Shown: positions 1 through 45,686, counted from the stretch's first letter. The stretch: DNA of 45,686 bases from a bacterium (GCA_035559435.1 DATMBC010000010.1:1-45686); one strand, 5' to 3'. Notes: generated from the sequence alone by a model not told the origin. Numbers and translations are program-made.

Positions 1-2
1 GC

Positions 3-200
3 ATCGAGACGATCGCGACGCCGTGGGGTCCGATCCGCGTCAAGGTCGCGGAAACCGCCGACGGCGCGCGCGCCATCCCCGAGTACGACGACTGCCGCGC
101 CGCGGCGTCAAAACATGCGCTCCCGCTGGTCGAAATCATTGATCGGGTCACCCGCCTGTATTACGATCAGAACCCGGGGAGCAACCGGAAGCGAGGATAA
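3..200 (+). CDS. larC: LarC nickel-insertion protein, C-terminal fragment (cut by window edge)
   Basis: An open frame runs from the window edge to TAA at 198-200 and gives about 65 residues. The segment [15 protein letters not shown] followed by a PEYDDC motif and an ALPLVE stretch matches the C-terminal end of LarC (DUF111 family). LarC is a CTP-dependent cyclometallase that inserts nickel into the pyridinium-bisthiocarboxylate cofactor of lactate racemase and related enzymes. The rest of the gene lies upstream. It ends one base before the etfA ATG, so the two are probably co-transcribed. The family call rests on motif memory only. Confidence 0.75.
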
Positions 201-201
201 G

Positions 202-1188
202 ATGGCCAGTCTGTCGATTTGGATTTTTGCCCAGCAACGTAACGGCGCGGTGTCATCCGGCGCCTATGAACTGCTCACCGTGGCGCGTCGTCTGGCCGAT
301 GCCGGGGGCGGGACGGTCACCGCGGTGCTCTTCGGGCACGGCGTCGGCGACCACGCCGCCGCGCTCACTGCGCGCGGCGCGGATCGCGCGTTGGTGGCCG
401 ATGATCCTTCGCTGGCCCACTTTGTCGATGACCAGTACGCCGATCTGCTCGCCCGCTGGATTTCCGCCGACAAGCCCGATCTGGTCATTGGCAGCGCGAC
501 CGTCTATGGACGCGCCCTCTTCGCCCGACTGGCCGCGCGTCTCGGCGCCGGTCTGGTCGCCGATGCCGGCGGCATTGAGTGGAAGGATGGGCTCCCGCAT
601 GTGACCAAGGCCACCTATGGCGGCAAGGCCTTCACGGAATACGTCTTCTCGGAAGCCAAACCCTGGCTGGTCACGATGCGCCCGAAGACGTCCGAGGAGT
701 CCCAAGCGCGCGAGCCCAAAGGATCAGTCGAGGCTCGTCCCGCCGACGGCCTCGGCGCGCCGCAGGTGCGTGTGGTCGCGGCCGAATCGATTGGCGCCGG
801 CAGCGTGCCATTGACCGAAGCCGATATCATCGTCTCCGGCGGACGCGGCCTGCGCGCGCCGGAAAACTACAAGATGGTCGAGGAATTGGCGCAGGTTCTC
901 GGCGCCGCCGCCGGCGCCTCGCGCGCCATCGTCGATGCCGGTTGGGTCCCCTATGACAAGCAGGTCGGCCAGACCGGCAAGACCGTCAATCCCAAACTCT
1001 ACATCGCCTGCGGCATTTCCGGCGCGATTCAGCATCTGGTCGGCATGCAATCGTCGCGGGTGATCGTGGCCATCAACAAGGATGCCGACGCCCCGATCTT
1101 CAAAGTCGCCAGCTACGGCATCGTCGGCGATGTCTTTGCCTATCTCCCCGAGATCACTCGCGTGTTCAAGGAAAAACTCGGCGGGTAG
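202..1188 (+). CDS. etfA: Electron transfer flavoprotein alpha subunit
   Basis: The 328-residue product is of normal EtfA length. EtfA/EtfB carry electrons from acyl-CoA dehydrogenases to the quinone pool through ETF dehydrogenase. The N-terminal part has the alpha/beta ETF fold. The C-terminal FAD domain is clear: VSGGRGL near residue 211, then the [18 protein letters not shown] and [12 protein letters not shown] stretches, ending in [14 protein letters not shown]. The ATG at 202 is one base after the larC stop and has GAGG just upstream; an earlier in-frame start would lie within larC. The usual partner etfB is not adjacent, unlike the common etfB-etfA order. The protein could serve the acyl-CoA dehydrogenase at 35358. 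Confidence 0.93.
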
Positions 1189-1204
1189 CGCGCCGGACAT
1201 CTGC

Positions 1205-2110
1205 ATGCGTGTCGCCGCCATCGATCTGGGCACGTTCTCGGCGCTGCTGTTGATTGCCGAGTTGCGGCGGGGACGATTGCATCCCCTCTGTGAAGAACGT
1301 CGGACCGTGGACCTCACCAGCGACCGTCACGGCCGTCTCCCCACCGAGGCGGTGCGTCGCGCGGGGCGTGTGCTCTCGCGCTACGACGCGCTGGCGCGCC
1401 AGCATGGAGTTTCTGCCGGCCTGGTGGCGGCGACTGCCGCGATACGCGCCGCCGGCAACCGCGCCGCCGTGGTGGAACAACTGCGCCGGGCAACGTCGTT
1501 TCCGGTGCAGGTGCTGAGCGCCCGGCGCGAAGCCGCGCTCTCGGCGCGCTGCGCGCTGTCGGGGATGCGGGGCGCAACCGCGCAGCGACTAGTCATCGAT
1601 CTCGGCGGGGGCTCCACGGAAATCCTCGAGCCCGTCTCCGGTGTCTTTCGCAGCTTCAAGATCGGCGCGGCGCGCGCCACCGACCAATGGGTTACGCACG
1701 CGCCGAAAAACCCGGCCGCGCGCGATTGGTACTACCTCGGCTGCGCCGACCGCGCGTTCCTGACGCTGAATCCCGATGTCTTTCGTGACACAAGCGCCAT
1801 CGTTGGAGTGGGAGGGACCTTGACCGCGCTGGCGGCCCTTGCGGCCGGGCTGCGACGCTTCGATCCGGAAGTGGTTCATGGCCGCGTCCTCAGCGCCGAT
1901 TGGATCGGCGCCACCGCCGCGGAGCTGGCGCGGCTGCCAATCGCGCGTCTTCGAAAACTTCTGCCCTATGATCCGGCGCGGGCCCGGGTGATTGTCGCTG
2001 GAACTTACCTCTGGGCCGCGGTGTTAAACCGCCTGAACGCACGGCGCGTGACGGTCTCCGCGCGTGGCCTGCGTTGGGGCGTGGCGGCCCAACTCGCCGG
2101 CCTGCCGTAG
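1205..2110 (+). CDS. Ppx/GppA-family phosphatase
   Basis: This 301-residue protein belongs to the exopolyphosphatase/pppGpp-phosphatase family of the ASKHA (actin-like ATPase) fold. Visible motifs are AIDLGTFSALLLIAE at the N-terminus, an ATAAIRAAGNR stretch, VIDLGGGSTEI in the middle and GVGGTLTALA towards the C-terminus. It lacks the long C-terminal HD-like extension of E. coli Ppx and GppA, so it is the short Ppx1-domain type. The usual GSNS phosphate loop reads GTFS here, so substrate or activity may differ. The ATG at 1205 begins 16 bases after etfA. Start and family are well supported; the choice between polyphosphate and (p)ppGpp is not. Confidence 0.82.
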   Translation: MRVAAIDLGTFSALLLIAELRRGRLHPLCEERRTVDLTSDRHGRLPTEAVRRAGRVLSRYDALARQHGVSAGLVAATAAIRAAGNRAAVVEQLRRATSFPVQVLSARREAALSARCALSGMRGATAQRLVIDLGGGSTEILEPVSGVFRSFKIGAARATDQWVTHAPKNPAARDWYYLGCADRAFLTLNPDVFRDTSAIVGVGGTLTALAALAAGLRRFDPEVVHGRVLSADWIGATAAELARLPIARLRKLLPYDPARARVIVAGTYLWAAVLNRLNARRVTVSARGLRWGVAAQLAGLP

Positions 2111-2261
2111 CGGTTGCCGACCCTCGACCGCGACCAGAAAACCCCTTGACCAACTCCAACTTGGGGACGACATTCGCTCCCTTACGATGCGCATGGGGGC
2201 GCGTCTGTCAGCCAGACCCGGATGCCACGACGCCTTCGGGTTTCACTTCCACCCAAACGAC

Positions 2262-4862
2262 ATGATGAGCATCTCACACACACGCACCCGCTGGCTTCGG
2301 CCGCTTGCCTGGTTCGTCGCGCTGGCTTTGCTCGGACCGGCCGTTGCCTCTGCCGCCGACCTGCCGCGCGCCTGGCAGATTGATCCGGCCGAGGACGCCG
2401 CCTTGTCCAAACCGGCCGTGTCGACCGACACCGTGCCCGGCTCCAACAACGTAGTCGATATCATCCACATCACCCCCGATGTCTGGGCCGCGACCGCCAA
2501 GGGACCGAGCCGTCTGACGCTGCCGGGGGATCAGTGGCTGACTTATGACACCACCGATGGTCTGCCGTCCCTCCAAGTACCGGCGATGGGCATCTTTCCC
2601 AACGGCGCCTGGTCCGCGACCAGCCACACCGAAGTGCGCGATGGCCGTGTGGTGACCTGGGGGGATGGCCTTTACCGCTTCAATGAGGTGAGTGAGGAGT
2701 GGGAGCGACGGACCCCGTCGAGCAATCAGGCCTCCGGTCCGTTTCAGTTGGCCTACGATCTGGCCTATGCGCGCGGCCGTTTGTTCGCCACCTGCTTTGC
2801 CGGCGGACTGCTGGTCAGCGACGATGATGGCCTGACCTGGGAAAACATCTTCGCCGATGGCACCGCCCGCTCGGATTTCGAGAACAAGACCTTCAACGAT
2901 CTGAACAATCGTTACTTCGCCGCGGTGGTCGACTCGACCCGTCCCGACTCGCTGGCGCTGTGGGCGGGAACCGCCTACGGCATCAACAAGATGATTTTTC
3001 TGACCGACACGCTCAAGCCGCGCGGCAAGGTCTTCCATGACCTTTATCTCGACGGGGCGCGTCTGTATGCCGCCACCGACGATGGCATGTCACGCACGCC
3101 GGACCGCGGCGGCAGTTGGCGCACCTACAACGCGCTCTACGATGGCTTCCCGTCCGATTACGTCATCTCAACCGCCGCCAAAGGCGACACCTTCTGGGTC
3201 GGTCTGGCCAGTCCCGACAACGATTCCGGATTGGGGCTTGCCTACAGCTTCAACAATGGCCGCGACTGGACGGTCACCCAGCCTTTCCACGCCACCGGCC
3301 CGAGGCGGCGTCCGCGGGACATCGCGTTGACACCCGGACGTGTCTGGGTGGCCTGCGAGGACGGTGGAACGATCTACGCCGACATGCCGGGCGTTGTGTG
3401 GGAAAACGCTCTCGGTATAGATGCGTATTCGCTTCTGCCCGCGCCGCCGGATGATCCGGAGACCGTTTTCATCGGCACCGAAGTCGGAGTCTACGCCTGG
3501 CCGGTGTCCGGATCGCCATTGCCCGGCGCCACGATGCCCATCGGGGTCGAAGCCGACTCCATCGGACAGCGGGTGATCGGCATGGGATACCAGCAGACTC
3601 CGTGCACGACCGCGTTTGACTCCGTGATCTGGGCGCTCTGTGAACCCGGCTCCAACGGCTTCGGCACACCGGGATTTGCGATCAGCGCCGATGGCGGCGA
3701 GACTTGGAATGTCTCATCGCGGCGTCTTGGCGTACGCGATGTCGTCTTCGAGGGCTGCCGCTATTGGTTGGCCACCGACAGTGGGCTGGCCGAGGGCGAT
3801 ATCCGCAACCTCGACAGTCTGATGTTCACCGCTTCCTACAGGAACATGGTCAACAACAAGCGCATCGGCGCCACGCCGTTGTCGCTGGCCGCCGAGATCG
3901 GCAAAGATGACCTGACCGGCGCCGATGTTCTCAAGACCCTCTGGGTCGGCACCGATTCGATGATGGCGCGCACGCTGGACAAGGGCATCACCTGGGGCGT
4001 GGTCTTCTCCAACTCCAATCCCAACGACTTCGATCTGCTTGAGTTCTTCCGCTATCGCGATGATGACACCGCCATCGCCGGGTTCGAGCAACTCTCCGGC
4101 AATTTCATCACCGCGATCGGCTTCCAGCCGGGCGGGCGCGGCACCATCTGGGCGGCCACCCAGGCCACCGGCCAAGGGCGTTTCGCCAACATCTTTACCG
4201 GATCGAAGGAGAAAGATGGCCTCTCGGTGACGCGCGATGCGGGACGGACCTGGTCGGTGCCGCTCACCGGCCATCAGATCTGGAACTTCGCCTTCGATGG
4301 CGCCATCGTCTGGGCCGCCTCCTCGCAGGGATTGCTCTACTCGCCCGATAACGGCGTCTCGTGGGACACGATCAGCACCTTCACCGATCCCGAAACCGGC
4401 GCGGTCATCGACTCGACCACAGAGGTCTTCGCGGTTGAACTGGTGGGCAATGAAATCTGGGTCGGCACCGCCAACGGCATGGCGATCCTGACCCGCAACG
4501 GCCAGACCAAGGCGGTGCGCCGTGGCTTCAAGTCCGTGCAGCCGGGGGCCGCAGGCGGCGAGGGAGGGGCCTATGCCACCCCCGTGCCGTACTCGCCCAA
4601 CATCTCCTCCGGCGGCATCCGCTTCCACTACACGCCGCCTTCCGACGGCCCGGTCACGATCAAGATTTACGATTACGCCAACAATCTCGTCAAGACCGTC
4701 ACCGATGGCGCGCTGCGCGAGGGGGGACGTCAATACGACGAGCTCGATATCTGGGATGGACGCAACGGCGAGGGAGAGGTCGTCGCCGTGGGCACCTACT
4801 TCTTTGTCATCGAATACTCTGGCGGCCAGACGCACTGGGGTAAAGTGGTGGTGATTCCGTGA
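2262..4862 (+). CDS. Secreted BNR/Asp-box beta-propeller protein with FlgD-like C-terminal Ig domain
   Basis: The 866-residue product starts with a signal peptide (basic HTRTRW, hydrophobic core, likely cut after ASA near residue 34). The body contains many Asp-box/BNR-type repeats, for example SDDDGLTW, TPDRGGSW, SADGGETW, TRDAGRTW and SPDNGVSW, which indicates one or two beta-propellers. The last roughly 80 residues (VTIKIYDYANNLVKTV through WDGRNGEGE to VGTYFFVIEY) form a FlgD-like Ig domain, the kind used as a C-terminal sorting tail in FCB bacteria. It is followed directly by two PorV-like genes, which fits a surface or secreted role. A possible -35 TTGACC lies at 2146-2151, without a good -10. 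An earlier in-frame start at 2064 would overlap the ppx-like gene and precede the signal peptide, so 2262 was chosen. Confidence 0.8.
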   Translation: MMSISHTRTRWLRPLAWFVALALLGPAVASAADLPRAWQIDPAEDAALSKPAVSTDTVPGSNNVVDIIHITPDVWAATAKGPSRLTLPGDQWLTYDTTDGLPSLQVPAMGIFPNGAWSATSHTEVRDGRVVTWGDGLYRFNEVSEEWERRTPSSNQASGPFQLAYDLAYARGRLFATCFAGGLLVSDDDGLTWENIFADGTARSDFENKTFNDLNNRYFAAVVDSTRPDSLALWAGTAYGINKMIFLTDTLKPRGKVFHDLYLDGARLYAATDDGMSRTPDRGGSWRTYNALYDGFPSDYVISTAAKGDTFWVGLASPDNDSGLGLAYSFNNGRDWTVTQPFHATGPRRRPRDIALTPGRVWVACEDGGTIYADMPGVVWENALGIDAYSLLPAPPDDPETVFIGTEVGVYAWPVSGSPLPGATMPIGVEADSIGQRVIGMGYQQTPCTTAFDSVIWALCEPGSNGFGTPGFAISADGGETWNVSSRRLGVRDVVFEGCRYWLATDSGLAEGDIRNLDSLMFTASYRNMVNNKRIGATPLSLAAEIGKDDLTGADVLKTLWVGTDSMMARTLDKGITWGVVFSNSNPNDFDLLEFFRYRDDDTAIAGFEQLSGNFITAIGFQPGGRGTIWAATQATGQGRFANIFTGSKEKDGLSVTRDAGRTWSVPLTGHQIWNFAFDGAIVWAASSQGLLYSPDNGVSWDTISTFTDPETGAVIDSTTEVFAVELVGNEIWVGTANGMAILTRNGQTKAVRRGFKSVQPGAAGGEGGAYATPVPYSPNISSGGIRFHYTPPSDGPVTIKIYDYANNLVKTVTDGALREGGRQYDELDIWDGRNGEGEVVAVGTYFFVIEYSGGQTHWGKVVVIP

Positions 4863-4876
4863 GGGGCGCAGACGCA

Positions 4877-5887
4877 ATGACTCAGACCCTTGGCACTCGT
4901 CGTTGGATCGCCGCGTTGACGGCGGCGCTGGCGCTCTGGCCGGTGGGCGCGGCGGCCCAGGAAGACGGCGGCCAGCCGGGCGCGATGCTGGATTGGAGCG
5001 TCGGCGCGCGCGCCGTCGCCATGGGCTCGGCCTTCACCGCCACCGCCGAAGGCCCCAGCGGCTCCTGGTGGAACCCGGCCGGAATCGCGCAGACCCGCCA
5101 GGACGCCGTCGAAATGGCCCTGCGCAAGATGTCCTTCGACCGTCAGGCCGGTTACATCAACTACATCCACCCCTTCGGCCGCGAGGAAGCGGCGATGGGG
5201 TTCTCGTGGATCTACGCCGGTGTCGGCGACATCTTCGCCCGCGACATCGACGGCCAGATCGGCGATGAGATCTCCGATTATTCGAACGCCTTCGCCTTCA
5301 CCTTTGCGCGCCGGTTCACCGAGCGCACGGCCCCGACCGCCGTTTCCCTGGGCGTGAACCTGCGCTATGTCCAGCACAACATCGCCAACATCAGCGCCTA
5401 CACGGTCGGCTTCGACCTCGGCGCACAGTTGCGCCACCGCATGCTCAAGCGCGGCATGGCCGCCGATGCCGTCCCCAACGAACTGCGGCTTGGCGTGGCG
5501 GTCCAGCGGCTCAACCAGAAATACCCCTGGACCACCAGCGACTACTGGATCGAGGAAGGGGAGTCGGGGGGATCGTCATTTGATGAGAGATTCCCGGTGG
5601 TGGTGCGCGGCGGGGTGGCGGCGCTTGTGTTCAATGGGCGCGCGCTCGGCGCAGTCGATGTGAAAGTGGATGCCGACCGAGGCGCGACCGTGCACGTCGG
5701 CGCCGAAGGCCGCTTCCGTGAACTGATCGCGGTGCGCGCCGGCGTCGATGACGGCCGTCTCACCTTCGGCGGCGGAGTGGAGCCGCGCGCTTCCAGCCGT
5801 GTCCGTTTTGTGCTCGACTACGCGTTCGCGGTGCAGCCCGATGAAATCGACGCCGAGCATGTCTTCTCGCTGGGCGTGCGCTTCTAA
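4877..5887 (+). CDS. PorV/PorQ-family outer-membrane protein (first copy)
   Basis: The 336-residue product has a signal peptide (AALTAALALWPVGAAAQ) and then the typical PorV/PorQ (UPF0164-like) opening: LDWSVGARAVAMGSAF and GPSGSWWNPAGIAQ. The rest alternates polar and hydrophobic residues as expected for a beta-barrel, and ends in an aromatic terminal strand (HVFSLGVRF), a signal for outer-membrane insertion. In Bacteroidetes PorV is the type IX secretion shuttle for cargo; a transport role here is inference. The ATG at 4877 has GAGGGG about 10 bases upstream; an alternative GTG at 4859 overlaps the previous stop. It forms an operon with the genes on both sides. Confidence 0.8.
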   Translation: MTQTLGTRRWIAALTAALALWPVGAAAQEDGGQPGAMLDWSVGARAVAMGSAFTATAEGPSGSWWNPAGIAQTRQDAVEMALRKMSFDRQAGYINYIHPFGREEAAMGFSWIYAGVGDIFARDIDGQIGDEISDYSNAFAFTFARRFTERTAPTAVSLGVNLRYVQHNIANISAYTVGFDLGAQLRHRMLKRGMAADAVPNELRLGVAVQRLNQKYPWTTSDYWIEEGESGGSSFDERFPVVVRGGVAALVFNGRALGAVDVKVDADRGATVHVGAEGRFRELIAVRAGVDDGRLTFGGGVEPRASSRVRFVLDYAFAVQPDEIDAEHVFSLGVRF

Positions 5888-5890
5888 CGA

Positions 5891-6829
5891 ATGCGGAACG
5901 GGATGTCGACGATGCGATCGCTTACACACTGTGCCGCCGGTCTTGTCATGGCGGTCGTTTCATTGGTCGCGACGGCCCGGAGCGCGGCGGCGCAGTCGAA
6001 CGCGACCGACCCCATCGGCTTTCGCTTCCTGACCATCGGCGGCGGCGCCCGTGCGGTGGCGCTGGCCGAAACGATGGTCGCCGACGCCGAAGATCCCTTC
6101 GCCACCGAGTACAATCCCGCCGGATTGGTCGGCATTCCGAAGACCGTCCTCTCGTTTGCCCATAACGTCTATTTCCAGGACACCCGCGGCGAATACCTCG
6201 CGGTCGCGGTGCCCTGGCAGAAATGGTCGTTCGGCGCGCGGGTGGCCTACCTGGGCACCGGCGATATCCCCCGACGCACCGGCCCCTCGCAGGACCCGAT
6301 CGGTTACTACGACGCGGCCAGCGGCATCTTCCAGGCCGCGATCGGGCGTGTGGTCGATGAGCGGCTCTCGGTCGGGCTGTCGGCCGCCTATGTGCTCGAG
6401 CACATCGAGTCGGAGACCGCGCAAAATGCCATCCTCGGCCTGGGGGCGCGGTACCGAATCCATCGCAACTTTCACTTCGGCATCGCCTTCACCAACGTCG
6501 GCCCCAAGGCCAAGTTCATCGAGCGCGAGTTCAAGATGCCCAACCGGGTCCACGTCGGCGGGGCCTGGAGTCGTGAGCAACTCTCTCTGCGCGGCGAGTT
6601 TCTGGCGGCCGAGGACGAAAATCTGCATTGGCACTTCGGCGGCGAGTACACCCCCGATCCACGTCTGGCGTTGCGCGCGGGCGTGCGTCTCGGCTATGAC
6701 ACCCAGACCTTCAGCGCCGGCGCCGGCATCCGCACCGCCGATCAACGCTTCGGTGTCGACTACGCCTTCGCGCCGTACTCCGACGATCTGGGCAGTACCC
6801 ACCGTTTCGGCCTGACGGTGCGTCCGTAA
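5891..6829 (+). CDS. PorV/PorQ-family outer-membrane protein (second copy)
   Basis: This 312-residue protein begins 3 bases after the previous gene. It has a signal peptide ending near SAAAQS and the same family opening as its neighbour (TIGGGARAVALAE, then EYNPAGLVG). It ends with a beta-strand pattern and a terminal aromatic motif (HRFGLTVRP). The two proteins are clearly diverged paralogues. An internal start at 5906 (MSTMRSL) is possible. Two barrels next to a propeller/FlgD-Ig protein suggest one export or surface-assembly unit. Confidence 0.8.
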   Translation: MRNGMSTMRSLTHCAAGLVMAVVSLVATARSAAAQSNATDPIGFRFLTIGGGARAVALAETMVADAEDPFATEYNPAGLVGIPKTVLSFAHNVYFQDTRGEYLAVAVPWQKWSFGARVAYLGTGDIPRRTGPSQDPIGYYDAASGIFQAAIGRVVDERLSVGLSAAYVLEHIESETAQNAILGLGARYRIHRNFHFGIAFTNVGPKAKFIEREFKMPNRVHVGGAWSREQLSLRGEFLAAEDENLHWHFGGEYTPDPRLALRAGVRLGYDTQTFSAGAGIRTADQRFGVDYAFAPYSDDLGSTHRFGLTVRP

Positions 6830-6848
6830 TCACCCTCCGCCTTTGGTG

Positions 6849-6877
6849 TTGACGCTTCCGACGGATGGCGGTTTATA
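6849..6877 (+). promoter_or_regulatory. Promoter for the membrane-protein operon, -10 close to the ATG
   Basis: A -35 TTGACG (6849-6854) is followed after 17 bases by TTTATA (6872-6877), or after 19 bases by TATAAC (6874-6879). The ATG at 6884 begins only 6 bases after TTTATA. There is no Shine-Dalgarno sequence between them, so the transcript may be leaderless or nearly so. Confidence 0.5.
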
Positions 6878-6883
6878 ACCCGC

Positions 6884-7747
6884 ATGCGCCGGCGGCTCCG
6901 CGTTCTGACAGCCCTCTCGCTTTGCGGCATCCCGGCGGTGGCGATGGCCGGGCCGCGGGATGTCATACCGGCGCTGGCCGTGCAGACTCAACGTCTGCCC
7001 GAACTCATCGCAATTGTCCTGGTCATCGCCGCGGCCTTCGTCGCCGGCCGGCTGGTGAAACGGCGCGGCGCGCCGGCGCTGCGTCCCCTGCCGCCGCTTG
7101 ATGCTCTGCCCGATGCCATCGGACGCGCCACCGAGACCGGCACGCCGGTGGTCTACATCACCGGCTGGGGGGGCGATATGGGACGTCCCACCACCATGGC
7201 CTCGATGCAGATTCTCTCGCATGTCGCGCGGCAATCCGCCCAGTACAACTGCCGACTGCTTTTCCCCAGCCACGATCCGGTGATCGCGCAGGTGGCCGAT
7301 GACACGATCACGCAGGCGGCCTCGCTGGCGGGTCGCCCGGAGTGGAAGGCGCTGACCGCCGCGACCTTTGTCACACAAAGCCAGTTCGGCTACGCCGCCG
7401 CGATCGAGGGGATCGTCGCGCGCGAACATCCCGGGGCGGTCCTGCTGCTGGGCACTTTCGAGGGCGAGGCGCTGATCCTCGCCGAGGCGGCGCATCGCTC
7501 CGGCGCGGTCACCATTGCCGGCACCGATTCGACCATCCAGCTGTCGTTTTTCCTGGTCGCCTGTGACTACACGCTGATCGGCGAGGAGGTATTCGCGGCC
7601 TCGGGTGTTCTCTCCGGCGATGCGCGCGCCCTCGGCGCGCTCTGGGCGCAGGATTGGCTGAAGTATCTGGCGCTGGCCCTTCTGCTCTGCGGGGCGTTGG
7701 TTCTGTGGCTTGCCGCCTATGACGCCGGTCCGTGGCTGGCGAAATGA
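6884..7747 (+). CDS. Unknown membrane protein with central alpha/beta domain (operon gene 1)
   Basis: The 287-residue product has a possible signal or first membrane segment at 7-22, a second hydrophobic helix around 38-58 (ELIAIVLVIAAAFVAG), a soluble domain of about 180 residues, and a C-terminal helix pair (LKYLALALLLCGALVLWLAA). The soluble part has alternating beta/alpha stretches such as TPVVYITGWGGDMG, GAVLLLGTFEGEA and GAVTIAGTDST, suggesting a Rossmann-like or flavodoxin-like fold. I do not recognise the family; it may match a domain of unknown function such as DUF6754, but I could not check. It is first of four closely spaced genes. A later Met start is possible if the mRNA is not leaderless. 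Confidence 0.7.
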   Translation: MRRRLRVLTALSLCGIPAVAMAGPRDVIPALAVQTQRLPELIAIVLVIAAAFVAGRLVKRRGAPALRPLPPLDALPDAIGRATETGTPVVYITGWGGDMGRPTTMASMQILSHVARQSAQYNCRLLFPSHDPVIAQVADDTITQAASLAGRPEWKALTAATFVTQSQFGYAAAIEGIVAREHPGAVLLLGTFEGEALILAEAAHRSGAVTIAGTDSTIQLSFFLVACDYTLIGEEVFAASGVLSGDARALGALWAQDWLKYLALALLLCGALVLWLAAYDAGPWLAK

Positions 7748-7754
7748 CGCGACG

Positions 7755-8384
7755 ATGAGCATGCTGCGCGACCGCCTCACCATTCTGACCGCCGCCACCG
7801 CCGGCGTCTTCATGGTCGTGCAGTACTTCGTCACATCGCCGGGAATGGATGCGACCTACCGCGCGATTCTCAATTGGATGCAGGTGATCTTCGCCTGCGC
7901 CTTGATGGTCGGCATCGCCGCAGTGGTGAAAAACCACATCGTGCGTCTCCGACGCCGTCGCGCCGAACGGCCGTATTCGCTGGTGCTTTTGGCCTCGGTG
8001 GCGGCGATGGCGTCGATGGGGTTTTCCGGCGGCATCGATCAGGGCTCGTCGTTTCTTTGGGCCTTCAATCACCTGCAGGCGCCGATGCAGGCCACGGTCT
8101 TCTCGCTTCTGGCCTTTTATGTGACCTCGGCGGCCTTTCGTGGGTTCCGTGCCCGCTCGGTGGAATCGGCGGTGCTCATCGCCGCGGGGTTGATCGTGCT
8201 CATCGGACGGGTCCCGTTGGGCGAGCAGATCAGCGCGCAACTGCCCGCGGCGGCCGAGTGGATTGTCAATGTGCCGGCGCTGGCCGCCAAACGCGCCATC
8301 CTGATTGGTATCGGACTGGGAATGGTCGCCACCGCCCTGAAAGTCATCGCCGGCGTCGAGCGCACCTACCTGGGGGGACGGTAG
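7755..8384 (+). CDS. Unknown integral membrane protein (operon gene 2)
   Basis: This 209-residue protein starts 7 bases after gene 1. It has about six hydrophobic segments: near 8-25, 37-55, 70-88, 105-122, 132-150 and 175-195. A basic loop (RLRRRRAERPYS) after the second helix indicates the cytoplasmic side. No catalytic motif or known family is recognised. Its place between two proteins with soluble alpha/beta domains suggests it is a membrane partner in one complex. Confidence 0.65.
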   Translation: MSMLRDRLTILTAATAGVFMVVQYFVTSPGMDATYRAILNWMQVIFACALMVGIAAVVKNHIVRLRRRRAERPYSLVLLASVAAMASMGFSGGIDQGSSFLWAFNHLQAPMQATVFSLLAFYVTSAAFRGFRARSVESAVLIAAGLIVLIGRVPLGEQISAQLPAAAEWIVNVPALAAKRAILIGIGLGMVATALKVIAGVERTYLGGR

Positions 8385-8385
8385 G

Positions 8386-9186
8386 GTGCGCGCGCGGCGG
8401 ATCATCTTTGCGCTGCTGGCGGTTGCGATGATCGCCGTCATGATCTGGCGGCCGCGGCTGCCGATCACGGTCACCGATTCCACCCGCGCCGTCTTCGCCA
8501 TGATCGACGCCCTCGACTCGAACGCGGTGGTGATGATCTCCTTCGATCACGAGGCCTCCAGTCTGCCCGAGATCGGTCCGATCGGCGCGGCCATCGCCGA
8601 TCACTGCTTCCGCCGCGGCATCAAAGTGGTCGGGCTGGCGCTGTTTTCCGAAGGGAACGCCATCGGCTACGACCTGCTCTCCCGGCGCGCCATACGGCAG
8701 GGGAGAGAGTACGGCGACGACTGGATCTACCTCGGCTTCCGTCCGCAGTACACCGCCGCCATCCTCGGAATGGGGGAGGACATCGGTGAAGTTTTCGCCA
8801 CCGACTATCTCGGCGCGCCGCTGTCCCGTCTGCCGCTGGGCGCGCGTGTCCGCAACTACGAGGACATCGATCTGGTGGTCTCGGTCGCCGATGGGTCGAT
8901 GCCGACCTATTGGATCGAATACGCCGCCAATCGCTATGGTGAGAAGGTCGTCGCGGCGCTCTCGGCGGTCATGGTGACCTCGTTTACGCCCTATCAGGAA
9001 TCCGGGCAACTGGCCGGCATCCTCACCGGCTTGAAGGGCGCCGCCGAATACGAGCAACTCCTGCAATCGCCCGCCGCGGGTGTGCGTGGCATGGCGGCGC
9101 AGTCGGCCGCGCACGTGTTGATCGCCCTCCTCGTGCTCTGGGGCAACATCGAGGCATGGCGCTCCCGCAAACGGAGGGCCGCCTGA
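8386..9186 (+). CDS. Unknown membrane-anchored protein with alpha/beta domain (operon gene 3)
   Basis: The 266-residue product starts with GTG one base after gene 2. It has an N-terminal membrane anchor (IIFALLAVAMIAVMIW), a soluble domain of about 200 residues, and a C-terminal helix (AAHVLIALLVLWGNIEAW) followed by a basic tail. The soluble part contains SNAVVMISFDHEASS and RGIKVVGLALFSEG, again a beta/alpha pattern. Its architecture (anchor, alpha/beta domain, C-terminal helix) mirrors gene 1, and the two may be distant paralogues. The family is not recognised. Confidence 0.65.
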   Translation: MRARRIIFALLAVAMIAVMIWRPRLPITVTDSTRAVFAMIDALDSNAVVMISFDHEASSLPEIGPIGAAIADHCFRRGIKVVGLALFSEGNAIGYDLLSRRAIRQGREYGDDWIYLGFRPQYTAAILGMGEDIGEVFATDYLGAPLSRLPLGARVRNYEDIDLVVSVADGSMPTYWIEYAANRYGEKVVAALSAVMVTSFTPYQESGQLAGILTGLKGAAEYEQLLQSPAAGVRGMAAQSAAHVLIALLVLWGNIEAWRSRKRRAA

Positions 9187-9187
9187 G

Positions 9188-9778
9188 ATGTGGTGGGAAA
9201 CCACGATCACCGCGCTGTTGACGCTAGCCATCTACACCATTCTGGTCGGCGACAATCCGATCTTCAAGTTCGCCGAGCATCTCCTGCTGGGGCTCTCGAT
9301 CGGTTACTCGCTGGTGGTGACGGTCAAATCGATTCTGATCCCGCAGGCGATCGCGCCCTTGGGAGACGGCCAATGGGCGGCGTTAATCCCGGTCATTCTC
9401 GGCTCGGCGATGTTCCTGCGTGTGCATCCCCGCCTGGCCCCCTGGTCGCAGATTCCGCTCGCGCTCCTGATCGGCGCCGGCGCCGGCGCCGCCATCCCGG
9501 CGATGATGCAGGCACGGGTGCTCAAGCAGACCGCCGCCACCATCTCCGGCAGCGGCACCGTCGATGGCGTGATCATTTTGTTGGGGGTGCTGGTGACGCT
9601 GATGTATTTCGTCTTCACCCGCCGTCACACCGGCGCCTGGGGGCGGGCGGCCGTCGCCGGGCGGTACTTTATGATGATATTCTTCGGCGCCACGTTTGCG
9701 TATACGGTCATGTCACGCATGGCGCTCCTGATCGGGCGTCTCGAGTTCCTGTTGTCCGACTGGCTCGGCGTGATCTGA
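9188..9778 (+). CDS. Unknown integral membrane protein (operon gene 4)
   Basis: This 196-residue protein starts one base after gene 3. It is mostly hydrophobic, with about six segments (9-22, 33-52, 62-80, 90-108, 127-145, 155-178). Polar landmarks are GDNPIFKFAEH near the N-terminus and FTRRHTGAWGR in a loop. No family is recognised. One-base gaps between genes 2, 3 and 4 indicate translational coupling, hence a fixed-ratio membrane complex by inference. Confidence 0.65.
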   Translation: MWWETTITALLTLAIYTILVGDNPIFKFAEHLLLGLSIGYSLVVTVKSILIPQAIAPLGDGQWAALIPVILGSAMFLRVHPRLAPWSQIPLALLIGAGAGAAIPAMMQARVLKQTAATISGSGTVDGVIILLGVLVTLMYFVFTRRHTGAWGRAAVAGRYFMMIFFGATFAYTVMSRMALLIGRLEFLLSDWLGVI

Positions 9779-9801
9779 TCCGATGTCCGGAACCCACGAC
9801 G

Positions 9802-9945
9802 ATGATCTGCCCCCGCTGCCGCCGCGCCATGGTCGAGCAAAAGCGGGTCTTCCACGGACGCCGCAAATGGATCTGCCCGGTCTGCAAGAAGGTCCGGTTT
9901 CAGAGCGTGCGCCCTCCGCGATCGCGCAAGCCCGAGCACGAGTAG
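9802..9945 (+). CDS. Tiny double-CxxC zinc-ribbon protein
   Basis: A 47-residue frame opens with MICPRC and has a second CPVC pair about 30 residues later, then a basic tail (PPRSRKPEHE). Two CxxC pairs with this spacing form a zinc ribbon, which is hard to get by chance in a GC-rich frame. The role is unknown; nucleic-acid or ribosome binding is typical of such ribbons. Its last 79 bases overlap, in another frame, the start of the DUF72 gene. It follows the membrane operon by 23 bases and could be its last gene. Confidence 0.6.
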   Translation: MICPRCRRAMVEQKRVFHGRRKWICPVCKKVRFQSVRPPRSRKPEHE

Positions 9946-10733
9946 CCCGTCGGTATCCCAATGTCCGTGTCGGCACCAGCGGCTACTCCTTCGCCGACTG
10001 GGTGGGCTCCTACTATCCCGCCGGGATCGCGCGCGGCCGCATGTTCGACCACTACGCCGCCGATTTCGACACCGTCGAGATCAACTCCACGTACTATGGC
10101 ATCCCGAGCGCGAAGGTCTTCGCCAACTTGGAACGCAAGAGCCCGCCGGCGTTCGAGTTCCTCGTCAAGACCCACGGCAGCTTCACCCACCAGCGCGACC
10201 AGGCCGCAGCCAACATTCCGCCGCTGCTGGAAGCGGTCGCGCCGCTGCGCGAAGCCGGGAAACTGCGCGGGCTGCTGGCCCAGTTCCCTTACTCTTTCCG
10301 CTTTGCCCCCGCCAACCTCGACTACCTGCGCCGTCAGAATGACCGGCTGGCGGGAATCCCGCTGTTCGTCGAATTTCGCCACGACAGTTGGCTGCACCCG
10401 GAAGTGAAGGAAGCGTTGCGTCAGTCGCAGATCGGCTACTGCAACGTCGATGAACCGCCCCTGCCGCATCTGCTGCCCCCCGAAGCCGCGGCCACCACCC
10501 CGGTGGGGTACATCCGTCTCCATGGACGCAACGCCGCGCAGTGGTGGGAGGGTGGCGCGGAGCGATACAACTATCAATACAGCGACGACCAACTGCGCGA
10601 ATGGGTCGGACGCCTCGACTCCCTGCGCGCCCAGACCGACCGCATCTACGTCTTCTTCAACAACTGCCACCTCGGCCGCGCCGTCCGTGACGCCCACCGG
10701 TTTCTCGAACTGCTGGGCGAGGAAGACGCGTGA
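9867..10733 (+). CDS. DUF72 (YecE-like) TIM-barrel protein
   Basis: Family similarity begins around 9950 with NVRVGTSGYSFADWVGSYYP, followed by DTVEINSTYYGIPS, FEFLVKTHGSFTH, a WWEGGAERYNYQYSD stretch and VFFNNCHLG. This is the DUF72 family, a TIM-barrel of undetermined function. No start codon lies between the end of the zinc-ribbon gene (9945) and this homology. The nearest in-frame ATG is at 9867 inside that gene; another is at 9783. From 9867 the product is 288 residues with a non-conserved N-terminal tail of roughly 30 residues. The overlap is therefore forced by the sequence. Confidence 0.85.
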   Translation: MDLPGLQEGPVSERAPSAIAQARARVARRYPNVRVGTSGYSFADWVGSYYPAGIARGRMFDHYAADFDTVEINSTYYGIPSAKVFANLERKSPPAFEFLVKTHGSFTHQRDQAAANIPPLLEAVAPLREAGKLRGLLAQFPYSFRFAPANLDYLRRQNDRLAGIPLFVEFRHDSWLHPEVKEALRQSQIGYCNVDEPPLPHLLPPEAAATTPVGYIRLHGRNAAQWWEGGAERYNYQYSDDQLREWVGRLDSLRAQTDRIYVFFNNCHLGRAVRDAHRFLELLGEEDA

Positions 10734-10925
10734 AACAATCCTGTCAGAATTGAAAAAAGGAACACGCGCCGCCCGATTTGCTCACGATGTAACATATTGT
10801 GTGCCAGTAAGTAATCATGCCTAAGCTAAAGTGCCGATCGAGCCGATAATTACTATTGCGGAGTATGGCCATCGCGTATAGGTTACGAGGACCTGCCCAC
10901 GGGGGGCGGTCTGACGTTGTCCATT

Positions 10926-11861
10926 ATGTCCAAACGGCTGTTGATCAGGGTTGGTGTCGTGGTCTGGGCGTTGGCGGCTTTGGTCGTCGGCGTCACCCAG
11001 CAGTTGTCGCCCTCGTTGCATCCCGATTCCCCGGCCCCCAGGCCGAAGGACCTGCAGCCGGCGGCTTGGGTGCCCAAGACCTCGTTTGCGGAACTGAAGT
11101 CGATGCCCAATCTGCGCTGCGCATCGGCCTTCATCCTCGACAATAAGGCCGGGGAGATCATCCTCGAGAAGAACGCCCACCAGGTGCGCCCGATCGCCTC
11201 GATCACCAAGCTGCTGACCGCGCTGGTCTTCCTCGAATCCGGCGTAGACCTGAACACCACCACAACGATCACCCCCGAGGATGCCTACGAGTCATCCCGC
11301 TCGCGTCTGCGTCCCGGCGAAGAGTACACCGTCCGCGACCTTCTCCACGCCGCGCTGATCTCCTCCGACAACCGCGCGGCACGGGCGCTGTCGCGTTCGG
11401 CCGGCATGACCCAGGCGATGTTCATCGCCCGCATGAACGACAAGGCGCGCGAACTCGATATGGACTCGACCCATGTCGTCGAGCCGACCGGCCTGTCCAA
11501 CGAAAACCGCTCCACTGCGCACGATTGCGCCATTCTGGTCAACGCGGCGCTGAAGAATCATCTGATCCGCCACATCACGTCCCTGACCGGCCACACCATC
11601 CGGCCACTCAATCGCCGCCGCAACGTGGCGCTGTCGAACACCAACCGGCTCCTGCAGACCGATTTGCAGTTCCTCGGCGCCAAGACCGGGTATATCAACG
11701 ACGCCGGCTGGTGCATCGCCGCCCGCGCCCTCTCCGGGCAGGGGGACGATGTCACCGCCGTGGTCCTCGGCGCCCGCACCTCGACCCAGCGCTTCGCCTC
11801 GCTTTCCAGCGCGTTGCACTGGGCCTTTGATGTTGTATCTTCCTCCCTCTCCCGAAACTGA
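10926..11861 (+). CDS. D-alanyl-D-alanine carboxypeptidase, S11 family
   Basis: The 311-residue product has an N-terminal membrane helix (VGVVVWALAALVVGV), a proline-rich linker and an S11 penicillin-binding domain. All three active-site motifs are present: S92-I-T-K95, S147-D-N149 and K253-T-G255. It lacks the C-terminal beta-rich domain and amphipathic anchor of DacA, so it is the short PbpG/DacF-like type held by its N-terminal helix. It trims peptidoglycan stem peptides in the periplasm. The ATG at 10926 was chosen; a TTG at 10917 is in frame. The 192 bases upstream are AT-rich by local standards, with a weak TTGCGG/TATAGG pair at 10856-10882 (15-base spacing). Confidence 0.88.
   Translation: MSKRLLIRVGVVVWALAALVVGVTQQLSPSLHPDSPAPRPKDLQPAAWVPKTSFAELKSMPNLRCASAFILDNKAGEIILEKNAHQVRPIASITKLLTALVFLESGVDLNTTTTITPEDAYESSRSRLRPGEEYTVRDLLHAALISSDNRAARALSRSAGMTQAMFIARMNDKARELDMDSTHVVEPTGLSNENRSTAHDCAILVNAALKNHLIRHITSLTGHTIRPLNRRRNVALSNTNRLLQTDLQFLGAKTGYINDAGWCIAARALSGQGDDVTAVVLGARTSTQRFASLSSALHWAFDVVSSSLSRN
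11814..11841 (+). promoter_or_regulatory. Candidate promoter inside the end of the carboxypeptidase gene
   Basis: TTGCAC (11814-11819), a 16-base gap and TATCTT (11836-11841) lie before the small coiled-coil gene at 11875. The same TATCTT hexamer appears before the CoA-transferase genes (44254-44259) and before dnaG (15097-15102), which raises its plausibility as a -10 element here. Confidence 0.35.
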
Positions 11862-11874
11862 GTACCTTCCCTGC

Positions 11875-12126
11875 ATGGGCGCAAGCGGCGACCAGCGCAT
11901 TGAGGAACTGCTGGGAGTCTTGGACACCAGTCTCTTGGAGTTTGAAGAACTCCTGGGCGAATTGGCCGATCAGGCGGAAAAGACCGCGCCGAAACTCGAA
12001 TCGCTGGCCCGCGAGCAGCGCGAGTCGCGCGCCGAAATCGCCGAATTGCGCGAGATGATCGAGACGCTTACCCAGCGCGTCGAACGGCTCACCTCGATAC
12101 TGACCGACCCGCACCGCGAGCGGTAG
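11875..12126 (+). CDS. Small coiled-coil protein
   Basis: The 83-residue acidic product is almost wholly heptad-like (LLGVLDTSLLEFEELLGELA, then LREMIETLTQRVERLTSIL). This indicates a long coiled coil that dimerises or pairs with a partner. No family is recognised. It starts 13 bases after the carboxypeptidase stop. With only 31 bases to the next frame it may have been part of a longer signalling locus whose remnant follows, but nothing in the sequence joins them. Confidence 0.6.
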   Translation: MGASGDQRIEELLGVLDTSLLEFEELLGELADQAEKTAPKLESLAREQRESRAEIAELREMIETLTQRVERLTSILTDPHRER

Positions 12127-12156
12127 GCCGCCCGGCCGCCGGATTCACTTCGTCCG

Positions 12157-12411
12157 TTGTCGGCCGATGTGCCTGGGATTGCCGTCGGGAAGACACCCGA
12201 TGCCTGTTCGTTGGCGGACCATCCGAATGACAACCTGAAGGAAGGACGCATTGGCATGGGACTGGGGCTGCCCGTGAGCTACCGCATCGTGGAGGCGCAT
12301 AACGGCACCCTGCGCATTGACAGCATTGAAGGTCAGGGCACCACCGTCACGGTCGATATCCCGCTCGCGCAGATTCAACCGCCGCCCGCCCCGATCGACA
12401 TCAGCGCGTAA
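12157..12411 (+). pseudogene. Orphan histidine-kinase ATPase tail (HATPase_c fragment)
   Basis: The 84-residue frame has near its middle a perfect G2 box and the end of the HATPase_c fold: [17 protein letters not shown], then [19 protein letters not shown]. The upstream part ([13 protein letters not shown]) keeps only a vague trace of the N/G1 region, and there is no H box or DHp domain in any frame before it. It looks like the surviving 3' end of a sensor kinase gene. A short product from ATG 12256, with GGAAGGA upstream, cannot be excluded. It could not bind ATP by itself. Confidence 0.6.
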
Positions 12412-12453
12412 ACGAATCGGCCCACGACATCTCCATCCCGCGCGCCGGGGCAT

Positions 12454-12459
12454 TATATT
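12454..12459 (+). promoter_or_regulatory. Candidate -10 element directly before mutS2
   Basis: TATATT ends 6 bases before the mutS2 ATG (12466) in otherwise very GC-rich DNA. It is bracketed by GGGG (12447-12450) and CCCC (12462-12465). No -35 is obvious at 17 bases. No Shine-Dalgarno sequence precedes the ATG, so the mRNA may be leaderless. Confidence 0.35.
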
Positions 12460-12465
12460 CACCCC

Positions 12466-14874
12466 ATGCCCGACACTCCGGTTGCCAACGCCCATACGCT
12501 TTCGGTCCTCGAGTTCGACCGCATCGTCGAATCCACCGCCGGCTTCTGTCTGACGCCGATGGGCGGCGAACGAATCCGTCGCCGCCAACCCAGCGCCGAT
12601 CCCGACTGGGTCGACGCCCGCTTTGCCGAACTGCGCGAGATGATGACTTTGGCGGCGACCGGCGGATTCCCGCTGCACCGACTGCCCGACATTCGTCCCC
12701 ATCTCGAAAAGTCGGCCCTCGACGGCGCCTTTCTCGATCCACCCGAGCTTCTTCAGATCGGCGAATTCCTGCAAGGGGTCGATGCGCTTCTGGCCTTCGC
12801 CAGGACGTCGCGCGAGTCAGCGCCGCGTGTGGAGGAATATCTCGAATCGCTCTCGGCGATCTACCCCCTGCGCCAGGCGATCAGCCGTTCGATCACCCCG
12901 GAAGGAGAGGTTGCCGACTCCGCCTCGCCCGAGTTGGCCAAGATCCGTCGGGAAAAACGCGGCGCGCGCGACGCGGTGGTCGGACGCCTCGAACGCATCC
13001 TCGCCCAGCGCAAGACCGATCCGTCGCGCATGGATGACCTCATCACCCTGCGCAATGACCGGTTTGTCATTCCGGTCCGCGAGGGCGATCCCGCCGCCGG
13101 CGAAGGCATTATCCAGGATCGCTCTTCCTCGGGCGCGACGCTCTATGTCGAACCCATGGCGGTGGTGGAGCTGAACAACCGGCTGCAACGGCTCGGTCTG
13201 GAAGAGGCGCGCGAAGTGCGCCGCATCCTCCTGGCCCTCACCGAGCAGGTCCGCGACCACCGCGAACCGCTTGCCGATGATGTCGACTCGATCGGCGCGC
13301 TCGACGCCGTCCATGCGCTCGCCCGGTTCGGCTTGCACATCGACGGGATTGTGCCCGGACGGGTCGCCACCGCGTCGATTACCCTGCGGCAGGCGCGTCA
13401 CCCGCTTTTGGTGCTTAAGGCGGCGCGTCTGCCGAAGTCCGAGCGCGCGCCGGTGGTGCCGATGAGTCTTGCCATCGGCGATCAGCACACCGCGATCATC
13501 GTCACCGGACCGAACACCGGCGGCAAGACCGTCGCGCTGAAGACCGTCGGGCTTCTGACCCTCATGGCGCAGGCGGGCTGGCCGTTGCCGGTCGCCGAGG
13601 GCACCGCCATCGGGTTGTTTGACCATGTGATCGCCGACATCGGCGACGAGCAATCGATCGAGTCTTCGCTGTCGACGTTCTCGTCGCACCTGATGCGCAT
13701 CAACGACGCGCTGGCGCGCGCCAACGACCGCACGCTCGTCCTGCTCGACGAGCTGGGCGCCGGCACCGACCCGAAGGAGGGCGCGGCGCTGGGCGAGGCG
13801 ATCATCGGCGAATTGACCGAACGCGGCACCCGGCTGGTGGTCACCACCCACCACTCGGCGCTCAAGACGCTCTCCCAGCACGATCCCCGCATCGAGAACG
13901 CGTCGCTGGTCTTCGATGTGAAGACGCTCTCGCCGACCTACCAATTCCGTGTCGGGCTGCCCGGCGCCTCCTATGCCATCGACATCGCCCGCCGGCTGGG
14001 GGTGTCGCCGACGGTCATTGACCGCGCCATGTCCCTGGTCGATGCGCAGGAACGCGACCTCACCAGTCTGCTCAATGAGCTCGATGAGCGTCTCGAGACG
14101 CTGCGCGCCCAACAGGAGGACCTGGAGGAAAAGCAGCGCGCCGCCGCCTCGCTGGAGGAACTGTACAAGGCCCGTGTGGCCACGCTGGAGAAGTCGGCCA
14201 GCGAGCGCAAGCAGGAGGCGCTGGCCGAAGCCGAACGAATCGTCGAGGGCACCCGCCGCGAGATGGAGAACCTGGTGCGTGAAATCCGCGAAACTCAGGC
14301 GGAGAAGGACAAGGTGAAGCAATCGCACCACACCATCACCGCCCGCCTCGAGGACATCCGCGAACGCAGACGCGAACTCGCCCCGACACCAGCGGCGCCG
14401 GAGCAGCTCCAAGGCCCGCTGACCGTTGGCGACAAGGTCTGGATCGAGGCCTTCCGCAAGGAAGGCGAGGTGATCGACCTCGACACCGCCCGCGGCAAGC
14501 TCAAAGTCCGCATCGGCGATTTCCTCTATGCGCTCGACCGCTCGGCGGTCACCCGGGTCAAGGGCGCCGCAGAGTCCGAACCCGCCAAACCGGTGATCCG
14601 CATCCGTGTGCAATCGACCACCGAGATCGGCCCCGAACTTTCGCTGCGCGGCGAGACCGCCGAGGATGCGCTGATCCTGCTTGATCGCTACCTCGATGAC
14701 GCCATCCTCGCCGGCTGGCAGGAAGTGCGCATTGTGCACGGCAAGGGGGAGGGCATCCTCCGTCGCGCCGTGACCGAGTTCCTCGCCAAGGACAAGCGCG
14801 TCGAATCGCGCCGCCTCGGCGAGTGGAACGAAGGCGCCGATGGGGTGACGATCGCGCGGTTGAAATCATCGTAA
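12466..14874 (+). CDS. mutS2: MutS2-family ATPase/endonuclease
   Basis: The 802-residue product has normal MutS2 length. It lacks the mismatch-binding N-terminal domain of MutS and has the lever/clamp region, then the ABC-type ATPase: Walker A GPNTGGKT at 348-355, Walker B with D428-E429 in LLDELGAGTDP, and a THHSALK stretch. A long coiled coil spans about 530-650, followed by a KOW-like segment and a C-terminal Smr domain (LSLRGE near 726, HGKGEG at 758). MutS2 acts on recombination intermediates and on collided ribosomes; the Smr domain gives nuclease activity. The usual LDLRG motif is LSLRG and HGKGTG is HGKGEG, which could affect nuclease activity. Confidence 0.95.
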   Translation: MPDTPVANAHTLSVLEFDRIVESTAGFCLTPMGGERIRRRQPSADPDWVDARFAELREMMTLAATGGFPLHRLPDIRPHLEKSALDGAFLDPPELLQIGEFLQGVDALLAFARTSRESAPRVEEYLESLSAIYPLRQAISRSITPEGEVADSASPELAKIRREKRGARDAVVGRLERILAQRKTDPSRMDDLITLRNDRFVIPVREGDPAAGEGIIQDRSSSGATLYVEPMAVVELNNRLQRLGLEEAREVRRILLALTEQVRDHREPLADDVDSIGALDAVHALARFGLHIDGIVPGRVATASITLRQARHPLLVLKAARLPKSERAPVVPMSLAIGDQHTAIIVTGPNTGGKTVALKTVGLLTLMAQAGWPLPVAEGTAIGLFDHVIADIGDEQSIESSLSTFSSHLMRINDALARANDRTLVLLDELGAGTDPKEGAALGEAIIGELTERGTRLVVTTHHSALKTLSQHDPRIENASLVFDVKTLSPTYQFRVGLPGASYAIDIARRLGVSPTVIDRAMSLVDAQERDLTSLLNELDERLETLRAQQEDLEEKQRAAASLEELYKARVATLEKSASERKQEALAEAERIVEGTRREMENLVREIRETQAEKDKVKQSHHTITARLEDIRERRRELAPTPAAPEQLQGPLTVGDKVWIEAFRKEGEVIDLDTARGKLKVRIGDFLYALDRSAVTRVKGAAESEPAKPVIRIRVQSTTEIGPELSLRGETAEDALILLDRYLDDAILAGWQEVRIVHGKGEGILRRAVTEFLAKDKRVESRRLGEWNEGADGVTIARLKSS

Positions 14875-14892
14875 TCGTGTGCGCACATCGCC

Positions 14893-14918
14893 GTGGCCCT
14901 GACCTCGGTCAGGGCCAC
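14893..14918. repeat. Palindromic intergenic element, copy 1
   Basis: A perfect 12-base stem GTGGCCCTGACC / GGTCAGGGCCAC with a TC centre lies 19 bases after mutS2 and is followed by CCC. There is no T-run, so it is a poor intrinsic terminator. A second version sits at 15023-15044. Between them, aggctc/gagcct (14950-14966) forms another small hairpin within a GAGGCTCCCGCCGAGCC stretch. The set looks like a short dispersed repeat family. Confidence 0.6.
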
Positions 14919-15022
14919 CCCTGCTGGGAGATGGCATTTGTGGAGGGCGAGGCTCCCGCCGAGCCTGCTCCTCGGTGCCAGTAAATTGATCGGTACCATT
15001 CGCTCACGCACAACCAGCTGCA

Positions 15023-15044
15023 GGCTCTGACCAGGGTCAGGGCC
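15023..15044. repeat. Palindromic intergenic element, copy 2
   Basis: GGCTCTGACC / GGTCAGGGCC with an AG centre gives a 10-base stem with one G-T pair. It shares the core GGTCAGGGCC plus a following CCCC with the copy at 14893-14918, about 130 bases upstream in the same gap. Confidence 0.55.
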
Positions 15045-15111
15045 GCCCCGGTGGATACAGCGACGTGGACCCCGCGCATTGGCCGCGCGTTTTTCGTATC
15101 TTGACGGTCGA

Positions 15112-16902
15112 ATGCCCGACGATGCCATCAAAGATCAGGTCAAGGAGGCGACCGACATTGTCGCGGTGATCGGCCAGTATGTCACGCTGCGCCGGCGCGG
15201 CACCAACCTGATCGGCCTCTGTCCGTTCCACACCGAGAAGACGCCGTCGTTTACGGTCCATGCCGACCGGCAGTTTTTCCACTGCTTCGGCTGCGGCAAG
15301 GGCGGCGATGTCTTCACGTTCCTGATGGAGCATGAGGGATGGTCGTTTCCCGAGGCGCTCAAGTACTGCGCCGAGAAAGCCGGAATCACCCTGCCGGAGC
15401 GCCGCGAGCGCGATGACCCGCAGTCGCGACTGCGCGACGAAATGTCAGCGGCGCTCGAACTGGCCGACAAGATCTTCCGGCACACCCTCTTCACTCCCGT
15501 CGGCAAGCATGCGCTCGATTATCTGAAAAATCGTGGTTTCCAGGAACAGACGCTCAAGCGCGCCGGGATCGGCTATGCGCCCCCCGGTTACGAAACCGTG
15601 CTGAAGACCGCCGAAGCGCGCGGCATCACGCGCAAGATCCTCGAGGCGGCCGGGCTGATCACGCATTCGGCCAAGGGCGGAAATCCCTACGACCGTTTCC
15701 GCAACCGCGTCACCTTTCCCATCGTCAACCTCTCCGGCAAGACCGTCGGCTTCGGCGCCCGCGCCCTCTCCGATGAGGATCAGCCCAAATACCTGAACTC
15801 CCCCGAAACGGCGCTATATCAGAAGGGCCGCCTGCTCTATGGGCTCGTGGTCGCCCGCGATGCGATCCGTCGCGAGAATCGCGCAATCCTGGTCGAAGGA
15901 TACATGGACTGGCTGACGATGGTCGAAGCCGGCATCGACAACGTGGTGGCGGTCTCCGGCACGGCGCTGACCGACATGCAGGCCAAGCTGCTGTCGCGCT
16001 TCTGCGAGCGGGTGACCATGATGTTCGACGCCGATGCAGCTGGCCAGCGCGCCGCGCTGCGCGGCATCGACATCGCCTACAACGCCGCCCTCGGCGTCGA
16101 CATCGCGGTGCTGCCCAAAGGCGAAGACCCCGACAGCCTGATCCGCAAGCAGGGCGGCCAGGCCCTGCGCCGGGTGCTAAACGCGGCGGTCGGCATCGTT
16201 GAGTACCGGGTCGAAAACGAGCGTGCCAAGGCCCCCGGGGGCCGTTTGGATTTTCTGGCGCAGGAAAAACTGATCAAGGAGTTCGGCGAGCTGGCGGTGA
16301 AACTGGCCGACCCAACCCGGCGCGAGGCCTTCCTCGCCGAAGTCGCCGCCACCGTCGGAGTCGAGATGTCAGTGGTGCGCCAGGCGCTGAAACTGGCGCC
16401 GGCCCCGCGTCCGCCCAAGGCGGAGGCGCCGCCGCGCGAACTGCTGAGCGGCCACGCCGGCTTCCTGCGCCTGCTGCTTGAATCGCCCGACTATGTCGCG
16501 CGTGCCCGCTTGGCGGTGCTCGCCGATGACTTCGACCACCCGCTTTTGCGCGCGATGTACCAGGCGCTGCTCGACAAGACCGCCGATGGTTCCTGGCCGA
16601 CTACGCCGCAGGAACTGGGCGCCACGCCGGAGGAAGTCGAGCATTGGTCGCGGCTGATGACCCACAGCGTCGATCCCGCCACGCGCGACCGCGCTTTTGA
16701 GGACGGCTTGCGGGACTTCGCGCAACGACGGCGTCCCGCGCCGCAGTTGCGCCAGTTGATTGCGCAGGCGGAGCGCGCGGGCGAGACTGCCAAGGCGCGT
16801 GAACTGACCGAACGGCTCGCCGAACAACTGCGCCTCGATAAGACGGAACCTGCTGAGGGAAAAGCGGGTAAAGGAGATTACGGCGGGGGAAAAACCCCTT
16901 GA
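15112..16902 (+). CDS. dnaG: DNA primase
   Basis: The 596-residue product has the full DnaG layout. The N-terminal CHC2 zinc finger uses C37, H40, C58 and C61. The central RNA-polymerase core has a Toprim domain with E262 (LVEGYMDW) and the D306-A-D308 pair (MMFDADAAG). The variable C-terminal region from about 440 is the expected DnaB helicase-binding domain. It makes RNA primers at the replication fork. The ATG at 15112 gives the usual MPDDAIKDQV opening. TATCTT at 15097-15102 may be a -10. The common dnaG-rpoD order is broken: tRNA genes follow instead. Confidence 0.95.
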   Translation: MPDDAIKDQVKEATDIVAVIGQYVTLRRRGTNLIGLCPFHTEKTPSFTVHADRQFFHCFGCGKGGDVFTFLMEHEGWSFPEALKYCAEKAGITLPERRERDDPQSRLRDEMSAALELADKIFRHTLFTPVGKHALDYLKNRGFQEQTLKRAGIGYAPPGYETVLKTAEARGITRKILEAAGLITHSAKGGNPYDRFRNRVTFPIVNLSGKTVGFGARALSDEDQPKYLNSPETALYQKGRLLYGLVVARDAIRRENRAILVEGYMDWLTMVEAGIDNVVAVSGTALTDMQAKLLSRFCERVTMMFDADAAGQRAALRGIDIAYNAALGVDIAVLPKGEDPDSLIRKQGGQALRRVLNAAVGIVEYRVENERAKAPGGRLDFLAQEKLIKEFGELAVKLADPTRREAFLAEVAATVGVEMSVVRQALKLAPAPRPPKAEAPPRELLSGHAGFLRLLLESPDYVARARLAVLADDFDHPLLRAMYQALLDKTADGSWPTTPQELGATPEEVEHWSRLMTHSVDPATRDRAFEDGLRDFAQRRRPAPQLRQLIAQAERAGETAKARELTERLAEQLRLDKTEPAEGKAGKGDYGGGKTP

Positions 16903-16928
16903 CTGAAATGGCAAAAATCGGGCATAAT
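16899..16928 (+). promoter_or_regulatory. Sigma70-type promoter for the tRNA genes, overlapping the dnaG stop
   Basis: TTGACT (16899-16904, 5 of 6 to consensus) is separated by 18 bases from CATAAT (16923-16928, 5 of 6). The dnaG stop codon TGA lies within the -35. The predicted start site near 16935 is 50 bases before the first tRNA. This is the best promoter match in the window. Confidence 0.7.
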
Positions 16929-16984
16929 GAGGGTTACCACCGCGCAAGCGGCGGCGAGTTCGCGGCAGATTTCGGCTCTACGCA

Positions 16985-17060
16985 GGGCCCATAGCTCAGC
17001 GGTTAGAGCTGCTGACTCATAATCAGTAGGTCCCAGGTTCGAGTCCTGGTGGGCCCACCA
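16985..17060 (+). tRNA. tRNA with CAT anticodon (tRNA-Ile2 or elongator tRNA-Met)
   Basis: A 76-base cloverleaf with acceptor stem GGGCCCA / TGGGCCC and an encoded CCA. The D arm is TAGCTCAGCGGTTAGAGC, the anticodon loop is CTCATAA and the T arm contains GGTTCGAGTCC. The layout resembles E. coli tRNA-Ile2, whose C34 is changed to lysidine by TilS, but elongator tRNA-Met has the same anticodon and loop. Amino-acid identity is therefore not certain. Confidence 0.92.
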
Positions 17061-17141
17061 CGGGGGAAAGGACAGGGCCAGGTTCCGCAAGGGGTCGCGC
17101 CGCAAGGCAGGACGAACCGGGACTGGTCGAACGGATAAGGC

Positions 17142-17218
17142 GGGCGATTAGCTCAGTTGGTTAGAGCGTTCGGTTCACATCCGAAAGGTCACTGGTTCAA
17201 GTCCAGTATTGCCCACCA
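17142..17218 (+). tRNA. tRNA-Val (CAC anticodon)
   Basis: A 77-base cloverleaf: acceptor stem GGGCGAT / ATTGCCC, D arm TAGCTCAGTTGGTTAGAGC, anticodon stem TTCGG / CCGAA around loop TTCACAT, T arm with GGTTCAAGTCC, and encoded CCA. Anticodon CAC reads the GTG codon. It lies 81 bases after the first tRNA with no promoter or terminator visible between, so the two are probably co-transcribed. Confidence 0.93.
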
Positions 17219-17313
17219 CTGAAAGCTCTACGATGGCTGTGACTGATATACCGACAACGCTTTCTGCTCACGCTCTTGCGCCGCGGGCCGCCTACGGTCC
17301 GGGCCGCGTCTGC

Positions 17314-17345
17314 CGCGCGCACCATCCCGGTGCGCGCGTTTTCGT
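17314..17345 (+). terminator. Intrinsic terminator after the tRNA genes
   Basis: A 10-base perfect stem CGCGCGCACC / GGTGCGCGCG with loop ATCCC is followed by TTTTCGTTT. It ends only 15 bases before the next start codon (17360), so that gene needs readthrough or a promoter of its own that I cannot see. Confidence 0.75.
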
Positions 17346-17359
17346 TTCCGTCCCCTTCC

Positions 17360-18100
17360 ATGACACAGACTATGGCGACTAAAGCAACCATGCACGAAGC
17401 CGTGGACCTGCTGCTCAAGCTGCAGGGCCTCGACTACCAGCTCGGCGAACTCGAACGCTCCAAGGAATACCTCCCCGACATGATCGGCACTCTCGAAGGA
17501 GAGATCAAACAGGCCCTGCAGGAGCTGGCCAACGCCAAGGACCAGCTCGAAGCGACCCGCCTGGAAAACAAACGGCTCGAACTGCGCGTCAAGGAAAAGC
17601 AGGGCGAACTGGAGCGGCTGCAAAAGCAGATGATGGTCATCAAGACCAACAAGGAATACGACGCCCTGGCGCGCGAGATCGACCATGTCAAAGCCGACAT
17701 CACGGCCAGCGAGGAAGGCATCCTCTCCACCCTCGACCGCATCGAGGCGCTCCAGAACGAGATCAAGGAGAAGGAAGAGCGGACGCTGCAGGTGCAGACC
17801 GCCAACGGCGCCCAGCTCTCCTCGATCAAGGGCGAGATGGACTCGGTCGGCGACAAGATCCGCATCAAGGAAGACGAGCGCAAAAACATCATCGTGCGCC
17901 TCGATGACGCCACGGTGGCCATCTACGAGCGCGTGCGCCGCGGCAAGGGCGGCGGCGCGATCGTGCACATCCGCCACGGCGCCTGTTCGGGGTGCTTCAA
18001 GCGGATGCCGCCGCAACTGGTGCAGGAGATCCGCCGCGCCGAGCGCCTGATCACCTGCGACTCCTGCGGACGCATCCTGATCTGGTCCGACGACGAATAG
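17360..18100 (+). CDS. Coiled-coil protein with C4 zinc ribbon (zf-RING_7 type)
   Basis: The 246-residue product is a long antiparallel coiled coil (about residues 15-185) followed by a C-terminal zinc ribbon with cysteines in CSGC and, about 30 residues later, CDSC. This is the widespread family of C4-type zinc-ribbon proteins related to HP0958/CdsZ, which act in motility regulation or nucleic-acid metabolism in various bacteria; the function here is not established. Start choices are ATG 17360 (MTQTMATK), 17372 and 17390; none has a clear Shine-Dalgarno. The terminator just upstream makes a later start plausible. Confidence 0.8.
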   Translation: MTQTMATKATMHEAVDLLLKLQGLDYQLGELERSKEYLPDMIGTLEGEIKQALQELANAKDQLEATRLENKRLELRVKEKQGELERLQKQMMVIKTNKEYDALAREIDHVKADITASEEGILSTLDRIEALQNEIKEKEERTLQVQTANGAQLSSIKGEMDSVGDKIRIKEDERKNIIVRLDDATVAIYERVRRGKGGGAIVHIRHGACSGCFKRMPPQLVQEIRRAERLITCDSCGRILIWSDDE

Positions 18101-18163
18101 CGCCGCGGCGCCAACACGCCGCCTCGATCACCGTATCAGAGGCCAAATGAGACCGAGACACAC

Positions 18164-18202
18164 CAGACAGCGCGCGGGGGGGAACCTCCCGCGCGCTGTC
18201 TG
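18164..18202 (+). promoter_or_regulatory. Large perfect hairpin upstream of guaB
   Basis: The arms CAGACAGCGCGCGGG (18164-18178) and CCCGCGCGCTGTCTG (18188-18202) pair perfectly over 15 bases. Three more pairs (one G-T) can close the 9-base loop GGGGAACCT. It lies 30 bases before the guaB ATG and 63 bases after the preceding stop. No T-run follows, so it may be a factor-dependent terminator, a 5' stabiliser or an attenuator; I cannot tell which. Confidence 0.6.
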
Positions 18203-18232
18203 CGTTGACAGACCAAACACGAGGACCGACCG

Positions 18233-19762
18233 ATGAATCCAGTGAGCAGCCCCGCCAACCAGACCGCCCCGCGGCCCGTCATGACCCCGGAGACCGTCGC
18301 CCCGCGCGATCGCATCCTGGCCGAGGCGCTCACCTTCGACGATGTCCTGCTGGTGCCCGCCAAGTCTGAGGTGATGCCGCGTGAGACCGATGTCTCCACC
18401 CGCATCGGCCCGATCCAGCTGCCGATCCCGATCATCTCGGCCGCCATGGACACGGTGACCGAATCACGCCTGGCGATCGCGCTGGCCCGGCTGGGCGGCA
18501 TCGGCACCATCCATCGGAACATGTCGATCGACCGTCAGGCCGCCGAGGTCGAGCGCGTCAAGCGGTCCGAAAGCGGCATGATCAACAACCCGATCACGTT
18601 GGCCCCCGATCGGCCGATCCGCGACGCCCTCGAAGTCATGCGCCGTTACTCGATCTCCGGCATCCCGATCACCGACAATGGCCGTCTGGTCGGCATCATC
18701 ACCAACCGCGACCTGCGCTTTCAGCGGGACCCGTCGGTGGCCATCAGCGAAGTGATGACCAAGGCGCCGCTGATCACCGCGCCCGAGGGGACCGACCTGG
18801 CCGCGGCGCAGGAAATCCTGCACAAGAATCGCATCGAAAAACTGCTGATCGTGGACCGCGCCGGCAATCTGCGCGGCATGATCACGGTCAAGGACATCAT
18901 CAAGAAGGGGCAGTACCCCGACGCCTGCAAGGATGAGCGCGGCCGTTTGCGCGTGCTGGGCGCGGTCGGCGTGGGCGAGCAGGAAGGGCTGGCGCGGGCG
19001 CAGGCGCTGGTCGATGCCGGCGTCGATGGCATCTGCATCGACACTTCGCATGGGCACACCCGTTCGGTCATGGACACCGCGGCGAAATTGCGCGCCCGGT
19101 ATCCGCAGGTGCTGTTGATGGTCGGCAACGTCGCCACCCGCGAAGGGGCGCATGACCTGATCGCCGCCGGCGCCGATGTGATCAAAGTCGGCATCGGGCC
19201 CGGTTCCATCTGCACCACCCGCATCGTGACCGGCGCGGGCCTGCCGCAGTTGACCGCCATCATGGATTGCTGCGAAGAAGCCGCCAAGACCAACACCGCC
19301 GTCGTTGCCGACGGTGGGATCAAATACTCCGGCGATATCACCAAGGCGCTGGCCGCCGGCGCCTCGGCGGTGATGATCGGCTCGCTGTTTGCCGGCACCG
19401 AGGAAGCCCCGGGCGAAAAGGTCCTCCTCGAAGGACGCTCCTTCAAGGTCTACCGCGGCATGGGATCGATCGGCGCGATGACCCAGGGCGCACGCGACCG
19501 CTACTACCAGGGTGAAGAGGAGCTGTCAAAGCTGGTGCCGGAGGGGATCGAAGGGCGCGTCGCCTACAAGGGCGAACTGGCCCAGACCATCCACCAGTTG
19601 ATCGGCGGTGTGCGCGCCGGCATGGGCATCTGCGGCGCGCCCAATCTGGAGACCCTGCGGCGCACCGCGCGGTTTGTGCGGGTCACCGCCGCGGGGTTGC
19701 GCGAAAGCCACCCGCACGACGTGGCGATCACCAAGGAAGCGCCGAACTATCCGCGGGCGTAA
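18233..19762 (+). CDS. guaB: Inosine-5'-monophosphate dehydrogenase
   Basis: The 509-residue enzyme oxidises IMP to XMP with NAD+, the first committed step of GMP synthesis. The TIM-barrel opens with [15 protein letters not shown] and is interrupted by two CBS domains (about 112-230), ended by [12 protein letters not shown]. The catalytic loop GSICTTR places the active cysteine at C327, and the flap contains [17 protein letters not shown]. The N-terminal roughly 25 residues before the family start are extra. GAGGACC upstream of the ATG serves as ribosome site. The hairpin upstream could regulate it. Confidence 0.96.
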
Positions 19763-19763
19763 T

Positions 19764-19779
19764 CGTCCGCGCGCGGACG
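19764..19779. repeat. 16-base perfect palindrome after guaB
   Basis: CGTCCGCGCGCGGACG directly follows the guaB stop and lies between two convergent genes. It can form a hairpin in either transcript. No T-run follows, so it is at most a weak terminator. Confidence 0.45.
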
Positions 19780-19818
19780 GTGAATGCGAGCAGGCCGGCA
19801 CGCTTTCACCAAGGCGAC

Positions 19819-20301
19819 TTAGAGCGGATCGGCGACACAGAGGTTGACGCCGAAGCCCGCGGAGCCGTCGGTGGCCCCGTCGCCGTCCTCATCCACGAGC
19901 AATTTCAGAGTGTAGTGCCCGATGCCGATTTCGGCGTTGGTCTTGCCATCAAAGTGCAGCGACAGAAATTGCACGGTGATGTCCACGGAGTTGGCGCCGG
20001 CGCTGCCCGGATAGGCAAACACCAGGTCGGTGCCCTGCACCGCGCCCTTGGACTTGGGGTTGTAACCGCGCAGGGAGACGCCGTCGAACGCCACCGCGCC
20101 CGTGGCGCTCCAGGTCACGGTGAACGTCACCGGCGCGCCTTCGGTGTAGTTGGTGTCCGCGAAGGCCGACGACCAGGTCACTTCGTTGGCGCCGAGCGTG
20201 TCGGTGGAGGTCTCCACCGCCGCCGGCTGCGCATCCACGCTGCCGGCGATCAAAGGCACAATCAGGATGGCCACTGCCACGATCCATAATGCCAGACGCA
20301 T
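19819..20301 (-). CDS. Small secreted protein, unknown function
   Basis: The 160-residue product has a signal peptide (MRLALWIVAVAILIVPLIAGSVDAQP, cut near A24-Q25) and a mature part rich in beta-forming residues with Ig-like strands (APVTFTVTWSATGAVAFDGVSL). Near the end it has a DEDGDGATDG acidic loop that could bind calcium, and one cysteine in VNLCVADPL. AGGAACGGC precedes the ATG. It resembles the CARDB/Ig-like domains of surface proteins, but no family can be named. It is the only gene of its transcript. Confidence 0.7.
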   Translation of the reverse strand: MRLALWIVAVAILIVPLIAGSVDAQPAAVETSTDTLGANEVTWSSAFADTNYTEGAPVTFTVTWSATGAVAFDGVSLRGYNPKSKGAVQGTDLVFAYPGSAGANSVDITVQFLSLHFDGKTNAEIGIGHYTLKLLVDEDGDGATDGSAGFGVNLCVADPL

Positions 20302-20463
20302 GCCGTTCCTCCTTACTTGCGTTGAGTGTCTCGCTGACTTGCGGCGACAGACGGTGGTACATGGTGCCGGCCTGACTCGCACTCCTCTCTTCGGCGCGCC
20401 TCGGCGTCAAACTTGAGAGCGATCCGCCATGCCGCGAAAAAAACCCCGATCGACACGCCGGGC

Positions 20464-20489
20464 GTTGATCAGGATTTACACTGATCAAC
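20464..20489. promoter_or_regulatory. Inverted repeat, 9-base arms (possible operator)
   Basis: GTTGATCAG (20464-20472) and CTGATCAAC (20481-20489) are perfect reverse complements around the 8-base spacer GATTTACA. There is no T-run. It lies about 160 bases upstream of the small secreted protein's ATG and 300 bases upstream of rnpB, so it could serve as a regulator site or a transcript hairpin. Confidence 0.4.
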
Positions 20490-20762
20490 TTCCGCGATCC
20501 GTCCCGGCCAAAGCAGGGGGCAATCAGCCAGAGGAGTTAGCCGCGCGATATCGGGAATTCGGAATTGAAGTGTGCGAAAAACTCCTGAACAGCGGTGCCC
20601 GACACGGGCGCGGGGATGCCGGAGCGGTTCGGCGCGCGATCCGAACATCGGGACGCCAGACAGTTTCGACTTTTTCGCCGCCGATTCCGTACTATATTGT
20701 CAGAGAGTTGCCGGGCGTGAGTCCACCGCCCCTCAAACGCGCAAGTTATTGTAGTTTGGTCA

Positions 20763-20768
20763 TATAAC
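20763..20768 (+). promoter_or_regulatory. Candidate -10 for rnpB
   Basis: TATAAC matches the -10 consensus at 5 of 6 positions and lies about 40 bases before the mature RNase P RNA 5' end. The -35 at 17 bases is poor. Another AT-rich patch, TACTATATT, is at 20690-20698. Confidence 0.35.
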
Positions 20769-20802
20769 CTCAAGCATAGAGTGAGAGAGGAGAACGACGG
20801 AT

Positions 20803-21202
20803 CGGTAGGTGAGGCGGCCGCGTCCGTAGCGCCCTTGGGCGCCGGCGGATGAGGAAAGTCCGGGCTCCACAGAGCAGGGTGCCAGCTAACGGCTGGGCGG
20901 AGCAATCCGACGGAAAGTGCGACAGAGAATTACCGCCCCGTCCCGCGCAAGCAGGATGGAGCAAGGGTGAAAAGGTGGTGTAAGAGACCACCGGCGTCGC
21001 GGGCAACCGTGGCGGCCGTGTAAACCCCACCCGGAGCAAGGCCAAGCAGGGAAGAGGAGTCGCTCGCTCCGATTGATTCCCGGGTCGGCTGCATGACCGT
21101 ACTGGCGACAGGACGGCTCAGATCAATGGCCGCCATTCCCCGTCCGCGGCGGGCCTGCCCGCCGCAACGGTGACACAGAACCCGGCTTACCGCCTGCCGA
21201 TC
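20803..21202 (+). ncRNA. rnpB: RNase P RNA (bacterial class A)
   Basis: The universally conserved P4 and J regions are present: GAGGAAAGTCCGGGCTCC at 20851-20868, CAGGGTGCCAGCTAACGGCTGG soon after, and the 3' strand ACAGAACCCGGCTTA ending near 21189. The ends pair as P1 (AGGCGG near 20810 with CCGCCT near 21190, and ATCGG with CCGAT outside). The length of about 400 bases fits type A. It is the catalytic RNA that cuts tRNA 5' leaders. Exact ends are estimates to a few bases. T-rich sequence at 21207-21222 may end the transcript. Confidence 0.95.
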
Positions 21203-21236
21203 CGCGCTTATTCTTCTCATTCGACACAGGTCACAC

Positions 21237-22943
21237 TTGCTACCAGTTCAGTGGGAGTTTTCCGGCTCGCCGAACGGGGATGAAGCGCGCCATCTGGCCG
21301 AGGCCAGCAATCTTCCCCTGCCAATCGCCCGTCTGCTGTTGTCTCGTCATGTCGACACCCCCGAGCGGGTGCGGCAGTTTTTCGAACCGCGCCTGGGGGA
21401 ACTGGCCGATCCCTTCATGCTGACCGGGATGGACCAGGCCGTCGAACGCCTCGTCCGCGCCATGCGCGAACGCGAACGCGTCATGGTCTACGGCGACTAC
21501 GATGTCGACGGGATCACCTCGACCTCGCTGCTTTATCTCGTGCTCAACCGTCTCGGCGCCGAAGTCATCTACTACCTGCCGAACCGCTTGATCGAGGGGT
21601 ATGGACTCTCGCCGGACGGGATCGACTACGCCGTCGACAACGGCGTGGGCGTGATCCTGACCGTCGACTGCGGCATCACCGCGGTCGAGGAGGTCGAATA
21701 CGCCCGCTCCAAGGGAATCGAGGTCATCGTCGCCGATCACCATCAGCCCGGTCCGCAACTGCCCGCGGCGGCGGCGATCATCAATCCCAAACTCCTCGCG
21801 CCCGGCACCCCCATCGATGATCTCTGCGGTGTCGGTGTCTCGTTCAAGCTCGCGCAGGCGCTCTACCGCGCCCTGTCGCAGGATGAAAGCGAACTGGAGG
21901 AGCACCTCGATCTGGTCGCGCTCGGCACCGCCGCCGACATTGTCCCGCTGACCGGCGAAAACCGCATCATCACCAAGTATGGCCTGCGCCAGATCGAACG
22001 CTCCAGCAAGCCGGGGCTCAAATCGCTTTGCTTTGTCGCCAGTCTCATGGGACGGCCGATCACCACCGGACAGATTGTCTTTGTGCTGGCGCCGCGCATC
22101 AACGCGGTGGGACGGCTCGGTGACGCCAAGCAGGCGGTGCGCCTGCTGACCACCCGCGACGAGAGCGTCGCCACCGACATCGCCCACCACCTCGAACGGG
22201 AAAACCAGAAGCGCAAGAAACTCGACGAGGAGACCCTCACCCAGGCGCTGCGGCAGGTCAAGCAGCACTTCGATCCCGACCGCGACCGCGCCATCGTGCT
22301 CGCCTCGCCCGGCTGGCATCAGGGTGTGATCGGGATTGTCGCCTCACGGCTGGTCGAGCGTTTCCATGTGCCCACGGTGATGATCGCCATTGACGGCGAC
22401 GAGGGCAAAGGGTCGGCGCGCTCGATTGCCGCCTTCGACCTCTATGACGCCTTCCGCGAGTGCAGCGATCTGGTGCTGCGCTTTGGCGGGCACAAGTACG
22501 CCGCCGGCATGTCGATCGCCACGGACAAGATTCCGGCCTTCATCGAGCGCTTCAAACGCGTCGCCATCGACCGGCTCACCAGCGACGACATGGTGCCGAA
22601 GTTGTCCATCGACTCGCGGCTCGATCCCGATGCGCTCACCGAGGGGTTCATGGACATCCTCGAGGGGTTCGCCCCGTTCGGGCCGCAGAACACGCGCCCC
22701 GTCTTCGTGACAGACAACATCCAACTGGCGGGCAACCCGTTCATCGTCGGCAACAACCACCTGAAGTTCCGTATCCGGCGCAACGGTCAGGTCTTCGACT
22801 GCATCGGGTTCAACATGGGCGACCGTCTCGGCTCGCTCGCATCGCACACCGGCACCATCGACCTGGTCTATGTCCCCGAACGCACCGAGTGGGACAACAA
22901 CAAGCGCCTGCAGTTGCGTGTGAAGGATTTCCGGCTGTCGTGA
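21237..22943 (+). CDS. recJ: Single-stranded-DNA-specific exonuclease RecJ
   Basis: The 568-residue product has the DHH phosphoesterase motifs: D87-Y-D-V-D91-G, D167-H168-H169 (VIVADHHQPG) and the DHHA1 motif G417-G418-H419 (RFGGHKYAAG). A C-terminal OB-fold segment ends with VYVPERTEWDNN. RecJ degrades single-stranded DNA 5' to 3' in recombination and repair. The reading frame starts at TTG 21237, which gives the usual VQWEF opening (normally W-rich in RecJ); there is no upstream ATG in frame and only a weak ribosome site, so the start is probable but not certain. Confidence 0.94.
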   Translation: MLPVQWEFSGSPNGDEARHLAEASNLPLPIARLLLSRHVDTPERVRQFFEPRLGELADPFMLTGMDQAVERLVRAMRERERVMVYGDYDVDGITSTSLLYLVLNRLGAEVIYYLPNRLIEGYGLSPDGIDYAVDNGVGVILTVDCGITAVEEVEYARSKGIEVIVADHHQPGPQLPAAAAIINPKLLAPGTPIDDLCGVGVSFKLAQALYRALSQDESELEEHLDLVALGTAADIVPLTGENRIITKYGLRQIERSSKPGLKSLCFVASLMGRPITTGQIVFVLAPRINAVGRLGDAKQAVRLLTTRDESVATDIAHHLERENQKRKKLDEETLTQALRQVKQHFDPDRDRAIVLASPGWHQGVIGIVASRLVERFHVPTVMIAIDGDEGKGSARSIAAFDLYDAFRECSDLVLRFGGHKYAAGMSIATDKIPAFIERFKRVAIDRLTSDDMVPKLSIDSRLDPDALTEGFMDILEGFAPFGPQNTRPVFVTDNIQLAGNPFIVGNNHLKFRIRRNGQVFDCIGFNMGDRLGSLASHTGTIDLVYVPERTEWDNNKRLQLRVKDFRLS

Positions 22944-22983
22944 TCCCGCCGACCCGGGTGGCCACAGCTGAACCCGGCGTAGT

Positions 22984-23001
22984 GGCGGCTCTTGAGCCGC
23001 C
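22984..23001. repeat. Palindrome GGCGGCTC-TT-GAGCCGCC
   Basis: Perfect 8-base arms with a TT centre, 40 bases after recJ. A related palindrome lies at 23030-23045. Together they resemble a dispersed palindromic repeat rather than a terminator, since no T-run follows. Confidence 0.55.
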
Positions 23002-23029
23002 TGCCGTCCCAGACACCGACGATGTAGAA

Positions 23030-23045
23030 GCGGCTCTCAAGCCGC
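23030..23045. repeat. Palindrome GCGGCT-CTCA-AGCCGC
   Basis: Six-base perfect arms with loop CTCA. The core GCGGCT/AGCCGC is shared with the element 45 bases upstream, with the centre in opposite orientation. It lies just before the VOC gene's ribosome site. Confidence 0.5.
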
Positions 23046-23069
23046 GCAACCCAAAACCAGAGGAAACGT

Positions 23070-23483
23070 ATGTCCGAAAACGCCCCCCGCGTCACCGGCC
23101 TCGGCGGCGTCTTCTTCAAGGCCAAAGACCCCGCCAGGATGATGGAATGGTACCGCAAACACCTGGGCTTCCCCGCGGCCGGCAGCGATCCCTGGCAGGG
23201 GGACAGCTACATCGCCTTCCGCTGGCGCGATGAGAAGTCCGACACCCCCGGCACCACGGTCTGGTCGGTGATGAACCAGGACACCGACTACTTCAAGCCC
23301 AGCGAATCGCCGATGATGCTCAACTATCGCGTGCGTGATCTCCACGCGGTCCTGGCGGCCCTGCGCGCCGAAGGCGTTTGGGTGGCCGACAAGGTTGACG
23401 AGTCGGAGCTCGGCAAGTTCGGCTGGATCATGGACCCCGAGGGCAATAAGATCGAACTCTGGGAGCCGCCCGCGGGGGCGTGA
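23070..23483 (+). CDS. VOC-fold (glyoxalase/bleomycin-resistance family) protein
   Basis: The 137-residue product shows two beta-alpha-beta-beta-beta halves. The first starts TGLGGVFFKAKDPARMMEWYRKHLGF and the second MMLNYRVRDLHAVLAALRAEGV, ending in the typical GWIMDPEGNKIELWEPP. The terminal glutamate (IELWEP) is the usual metal ligand; the first-half position that is often His or Glu is less clear. Members include lyases, epimerases and dioxygenases, so substrate cannot be assigned. AGAGGAAACGT precedes the ATG. Confidence 0.8.
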   Translation: MSENAPRVTGLGGVFFKAKDPARMMEWYRKHLGFPAAGSDPWQGDSYIAFRWRDEKSDTPGTTVWSVMNQDTDYFKPSESPMMLNYRVRDLHAVLAALRAEGVWVADKVDESELGKFGWIMDPEGNKIELWEPPAGA

Positions 23484-23503
23484 GCGGGTGCGGAAAAATG
23501 AGA

Positions 23504-23533
23504 GGGCGGGTGCGAGATCGCACCCGCCCTTTT
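23504..23533. terminator. Bidirectional intrinsic terminator between convergent genes
   Basis: The stem GGGCGGGTGCGA / TCGCACCCGCCC (12 base pairs) around GA is followed by TTTT on the plus strand and, read on the minus strand, by CTCATTTTT. It can stop both the VOC transcript and the dockerin-protein transcript. Confidence 0.85.
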
Positions 23534-23548
23534 GCTGGGCAGAGTCAA

Positions 23549-25918
23549 CTACGGAATCGGCTCCGGTCCATTACGGAATGTCGTGTTGATGATGTAGATG
23601 ACGTCCAGAACATTCGTGATTCCATCGCCGTTGAGATCGGCCACGTCCGGAGGGTTCGGGAGCGCGGCGCTCCGGAATGTTACCCCGATCATCATAGTGA
23701 CATCCAAGACATTGAAAATGTGGTCGTCATTCATGTCACCGCGGCGCTGCGGGGCCGAGAGCATCAGCAGATTCGACGACTCTCCCTGTGGCGGCACCGC
23801 GTTGGCGACCGGAGTGTTCGAGAAGGCCACCTGTGTGGACGCTCCCGTTCCTGTCACAGAGACGTATCCGCTTACGTTGCCGCCGGGGTCACGAATCCCG
23901 AGGAAATAGTTGTCGGATGGATCGGCGCCGATCTCCGCGACAATCCGGATCTTGTAGCTGCCGTACCGCGGGGCCAGAATCCAGACGCGGTCGTCGAGTT
24001 CACCGGCAACGCCATTGGGCCCGATGCCGAAATCGGTCGTCGTGATGTAACCTGCTGTTGCTCCCATGGTGTTGAAATCGAGCCCGATGGAGTCCTGCCC
24101 GTCGGGAGAGACGACGATGATGTCCACCGGAGAGTAGACGGTGACGACCAGGGTGTCGCACACATCGCCGATGTTGTCGCCGTCGGCATCCGCCTGATCT
24201 GAATTGCTGATCAGCGGGCAATTGTCGTTGGCGTCAGCCAGACTGTCGCCGTCGTTGTCCGCGACAACCAGCAGGCAGGCGGAGAATTCGGAGGTGTTTC
24301 CATCCGGGTCGGTTGCCGTCGCGGTGACCACTCCGCCCGCGGCGATCGGGGGGCCGATGAAATCAAGATCGACATCTCCCGCCCCGTCCGTGGAAGCCGT
24401 CTGAGAACCGAGGAATGTCTGTCCCTCACCATTGCCGGACGCACCACACGCCGGACTGTAGAAATACTCGACATGAATTTGCGTGTTCGGCGTGGTGTTC
24501 AGTGTTCCGGTAATCCAGCTCTGAGTTGGCTGGTCCAGGGCCTCGACGAGCACCGGGAAGTTTTGCAGGAAGTTGGGACCGCCGTCGGCGTCACCCGGGT
24601 CGTTGGCGGTGACGCCATTGTAGAAGCCCAGGTCGATCCCCGACACGATGTTGCAACAGATGGAATTTCCGAGTATGGAGATCGAGTGCAAGTCGCTTTC
24701 GATGACGATGCCAAAGTCGTTGCCCGCAATCACGTTTCCCTGGCCTGGCAGATCGCCGCCAATCAGTGTGCTGTCGCCTCCCTGGCCCGGCACACCATAA
24801 ATCCGGACGCCGACATAATTGCCTAGTGTGGGACTTCCCGATGCATCCGTGCCGACGCGGTTGCCCTGAATGGTGACATGTGAGGCATTCACAAGCAAGA
24901 TGCCGCTGCCAAAACCCGAAATGAGATTGTCGGTGATTGTCGTTCCGCCGGCAGGGGAGTATTCGACGTAAACGCCGTAGTTGAAGCCCGTGCCTTCGCC
25001 CAAATCTGACATCCCGGTGGCGTCGACTCCGATATAGTTGCCGGTGACCTCGGCTGGCCGCGTCACCCACACTGCGAAGTTCTTGGCGGGCGCGATGACG
25101 TTTCGCTCCGCGGAGGTCGGGCCACCGATGATGTTGCCGCTCCCCGACGTAACCACGCTCTTGTCGGGCGAAGATAAGCTGAAAGCAGCCGTTCCCTGGG
25201 CGTTGACACCGATGTAATTGCCTTTCAGGATGTTGTCTCCAATGCCATTTGATCCTCCCAGCATCACATTCTCACTGCTTCCACCGGCGATTACGTTTCT
25301 ATCCGCGGGTGTATCACCACCGATGAGGCAGGAGTCCCAAATCTCCATGCATGATCCCACGGAACCTACCACTGATGTGCCGGTTGCGTCGACCCCGATG
25401 AAGCACCCTTGAAGCCGTGTATCGGCTTCTCGCAGCTCCAGGTATTTGCCCGCATTTGACGCGTTCCCTATTCCATTGTTGATGACGAGTCCGCGGATTA
25501 TGGTCCCCCTTGCGGCGGGAAACTGGCTCACGGTCAGCGCGTCCTGAAAAGGCCCTAAGGAACCACAATCGATCACAATCTTCAGAACCGCGTCATTGCC
25601 AACAGCCAGCGTGTTGGGGCTGCTCCCGGGCTGCGAGTATCCGTCTATCATTGCTTGCTCCCCGATTGAGAAGCCGACTCCAATGGGAGTGATCACGTGG
25701 GGGCCGGCTCCGGGAATACTGAAGACGACGGAGTCCCGTCCAGGATTGTTATTGGCGTCGGTTATTGCCTGACGCAGCGATCCCGGGCCCATGTCGCTTG
25801 TGTTTGTCACCGTGTAGACGGCGGAATGCGCTCTTGTCCCTACCCACCCTGTCGCAAGCACGACGGATAGAGCAGTCGCCCGGGAGAAACTCCAGGAACG
25901 CTGTCGAACAGTGTTCAC
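23549..25918 (-). CDS. Large secreted beta-helix protein with TSP3 and dockerin repeats
   Basis: The 789-residue product has a signal peptide (cut after AHS near 33), then a CSLREA/choice-of-anchor-type opening (YTVTNTSDMGPGSLRQAI). Next is a right-handed beta-helix region (about 60-430) with recurring GNYIGVDATG, GGDTPADRNVIAGG and GSGNIIGGP units. A fibronectin-like region follows, then a TSP3 calcium repeat (DNDGDSLADANDNCP and ADADGDNIGDVCD), another beta domain, and two dockerin type I repeats from residue 727 (GDMNDDHIFNVLDV, DLNGDGITNVLDV). The start is GTG at 25918 with AGGAGG 7 bases upstream. A CCCCGG/CCGGGG hairpin lies at 25936-25954 in the leader. Likely surface-exposed; partner cohesin not in this window. 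Confidence 0.82.
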   Translation of the reverse strand: MNTVRQRSWSFSRATALSVVLATGWVGTRAHSAVYTVTNTSDMGPGSLRQAITDANNNPGRDSVVFSIPGAGPHVITPIGVGFSIGEQAMIDGYSQPGSSPNTLAVGNDAVLKIVIDCGSLGPFQDALTVSQFPAARGTIIRGLVINNGIGNASNAGKYLELREADTRLQGCFIGVDATGTSVVGSVGSCMEIWDSCLIGGDTPADRNVIAGGSSENVMLGGSNGIGDNILKGNYIGVNAQGTAAFSLSSPDKSVVTSGSGNIIGGPTSAERNVIAPAKNFAVWVTRPAEVTGNYIGVDATGMSDLGEGTGFNYGVYVEYSPAGGTTITDNLISGFGSGILLVNASHVTIQGNRVGTDASGSPTLGNYVGVRIYGVPGQGGDSTLIGGDLPGQGNVIAGNDFGIVIESDLHSISILGNSICCNIVSGIDLGFYNGVTANDPGDADGGPNFLQNFPVLVEALDQPTQSWITGTLNTTPNTQIHVEYFYSPACGASGNGEGQTFLGSQTASTDGAGDVDLDFIGPPIAAGGVVTATATDPDGNTSEFSACLLVVADNDGDSLADANDNCPLISNSDQADADGDNIGDVCDTLVVTVYSPVDIIVVSPDGQDSIGLDFNTMGATAGYITTTDFGIGPNGVAGELDDRVWILAPRYGSYKIRIVAEIGADPSDNYFLGIRDPGGNVSGYVSVTGTGASTQVAFSNTPVANAVPPQGESSNLLMLSAPQRRGDMNDDHIFNVLDVTMMIGVTFRSAALPNPPDVADLNGDGITNVLDVIYIINTTFRNGPEPIP

Positions 25919-26604
25919 GATCCACCTCCTGCTGGCCCCGGCCTCGGACCGGGGGATGAAAACTGCGGCTATGTCTGCAAGACGGACTGTTCTTCATGGT
26001 GTTGCTTCAGACCCGCTTCACGTCGTCGGAACGGCAGGAGAAGGCGCGCGCACTCCCCCGCCGGGGTATCGGTTTCGTGACCGCGAGATTTCGGGCAGGG
26101 AACTCGCACCGCGTGGGAGTCCATTCCGACAGGGGCCGTCAGCCACGCGACCGACTTTGCAATCATTGCGGCGCGTGGCCTTCCGCACTGCCGTCGGGCC
26201 AGGGTGTCGCGACGTTGGGACAACCCGCGAGTACGCAAACGGTGTGTGCGGTTCCTTGCAGTGCGGACCGAGGTCGAGGATGCGGCCCCCAGTCAGGGCC
26301 GGGCCGGGCGTTGTCCTATAACCACCACAGGAATGCTGTCGGGCAAGGTGCATTCTCCACCTGCTGATGTCCCCGGGCCATCCCCGAAGACGGCATCGTA
26401 CTACTATGGCGGCCGCCGGCGGGACGGCCGTATCGGAAGGTCGATGGGACTGCCACAACGGAAAGAATCTCGACAACAGCAGAATTATGTTAACCGGACA
26501 ACTTTTATCCGTCAATTGGATTTTTGACGTTTTGTGCCTTCTCCGGCCGTCATTTCTGAGGGAAGACTGGCGGTCTCCGGCCCGCCACGTTTCCTTAGGA
26601 GGCG
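25919..26604. other. About 690 bases without a convincing gene
   Basis: Frames in this stretch on both strands are short, proline/arginine-rich and lack ribosome sites, signal sequences or known motifs. The right end (26500-26560) is AT-rich, including TTGACG at 26525-26530, and may hold the meaB promoter, but no good -10 is found. The left end carries the leader hairpin and AGGAGG of the minus-strand gene. The size is unusual for this compact region. Confidence 0.55.
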
Positions 26605-27567
26605 ATGACGCTCCTCGACCGCTTCTTTGCCGGCGACCGTGTGGCTTTGGCCCGCATCATCACGCATGTCGAGAACCGCGCGCCCGGTTACCACGAGGTG
26701 CTCGCGCGCATCTTTGCGCACCGCCATGGCGCCTATCGTGTGGGGCTGACCGGCCCGCCCGGCGCCGGGAAATCGTCGCTGGTCAACCAGCTGGCGCTGA
26801 TGCTGGCCGGCGAGGGGCATAAAGTCGGCGTGATCGCGGTCGATCCCTCCAGCCCGTTTACCGGCGGTGCGCTTCTGGGGGACCGGGTGCGCATGCAGTC
26901 GCTCTACGGCATCGAGAATGTTTTCATCCGCAGCATGGCCACCCGCGGTTCCTCCGGCGGGCTGGCCGCCGCCACGAAAGACGTCTGCGTGGTCATGGAG
27001 GGATTCGGCTTCGACATTGTGTTGATTGAAACTGTCGGTGTCGGCCAGATCGAACTCGATGTCGCCGCCGTCTGCGACACCGTGGCCGTGGTCTTCGTGC
27101 CCGAATCGGGCGATGCCATTCAGGCGATGAAATCGGGCCTGATGGAAATCGCCGATGTCTTCTGCCTGAACAAAAGCGACCGTCCCGGTTCCGATCGCAT
27201 CAAGGCCGAACTGGAATCGATCCTTGAAGTGCGCCGCGAGGTTCGCAAGTCGCTGGGCACGTTCTCCGATTGGCACCCACCGGTGACAATGTCGGTGGCG
27301 ACCTCGGGGCAGGGAATTCCCGCGCTCTGGGACTCAATCCAGAAGCACCGCGCCTACCGGGAGCAACGCGACCCGACCGGACATATGCGGCTGCGCGTGC
27401 GTTCCGATCTCATCCTGGCGCTGCTCGAACTGGCGCGTCGCCAGCTGGACGCCGACCTGCTCGAATCGCCGCGACTTGAGCAGGCGGTCGATCAGATCGT
27501 TTCCAGCCAAGCCGACCCGTACACGATGGCGCAGAAGCTCTTCGCGGACTGGCGCGGTCAGGCATAA
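26605..27567 (+). CDS. meaB: Methylmalonyl-CoA-mutase-associated GTPase (MeaB/ArgK family)
   Basis: The 320-residue G3E GTPase has Walker A GPPGAGKS (50-57), DPSSPF at 80-85, GDRVRM at 92-97, ETVGVGQ at 142-148, and the base-specificity motif N189-K-S-D192. MeaB guards B12-dependent acyl-CoA mutases: it gates adenosylcobalamin loading and helps eject damaged cofactor. AGGAGGCG directly precedes the ATG. It lies upstream of a mutase large subunit (27725) and its B12 subunit (30315), so it most likely serves that enzyme first. Confidence 0.95.
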   Translation: MTLLDRFFAGDRVALARIITHVENRAPGYHEVLARIFAHRHGAYRVGLTGPPGAGKSSLVNQLALMLAGEGHKVGVIAVDPSSPFTGGALLGDRVRMQSLYGIENVFIRSMATRGSSGGLAAATKDVCVVMEGFGFDIVLIETVGVGQIELDVAAVCDTVAVVFVPESGDAIQAMKSGLMEIADVFCLNKSDRPGSDRIKAELESILEVRREVRKSLGTFSDWHPPVTMSVATSGQGIPALWDSIQKHRAYREQRDPTGHMRLRVRSDLILALLELARRQLDADLLESPRLEQAVDQIVSSQADPYTMAQKLFADWRGQA

Positions 27568-27629
27568 TGCCGAACCGGCCGGGTGTGTCGCCGCCGGCAA
27601 CATTATGACAGCGGCGGTGGTATAAACCA

Positions 27630-27659
27630 TTGGACAACATGACCCAACGGGAGCATATT
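27630..27659 (+). promoter_or_regulatory. Candidate promoter for the mutase operon
   Basis: TTGGAC (27630-27635), an 18-base gap and CATATT (27654-27659) lie in the 157-base gap after meaB. The following region ends in AGAGGATGAATCATCC before the ATG at 27725. Confidence 0.4.
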
Positions 27660-27724
27660 TATTTGGTTCAGTTCCGCGCTCGCGTGCGTCGATCTACCCC
27701 GAAAAGATAGAGGATGAATCATCC

Positions 27725-29440
27725 ATGACCGACATTTCCAAACCGGCCAAGAAACCCAATGCGGACCGCGGCATTCTCGGACGGATCCCCGGCCGTTCGC
27801 CCAGCGTCAAGGACCTGTGGGCGGAAAAGTGCACCGACGCCGACCAGCTTGATGGCCGCAAGTTCATCACCGTCTCCTCCGTCCCGGTCAAGGCGCTCTA
27901 CACCCCCGAGGATGTCGCTGACATCGACTTCGACCGTGACATCGGCTATCCCGGCTTCTGGCCCTATACCCGCGGTGTGCACCCCTCGATGTACCGCCAG
28001 AAGCTGTGGACCATGCGCCAGTTTTCCGGCATGGGCTCGGCGGCGCAGACCAACGAGCGCTATCACTACCTGCTTGCCAACGGCCAGATGGGGTTGTCCG
28101 TCGCCTTCGATCTGCCCACCCTGATGGGTTACGATTCCGATCACCCGCGCTCCAAGGGCGAAGTCGGCGTTTGCGGCGTGGCGGTCGATTCACTCAAGGA
28201 CATGGAGGTCATCTTCAAGGGGATCGACCTCGGCAAGATCTCGACCTCGATGACGATCAACGCCCCGGCAGCGATCATTCTCGCCTTTTACATCGTCGTC
28301 GCCGAAAAGCAGGGGGTCAAGCCCAATCAATTGCGCGGCACGCTCCAGAACGACATCCTGAAGGAGTACATCGCCCAGAAGGAGTGGATCTTCCCGCCGC
28401 CGCCGTCGATGAAGCTAATCGTCGACACGATCGAGTACGGCACGCGGTTCATGCCGCAGTGGAACACCATTTCGATCTCCGGCTACCATATTCGCGAGGC
28501 GGGCGCGACCGCCGTGCAGGAGCTGGCCTACACGCTGGCCGACGGCTTCGCCTATATCGAGGCGGCGATGCAGCGCGGGCTGAATGTCGACGAGTTCGCG
28601 CCGCGGCTGTCGCTTTTCTTCAACTCGCATCTGGACTTCTTCGAGGAGATCGCCAAGTACCGCGCCGCGCGCAAGCTCTGGGCCCGTCACCTGCGCGACC
28701 GCTACGGCGCCAAGAACGAACGCTCCCTGCTGATGCGCTTCCACACCCAGACGGCCGGCGTCTCGCTCACCGCGCAGCAGCCGGAAAACAATATCGTCCG
28801 CGTCACCTGGCAGGCGATGGCCGCCGCCCTCGGCGGCACGCAGTCGCTGCACACCAACTCGATGGATGAGACGCTCGCCCTGCCTTCCGAAAAGGCGGCG
28901 CTGATCGCGTTGCGCACCCAGCAACTGATCGCCTACGAGAGCGGCTTGACCAACACCATCGACCCGTTGGCGGGGTCATACTTTGTCGAGTCGTTGACAA
29001 AACAAATGGAGGAGGGCGCCGAGGAGATCTTCGCTGAAATCGAGCGTCGTGGCGGCGTCTTGGCCGCCATCGAGCAGGGATACTTCCAACGCGAACTGGC
29101 CAAGTCGGCCTATGTCTATCAACAAGCAGTTGAAAAGGGCGAACGTATCATCGTGGGCGTCAACAAGTTCACGATGGACGACGAAACGCTGGAAATCCCC
29201 GTACTCAAAATTGACCCGGCGGTCGAACGCGAACAAATCGAATCGTTGCGCCAATTGAAGCAGGCGCGCGACAACGACAAGGTTCAGCGCACTCTGGCCG
29301 AGATGAAGGCGGTCGCCGAGCGCGGTGACAATTTGATGCCCGCTTTTATCGACTGCGCCCGCGTCTATTGTACCTTGGGAGAGATAGTGGACGTACTCCG
29401 TGGGGTGTACGGCGAGTACGAAGAACCGCCGATGATCTGA
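27725..29440 (+). CDS. Acyl-CoA mutase large subunit, isobutyryl-CoA-mutase type by active-site residues
   Basis: The 571-residue product is the TIM-barrel catalytic subunit of a B12-dependent acyl-CoA mutase without the B12 domain, which is encoded separately (30315). Family motifs: [65 protein letters not shown]. At the two positions that set specificity (Tyr89 and Arg207 in the Propionibacterium methylmalonyl-CoA mutase, 118 residues apart), this protein has F100 (28022-28024) and Q218 (28376-28378). Phe and Gln at these sites are known from isobutyryl-CoA mutase, so the predicted reaction is isobutyryl-CoA to n-butyryl-CoA. Automatic annotation would probably say methylmalonyl-CoA mutase. 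The paralogue at 42086 has Tyr/Arg. Confidence 0.85.
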
Positions 29441-29447
29441 GTCCTCC

Positions 29448-29469
29448 GCGGCAGCCACAAGTCTGCCGC
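29448..29469. repeat. Hairpin after the mutase gene
   Basis: GCGGCAG / CTGCCGC (7-base arms, loop CCACAAGT) follows the stop by 7 bases. Downstream, around 29489-29524, CCCTCTCCCGGGAGCGGGGCGA and CGCGGTGAGG resemble a widespread type of dispersed intergenic repeat seen in many GC-rich genomes. Neither has a T-run. Confidence 0.45.
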
Positions 29470-29563
29470 CCGCCTGCCCTTGCAGGTCCCCTCTCCCGGG
29501 AGCGGGGCGAAGGTCGCGGTGAGGATCTGGGGCCGGCGCTTTACAGAAGGCCGAACTGACGAG

Positions 29564-30310
29564 ATGGATCCACTGACCTCATACGCATTCTACGGCGGAC
29601 TGGCGCTGGCGGTCATCGCCTGGGCCATCCACTTCGCCTACCATCGTGGGCGCAAGCGGGGGGCCTCCGAAGCCGAAGGGTCGATGGCCGATCTGCCCGA
29701 GGTCAAGTGGCTCAACGGAGAGGACTCGCCCACGGGACGGCGTTGCTTGGATTGCCGTGCCTACGCCCTGGGCGTGCAGCTGATCACGCAGGACAAGGAA
29801 GCGCTGGAACGGTTCAGCGCAAACTGCTCTTCCGATGGCAGCGAGATTGAGGGGAAGTCGCCCGACAACGCCTGGCTGGTCGCGGTCGATTGGCGTTTCG
29901 ATTTCGAGCAAGCCGAAGCGATCGCCGGGGGGATGCGTCCGCAAGTCGCCGAAGACATGTGGATGATCGACTGCATCGGCTCGCGCATCTACTTCCGCCG
30001 CAGCTGGTCCGGGCAACTTATCTTCATGTCCAACTTCCTGCGCATCCCGTCGGCCGGCGCCCGCATCACCCGCCTTTGGGTCCCCGGCGAGGAGCCGTTC
30101 GACCAGCAGACTCCCGAGTATCTGGCCGCGTATGTGCGCCATCTGGTCGACACGCATTTGCTGGGTACCCTGACACCCTTCCCGATTCCGCCCGATTTTT
30201 CCGGCGACGATGAAAAGATTGCCCAGTTCGTCTTCCACTCCGTCGGACGGCGCGGCTGGCTGGCGGAGTATTTCAAACCGGACGAGCATGCCCGGGACAT
30301 CCACGAGTAA
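29564..30310 (+). CDS. Unknown membrane-anchored protein between the mutase subunits
   Basis: The 248-residue product has one N-terminal membrane helix ([20 protein letters not shown], residues 7-26) followed by basic residues, which places the C-terminal domain in the cytoplasm. That domain has a [17 protein letters not shown] motif near 63, a [20 protein letters not shown] stretch, and [18 protein letters not shown] recognise no family. It starts after the large-subunit gene and ends 4 bases before the B12-subunit gene, so it is co-expressed with both. A role in mutase assembly, cofactor handling or membrane placement is inference only. Confidence 0.7.
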
Positions 30311-30314
30311 CTCT

Positions 30315-30728
30315 ATGCAGAAGATCCGCATCCTCCTCGCCAAGCCAGGCCTCGACGGCCATGATCGCGGCATCAAGGTGATCGCCGCCGCACTCCGCGA
30401 CGCCGGCTTTGAAGTGATCTATACCGGCCTGCGCCAGACCCCGGAACGCATTGTCGAAGCCGCCATCCAGGAAGATGTCGACTTCATCGGCATGTCGATT
30501 CTCTCCGGGGCGCACATGACGCTTTTCCCCGAAGTCCAGCGCCTGCTGAAGGAACGCGGCGCCGCCGACATTCATCTCTTTGGCGGCGGAATCATTCCCG
30601 ATCAGGAGGCCAAAGAACTCGAGCGGCAGGGCATAGGCAAGTTGTTCGGGCCGGGGACCACCACGCAGGACATTGTCGCCTACATCAAAAAGGTCGCCGC
30701 CGGGCGCAGGCCCGAGTCGGTGATGTAG
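30315..30728 (+). CDS. B12-binding small subunit of acyl-CoA mutase
   Basis: The 137-residue product is a stand-alone cobalamin-binding Rossmann-like domain. It has the base-off/His-on motif D14-G-H16-D-R-G19, SILSGAH for the loop, and FGGGIIP for the nucleotide tail. It lends the lower-ligand histidine (H16) to the cofactor of the mutase. It is the only such gene in the window, while there are two large subunits (27725 and 42086), so it may serve both. Ends 15 bases from the convergent minus-strand gene, without a visible terminator. Confidence 0.93.
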
Positions 30729-30742
30729 CCCCCGCAACGGAC

Positions 30743-33490
30743 TTATGTCCCGGCGAGGATGGCCACCGCCTCGCCGAGATCGGCGTTCATCAGCAAATCC
30801 AGCGTGTGACCGCCCGAAGCGCGGCGGACGTCGATGAGACGCACCGCGCCGGCCAGGCGCTCGTAGTCGGGCAGCACCTTGGTGAGGAAATTCTGCGAAC
30901 CGGTGAAGAACTCCTCCTTCCAGGCGTTCCCGGGCTCATCCGGGTACAGCGGCAGGTAGTGAATCCCCGCCTCAACCAAGTCCTGAAAGAAGTGGGTGCC
31001 GTAGGAGACCTCCGGCACATAGTCTCCGGTGCGGCGCGCGATCTCGATCAGCGCCGCGGTGTTGTTGATGTCGGAATAGGTGACGCTGACGCCCAGACGG
31101 ATGTCGCCGCGGCTGCCCCAGCGGCCCGGACCGATCAGAATGAACTTGCGGCGGGGGAGACGCTCGTTGAGCATGCCGACCACTCGGCCGACCGCCAACA
31201 AGTCGCCGCGATCCGACAGCCGCTGGTATTGCTGCGGATCCACATAGACAACGTGGGTGATCCCACTGATCTGGCCGTTGGGAACATGACGACGCGCCGA
31301 AAAGATCACCCGGTCGGGCGCGATGTCCTTTGGGATCTCGGCCGCGGTGAACGCCGCCGGAGAGCTTTGCGCCCGGCATTGTAGGATGTAGAGATCCTTG
31401 CCATCGGAGGCGAACTCGATATCGATCGGCGTTCCGATCGCTTCTTCCAACGTGCGCAAGGTCGCGCCGATGCGGTGGACGAAGTCGGAACGCTCGCTTA
31501 AGCCAAGAAAGGTGACGGCGAAATCCCCCTGGCTGATGTCGACATGGAATCCCGGTGGACGCAGCATCCCGGCCGGATCGACGATCGACACAATCTGGTC
31601 GAACGCGGGAATGTCGTCGGCGTAGCGGCGAAACAGCGGCGCCAGGGGCACCGTCTCGAAGGAGTTGGACTCGAGGTTGATCAAGTCGATGTGCTTCGGC
31701 GAATAGCGCAACGCCTCATCGACCGACACATTGGCGCGGATGCGTGGCTGGCCGGGAGCGATCAGAATCGGGTAGTCATCGCTGAGACGGTCCACCGCGC
31801 GTGTTCCCAGCCCCGGCACGATACGAACCAGTCCGTCCTCACGCCGGATGCGCGGCGACCAGCGGAATTCGTTGCGGCTGAAGGCCACGCCCGCATAGGA
31901 GGGGAAAAAATAGGGCCCGACCCTCGTGCCGACCACCTCCTGGAGAATGATTCCCATCTCCTCGGAGAAATCGATCAGCCCGCGCTCGATCCGGTACTCG
32001 ATCGGATCGGGGCCGAACGTGGACGCATAGACCTCGGCGATCGCATCGGTGAGCGCTTTCATGCGCTCTTGCTTGCCGCCTTGGTTGGCCAGAAACAGAC
32101 TCTTATACTTTCCGGCGAAGGCCGCGCCCATCCGGTCTTCCAGAAGACTCGAACTGCGCACGATCAACGGCTTGTCGCCGAAATCGTCCAATGCCATCGA
32201 CAGGCCCTTGAGCACATCGGGCGGAAAGGGCGACTGACGGAACAACTGGACCACGTGCGGGTACTCCTGGCGAATCTGATCGAGGTCCTTGTACTTCTGT
32301 TCGATCAGGTCATCGAGATCGTTGTAGTGCATGAAATGCAGGATCAGATCCGATGTCAGGTGCCAGGTCTTGGGGATGCGGATGCCCGCCAGCAGGCCCG
32401 TCGGGTCGGGCGACCGCTTCAGGATGCCGGCGGCCAGGTAGAGCCCGGCGCTCTTGCCGCCGAGACGCCCATGGCTGTCGGTGGCGAAGACCAGTCGCGA
32501 CAGCAGGTCATGGAAATCCGCCAGCTCCAGGTATCGCTTCGCACAGTTGATGTACTCCAACTGCTCCGAGAGAAAGCGGCGGATCAGCGCCACTTCGACC
32601 CCGCGCTTGGTCGTCGAGGATTCCGTCGACGCCGGTGAGGCGAGCAATTGATACCGGCGGATCGCGTCGGCCACCGCCGGCAGCGGGACCTGCCGGCTGA
32701 TGATCATCGACAACACGCTGAGCTTATCTTCCTGGATCCAGCGGCGCAGATCGGCGAGCAGCTCGTCCTCGGGCTGATAACGCGCCGCGATCGCAAACAA
32801 TTCGTCGCTCATCTCGCTTAAGCGGTGCGGCGAGGGGACCGCGCGCTGCGGCCGGTTGGGATCGTCCTCGGCGGTGGCTTCCGTGCCGGCCTGCAGACGG
32901 CGGCGCAGCTCGTCGGCCTCGGGAATGCCGGCCAACGCCAGACGTGTGAGCATGCGACGGCAGACGCGCAGGTGCAGATCACGGTCGGTCTGCCGCAAAA
33001 GTTCGAGCACCGCATGCCACTCCGGCCGTGTCCGCGCAGCGGCCGTGGGCGCCGTGTCGGCCCCGGCGGCCACGCGCCGCGTCTCGCGGTGTCCGAGATG
33101 CTGCCCCAGCCGCTCGGCGATCACCTGCAGCAGCCGCGACTCCTCCGGCAGAAACGGCGTTTCCTCCATTCCCGGGGCGGCCTGCGTATAGAAGATTTGC
33201 AGCGCGCCGGCCGGGCGACCGTTGATCAGGATCGGCGCCTCCAGTTTCCATGGCGTGTCATCGAACTCGTGATCCTGATAGGTCTGCTTGTCCAGCACAA
33301 TGCGCGCGCGGCACAGGTCGGGGAATTGCCACCCGGCCGGAATGGTCTTCACCAAACGCCGGCAAATTCCGGCGGCGTCCAATTCATCGTGCCGCAGGAT
33401 CTCCTCAACGTCATACAGGCAGTTGAGCTCCTTGGCCCGCTCGCGCAGGGCTTCCAGCAGTCGTTCTGTCGAAGGATGGGGGTCGCTCAT
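30743..33490 (-). CDS. PEP/pyruvate-binding-domain protein with N-terminal GAF-like region
   Basis: The 915-residue product starts with about 150 residues resembling a GAF sensor domain (LLEALRERAKELNCLYDVEEIL ... LINGRPAGALQIFYT). After a helical linker (about 170-320) comes a PPDK N-terminal ATP-grasp region: GRLGGKSAGLYLA near 360, PLIVRSSSLLEDRMGAAFAGKYKS near 460, and later IEFASDGKDLYILQCRAQSS near 720. The last about 190 residues contain GPGRWGSRGDIRLGVSVTYS. The phosphohistidine swivel domain and PEP-binding barrel of PEP synthase or PPDK are absent, so it cannot do the full reaction alone. Start 33490 (MSDPHPSTERL) fits the domain start; an upstream start adds 19 arginine-rich residues. 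Confidence 0.8.
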   Translation of the reverse strand: MSDPHPSTERLLEALRERAKELNCLYDVEEILRHDELDAAGICRRLVKTIPAGWQFPDLCRARIVLDKQTYQDHEFDDTPWKLEAPILINGRPAGALQIFYTQAAPGMEETPFLPEESRLLQVIAERLGQHLGHRETRRVAAGADTAPTAAARTRPEWHAVLELLRQTDRDLHLRVCRRMLTRLALAGIPEADELRRRLQAGTEATAEDDPNRPQRAVPSPHRLSEMSDELFAIAARYQPEDELLADLRRWIQEDKLSVLSMIISRQVPLPAVADAIRRYQLLASPASTESSTTKRGVEVALIRRFLSEQLEYINCAKRYLELADFHDLLSRLVFATDSHGRLGGKSAGLYLAAGILKRSPDPTGLLAGIRIPKTWHLTSDLILHFMHYNDLDDLIEQKYKDLDQIRQEYPHVVQLFRQSPFPPDVLKGLSMALDDFGDKPLIVRSSSLLEDRMGAAFAGKYKSLFLANQGGKQERMKALTDAIAEVYASTFGPDPIEYRIERGLIDFSEEMGIILQEVVGTRVGPYFFPSYAGVAFSRNEFRWSPRIRREDGLVRIVPGLGTRAVDRLSDDYPILIAPGQPRIRANVSVDEALRYSPKHIDLINLESNSFETVPLAPLFRRYADDIPAFDQIVSIVDPAGMLRPPGFHVDISQGDFAVTFLGLSERSDFVHRIGATLRTLEEAIGTPIDIEFASDGKDLYILQCRAQSSPAAFTAAEIPKDIAPDRVIFSARRHVPNGQISGITHVVYVDPQQYQRLSDRGDLLAVGRVVGMLNERLPRRKFILIGPGRWGSRGDIRLGVSVTYSDINNTAALIEIARRTGDYVPEVSYGTHFFQDLVEAGIHYLPLYPDEPGNAWKEEFFTGSQNFLTKVLPDYERLAGAVRLIDVRRASGGHTLDLLMNADLGEAVAILAGT

Positions 33491-33610
33491 AGCGGTCGCC
33501 GGTTGAACGCGACGCCGGACAATCGGCGCGCGCAAACCGCGTCTCAAGATAAGAGGTCGGACCCGGCGCGGCGAGTCTCAAGCGGTGACCGGTGCGCTTT
33601 TGTCGGACAC

Positions 33611-33644
33611 AGAAACGGCCGGAACGGTGGTCCCGTCCCGGCCG
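33611..33644 (-). terminator. Probable intrinsic terminator after glutamate dehydrogenase
   Basis: CGGCCGG / CCGGCCG (33616-33622 and 33638-33644), with further inner pairs and one mismatch, is followed on the minus strand by TTTCTGTGTC. It lies 26 bases after the stop of the minus-strand dehydrogenase gene. Confidence 0.5.
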
Positions 33645-33669
33645 TGTCGTCTTGGGCTTGGAAGTCGTT

Positions 33670-34956
33670 CTACACCCAGCCACGGGCGCGGCAGGCGTCG
33701 GCCACGCGGCTGATGGCGATAAAGTAGGCCGCGTCGCGCATGTACAGTTTCTTCTTACGCGCCAGTTCGCTCACTGCCAGATAGGCCGCGGTCATCGTCG
33801 TGTCCAGCTTCGCGAGGACCTCTTCCTTCTGCCAGAAGTAGTTCATGTTGCATTGGACCTGCTCGAAGTAGCTGCAGGTCACGCCGCCGGCATTGGCCAG
33901 AAAATCGGGAATCACGAAGATGCCCCGCTGCGCCAGCACCGCGTCGGCTTCCGGCGTCGTCGGGCCGTTGGCGCCCTCGGCCACCAACTTCACCTGCTTG
34001 GAAATTCGTCCGACGTTGTCGCCGGTGACCTGGTTTTCCATCGCCGCCGGGAAGAGGATGTCCACATCCTGCGCGATCCAGGCGTCGCCGTCGAGGACCT
34101 CGTACCCCAGTTTCTGCGCCTGGGTCTTGTCGATGCCGCCGAACCGGTCGGTGATGCCCAGCAGTTCGTCGAGATTGATGCCGGAATTCCGGCGGAAGCT
34201 GAACGCCTTCTGCGACGTCTGGTCCCAGCAGGCGACGCAGATCACCTTGCCGCCGAGTTGCTGATACAACCTGATGACGTACTGCCCGACATTGCCGAAG
34301 CCCTGCACGCTGGCGGTGGTTTTCTCAATCGGGATGCCCAGTTCGCGCAGCGCCTCGCGCACGGTATAGACGACGCCGAAGCCGGTGGCCTCCGCGCGGC
34401 CGAGTGACCCGCCCATGCCCACCGGTTTGCCGGTGATCATCCCCGGGCGCCGTTCGCCGACGATCGTTTCGTATTCATCCAGCATCCACAGCATGTGCTG
34501 GGCGTTGGTCATGACATCGGGCGCCGGCACGTCGCGATTCGGGCCGACGTCGTGGGCCATTTGACGCATCCACCCGCGGCAAATGCGCTCCTGCTCGCGG
34601 TCGGACAGATGATGGGGATCGCAGATCACGCCGCCCTTGCTGCCGCCCAGCGGGATATTGACCACCGCGCACTTCCATGTCATCCACATCGACAGCGCGC
34701 GCACCGTGTCGATTGTCTCATGCGGATGGAAGCGCAGTCCGCCCTTGCCCGGGCCGCGCGCGTCGTTGTGCTGCACCCGGAATCCCTTGAACACCCGCAC
34801 CGTGCCGTCGTCCATGCGCACCGGAATGCTGAAGTGGTACTCGCGCAACGGCTCGCGCAACAGCGCGCGGGTGGACGCGTCCAGCCCCAGGGCGTCGGCG
34901 GCCTTGTCGAATTGCGCTTGCGCCATGGCGAACGCGTTGAATGGCTTTGTGCTCAT
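33670..34956 (-). CDS. gdhA: Glutamate dehydrogenase (Glu/Leu/Phe/Val dehydrogenase family)
   Basis: The 428-residue product fits the hexameric family of about 420 residues. The substrate lysines are K71 (GPGKGGLRF), K95 (MTWKCAVVN) and K107 (LGGSKGGV), and the catalytic aspartate is D147 (VPAPDVMT). A Rossmann dinucleotide domain follows with VQGFGNVGQYV. The enzyme links glutamate and 2-oxoglutarate with ammonia. K71 and K95 favour glutamate over branched-chain substrates, but the family is not fully separable by eye. Cofactor is undecided. AGGAGAAACC precedes the ATG. It is divergent from the acyl-CoA dehydrogenase gene and shares its control region. Confidence 0.93.
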   Translation of the reverse strand: MSTKPFNAFAMAQAQFDKAADALGLDASTRALLREPLREYHFSIPVRMDDGTVRVFKGFRVQHNDARGPGKGGLRFHPHETIDTVRALSMWMTWKCAVVNIPLGGSKGGVICDPHHLSDREQERICRGWMRQMAHDVGPNRDVPAPDVMTNAQHMLWMLDEYETIVGERRPGMITGKPVGMGGSLGRAEATGFGVVYTVREALRELGIPIEKTTASVQGFGNVGQYVIRLYQQLGGKVICVACWDQTSQKAFSFRRNSGINLDELLGITDRFGGIDKTQAQKLGYEVLDGDAWIAQDVDILFPAAMENQVTGDNVGRISKQVKLVAEGANGPTTPEADAVLAQRGIFVIPDFLANAGGVTCSYFEQVQCNMNYFWQKEEVLAKLDTTMTAAYLAVSELARKKKLYMRDAAYFIAISRVADACRARGWV

Positions 34957-35129
34957 GATCGGTTTCTCCTCGCGGTATTCGACCTGAATCCCGCATCCGA
35001 GGATACGATGTGCCGCGCCGGGAGTGTATCCCTCTCCGGGCCTCCGTGACACCCGGCGCGCGAATTTGACACGTCGCGCGTGCGTGCCCCAACGACGAAA
35101 ATAGGACATTGCCGCAGTGGTCTTGCTAC

Positions 35130-35149
35130 TGTATTCATCATGGAATACA
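35130..35149. promoter_or_regulatory. Inverted repeat TGTATTC-N6-GAATACA (possible operator)
   Basis: Perfect 7-base arms around ATCATG, 20 bases in total, in the middle of the divergent region. Size and symmetry are typical for a dimeric regulator of the TetR or GntR kind, which often control acyl-CoA metabolism; which regulator is unknown. Confidence 0.45.
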
Positions 35150-35278
35150 TGACCCCAGCGACGCGTTCGTTTCGTTATTGACCGCGGCCGTTGGGGCAAT
35201 TGTCATTTGCGCGCCGTGCGTCGGCGGCAAGTCTCTGATGCTGAATGACATAAACATTCCGCGCCCGCGCGGCCGCGC

Positions 35279-35307
35279 TTGATTTTGCTTCCCACAACTC
35301 TTAGCAT
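35279..35307 (+). promoter_or_regulatory. Candidate promoter for the acyl-CoA dehydrogenase gene
   Basis: TTGATT (35279-35284), a 17-base gap and TAGCAT (35302-35307), each 4 of 6 to consensus. The start site would be near 35314, leaving a leader of about 44 bases that contains GGAGGG before the ATG. Confidence 0.4.
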
Positions 35308-35357
35308 GCTTCCCTTCGCCGCGTGGGGCGGCAGACGACAGACGGAGGGAAAAACAC

Positions 35358-36521
35358 ATGTATCGTTTCAACGTCGATGACCGCCAGCAGCCAATCCGCG
35401 ATATGGTTCGCGCCTTCGCGGAAAAGGAAATCACGCCTGTCGCGGCCGCCATGGATCGCATGCCCGAGCCGATCAAGTTCCCCGTTGACTACTATCGCAA
35501 ACTCGCCAAACAGGGCTTCATCGGATTCCCGCTGCCCAGGGAGTATGGCGGCACCGGTCATTCCTCGATCGAATACTGCACCCTCTGCGAAGAGCTGACC
35601 TTCTGGGATCCGCCGACCTGCCTGTTGGCGGCGGTCGCCGTGCTGGCGACCGAGCCGATCTGGCACTTCGCCAATGAGGAACAAAAGAAGAAGTACATCC
35701 CCCGCATCGTGACCGGCGAGATCATTCCCGCGTTCGCGTTGACCGAGCCCAACGCGGGCTCCGACGCGGCCAATCAGAGCACCGAGGCGGTGCTCGACAA
35801 CGGCGAGTGGGTGATCAACGGCGAGAAGATCTTTATCATGCACGGCGACGTGGCCAACCTCTACGTCGTCTTCGGCAAGATCAACGAGCCGGGCGTGCGC
35901 CACAAAATTTCCGCCTGGATCGTCGAGGACAACGGCCACAACGGCATCCGCAAGGAAGTGCTGCAGTACAAGATGGGCATGCGCGCGGCGACCACCGGAC
36001 GCGTCTGGTTCAACAACACGCGCGTGCCGCAGTCGGCCCTGCTGGGCGAAGTCGACAAGGGCTTTCGTTACGCGATGGCGACGCTCGATTCGGCCCGCAT
36101 CGGGGTGGCGGCGCAGGGGCTGGGGATCGCCGAGCGCGCGCTCGAGGAGTCGATCAACTACGCCAAGTCGCGCAAGGTCTTCGGCGAGCCGTTGGCCTCG
36201 AAGCAGGCGATCCAGTGGATGATCGCCGACATGCAGACGCGCACTGAAGCCGCCCGCGGGTTGGCCTACCGCGCCGCCATGCTCCAGGACAAGGGCGCCA
36301 AGTTCGGGTTGGAGGCCTCGATGGCGAAGTTGTACTGCACCGAGACCGCCAACTTCTGCGTCGATCGCGCCATGCAGATTCACGCCGGCTACGGGTACAT
36401 CGGCGAATTCTCGATGATCGAAAAATTGTATCGCGACCAGCGGATCACCGAAATCTATGAGGGCACGTCGGAAATCCAGCGCCTGGTCATCGCCGCCGCG
36501 ATGCTGCGCGATCCGGCGTAG
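35358..36521 (+). CDS. Acyl-CoA dehydrogenase
   Basis: The 387-residue FAD enzyme has the family signatures FALTEPNAGSDAANQ, a GEKIFIMHGDVANLYVVF core strand, QIHAGYGYIGEFSMIEKLYRD and IYEGTSEIQRL. The catalytic base is E368 in YEGT, as in short/medium-chain dehydrogenases. It makes the first double bond in oxidation of a short or branched acyl-CoA and hands electrons to ETF (an etfA is at 202). The exact chain length cannot be read, but the propionyl/methylmalonyl setting suggests a short-chain or branched substrate. GGAGGG lies about 10 bases before the ATG. Confidence 0.94.
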   Translation: MYRFNVDDRQQPIRDMVRAFAEKEITPVAAAMDRMPEPIKFPVDYYRKLAKQGFIGFPLPREYGGTGHSSIEYCTLCEELTFWDPPTCLLAAVAVLATEPIWHFANEEQKKKYIPRIVTGEIIPAFALTEPNAGSDAANQSTEAVLDNGEWVINGEKIFIMHGDVANLYVVFGKINEPGVRHKISAWIVEDNGHNGIRKEVLQYKMGMRAATTGRVWFNNTRVPQSALLGEVDKGFRYAMATLDSARIGVAAQGLGIAERALEESINYAKSRKVFGEPLASKQAIQWMIADMQTRTEAARGLAYRAAMLQDKGAKFGLEASMAKLYCTETANFCVDRAMQIHAGYGYIGEFSMIEKLYRDQRITEIYEGTSEIQRLVIAAAMLRDPA

Positions 36522-36538
36522 CGGTCAGTGAGGTTGCT

Positions 36539-37426
36539 ATGACGGCGGGGGACGGTCCGCAGCTGCAGTCGATCCGTCTGGGCGATTGGGACATCGCCGG
36601 GTTTGTCGAACGCCGCTTCGCGCTCGATGGCGGCACCATGTTCGGCGTCGTGCCGCGCATGATGTGGCAGAAGCTGATCCCGCCCGACGACGAAAACCGC
36701 GTGCCGCTGCAGGCCAATCTGTTCGTGGTCAAGACCGGCACGGCCGTGGTCCTGCTCGACACCGGCCTCGGCGACGCCCTCTCGAAGTTCGATATCCGTC
36801 TCTACGATCCCCGCGGGCCGTCGCGGATCAACGAATCGCTGGCGGCCCTCGGCGTTCATCCCACGGAAGTGACGCACGTTATCTTCACGCACCTGCATAC
36901 CGATCACTCCAACGGCGCATTTGCCGGCGATCCCGACGCTCCGCGTCTCCGTTTCCCGAACGCCGATTTCTTTGTCCAGCGCGACGAGTGGGAGGACGCG
37001 ACCCACCCCGACGAGCGCACCAGCGCCGTCTACATCCAGCACCGGCTGCGCGCGCTGGAGGAATCGGGCCAGTTGCACCTGCTCGACGGCGACATCGACA
37101 TCATTCCCGGCGTCCGCGTGGTAAAAACCGGCGGGCACACCCGCGGCCACCAGGGGGTACGCGTCACCCGCGGCGACGACCGCTTTTTCTACTACGCCGA
37201 TATCATCCCGTCGCGCTTCCATCTCAAAGGCGCCTATGTCGCGGCCGTCGACATGTTCCCGATGGACACAATGAAGGCCAAAAAGAAGCTGCTGGCCGAC
37301 GCGCTCGATCCGCGCACGATCATCGGTTTTGACCACGACACGACGATCATGTTCGGACGTCTGGTGCAGAAGGAAAAGTGGCTGGATGTCGAGCCCGTGC
37401 CGGGCACCAACGCGACCACCGCATGA
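36539..37426 (+). CDS. MBL-fold metallo-hydrolase
   Basis: The 295-residue product has the binuclear zinc site of metallo-beta-lactamase-fold enzymes: H118-L-H120-T-D122-H123, then GGHTRGH with H200, D221 in [11 protein letters not shown], and H-containing GFDHDTT near the end. It starts 17 bases after the acyl-CoA dehydrogenase stop and ends 25 bases before the carboxylase beta gene. The layout resembles thioesterase- or lactonase-type MBL proteins; a thioester substrate would fit this operon, but the specificity is not visible. Confidence 0.85.
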
Positions 37427-37451
37427 CAATCCATCGTTGGGAGTCAGACCG

Positions 37452-39002
37452 ATGAACAAACCCACACCGATCGAACGACTTCATGAGATGCGGGCCCTGG
37501 CCGCCGAGCCGGGCGGGGCGCAGCGCGCCGCCGCCCAGCGCGCCAAAGGCAAACTGCTGGCCCGCGAGCGGCTCGAAATCCTCCTCGATGAAGGCAGCTT
37601 CGAAGAACTGGACCGCTTCGTCACCCACCGCTCCACCGACTTCGGACTGGCCGACCAGCGCCCCCTGGGCGACGGCGTCGTCACCGGTTCGGGACGGATC
37701 GAGGGACGCCCGGTCTATGTCTTCAGCCAGGACTTCACCGTCTTCGGCGGCACCCTGGCCGAAGGCCACGCGCGCAAGATATGCAAGATCATGGACATGG
37801 CGCTGAAGACCGGCGTGCCCGTCATCGGACTCAATGATTCCGGCGGCGCGCGTATCCAGGAGGGCGTGGTCTCGCTCGGCGGCTATGCCGACATCTTCCT
37901 GCGCAACACCCTTTGCTCAGGGGTGATTCCACAGATTTCGCTCATCATGGGTCCCTGCGCCGGCGGCGCGGTCTACTCGCCGGCGATCACCGACTTCATT
38001 TTGATGGTGCGCGGCACCTCGTACATGTTTGTGACCGGACCGAATGTCGTGAAGACCGTCACCCACGAGGAAATCGATTTCGAGGGATTGGGCGGCGCGC
38101 AGGTCTGCGCCGAAAAAAGCGGCATCGCCCACCTGGTCGCCGACAACGACGCCGAGGTCCTGCTCCTGACGCGCAAGCTGTTCAGTTTCCTGCCGCAGAA
38201 CAACCTCGACACGCCGCCGCGCCGCAAGTCCGATGATCCGCCCGACCGCGCCGACGCCGAACTGGACAACGTCGTGCCGCTGGATCCCAACAAGCCCTAC
38301 GACATCAAGGAAGTCATCACCCGCGTGGTTGATGACGGCGAGTTCCTCGAGATCCAGCCGGACTACGCGGGCAACATCGTGGTGGGCTACGCCCGGCTTG
38401 CCGGACGTGCCGTCGGGATTGTCGCCAATCAGCCCGCGGTTCTGGCCGGCGTGCTCGACATTTCCTCGTCGATTAAGGGCGCGCGCTTTGTGCGCACCTG
38501 CGATGCCTTCAACATTCCGCTGGTCGTATTCGAGGATGTCCCGGGGTTCCTGCCCGGTGTCGCCCAGGAACACGGCGGGATCATCAAGCACGGGGCCAAG
38601 CTGCTCTATGCCTTCTGTGAGGCGACGGTGCCCAAGGTCACCGTCATCACGCGCAAGGCCTATGGCGGCGCTTACGACGTCATGAACTCGAAGCACGTCC
38701 GCGGCGATTACAATGTCGCCTGGCCGACCGCCGAAATCGCGGTCATGGGCCCCAAGGGCGCCGCCGAGATCATTTTCCGCAAGGAAATCGCGGCGGCCAA
38801 GGACCCCGCGGCCGAGACCGAACGTCTGGCCGAAGAGTACCGCGCCAAGTTTGCCAACCCGTATGTTGCGGCCCAGTATGGCTATATCGACGATGTCATC
38901 GAGCCGCGGGAAACCCGGGCGCGCCTGATTCGCGCCCTGGACATCATCGAGACCAAGCGCGAGCAGAACCCGCCGAAAAAACACGGCAACATTCCGCTGT
39001 GA
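37452..39002 (+). CDS. pccB: Acyl-CoA (propionyl-CoA) carboxylase beta subunit
   Basis: The 516-residue carboxyltransferase has both crotonase-fold halves: [19 protein letters not shown] in the N-terminal half with [16 protein letters not shown], and [19 protein letters not shown] with [16 protein letters not shown] in the C-terminal half. These bind acyl-CoA and carboxybiotin. It transfers CO2 from biotin to propionyl-CoA (or acetyl-CoA). The D at the known specificity position (around the second oxyanion region) was not evaluated, so propionyl is inferred from the mutase and epimerase nearby. It forms a set with the biotin carboxylase and carrier genes downstream. Confidence 0.93.
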
Positions 39003-39015
39003 TGACAACGCCGCG

Positions 39016-39039
39016 CGGACGTATCGCCGGCGACGTCCG
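39016..39039. repeat. Intercistronic hairpin between pccB and accC
   Basis: CGGACGT / ACGTCCG (7-base arms, loop ATCGCCGGCG) lies in the 107-base gap. No T-run. It may stabilise or process the polycistronic mRNA. Confidence 0.4.
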
Positions 39040-39109
39040 GCGGCCGAGGGCGCCCGAACGCCGCTGACCGGCTGTAACAAGCATTCGATCCGCATAGGGG
39101 AGCCGCATC

Positions 39110-40657
39110 ATGCGCCGTGTACTGATCGCCAACCGTGGAGAGATCGCCGTCCGGGTCATCCGCGCCTGCCGACGCTATGGCATCGAGTCGGTGGCGGTCT
39201 ATTCCGATGCCGATCGCGCCGCCCTCCACGTGCGCATGGCCGATCACGCCTACCATCTGGGCGCGCCGCCGCCCAGCGAAAGCTACCTGAACGTCGACAT
39301 GATCATCGCCACCGCCAGGAAAGCCGGCGCCGATGCGATTCACCCCGGCTATGGCTTCCTGTCGGAGAATGCGGCCTTTGCCCAGCGGGTGGTCGATGAG
39401 GGACTGATCTGGATTGGCCCGCCGCCCTCGGCGATCTCGCTGATGGGCGACAAGATTGCCGCCCGGCGTCTCATGCGGCACTCGGGGGTGCCGGTCGTCC
39501 CCGGATCTGATTCGCCGATCGAGGATCCCGCGCAGGCATTGCGCGCGGCGCAGCAGGCCGGTTTCCCGATCCTGCTGAAAGCCGTGGCCGGCGGCGGCGG
39601 CAAGGGCATGCGCATGGTCGAGCGTCCCGAGGACTGGAACGACGCCTTCGAGGGCGCCCGCCGCGAAGCCCAGCGCGCCTTTGGCGATGGACGCATGTTT
39701 TGGGAAAAATACGTCCAGCGCCCCCACCATGTCGAAATCCAGGTGCTCGGCGGGCCGTATGGACGCGCCATCTCGCTGTTTGAGCGGGAATGCTCGATCC
39801 AACGGCGGCATCAGAAGGTCATCGAGGAATCGCCGTCGCCGCTGATGACCGATGATCTGCGCGCCCGCATGTCGCGCGCGGCGGTGGCCGCCGCCGAGGC
39901 CTGTGGCTATGTCAGCGCCGGCACCGTCGAGTTCCTCGTCGACAACGACCGCAATTTCTATTTCCTCGAGATGAACACCCGGCTGCAGGTCGAACACCCG
40001 GTCACCGAAGCCGTCACCGGCGTCGACCTGGTGATCGAGCAGTTCCGCATCGCCTCGGGGGTGCAATGGACCCCGCCGGCGATACCGGAACGGCCGTTCG
40101 GGCACGCCATGGAGTTTCGCATCTACGCCGAAGATCCGGAGAACAACTTCCTGCCGACGCCGGGGCGGCTGGCGGTCTACCGTCAGCCGCAGGGGCCGGG
40201 TGTGCGCGTCGACTCCGGCGTCTATTCGGGCTATACCGTGCCCATCTACTATGACCCGATGATTTCGAAACTGGTGGTTTGGGGACGAGACCGCGAGGAG
40301 ACCATGGCGCGCGCTTCGGCGGCGCTGGAGGAGTATCAAATCGTCGGCGTGGTCTCGACCATCGAGTTCCACCGCCGCATCCTGGTGCATCCCGAGTTCC
40401 GCAAGGGCAATACGACCACCGACTTCATCTCCCGCTACCTCGGCGAGTTCAAGCCGGTGCCGATTCATTCCGATGGCGTCGCCAACGCCATCGCACTGGC
40501 CGCCGCGCTCTATACGCGCAATAAGGCGGAGCGGCACGCCCCGGTCACCCGCGACGGCGTTGCGGTGGAGGCATCCAACTGGCTGCGACAGGGACGGGTT
40601 GAATCAACCCTGCGCTGGCCCATGGCGCACCAGGGACCCACGGTGAGGAGTCTATGA
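39110..40657 (+). CDS. accC: Biotin carboxylase subunit of acyl-CoA carboxylase
   Basis: The 515-residue product has the biotin-carboxylase fold: RVLIANRGEIAVRVIRAC at the start, an ATP-grasp glycine loop AGGGGKGM at 160-167 with K157 and K165, the HHVEIQVLGG stretch, the active-site EMNTRLQVEHPVTE, and FRIYAEDPENNFLP. It makes carboxybiotin from ATP and bicarbonate. At 515 residues it is longer than the typical 450; the extra C-terminal tail (about 460-515) matches that of propionyl-CoA-type alpha chains but stops short of the biotin domain, which is encoded separately by the overlapping next gene. AGGGGAGCC precedes the ATG. Confidence 0.94.
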   Translation: MRRVLIANRGEIAVRVIRACRRYGIESVAVYSDADRAALHVRMADHAYHLGAPPPSESYLNVDMIIATARKAGADAIHPGYGFLSENAAFAQRVVDEGLIWIGPPPSAISLMGDKIAARRLMRHSGVPVVPGSDSPIEDPAQALRAAQQAGFPILLKAVAGGGGKGMRMVERPEDWNDAFEGARREAQRAFGDGRMFWEKYVQRPHHVEIQVLGGPYGRAISLFERECSIQRRHQKVIEESPSPLMTDDLRARMSRAAVAAAEACGYVSAGTVEFLVDNDRNFYFLEMNTRLQVEHPVTEAVTGVDLVIEQFRIASGVQWTPPAIPERPFGHAMEFRIYAEDPENNFLPTPGRLAVYRQPQGPGVRVDSGVYSGYTVPIYYDPMISKLVVWGRDREETMARASAALEEYQIVGVVSTIEFHRRILVHPEFRKGNTTTDFISRYLGEFKPVPIHSDGVANAIALAAALYTRNKAERHAPVTRDGVAVEASNWLRQGRVESTLRWPMAHQGPTVRSL

Positions 40658-41160
40658 AAGGTTATATCGCTGAAATCGGAGACGACCGCATCAGGATCGA
40701 ATTTCCTCCCGAAGACCATCGGGTGATCCTCAATGGTCGCCCGGTCGAGTACTCTCACGCCTGGATCGGCGGCACCGGACACAACCTGCACCTGATCGTC
40801 AACGGCCGCTCCTATGATCTGCGCGTGGAAGAGGAAGAGGGGCGTTTGGCGCTGACTTACGTCGGCAATCGCTATCACTGCACCGTGCTTGATGAACGGC
40901 TGGCCGATCTGCAGCGGCGCGCTGGCCTCTCCGATCGCCCCGCCGGACGCACCGTGGTCAAGGCGCCGATGCCCGGATTGGTCGTGAAAGTCCTCGTCGA
41001 GGCGGGCGCGCAGGTGCAGAAGGGCGACCGGCTCCTGGTGCTCGAGGCGATGAAGATGGAAAACGATGTCAAGGCGCCGCGCGCCGGACGCGTATTATCC
41101 TTGTCGGTCAACGCCGGCCAGGCGGTCGAAGGCGGGCGTGAACTGGCGGTCATTGAATAG
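40654..41160 (+). CDS. Biotin carboxyl carrier subunit
   Basis: The 168-residue product ends in a biotinyl domain with EAMKMEN, where K134 is the biotinylated lysine, preceded by VKAPMPGLVVKVLV. The N-terminal about 85 residues (MKGYIAEIGDDRIRIEF ... GRSYDLRVEEEEG) resemble the linker (BT) domain that joins biotin carboxylase and carrier in propionyl-CoA carboxylase alpha chains. The start ATGA overlaps the accC stop, so the pair looks like an alpha chain split in two, translationally coupled. Confidence 0.93.
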   Translation: MKGYIAEIGDDRIRIEFPPEDHRVILNGRPVEYSHAWIGGTGHNLHLIVNGRSYDLRVEEEEGRLALTYVGNRYHCTVLDERLADLQRRAGLSDRPAGRTVVKAPMPGLVVKVLVEAGAQVQKGDRLLVLEAMKMENDVKAPRAGRVLSLSVNAGQAVEGGRELAVIE

Positions 41161-41176
41161 AACAGGATGGATTCAT

Positions 41177-42076
41177 ATGCGCATCTTCGTCACCGGCGCC
41201 ACCGGATACATCGGCATGAACGTTGCGCTTGCGCTGCGGCGCGCCGGCCATGAGGTCTGGGGACTGGTGCGTTCGGCGGAGAAGGGCGTTAAGCTGACCC
41301 GGCATGAGATTCATCCGGTTGTCGGCGCCCTCGACAACATCACCGGCTTCCTTGACGCCGCCGCCCGCTGTTCGGTCATCGTGCACGCCGCCGAGGACAA
41401 GACCGACAACGAGCGGCTCGACCACCAGTGCCTCGAGGCATTCCTCCAGATCGCCGGCAAGGGGCCGCAACCCAAGACGCTGGTCTACACCAGCGGCGTC
41501 TGGGTCTACGGCGACACCGGCAATGCGCTGATCGATGAGACCGCGCCGCTCAACCCGGTCAAACTCAAGCCATGGCGCCCCGCGCATGAGGAGATGGTGC
41601 TCAAGGCCGGCAACCTGCGCGGCATCGTCATCCGTCCGGGGTGTGTCTACGGTCGGCAGGGCGGGATGACCGGACTCTGGTTCAAGGGGCCCTCCGAAGG
41701 CAAACCGCCGCTGGTCGTCGGCGATGGACGCAACCGCTGGTCGATGATCCATGTCGACGACGTCGCCTCCGGTTACGTGAAGGCCGTGGAGAGCGGACGG
41801 TCGTCGGACATCTTCAACCTGACCGACCGCTCGCGCCACACCGTGCTGGAACTGGCCACCGCCGCGGCGCGTGCCGCCGGCTACCAAGGGACGATCCCGA
41901 CCATGCCGATGGAGGAGGCGCGCGCCAAATTCGGCCTGTTCGCCGATTGCCTCGCGCTGGATCAGCACATCGACTCGCGCAAGGCCGTGCGTGTGCTCGG
42001 CTGGCATCCGCGTCACGGCGGCTTTCTCGATGCCGTCAGCACCTATTACCAGGCCTGGAAGGCCTATCAGGGTTGA
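41177..42076 (+). CDS. Atypical extended-SDR (NAD-dependent epimerase/dehydratase-like) protein
   Basis: The 299-residue product has the nucleotide-binding GATGYIG near residue 7-13 and the downstream WSMIHVDDVASGYV common in this family. The catalytic YxxxK of classical SDRs is replaced: the aligned segment KPWRPAHEEMVL has W133 and H137 in place of Tyr and Lys. Dehydrogenase or epimerase chemistry by the standard route is therefore unlikely; it may be an atypical SDR with another catalytic pair or a binding role. It lies between the biotin carrier gene and the second mutase gene, with AGGATGG before the ATG, in an operon for propionyl-CoA use. Confidence 0.8.
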   Translation: MRIFVTGATGYIGMNVALALRRAGHEVWGLVRSAEKGVKLTRHEIHPVVGALDNITGFLDAAARCSVIVHAAEDKTDNERLDHQCLEAFLQIAGKGPQPKTLVYTSGVWVYGDTGNALIDETAPLNPVKLKPWRPAHEEMVLKAGNLRGIVIRPGCVYGRQGGMTGLWFKGPSEGKPPLVVGDGRNRWSMIHVDDVASGYVKAVESGRSSDIFNLTDRSRHTVLELATAAARAAGYQGTIPTMPMEEARAKFGLFADCLALDQHIDSRKAVRVLGWHPRHGGFLDAVSTYYQAWKAYQG

Positions 42077-42085
42077 GCGCCGCCC

Positions 42086-43681
42086 ATGGACGATAAACCA
42101 AAAGCCCCGCCCACCACGTCCTCCGGAATTCCCATTGCGCCGCTCTACGATCGCTGGCCCGATGGTTTCGATCCATCGCGTGATCTCGGCGTCCCCGGCC
42201 ATTACCCCTTCACGCGTGGCATCTACGAGGGCATGTACACCCGGCGCCTGTGGACCATGCGCCAGTACGCCGGATTCGGCACCGCGCGCGAATCCAACGC
42301 CCGCTATCGCCATCTGCTTGCGCAGGGGCAGACCGGGCTGTCGATTGCTTTCGATCTGCCCACGCAGATGGGCTACGACTCCGACCACCGCCTGGCGCGC
42401 GGCGAAGTCGGCCGCACCGGCGTCGCCATCGACGGACTCTGGGACATGGAAGTCCTCCTCGATCAGATTCCGCTCGAACAGGTGTCGATCTCGATGACCA
42501 TCAACGCGACCGCCGCCATCCTGCTGGCGCTGGTGGTCGCGGTCGCCAAACGGCGGGGTGTGCCCCTCGACGGGCTCTCCGGCACCATCCAGAACGACAT
42601 CCTGAAGGAGTACATCGCCCGCGGCACTTACATCTATCCGCCGAAGCCGTCGATGCGGCTGATTGCCGACACGATCCGTTATTGCCACGCGACCCTGCCG
42701 CGCTGGAACCCGATTTCGATTTCCGGCTACCATATCCGCGAGGCCGGTTCCACCGCGGCGCAGGAGATCGCCTTCACCTTGGCCAATGGCATCGCCTACG
42801 TTGACAACGCGCGCGCCGCCGGGTTGGAGGTGGATGATTTCGCCCCGCGGCTGTCGTTCTTCCTGAACGCGCACAAGAATCTGTTCGAGGAAATCGCCAA
42901 GTTCCGCTGCGCCCGCCGCCTCTGGGCCCGGATCATGAAGGAACGCTACGGCGCGCGGAAAGCCGAGTCGATGCGCTTCCGCTTCCACACACAGACCGCC
43001 GGCTCCACGCTCACCGCCCAGCAGCCGCTGGTCAACGTTCCGCGCGTCACGCTGCAGGCGCTGGCGGCCGTTCTCGGCGGCACGCAGTCGCTGCACACCA
43101 ACGCCTACGACGAAGCGCTCGCGCTTCCGACCGCCGAATCGGCCGAGCTGGCGCTGCGCACCCAGCAAGTGATCGCCTATGAGTCCGGCGCCGTCGAGAC
43201 CGCCGACCCGCTCGCCGGCTCGTTCTTCATCGAATCACTGACCAACGAACTCGAAACGCGGGTGACCGCCCTGCTCGACGCGGTCGATAAACTCGGCGGC
43301 GCGGTCGCCGCCGTCGAAACGGGGTACTTTGCCCGCGAAATTGAGCGCTCTGCCGTCGACTACCAGCGACGCATCGAAAGTGGCGAGATGACCGTCGTCG
43401 GGGTCAATCGCTTCGTCAAAGACGAGACCGCGACGATTGCCATCGCCCAGCTGGATCCGGCGTTGGAGCGCGAGCAATGCGCGCGCCTGGCCGCCGCCCG
43501 CGCCGGCCGCGATGCGGCGCAGGTTGCCGGCGCGCTGGCGCAACTGGAGACGCTGGCGCGCGGCGACGGCCATCTGATGCCGCAAATCGTCGCCTGCGTC
43601 GAGGCACAGGCCACTCTCGGCGAGATCGCCGACACGCTCCGCGCAGTCTGGGGAGAATACCAACGCGCCCAAGGCGGGTGA
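42086..43681 (+). CDS. Methylmalonyl-CoA mutase large subunit (Tyr/Arg type)
   Basis: The 531-residue product is a B12-dependent mutase catalytic barrel without a B12 domain. It aligns with the protein at 27725 throughout but is clearly diverged. The specificity positions are Y61 (42266-42268, MRQYAGFG) and R179 (42620-42622, [10 protein letters not shown]), 118 residues apart, as Tyr89 and Arg207 in methylmalonyl-CoA mutase, where the arginine binds the substrate carboxylate. It converts (R)-methylmalonyl-CoA to succinyl-CoA. Unlike the other copy, no B12-binding subunit gene is next to it; the only candidate in the window is at 30315. The epimerase gene follows after 55 bases. Confidence 0.9.
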
Positions 43682-43736
43682 CTGCCGACCCCGTCTGTCA
43701 AACCCGACCGTCCGTCCCTTCTGGAAGGAGACCAGG

Positions 43737-44147
43737 ATGCTTAAGAAGATCGCCCATATCTCGATTGCCGTCACCAACCTCGATCGCGCCTGCGCCTTCT
43801 ATCACGATGTCATGGGCGGCGAGATCACCGACCGTCACCGTGTCGACGACCAGAAGGTGGAGGTCGCCTTCGTCAACTTCTCCGCGGGCACCAAGATCGA
43901 GCTGATCGCGCCCACCCGGGAGGATTCGCCGGTCGGGCGGTTTCTGGCCAAGCATGGCCCCGGCATCCACCACATCTGTTTCGAGACCGACAACATCGAA
44001 AAGCAGATGGCCTTCCTGTCCGATCACGGCGTGAAACTGATCGACGCCGCCCCCCGTCGCGGGGCCGAGCACGACAAGATCGCGTTCGTGCACCCGTCCT
44101 CGGCGCTTGGCACGCTGATCGAATTGTCCGAGCCGCTGAAAAAATAG
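43737..44147 (+). CDS. mce: Methylmalonyl-CoA epimerase
   Basis: The 136-residue VOC-fold protein opens with LKKIAHISIAVTNLDRACAFY, with metal ligand H7, and continues with GPGIHHICFETDNI and ends in GTLIELSEP (ligand Glu). This is the standard pattern of methylmalonyl-CoA epimerase, which converts the (S) to the (R) isomer between propionyl-CoA carboxylase and the mutase. GAAGGAGACC precedes the ATG. Next to the Tyr/Arg-type mutase it completes the propionyl-CoA to succinyl-CoA route in this operon. Confidence 0.93.
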   Translation: MLKKIAHISIAVTNLDRACAFYHDVMGGEITDRHRVDDQKVEVAFVNFSAGTKIELIAPTREDSPVGRFLAKHGPGIHHICFETDNIEKQMAFLSDHGVKLIDAAPRRGAEHDKIAFVHPSSALGTLIELSEPLKK

Positions 44148-44229
44148 GCGACTTGCCGCTTTCCCGCAGGCACGACGGTCACAGTCGGCCATCGGGCTTC
44201 GACTTTGTGTCAAACGGTCCCCTGATGGG

Positions 44230-44259
44230 TTGATTTCGCCCGCTGCGCTCCTGTATCTT
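44230..44259 (+). promoter_or_regulatory. Candidate promoter for the CoA-transferase genes
   Basis: TTGATT (44230-44235), an 18-base gap and TATCTT (44254-44259), in the 135-base gap after the epimerase. GAGGGATGAGACG precedes the ATG at 44283. Confidence 0.4.
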
Positions 44260-44282
44260 CCCCGGCTCTGAGGGATGAGACG

Positions 44283-44987
44283 ATGAGCAAAGTCGTTGCC
44301 GATGCCCGCGAGGCGCTGTCGAAAGTGGATCTACGCGACGGAATGACCATCATGGCCGGCGGATTCGGTCTCTGTGGCATTCCGGAGAACCTGATCGCCG
44401 CCTTGCGCGACTCCGGCATCAAGAATCTCACCGTCATCAGCAACAACGCGGGCGTCGACGATTTTGGTCTGGGTTTGCTTCTGCAAACACGACAGATCCG
44501 CAAAATGATCTCCACCTATGTCGGCGAGAACGCGATCTTCGAGCAGCAATACTTGAACGGCGAATTGGAGATCGAATTTGTCCCGCAGGGCACCTTCGCC
44601 GAACGCATCCGCGCCGGCGGCGCCGGGATTCCGGGGTTTTACACTCCCACCGGTGTCGGTACGTTGGTGGCCGAAGGGAAGGAGACGCGGGTCATCGACG
44701 GGCGCGAGTATGTGCTCGAACGCGGCCTGACGGCCGACCTGTCGCTGATCAAGGCCTGGCGCGGGGATCCGCTCGGCAATCTGGTCTACCGCAAGACCGC
44801 GCGCAATTTCAACCCGATGATGGCCACCGCCGGGCGCATCACGCTGGCGGAAGTCGAGGAAATGGTTCCGGTCGGCGCGATCGATCCGGACCATGTGCAC
44901 ACACCCGGCATCTACGTTCACCATCTCTTCCAGGGCGTGCGCTACGAAAAGCGCATCGAACAGCGCACGACGCGTCCCCGTCCCTGA
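44283..44987 (+). CDS. 3-oxoacid CoA-transferase subunit A
   Basis: The 234-residue product is the alpha subunit of a family-I CoA-transferase (ScoA/AtoD type). Signatures: MAGGFGLCGIPENLI near the start (CoA-binding loop), ISNNAGVDDFGLG, EFVPQGTFAERIRAGGAGIPGF and VYRKTARNFNP. With subunit B it moves CoA between succinyl-CoA and a 3-oxo or other short acid. In this setting it could activate acetoacetate, butyrate or propionate with succinyl-CoA from the mutase. Substrate preference cannot be read from sequence. Confidence 0.92.
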   Translation: MSKVVADAREALSKVDLRDGMTIMAGGFGLCGIPENLIAALRDSGIKNLTVISNNAGVDDFGLGLLLQTRQIRKMISTYVGENAIFEQQYLNGELEIEFVPQGTFAERIRAGGAGIPGFYTPTGVGTLVAEGKETRVIDGREYVLERGLTADLSLIKAWRGDPLGNLVYRKTARNFNPMMATAGRITLAEVEEMVPVGAIDPDHVHTPGIYVHHLFQGVRYEKRIEQRTTRPRP

Positions 44988-44993
44988 GCCGCC

Positions 44994-45653
44994 ATGCCGA
45001 GCAATCCACAGGATCGCATCATCCGCCGCGCCGCGCAGGAACTGCGCGACGGCTACTACGTCAATCTCGGCATCGGGATGCCGACCCTCGTGGCCAACCA
45101 CATCCCGCCGGGCGTCAACATTATCCTGCAGTCGGAGAACGGCCTCCTTGGGATCGGGCCCTTCCCATACCCCGGCGAGGAAGATCCCGACTTGATCAAC
45201 GCCGGCAAGCAGACGATCACCGAGATTCCCGGCTCCTCGTATTTCTCCTCGGCCGATTCCTTCGCCATGATCCGCGGCGGCCATATCGACATTACCATCC
45301 TCGGCGCCATGCAGGTGTCGCAGCACGGCGATCTGGCCAACTGGATGATTCCCGGCAAACTGATCAAGGGAATGGGCGGGGCGATGGATCTGGTGGCCGG
45401 GGCCCGGCATGTCATCGTCACGATGACTCACACTGCCAAAGACGGCTCGCACAAGATTCTCAAAGAGTGCAACCTGCCGCTGACCGGACGGCGGTGTGTC
45501 GACATGATTATCACCGAGTATGCCGTCTTTGATGTGGACGCGCAGAACGGACTGCTGCTGAAGGAAAAAGCCGCCGAAGTCACGCTGGAACAGCTCGCCC
45601 GGATGACCGGTTGTGACTTCGCGGTGGCCAACGAGTTGAAAACCCTCACGTGA
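44994..45653 (+). CDS. 3-oxoacid CoA-transferase subunit B
   Basis: The 219-residue beta subunit starts 6 bases after subunit A. The catalytic glutamate is E48 in [10 protein letters not shown], which forms the CoA thioester intermediate. [13 protein letters not shown] precedes it, and [15 protein letters not shown] and [14 protein letters not shown] follow, all standard. The length of about 220 residues is normal for a separate subunit. It is the last gene before the window ends. Confidence 0.93.
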
Positions 45654-45656
45654 TGG

Positions 45657-45671
45657 CGGGTCAAAGACCCG
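45657..45671. repeat. Short hairpin after the CoA-transferase operon
   Basis: CGGGTC / GACCCG with loop AAA starts 3 bases after the stop codon and is followed by TCCCGCACGG, not a T-run. It may be part of a dispersed palindromic repeat or a factor-dependent terminator; the window ends before this can be judged. Confidence 0.4.
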
Positions 45672-45686
45672 TCCCGCACGGCGCAA

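Follow-up and report, generated by a model that had tools for sequence, protein, structure and literature searches.

A four-gene DUF6754 membrane cassette and its MutL and Kow partners, parts of a possible ATP-driven envelope machine in Candidatus Zixiibacteriota

What do four tightly packed genes for membrane proteins do, and do they act alone? We addressed this question for a locus in a window of 45,686 nucleotides of bacterial DNA (GCA_035559435.1 DATMBC010000010.1:1-45686) from Candidatus Zixiibacteriota (Zixibacteria), where an earlier note had described a four-gene membrane operon of unknown function. The ORF coordinates bear out the tight + strand array that it had claimed, with intergenic gaps of 7, 1, and 1 bases:

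6884-7747, + strand: g1, DUF6754 protein (287 aa, ATG start)
7755-8384, + strand: g2, polytopic membrane protein (209 aa, ATG start, about 6 TM segments)
8386-9186, + strand: g3, membrane-anchored α/β protein (266 aa, GTG start)
9188-9778, + strand: g4, polytopic membrane protein (196 aa, ATG start, about 5-6 TM segments)

All four are real genes, with 55-90 homologues aligned per gene at a mean column identity of 34-39% (the family alignments comprise 69 sequences for g2, 90 for g3, and 74 for g4). The g1 protein has a probable signal peptide (MRRRLRVLTALSLCGIPAVAMA), a transmembrane (TM) segment at about residues 35-61, and a C-terminal TM segment at about 247-280, while g3 has an N-terminal TM segment at 2-21 and a C-terminal one at 231-265. 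AlphaFold2 models of both proteins (pLDDT 89.5 for g1 and 97.4 for g3) reveal a Rossmann-like α/β domain between two TM helices. Hydropathy gives about 5-6 hydrophobic segments apiece for g2 and g4, or about 11-12 TM segments together, and the layout matches the proposed alternation of anchored proteins bearing a soluble α/β domain (g1, g3) with polytopic ones (g2, g4). According to the positive-inside rule, applied through K/R counts, the α/β domain of g1 is predicted to lie on the cytoplasmic side and that of g3 on the extracytoplasmic side. In the family alignments, g2 and g4 keep charged residues within or close to their TM segments, g3 has a conserved GGLKGAAEYE motif, and the g4 family conserves YKDNPxYKFAEHL and SxEHKGxxG stretches.

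The similar architecture of g1 and g3 had suggested that the two might be ancient paralogues. Their models indeed share an identical order of elements between the TM helices, a helix followed by six strand-helix repeats, but this arrangement is generic Rossmann-like, profile comparison of the two families gave a probability of 1-2%, and their α/β domains are predicted to lie on opposite sides of the membrane. The shared architecture stands, and the paralogy is not supported; at the level of sequence, profile comparison found no relation for either g1/g3 or g2/g4. Foldseek searches of g1 and g3 against the PDB returned generic Rossmann-like matches alone, with a query TM-score of 0.37 at most, and neither fold resembled a known transporter or assembly machine in this search.

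Profile searches identify g1 as a full-length member of Pfam PF20539 (DUF6754; E 1.2e-73; 247.9 bits against a curated cut-off of 27 bits; profile positions 6-246 of 257), an entry described as a domain of unknown function that does not cover g2-g4 or the partner proteins described below. We found no significant match for g2, g3, or g4 in Pfam or NCBIfam, and none in a PDB profile search with their family alignments. The g1 alignment matched only FN3 domains among PDB profiles, and solely through the N-terminal part of g1 relatives. Thus g1 is not wholly unrecognized, being a DUF6754 protein, and g2-g4 belong to no known family. No named transporter or secretion system is matched jointly by g1-g4 in these profile searches, and their standing as a candidate undescribed system is upheld. 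A phage-derived or defence island was rejected: none of g1-g4 matched PHROGs or PADLOC, and DUF6754 is universal in the phylum.

The earlier note had also assigned the operon its own promoter. A scan of positions 4500-12500 for sigma-70-type promoters with normal spacing found no site, and the lone candidate lies in the 54 bp that separate g1 from the PorV-like gene before it:

6849-6879, + strand: promoter-like TTGACG-N19-TATAAC

The 19-nt spacer of this element is over-long, and its -10 hexamer could hardly serve the g1 start because it ends 4 nt before the ATG; judged by its sequence, we do not find it convincing as a g1 promoter. Since the neighbouring genes on both sides share the + strand, transcription may extend beyond the four genes. 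Just upstream, at 2064-6829, the window encodes a BNR/Sortilin-like repeat protein whose C-terminus is FlgD_ig-like and, after it, two outer-membrane proteins of the PorV/PorQ family (NF033709, E 2e-26 and 5e-37); the repeat protein and the PorV/PorQ pair may represent a type IX-like secretion pairing. Membership of the cassette itself in a type IX secretion system (T9SS), as these PorV neighbours might suggest, was rejected, as g1-g4 matched no NCBIfam T9SS model.

We next consider how widely the cassette is distributed. All 132 genomes sampled from the window's phylum (85 genera) encode DUF6754, mostly in 4-6 copies, and g3 was found in 131 of them; DUF6754 is absent from 14 of 14 control genomes. 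Outside the phylum it occurs in 66 of 254 sampled genomes, including ones named as Cloacimonadota, WOR-3/Stahlbacteria, Fermentibacteria/Aegiribacteria, Coatesbacteria, Latescibacterota, Gemmatimonadota, Caldithrix, Planctomycetes, Riflebacteria, Muiribacteriota, Acidobacteria, Methylomirabilis, and Edwardsbacteria, although some of these uncultured-bin names may be wrong. Gene order in related phyla, on which the operon claim hung, is conserved: counting only g1 loci with enough sequence to judge, the order g1-g2-g3-g4 on one strand is kept at 108 of 112 loci in the phylum and at 106 of 113 elsewhere, for a total of 214 of 225, the window locus among them. The flanking genes vary by locus, with no Pfam family occurring more than 4 times among 110 neighbours, so wider synteny does not account for the order of the cassette. 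These flanks were also discarded as a source of functional hints, since the neighbours are lineage-specific only and share no common theme. Near some tandem loci, recurrent neighbours resemble ExbB/ExbD and TonB receptors, several of them lying a few kb away.

The window's own genome contains five DUF6754 copies. Three form a tandem array on a single contig; each is followed by a g2, g3, and g4, so that twelve membrane genes stand in line. The fifth is interrupted by a contig end. The cassette in the window stands alone. Standalone copies from 21 Zixibacteria genomes form a single clade with a support of 100 (FastTree, 213 concatenated cassettes), and the standalone cassette is therefore an ancient, vertically inherited, and presumably non-redundant unit. 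Many relatives repeat a DUF72 gene and a D-Ala-D-Ala carboxypeptidase-like gene close to it; in the window, a 47-aa zinc-ribbon ORF (MICPRCRRAMVEQ...CPVCKK) lies at 9803-9945, between g4 and the DUF72 gene.

Paralogous cassettes differ in the domains they carry. The window's g1 has no FN3-like domain, while its tandem paralogues, like many g1 relatives, carry one behind the signal peptide; given the predicted topology of g1, this domain would be outside. Similarly, one long g1 has an Ig-like match and one g2 has FG-GAP repeats, in keeping with a putative accretion of outward-facing domains. In one Zixibacteria genome, DUF6754 is fused in frame to a peptidase S49 (SppA-like) in an 802-aa protein (L045 7324-9729, genome G023), a single-genome case that offers a possible lead to a link with membrane proteostasis. 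In a single assembly, g3-g4 appears as one 575-aa ORF (L044 3542-5266 and L233 15418-17142), which is either a natural fusion or the product of a lost stop codon. One locus outside the phylum (L118 3266-8321) encodes four g3 homologues, three of them consecutive after g4, in an unusual g3-only expansion. Finally, the g4 homologues of one family (L143 4860-7166 and L144 9950-12265) contain an insertion of roughly 300 aa before the last TM segments, with no match in Pfam.

Many cassettes adjoin genes for two further proteins, here named “MutL” (a GlmL-like ASKHA ATPase) and “Kow” (a BSH/KOW protein). Kow is 374 residues long, comprises a barrel-sandwich (BSH) segment, a middle domain, and a KOW-like C-terminus, and shows 58% mean column identity across phyla. 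MutL adjoins Kow in 46 of 47 cases. Within the phylum, Kow is found in 123 of 132 genomes. Among the 254 genomes outside it, 61 have both DUF6754 and Kow, 188 have neither, five have DUF6754 without detectable Kow (including G188, a single-contig genome), and none has Kow alone (Fisher p=2e-53, a value that overstates independence because the genomes are related). The empty Kow-only cell is telling. By neighbour clustering, we identified two additional partners: PH, a protein of about 140 aa with two TM segments and a small soluble part, and Sml, a protein of about 120 aa, which adjoin one another in 23 of 23 testable cases. Sml is encoded in 122 of the phylum's 132 genomes and in all 78 of the 78 high-quality ones, and the arrangement PH-Sml-MutL-Kow-(g1-g2-g3-g4)n recurs in several phyla. 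MutL, Kow, and PH have no PADLOC match, and Sml has a marginal match only.

Overall, it is well supported that g1-g4, MutL, Kow, PH, and Sml belong to one system. The reading of the locus as a four-gene operon thus holds locally, but the operon is one of about five copies and forms the membrane part of something larger. Genomes usually encode one Kow but one to six cassettes, so a single soluble module probably works for several membrane units. In the window's genome, Kow lies at G000:C83:1135-2250 and Sml at G000:C75:53146-53379 with PH adjoining, and MutL is split over the contig ends of C24 and C83. Since the window copy stands alone, any MutL and Kow on which it relies must come from genes at other sites in the genome. 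Between MutL and Kow, part of the Zixibacteria encode a protein of about 260 aa that is secreted or anchored and has no assigned family (L052 4017-4811; L043 6254-7030; L058 5564-6379; L191 5143-5913).

The MutL ATPase matches the whole Pfam model PF13941 (E 9e-129) and GlmL models (E 2e-69), and its ASKHA motifs are intact: DCGSTTTK (95% consensus), DIGGATTD (47 of 47), and an IGSGG-type motif (43 of 47). Two representatives score 234.6 and 217.8 bits against the GlmL equivalog, which has a cut-off of 475, and MutL reaches 176.7 bits against the GlmL family model, which has a cut-off of 204. Moreover, glutamate mutase E (PF06368) exceeds its cut-off in just 5 of the 132 phylum genomes and is absent from that of the window. 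With MutL below the GlmL cut-offs and glutamate mutase E mostly missing, the name “glutamate mutase L” misdescribes its role here. MutL also weakly resembles a family of phage partition proteins (E 7e-4).

What the data directly support is inheritance of the cassette as a block, its amplification, its co-occurrence with Kow, intact ATPase motifs, and a polytopic core with soluble domains. From these we infer, tentatively and with a little less than even confidence, an ATP-driven or ATP-gated inner-membrane machine in which a MutL-Kow module works with paralogous membrane units and acts on the cell envelope. The proteins would form a physical complex, with g1-g4 as one inner-membrane unit of a multi-part machine. 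MutL, binding ATP, and Kow would make up a cytoplasmic module, with the α/β domain that g1 is predicted to expose in the cytoplasm as its docking site; g2 and g4 would provide the membrane core; and the α/β domain of g3, together with the FN3 domains of other g1 copies, would form the outer face, a two-sided layout predicted from charge bias. By binding or hydrolysing ATP, MutL would either switch the membrane core or drive it, and the core in turn would move, assemble, or organize a component of the envelope, a role suggested by topology and accreted domains. Different cassettes might be different units or hetero-subunits with one ATPase in common. Several observations weigh against an ATP-driven machine: flanking genes and folds indicate no substrate, the window's cassette has neither MutL nor Kow adjacent, and in five genomes with DUF6754 Kow was undetected. 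ASKHA and barrel-sandwich folds also occur in enzymes, and “drives” could as well be “reactivates” or “scaffolds.”

The strongest rival, which we nonetheless consider unlikely, is a scaffold in which MutL behaves like PilM, FtsA, or MreB, and its ATP-dependent polymerization or switching positions envelope-anchoring units without any transport. The nucleotide motifs and weak partition-family match of MutL fit such a role, as do a predicted cytoplasmic g1 domain to which MutL could bind, the extracytoplasmic FN3 domains of many copies, and the several paralogous units per genome. Yet MutL matches no PilM, FtsA, or MreB family in Pfam or NCBIfam, the conserved TM helices of g2 and g4 exceed what an anchor needs, and the strong conservation of Kow is left unexplained.

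Two further readings seem to us improbable to a similar degree. In the first, a redox or ion-translocating complex, Kow would be a peripheral subunit like RnfC or NqrA that passes electrons to an ion pump formed by g2 and g4, whose conserved charged residues in or around the membrane would suit that task. The barrel-sandwich domain of Kow resembles RnfC_N and NQRA_N weakly (E 1e-4 to 0.03), but these matches cover the BSH segment only and all fall under the curated cut-offs. We recognized no cofactor motif, g1-g4 match no Rnf or Nqr subunit in Pfam or NCBIfam, and Rnf and Nqr do not include an ASKHA ATPase. The second is a solute transporter, with g3 as external substrate-binding domain, g2 and g4 as permease, a cassette for each solute, and MutL-Kow as regulator. 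Polytopic pairs with an external α/β domain and many diverged copies per genome are consistent with this idea; against it, no transporter profile or fold was matched, and a solo copy kept across the phylum as one clade is more like a housekeeping unit. Least probable is support of a B12-dependent mutase, in which MutL reactivates glutamate mutase and the membrane genes are linked to it only incidentally: the PF13941 and GlmL matches would favour it, but MutL stays below the GlmL cut-offs, and a reactivase role is largely refuted by the scarcity of glutamate mutase E compared with Kow, the constant neighbour of MutL.

Returning to the ATP-driven or ATP-gated envelope machine, we see about an even chance that it is a previously undescribed, deeply conserved machine of many uncultured phyla, in which one cytoplasmic MutL-Kow ATPase module powers or gates several paralogous four-protein units that carry Rossmann-like domains on either side of the membrane, and which, being universal in Zixibacteria, is probably essential there. 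Searches of a collection of open-access papers returned nothing on DUF6754 or this gene set. Few gene sets combine presence in all sampled genomes of a phylum, four- to six-fold amplification, and occurrence in many phyla, yet lack an assigned function. If these proteins form a single envelope machine, it would fill a gap at the core of the cell biology of Zixibacteria, Cloacimonadota, WOR-3, Fermentibacterota, Planctomycetes, and others. A concrete list of components is now available (g1-g4, MutL, Kow, PH, and Sml), and annotating the partner MutL as a glutamate-mutase factor misleads.

Comparison with known systems places the set as follows. The relation to PorV/PorQ proteins, which are linked to type IX secretion, is one of adjacency only, through the two family genes directly upstream of the window's cassette. 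The partner ATPase is homologous to GlmL/MutL (PF13941, TIGR01319, NF040745) over the entire Pfam model, with its ATP motifs intact, but it differs in its sub-cut-off scores, its location with Kow and the cassettes, and its hosts, almost all of which lack glutamate mutase within the phylum. Kow shares a similar BSH segment with the barrel-sandwich proteins RnfC and NqrA, whereas its middle domain and KOW-like C-terminus are unmatched, and it is not accompanied by Rnf or Nqr membrane subunits. In the PilM-PilN-PilO platform of the type IV pilus, a cytoplasmic ASKHA protein works with membrane proteins that bear soluble domains. We take this platform as a working analogy, since the system described here likewise pairs a cytoplasmic ASKHA protein with membrane proteins carrying soluble domains. 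Scans of MutL and g1-g4 in Pfam and NCBIfam gave no match to PilM, PilN, or PilO profiles, and the cassette differs from the pilus platform in its polytopic g2 and g4 and in its repeated four-gene sets.
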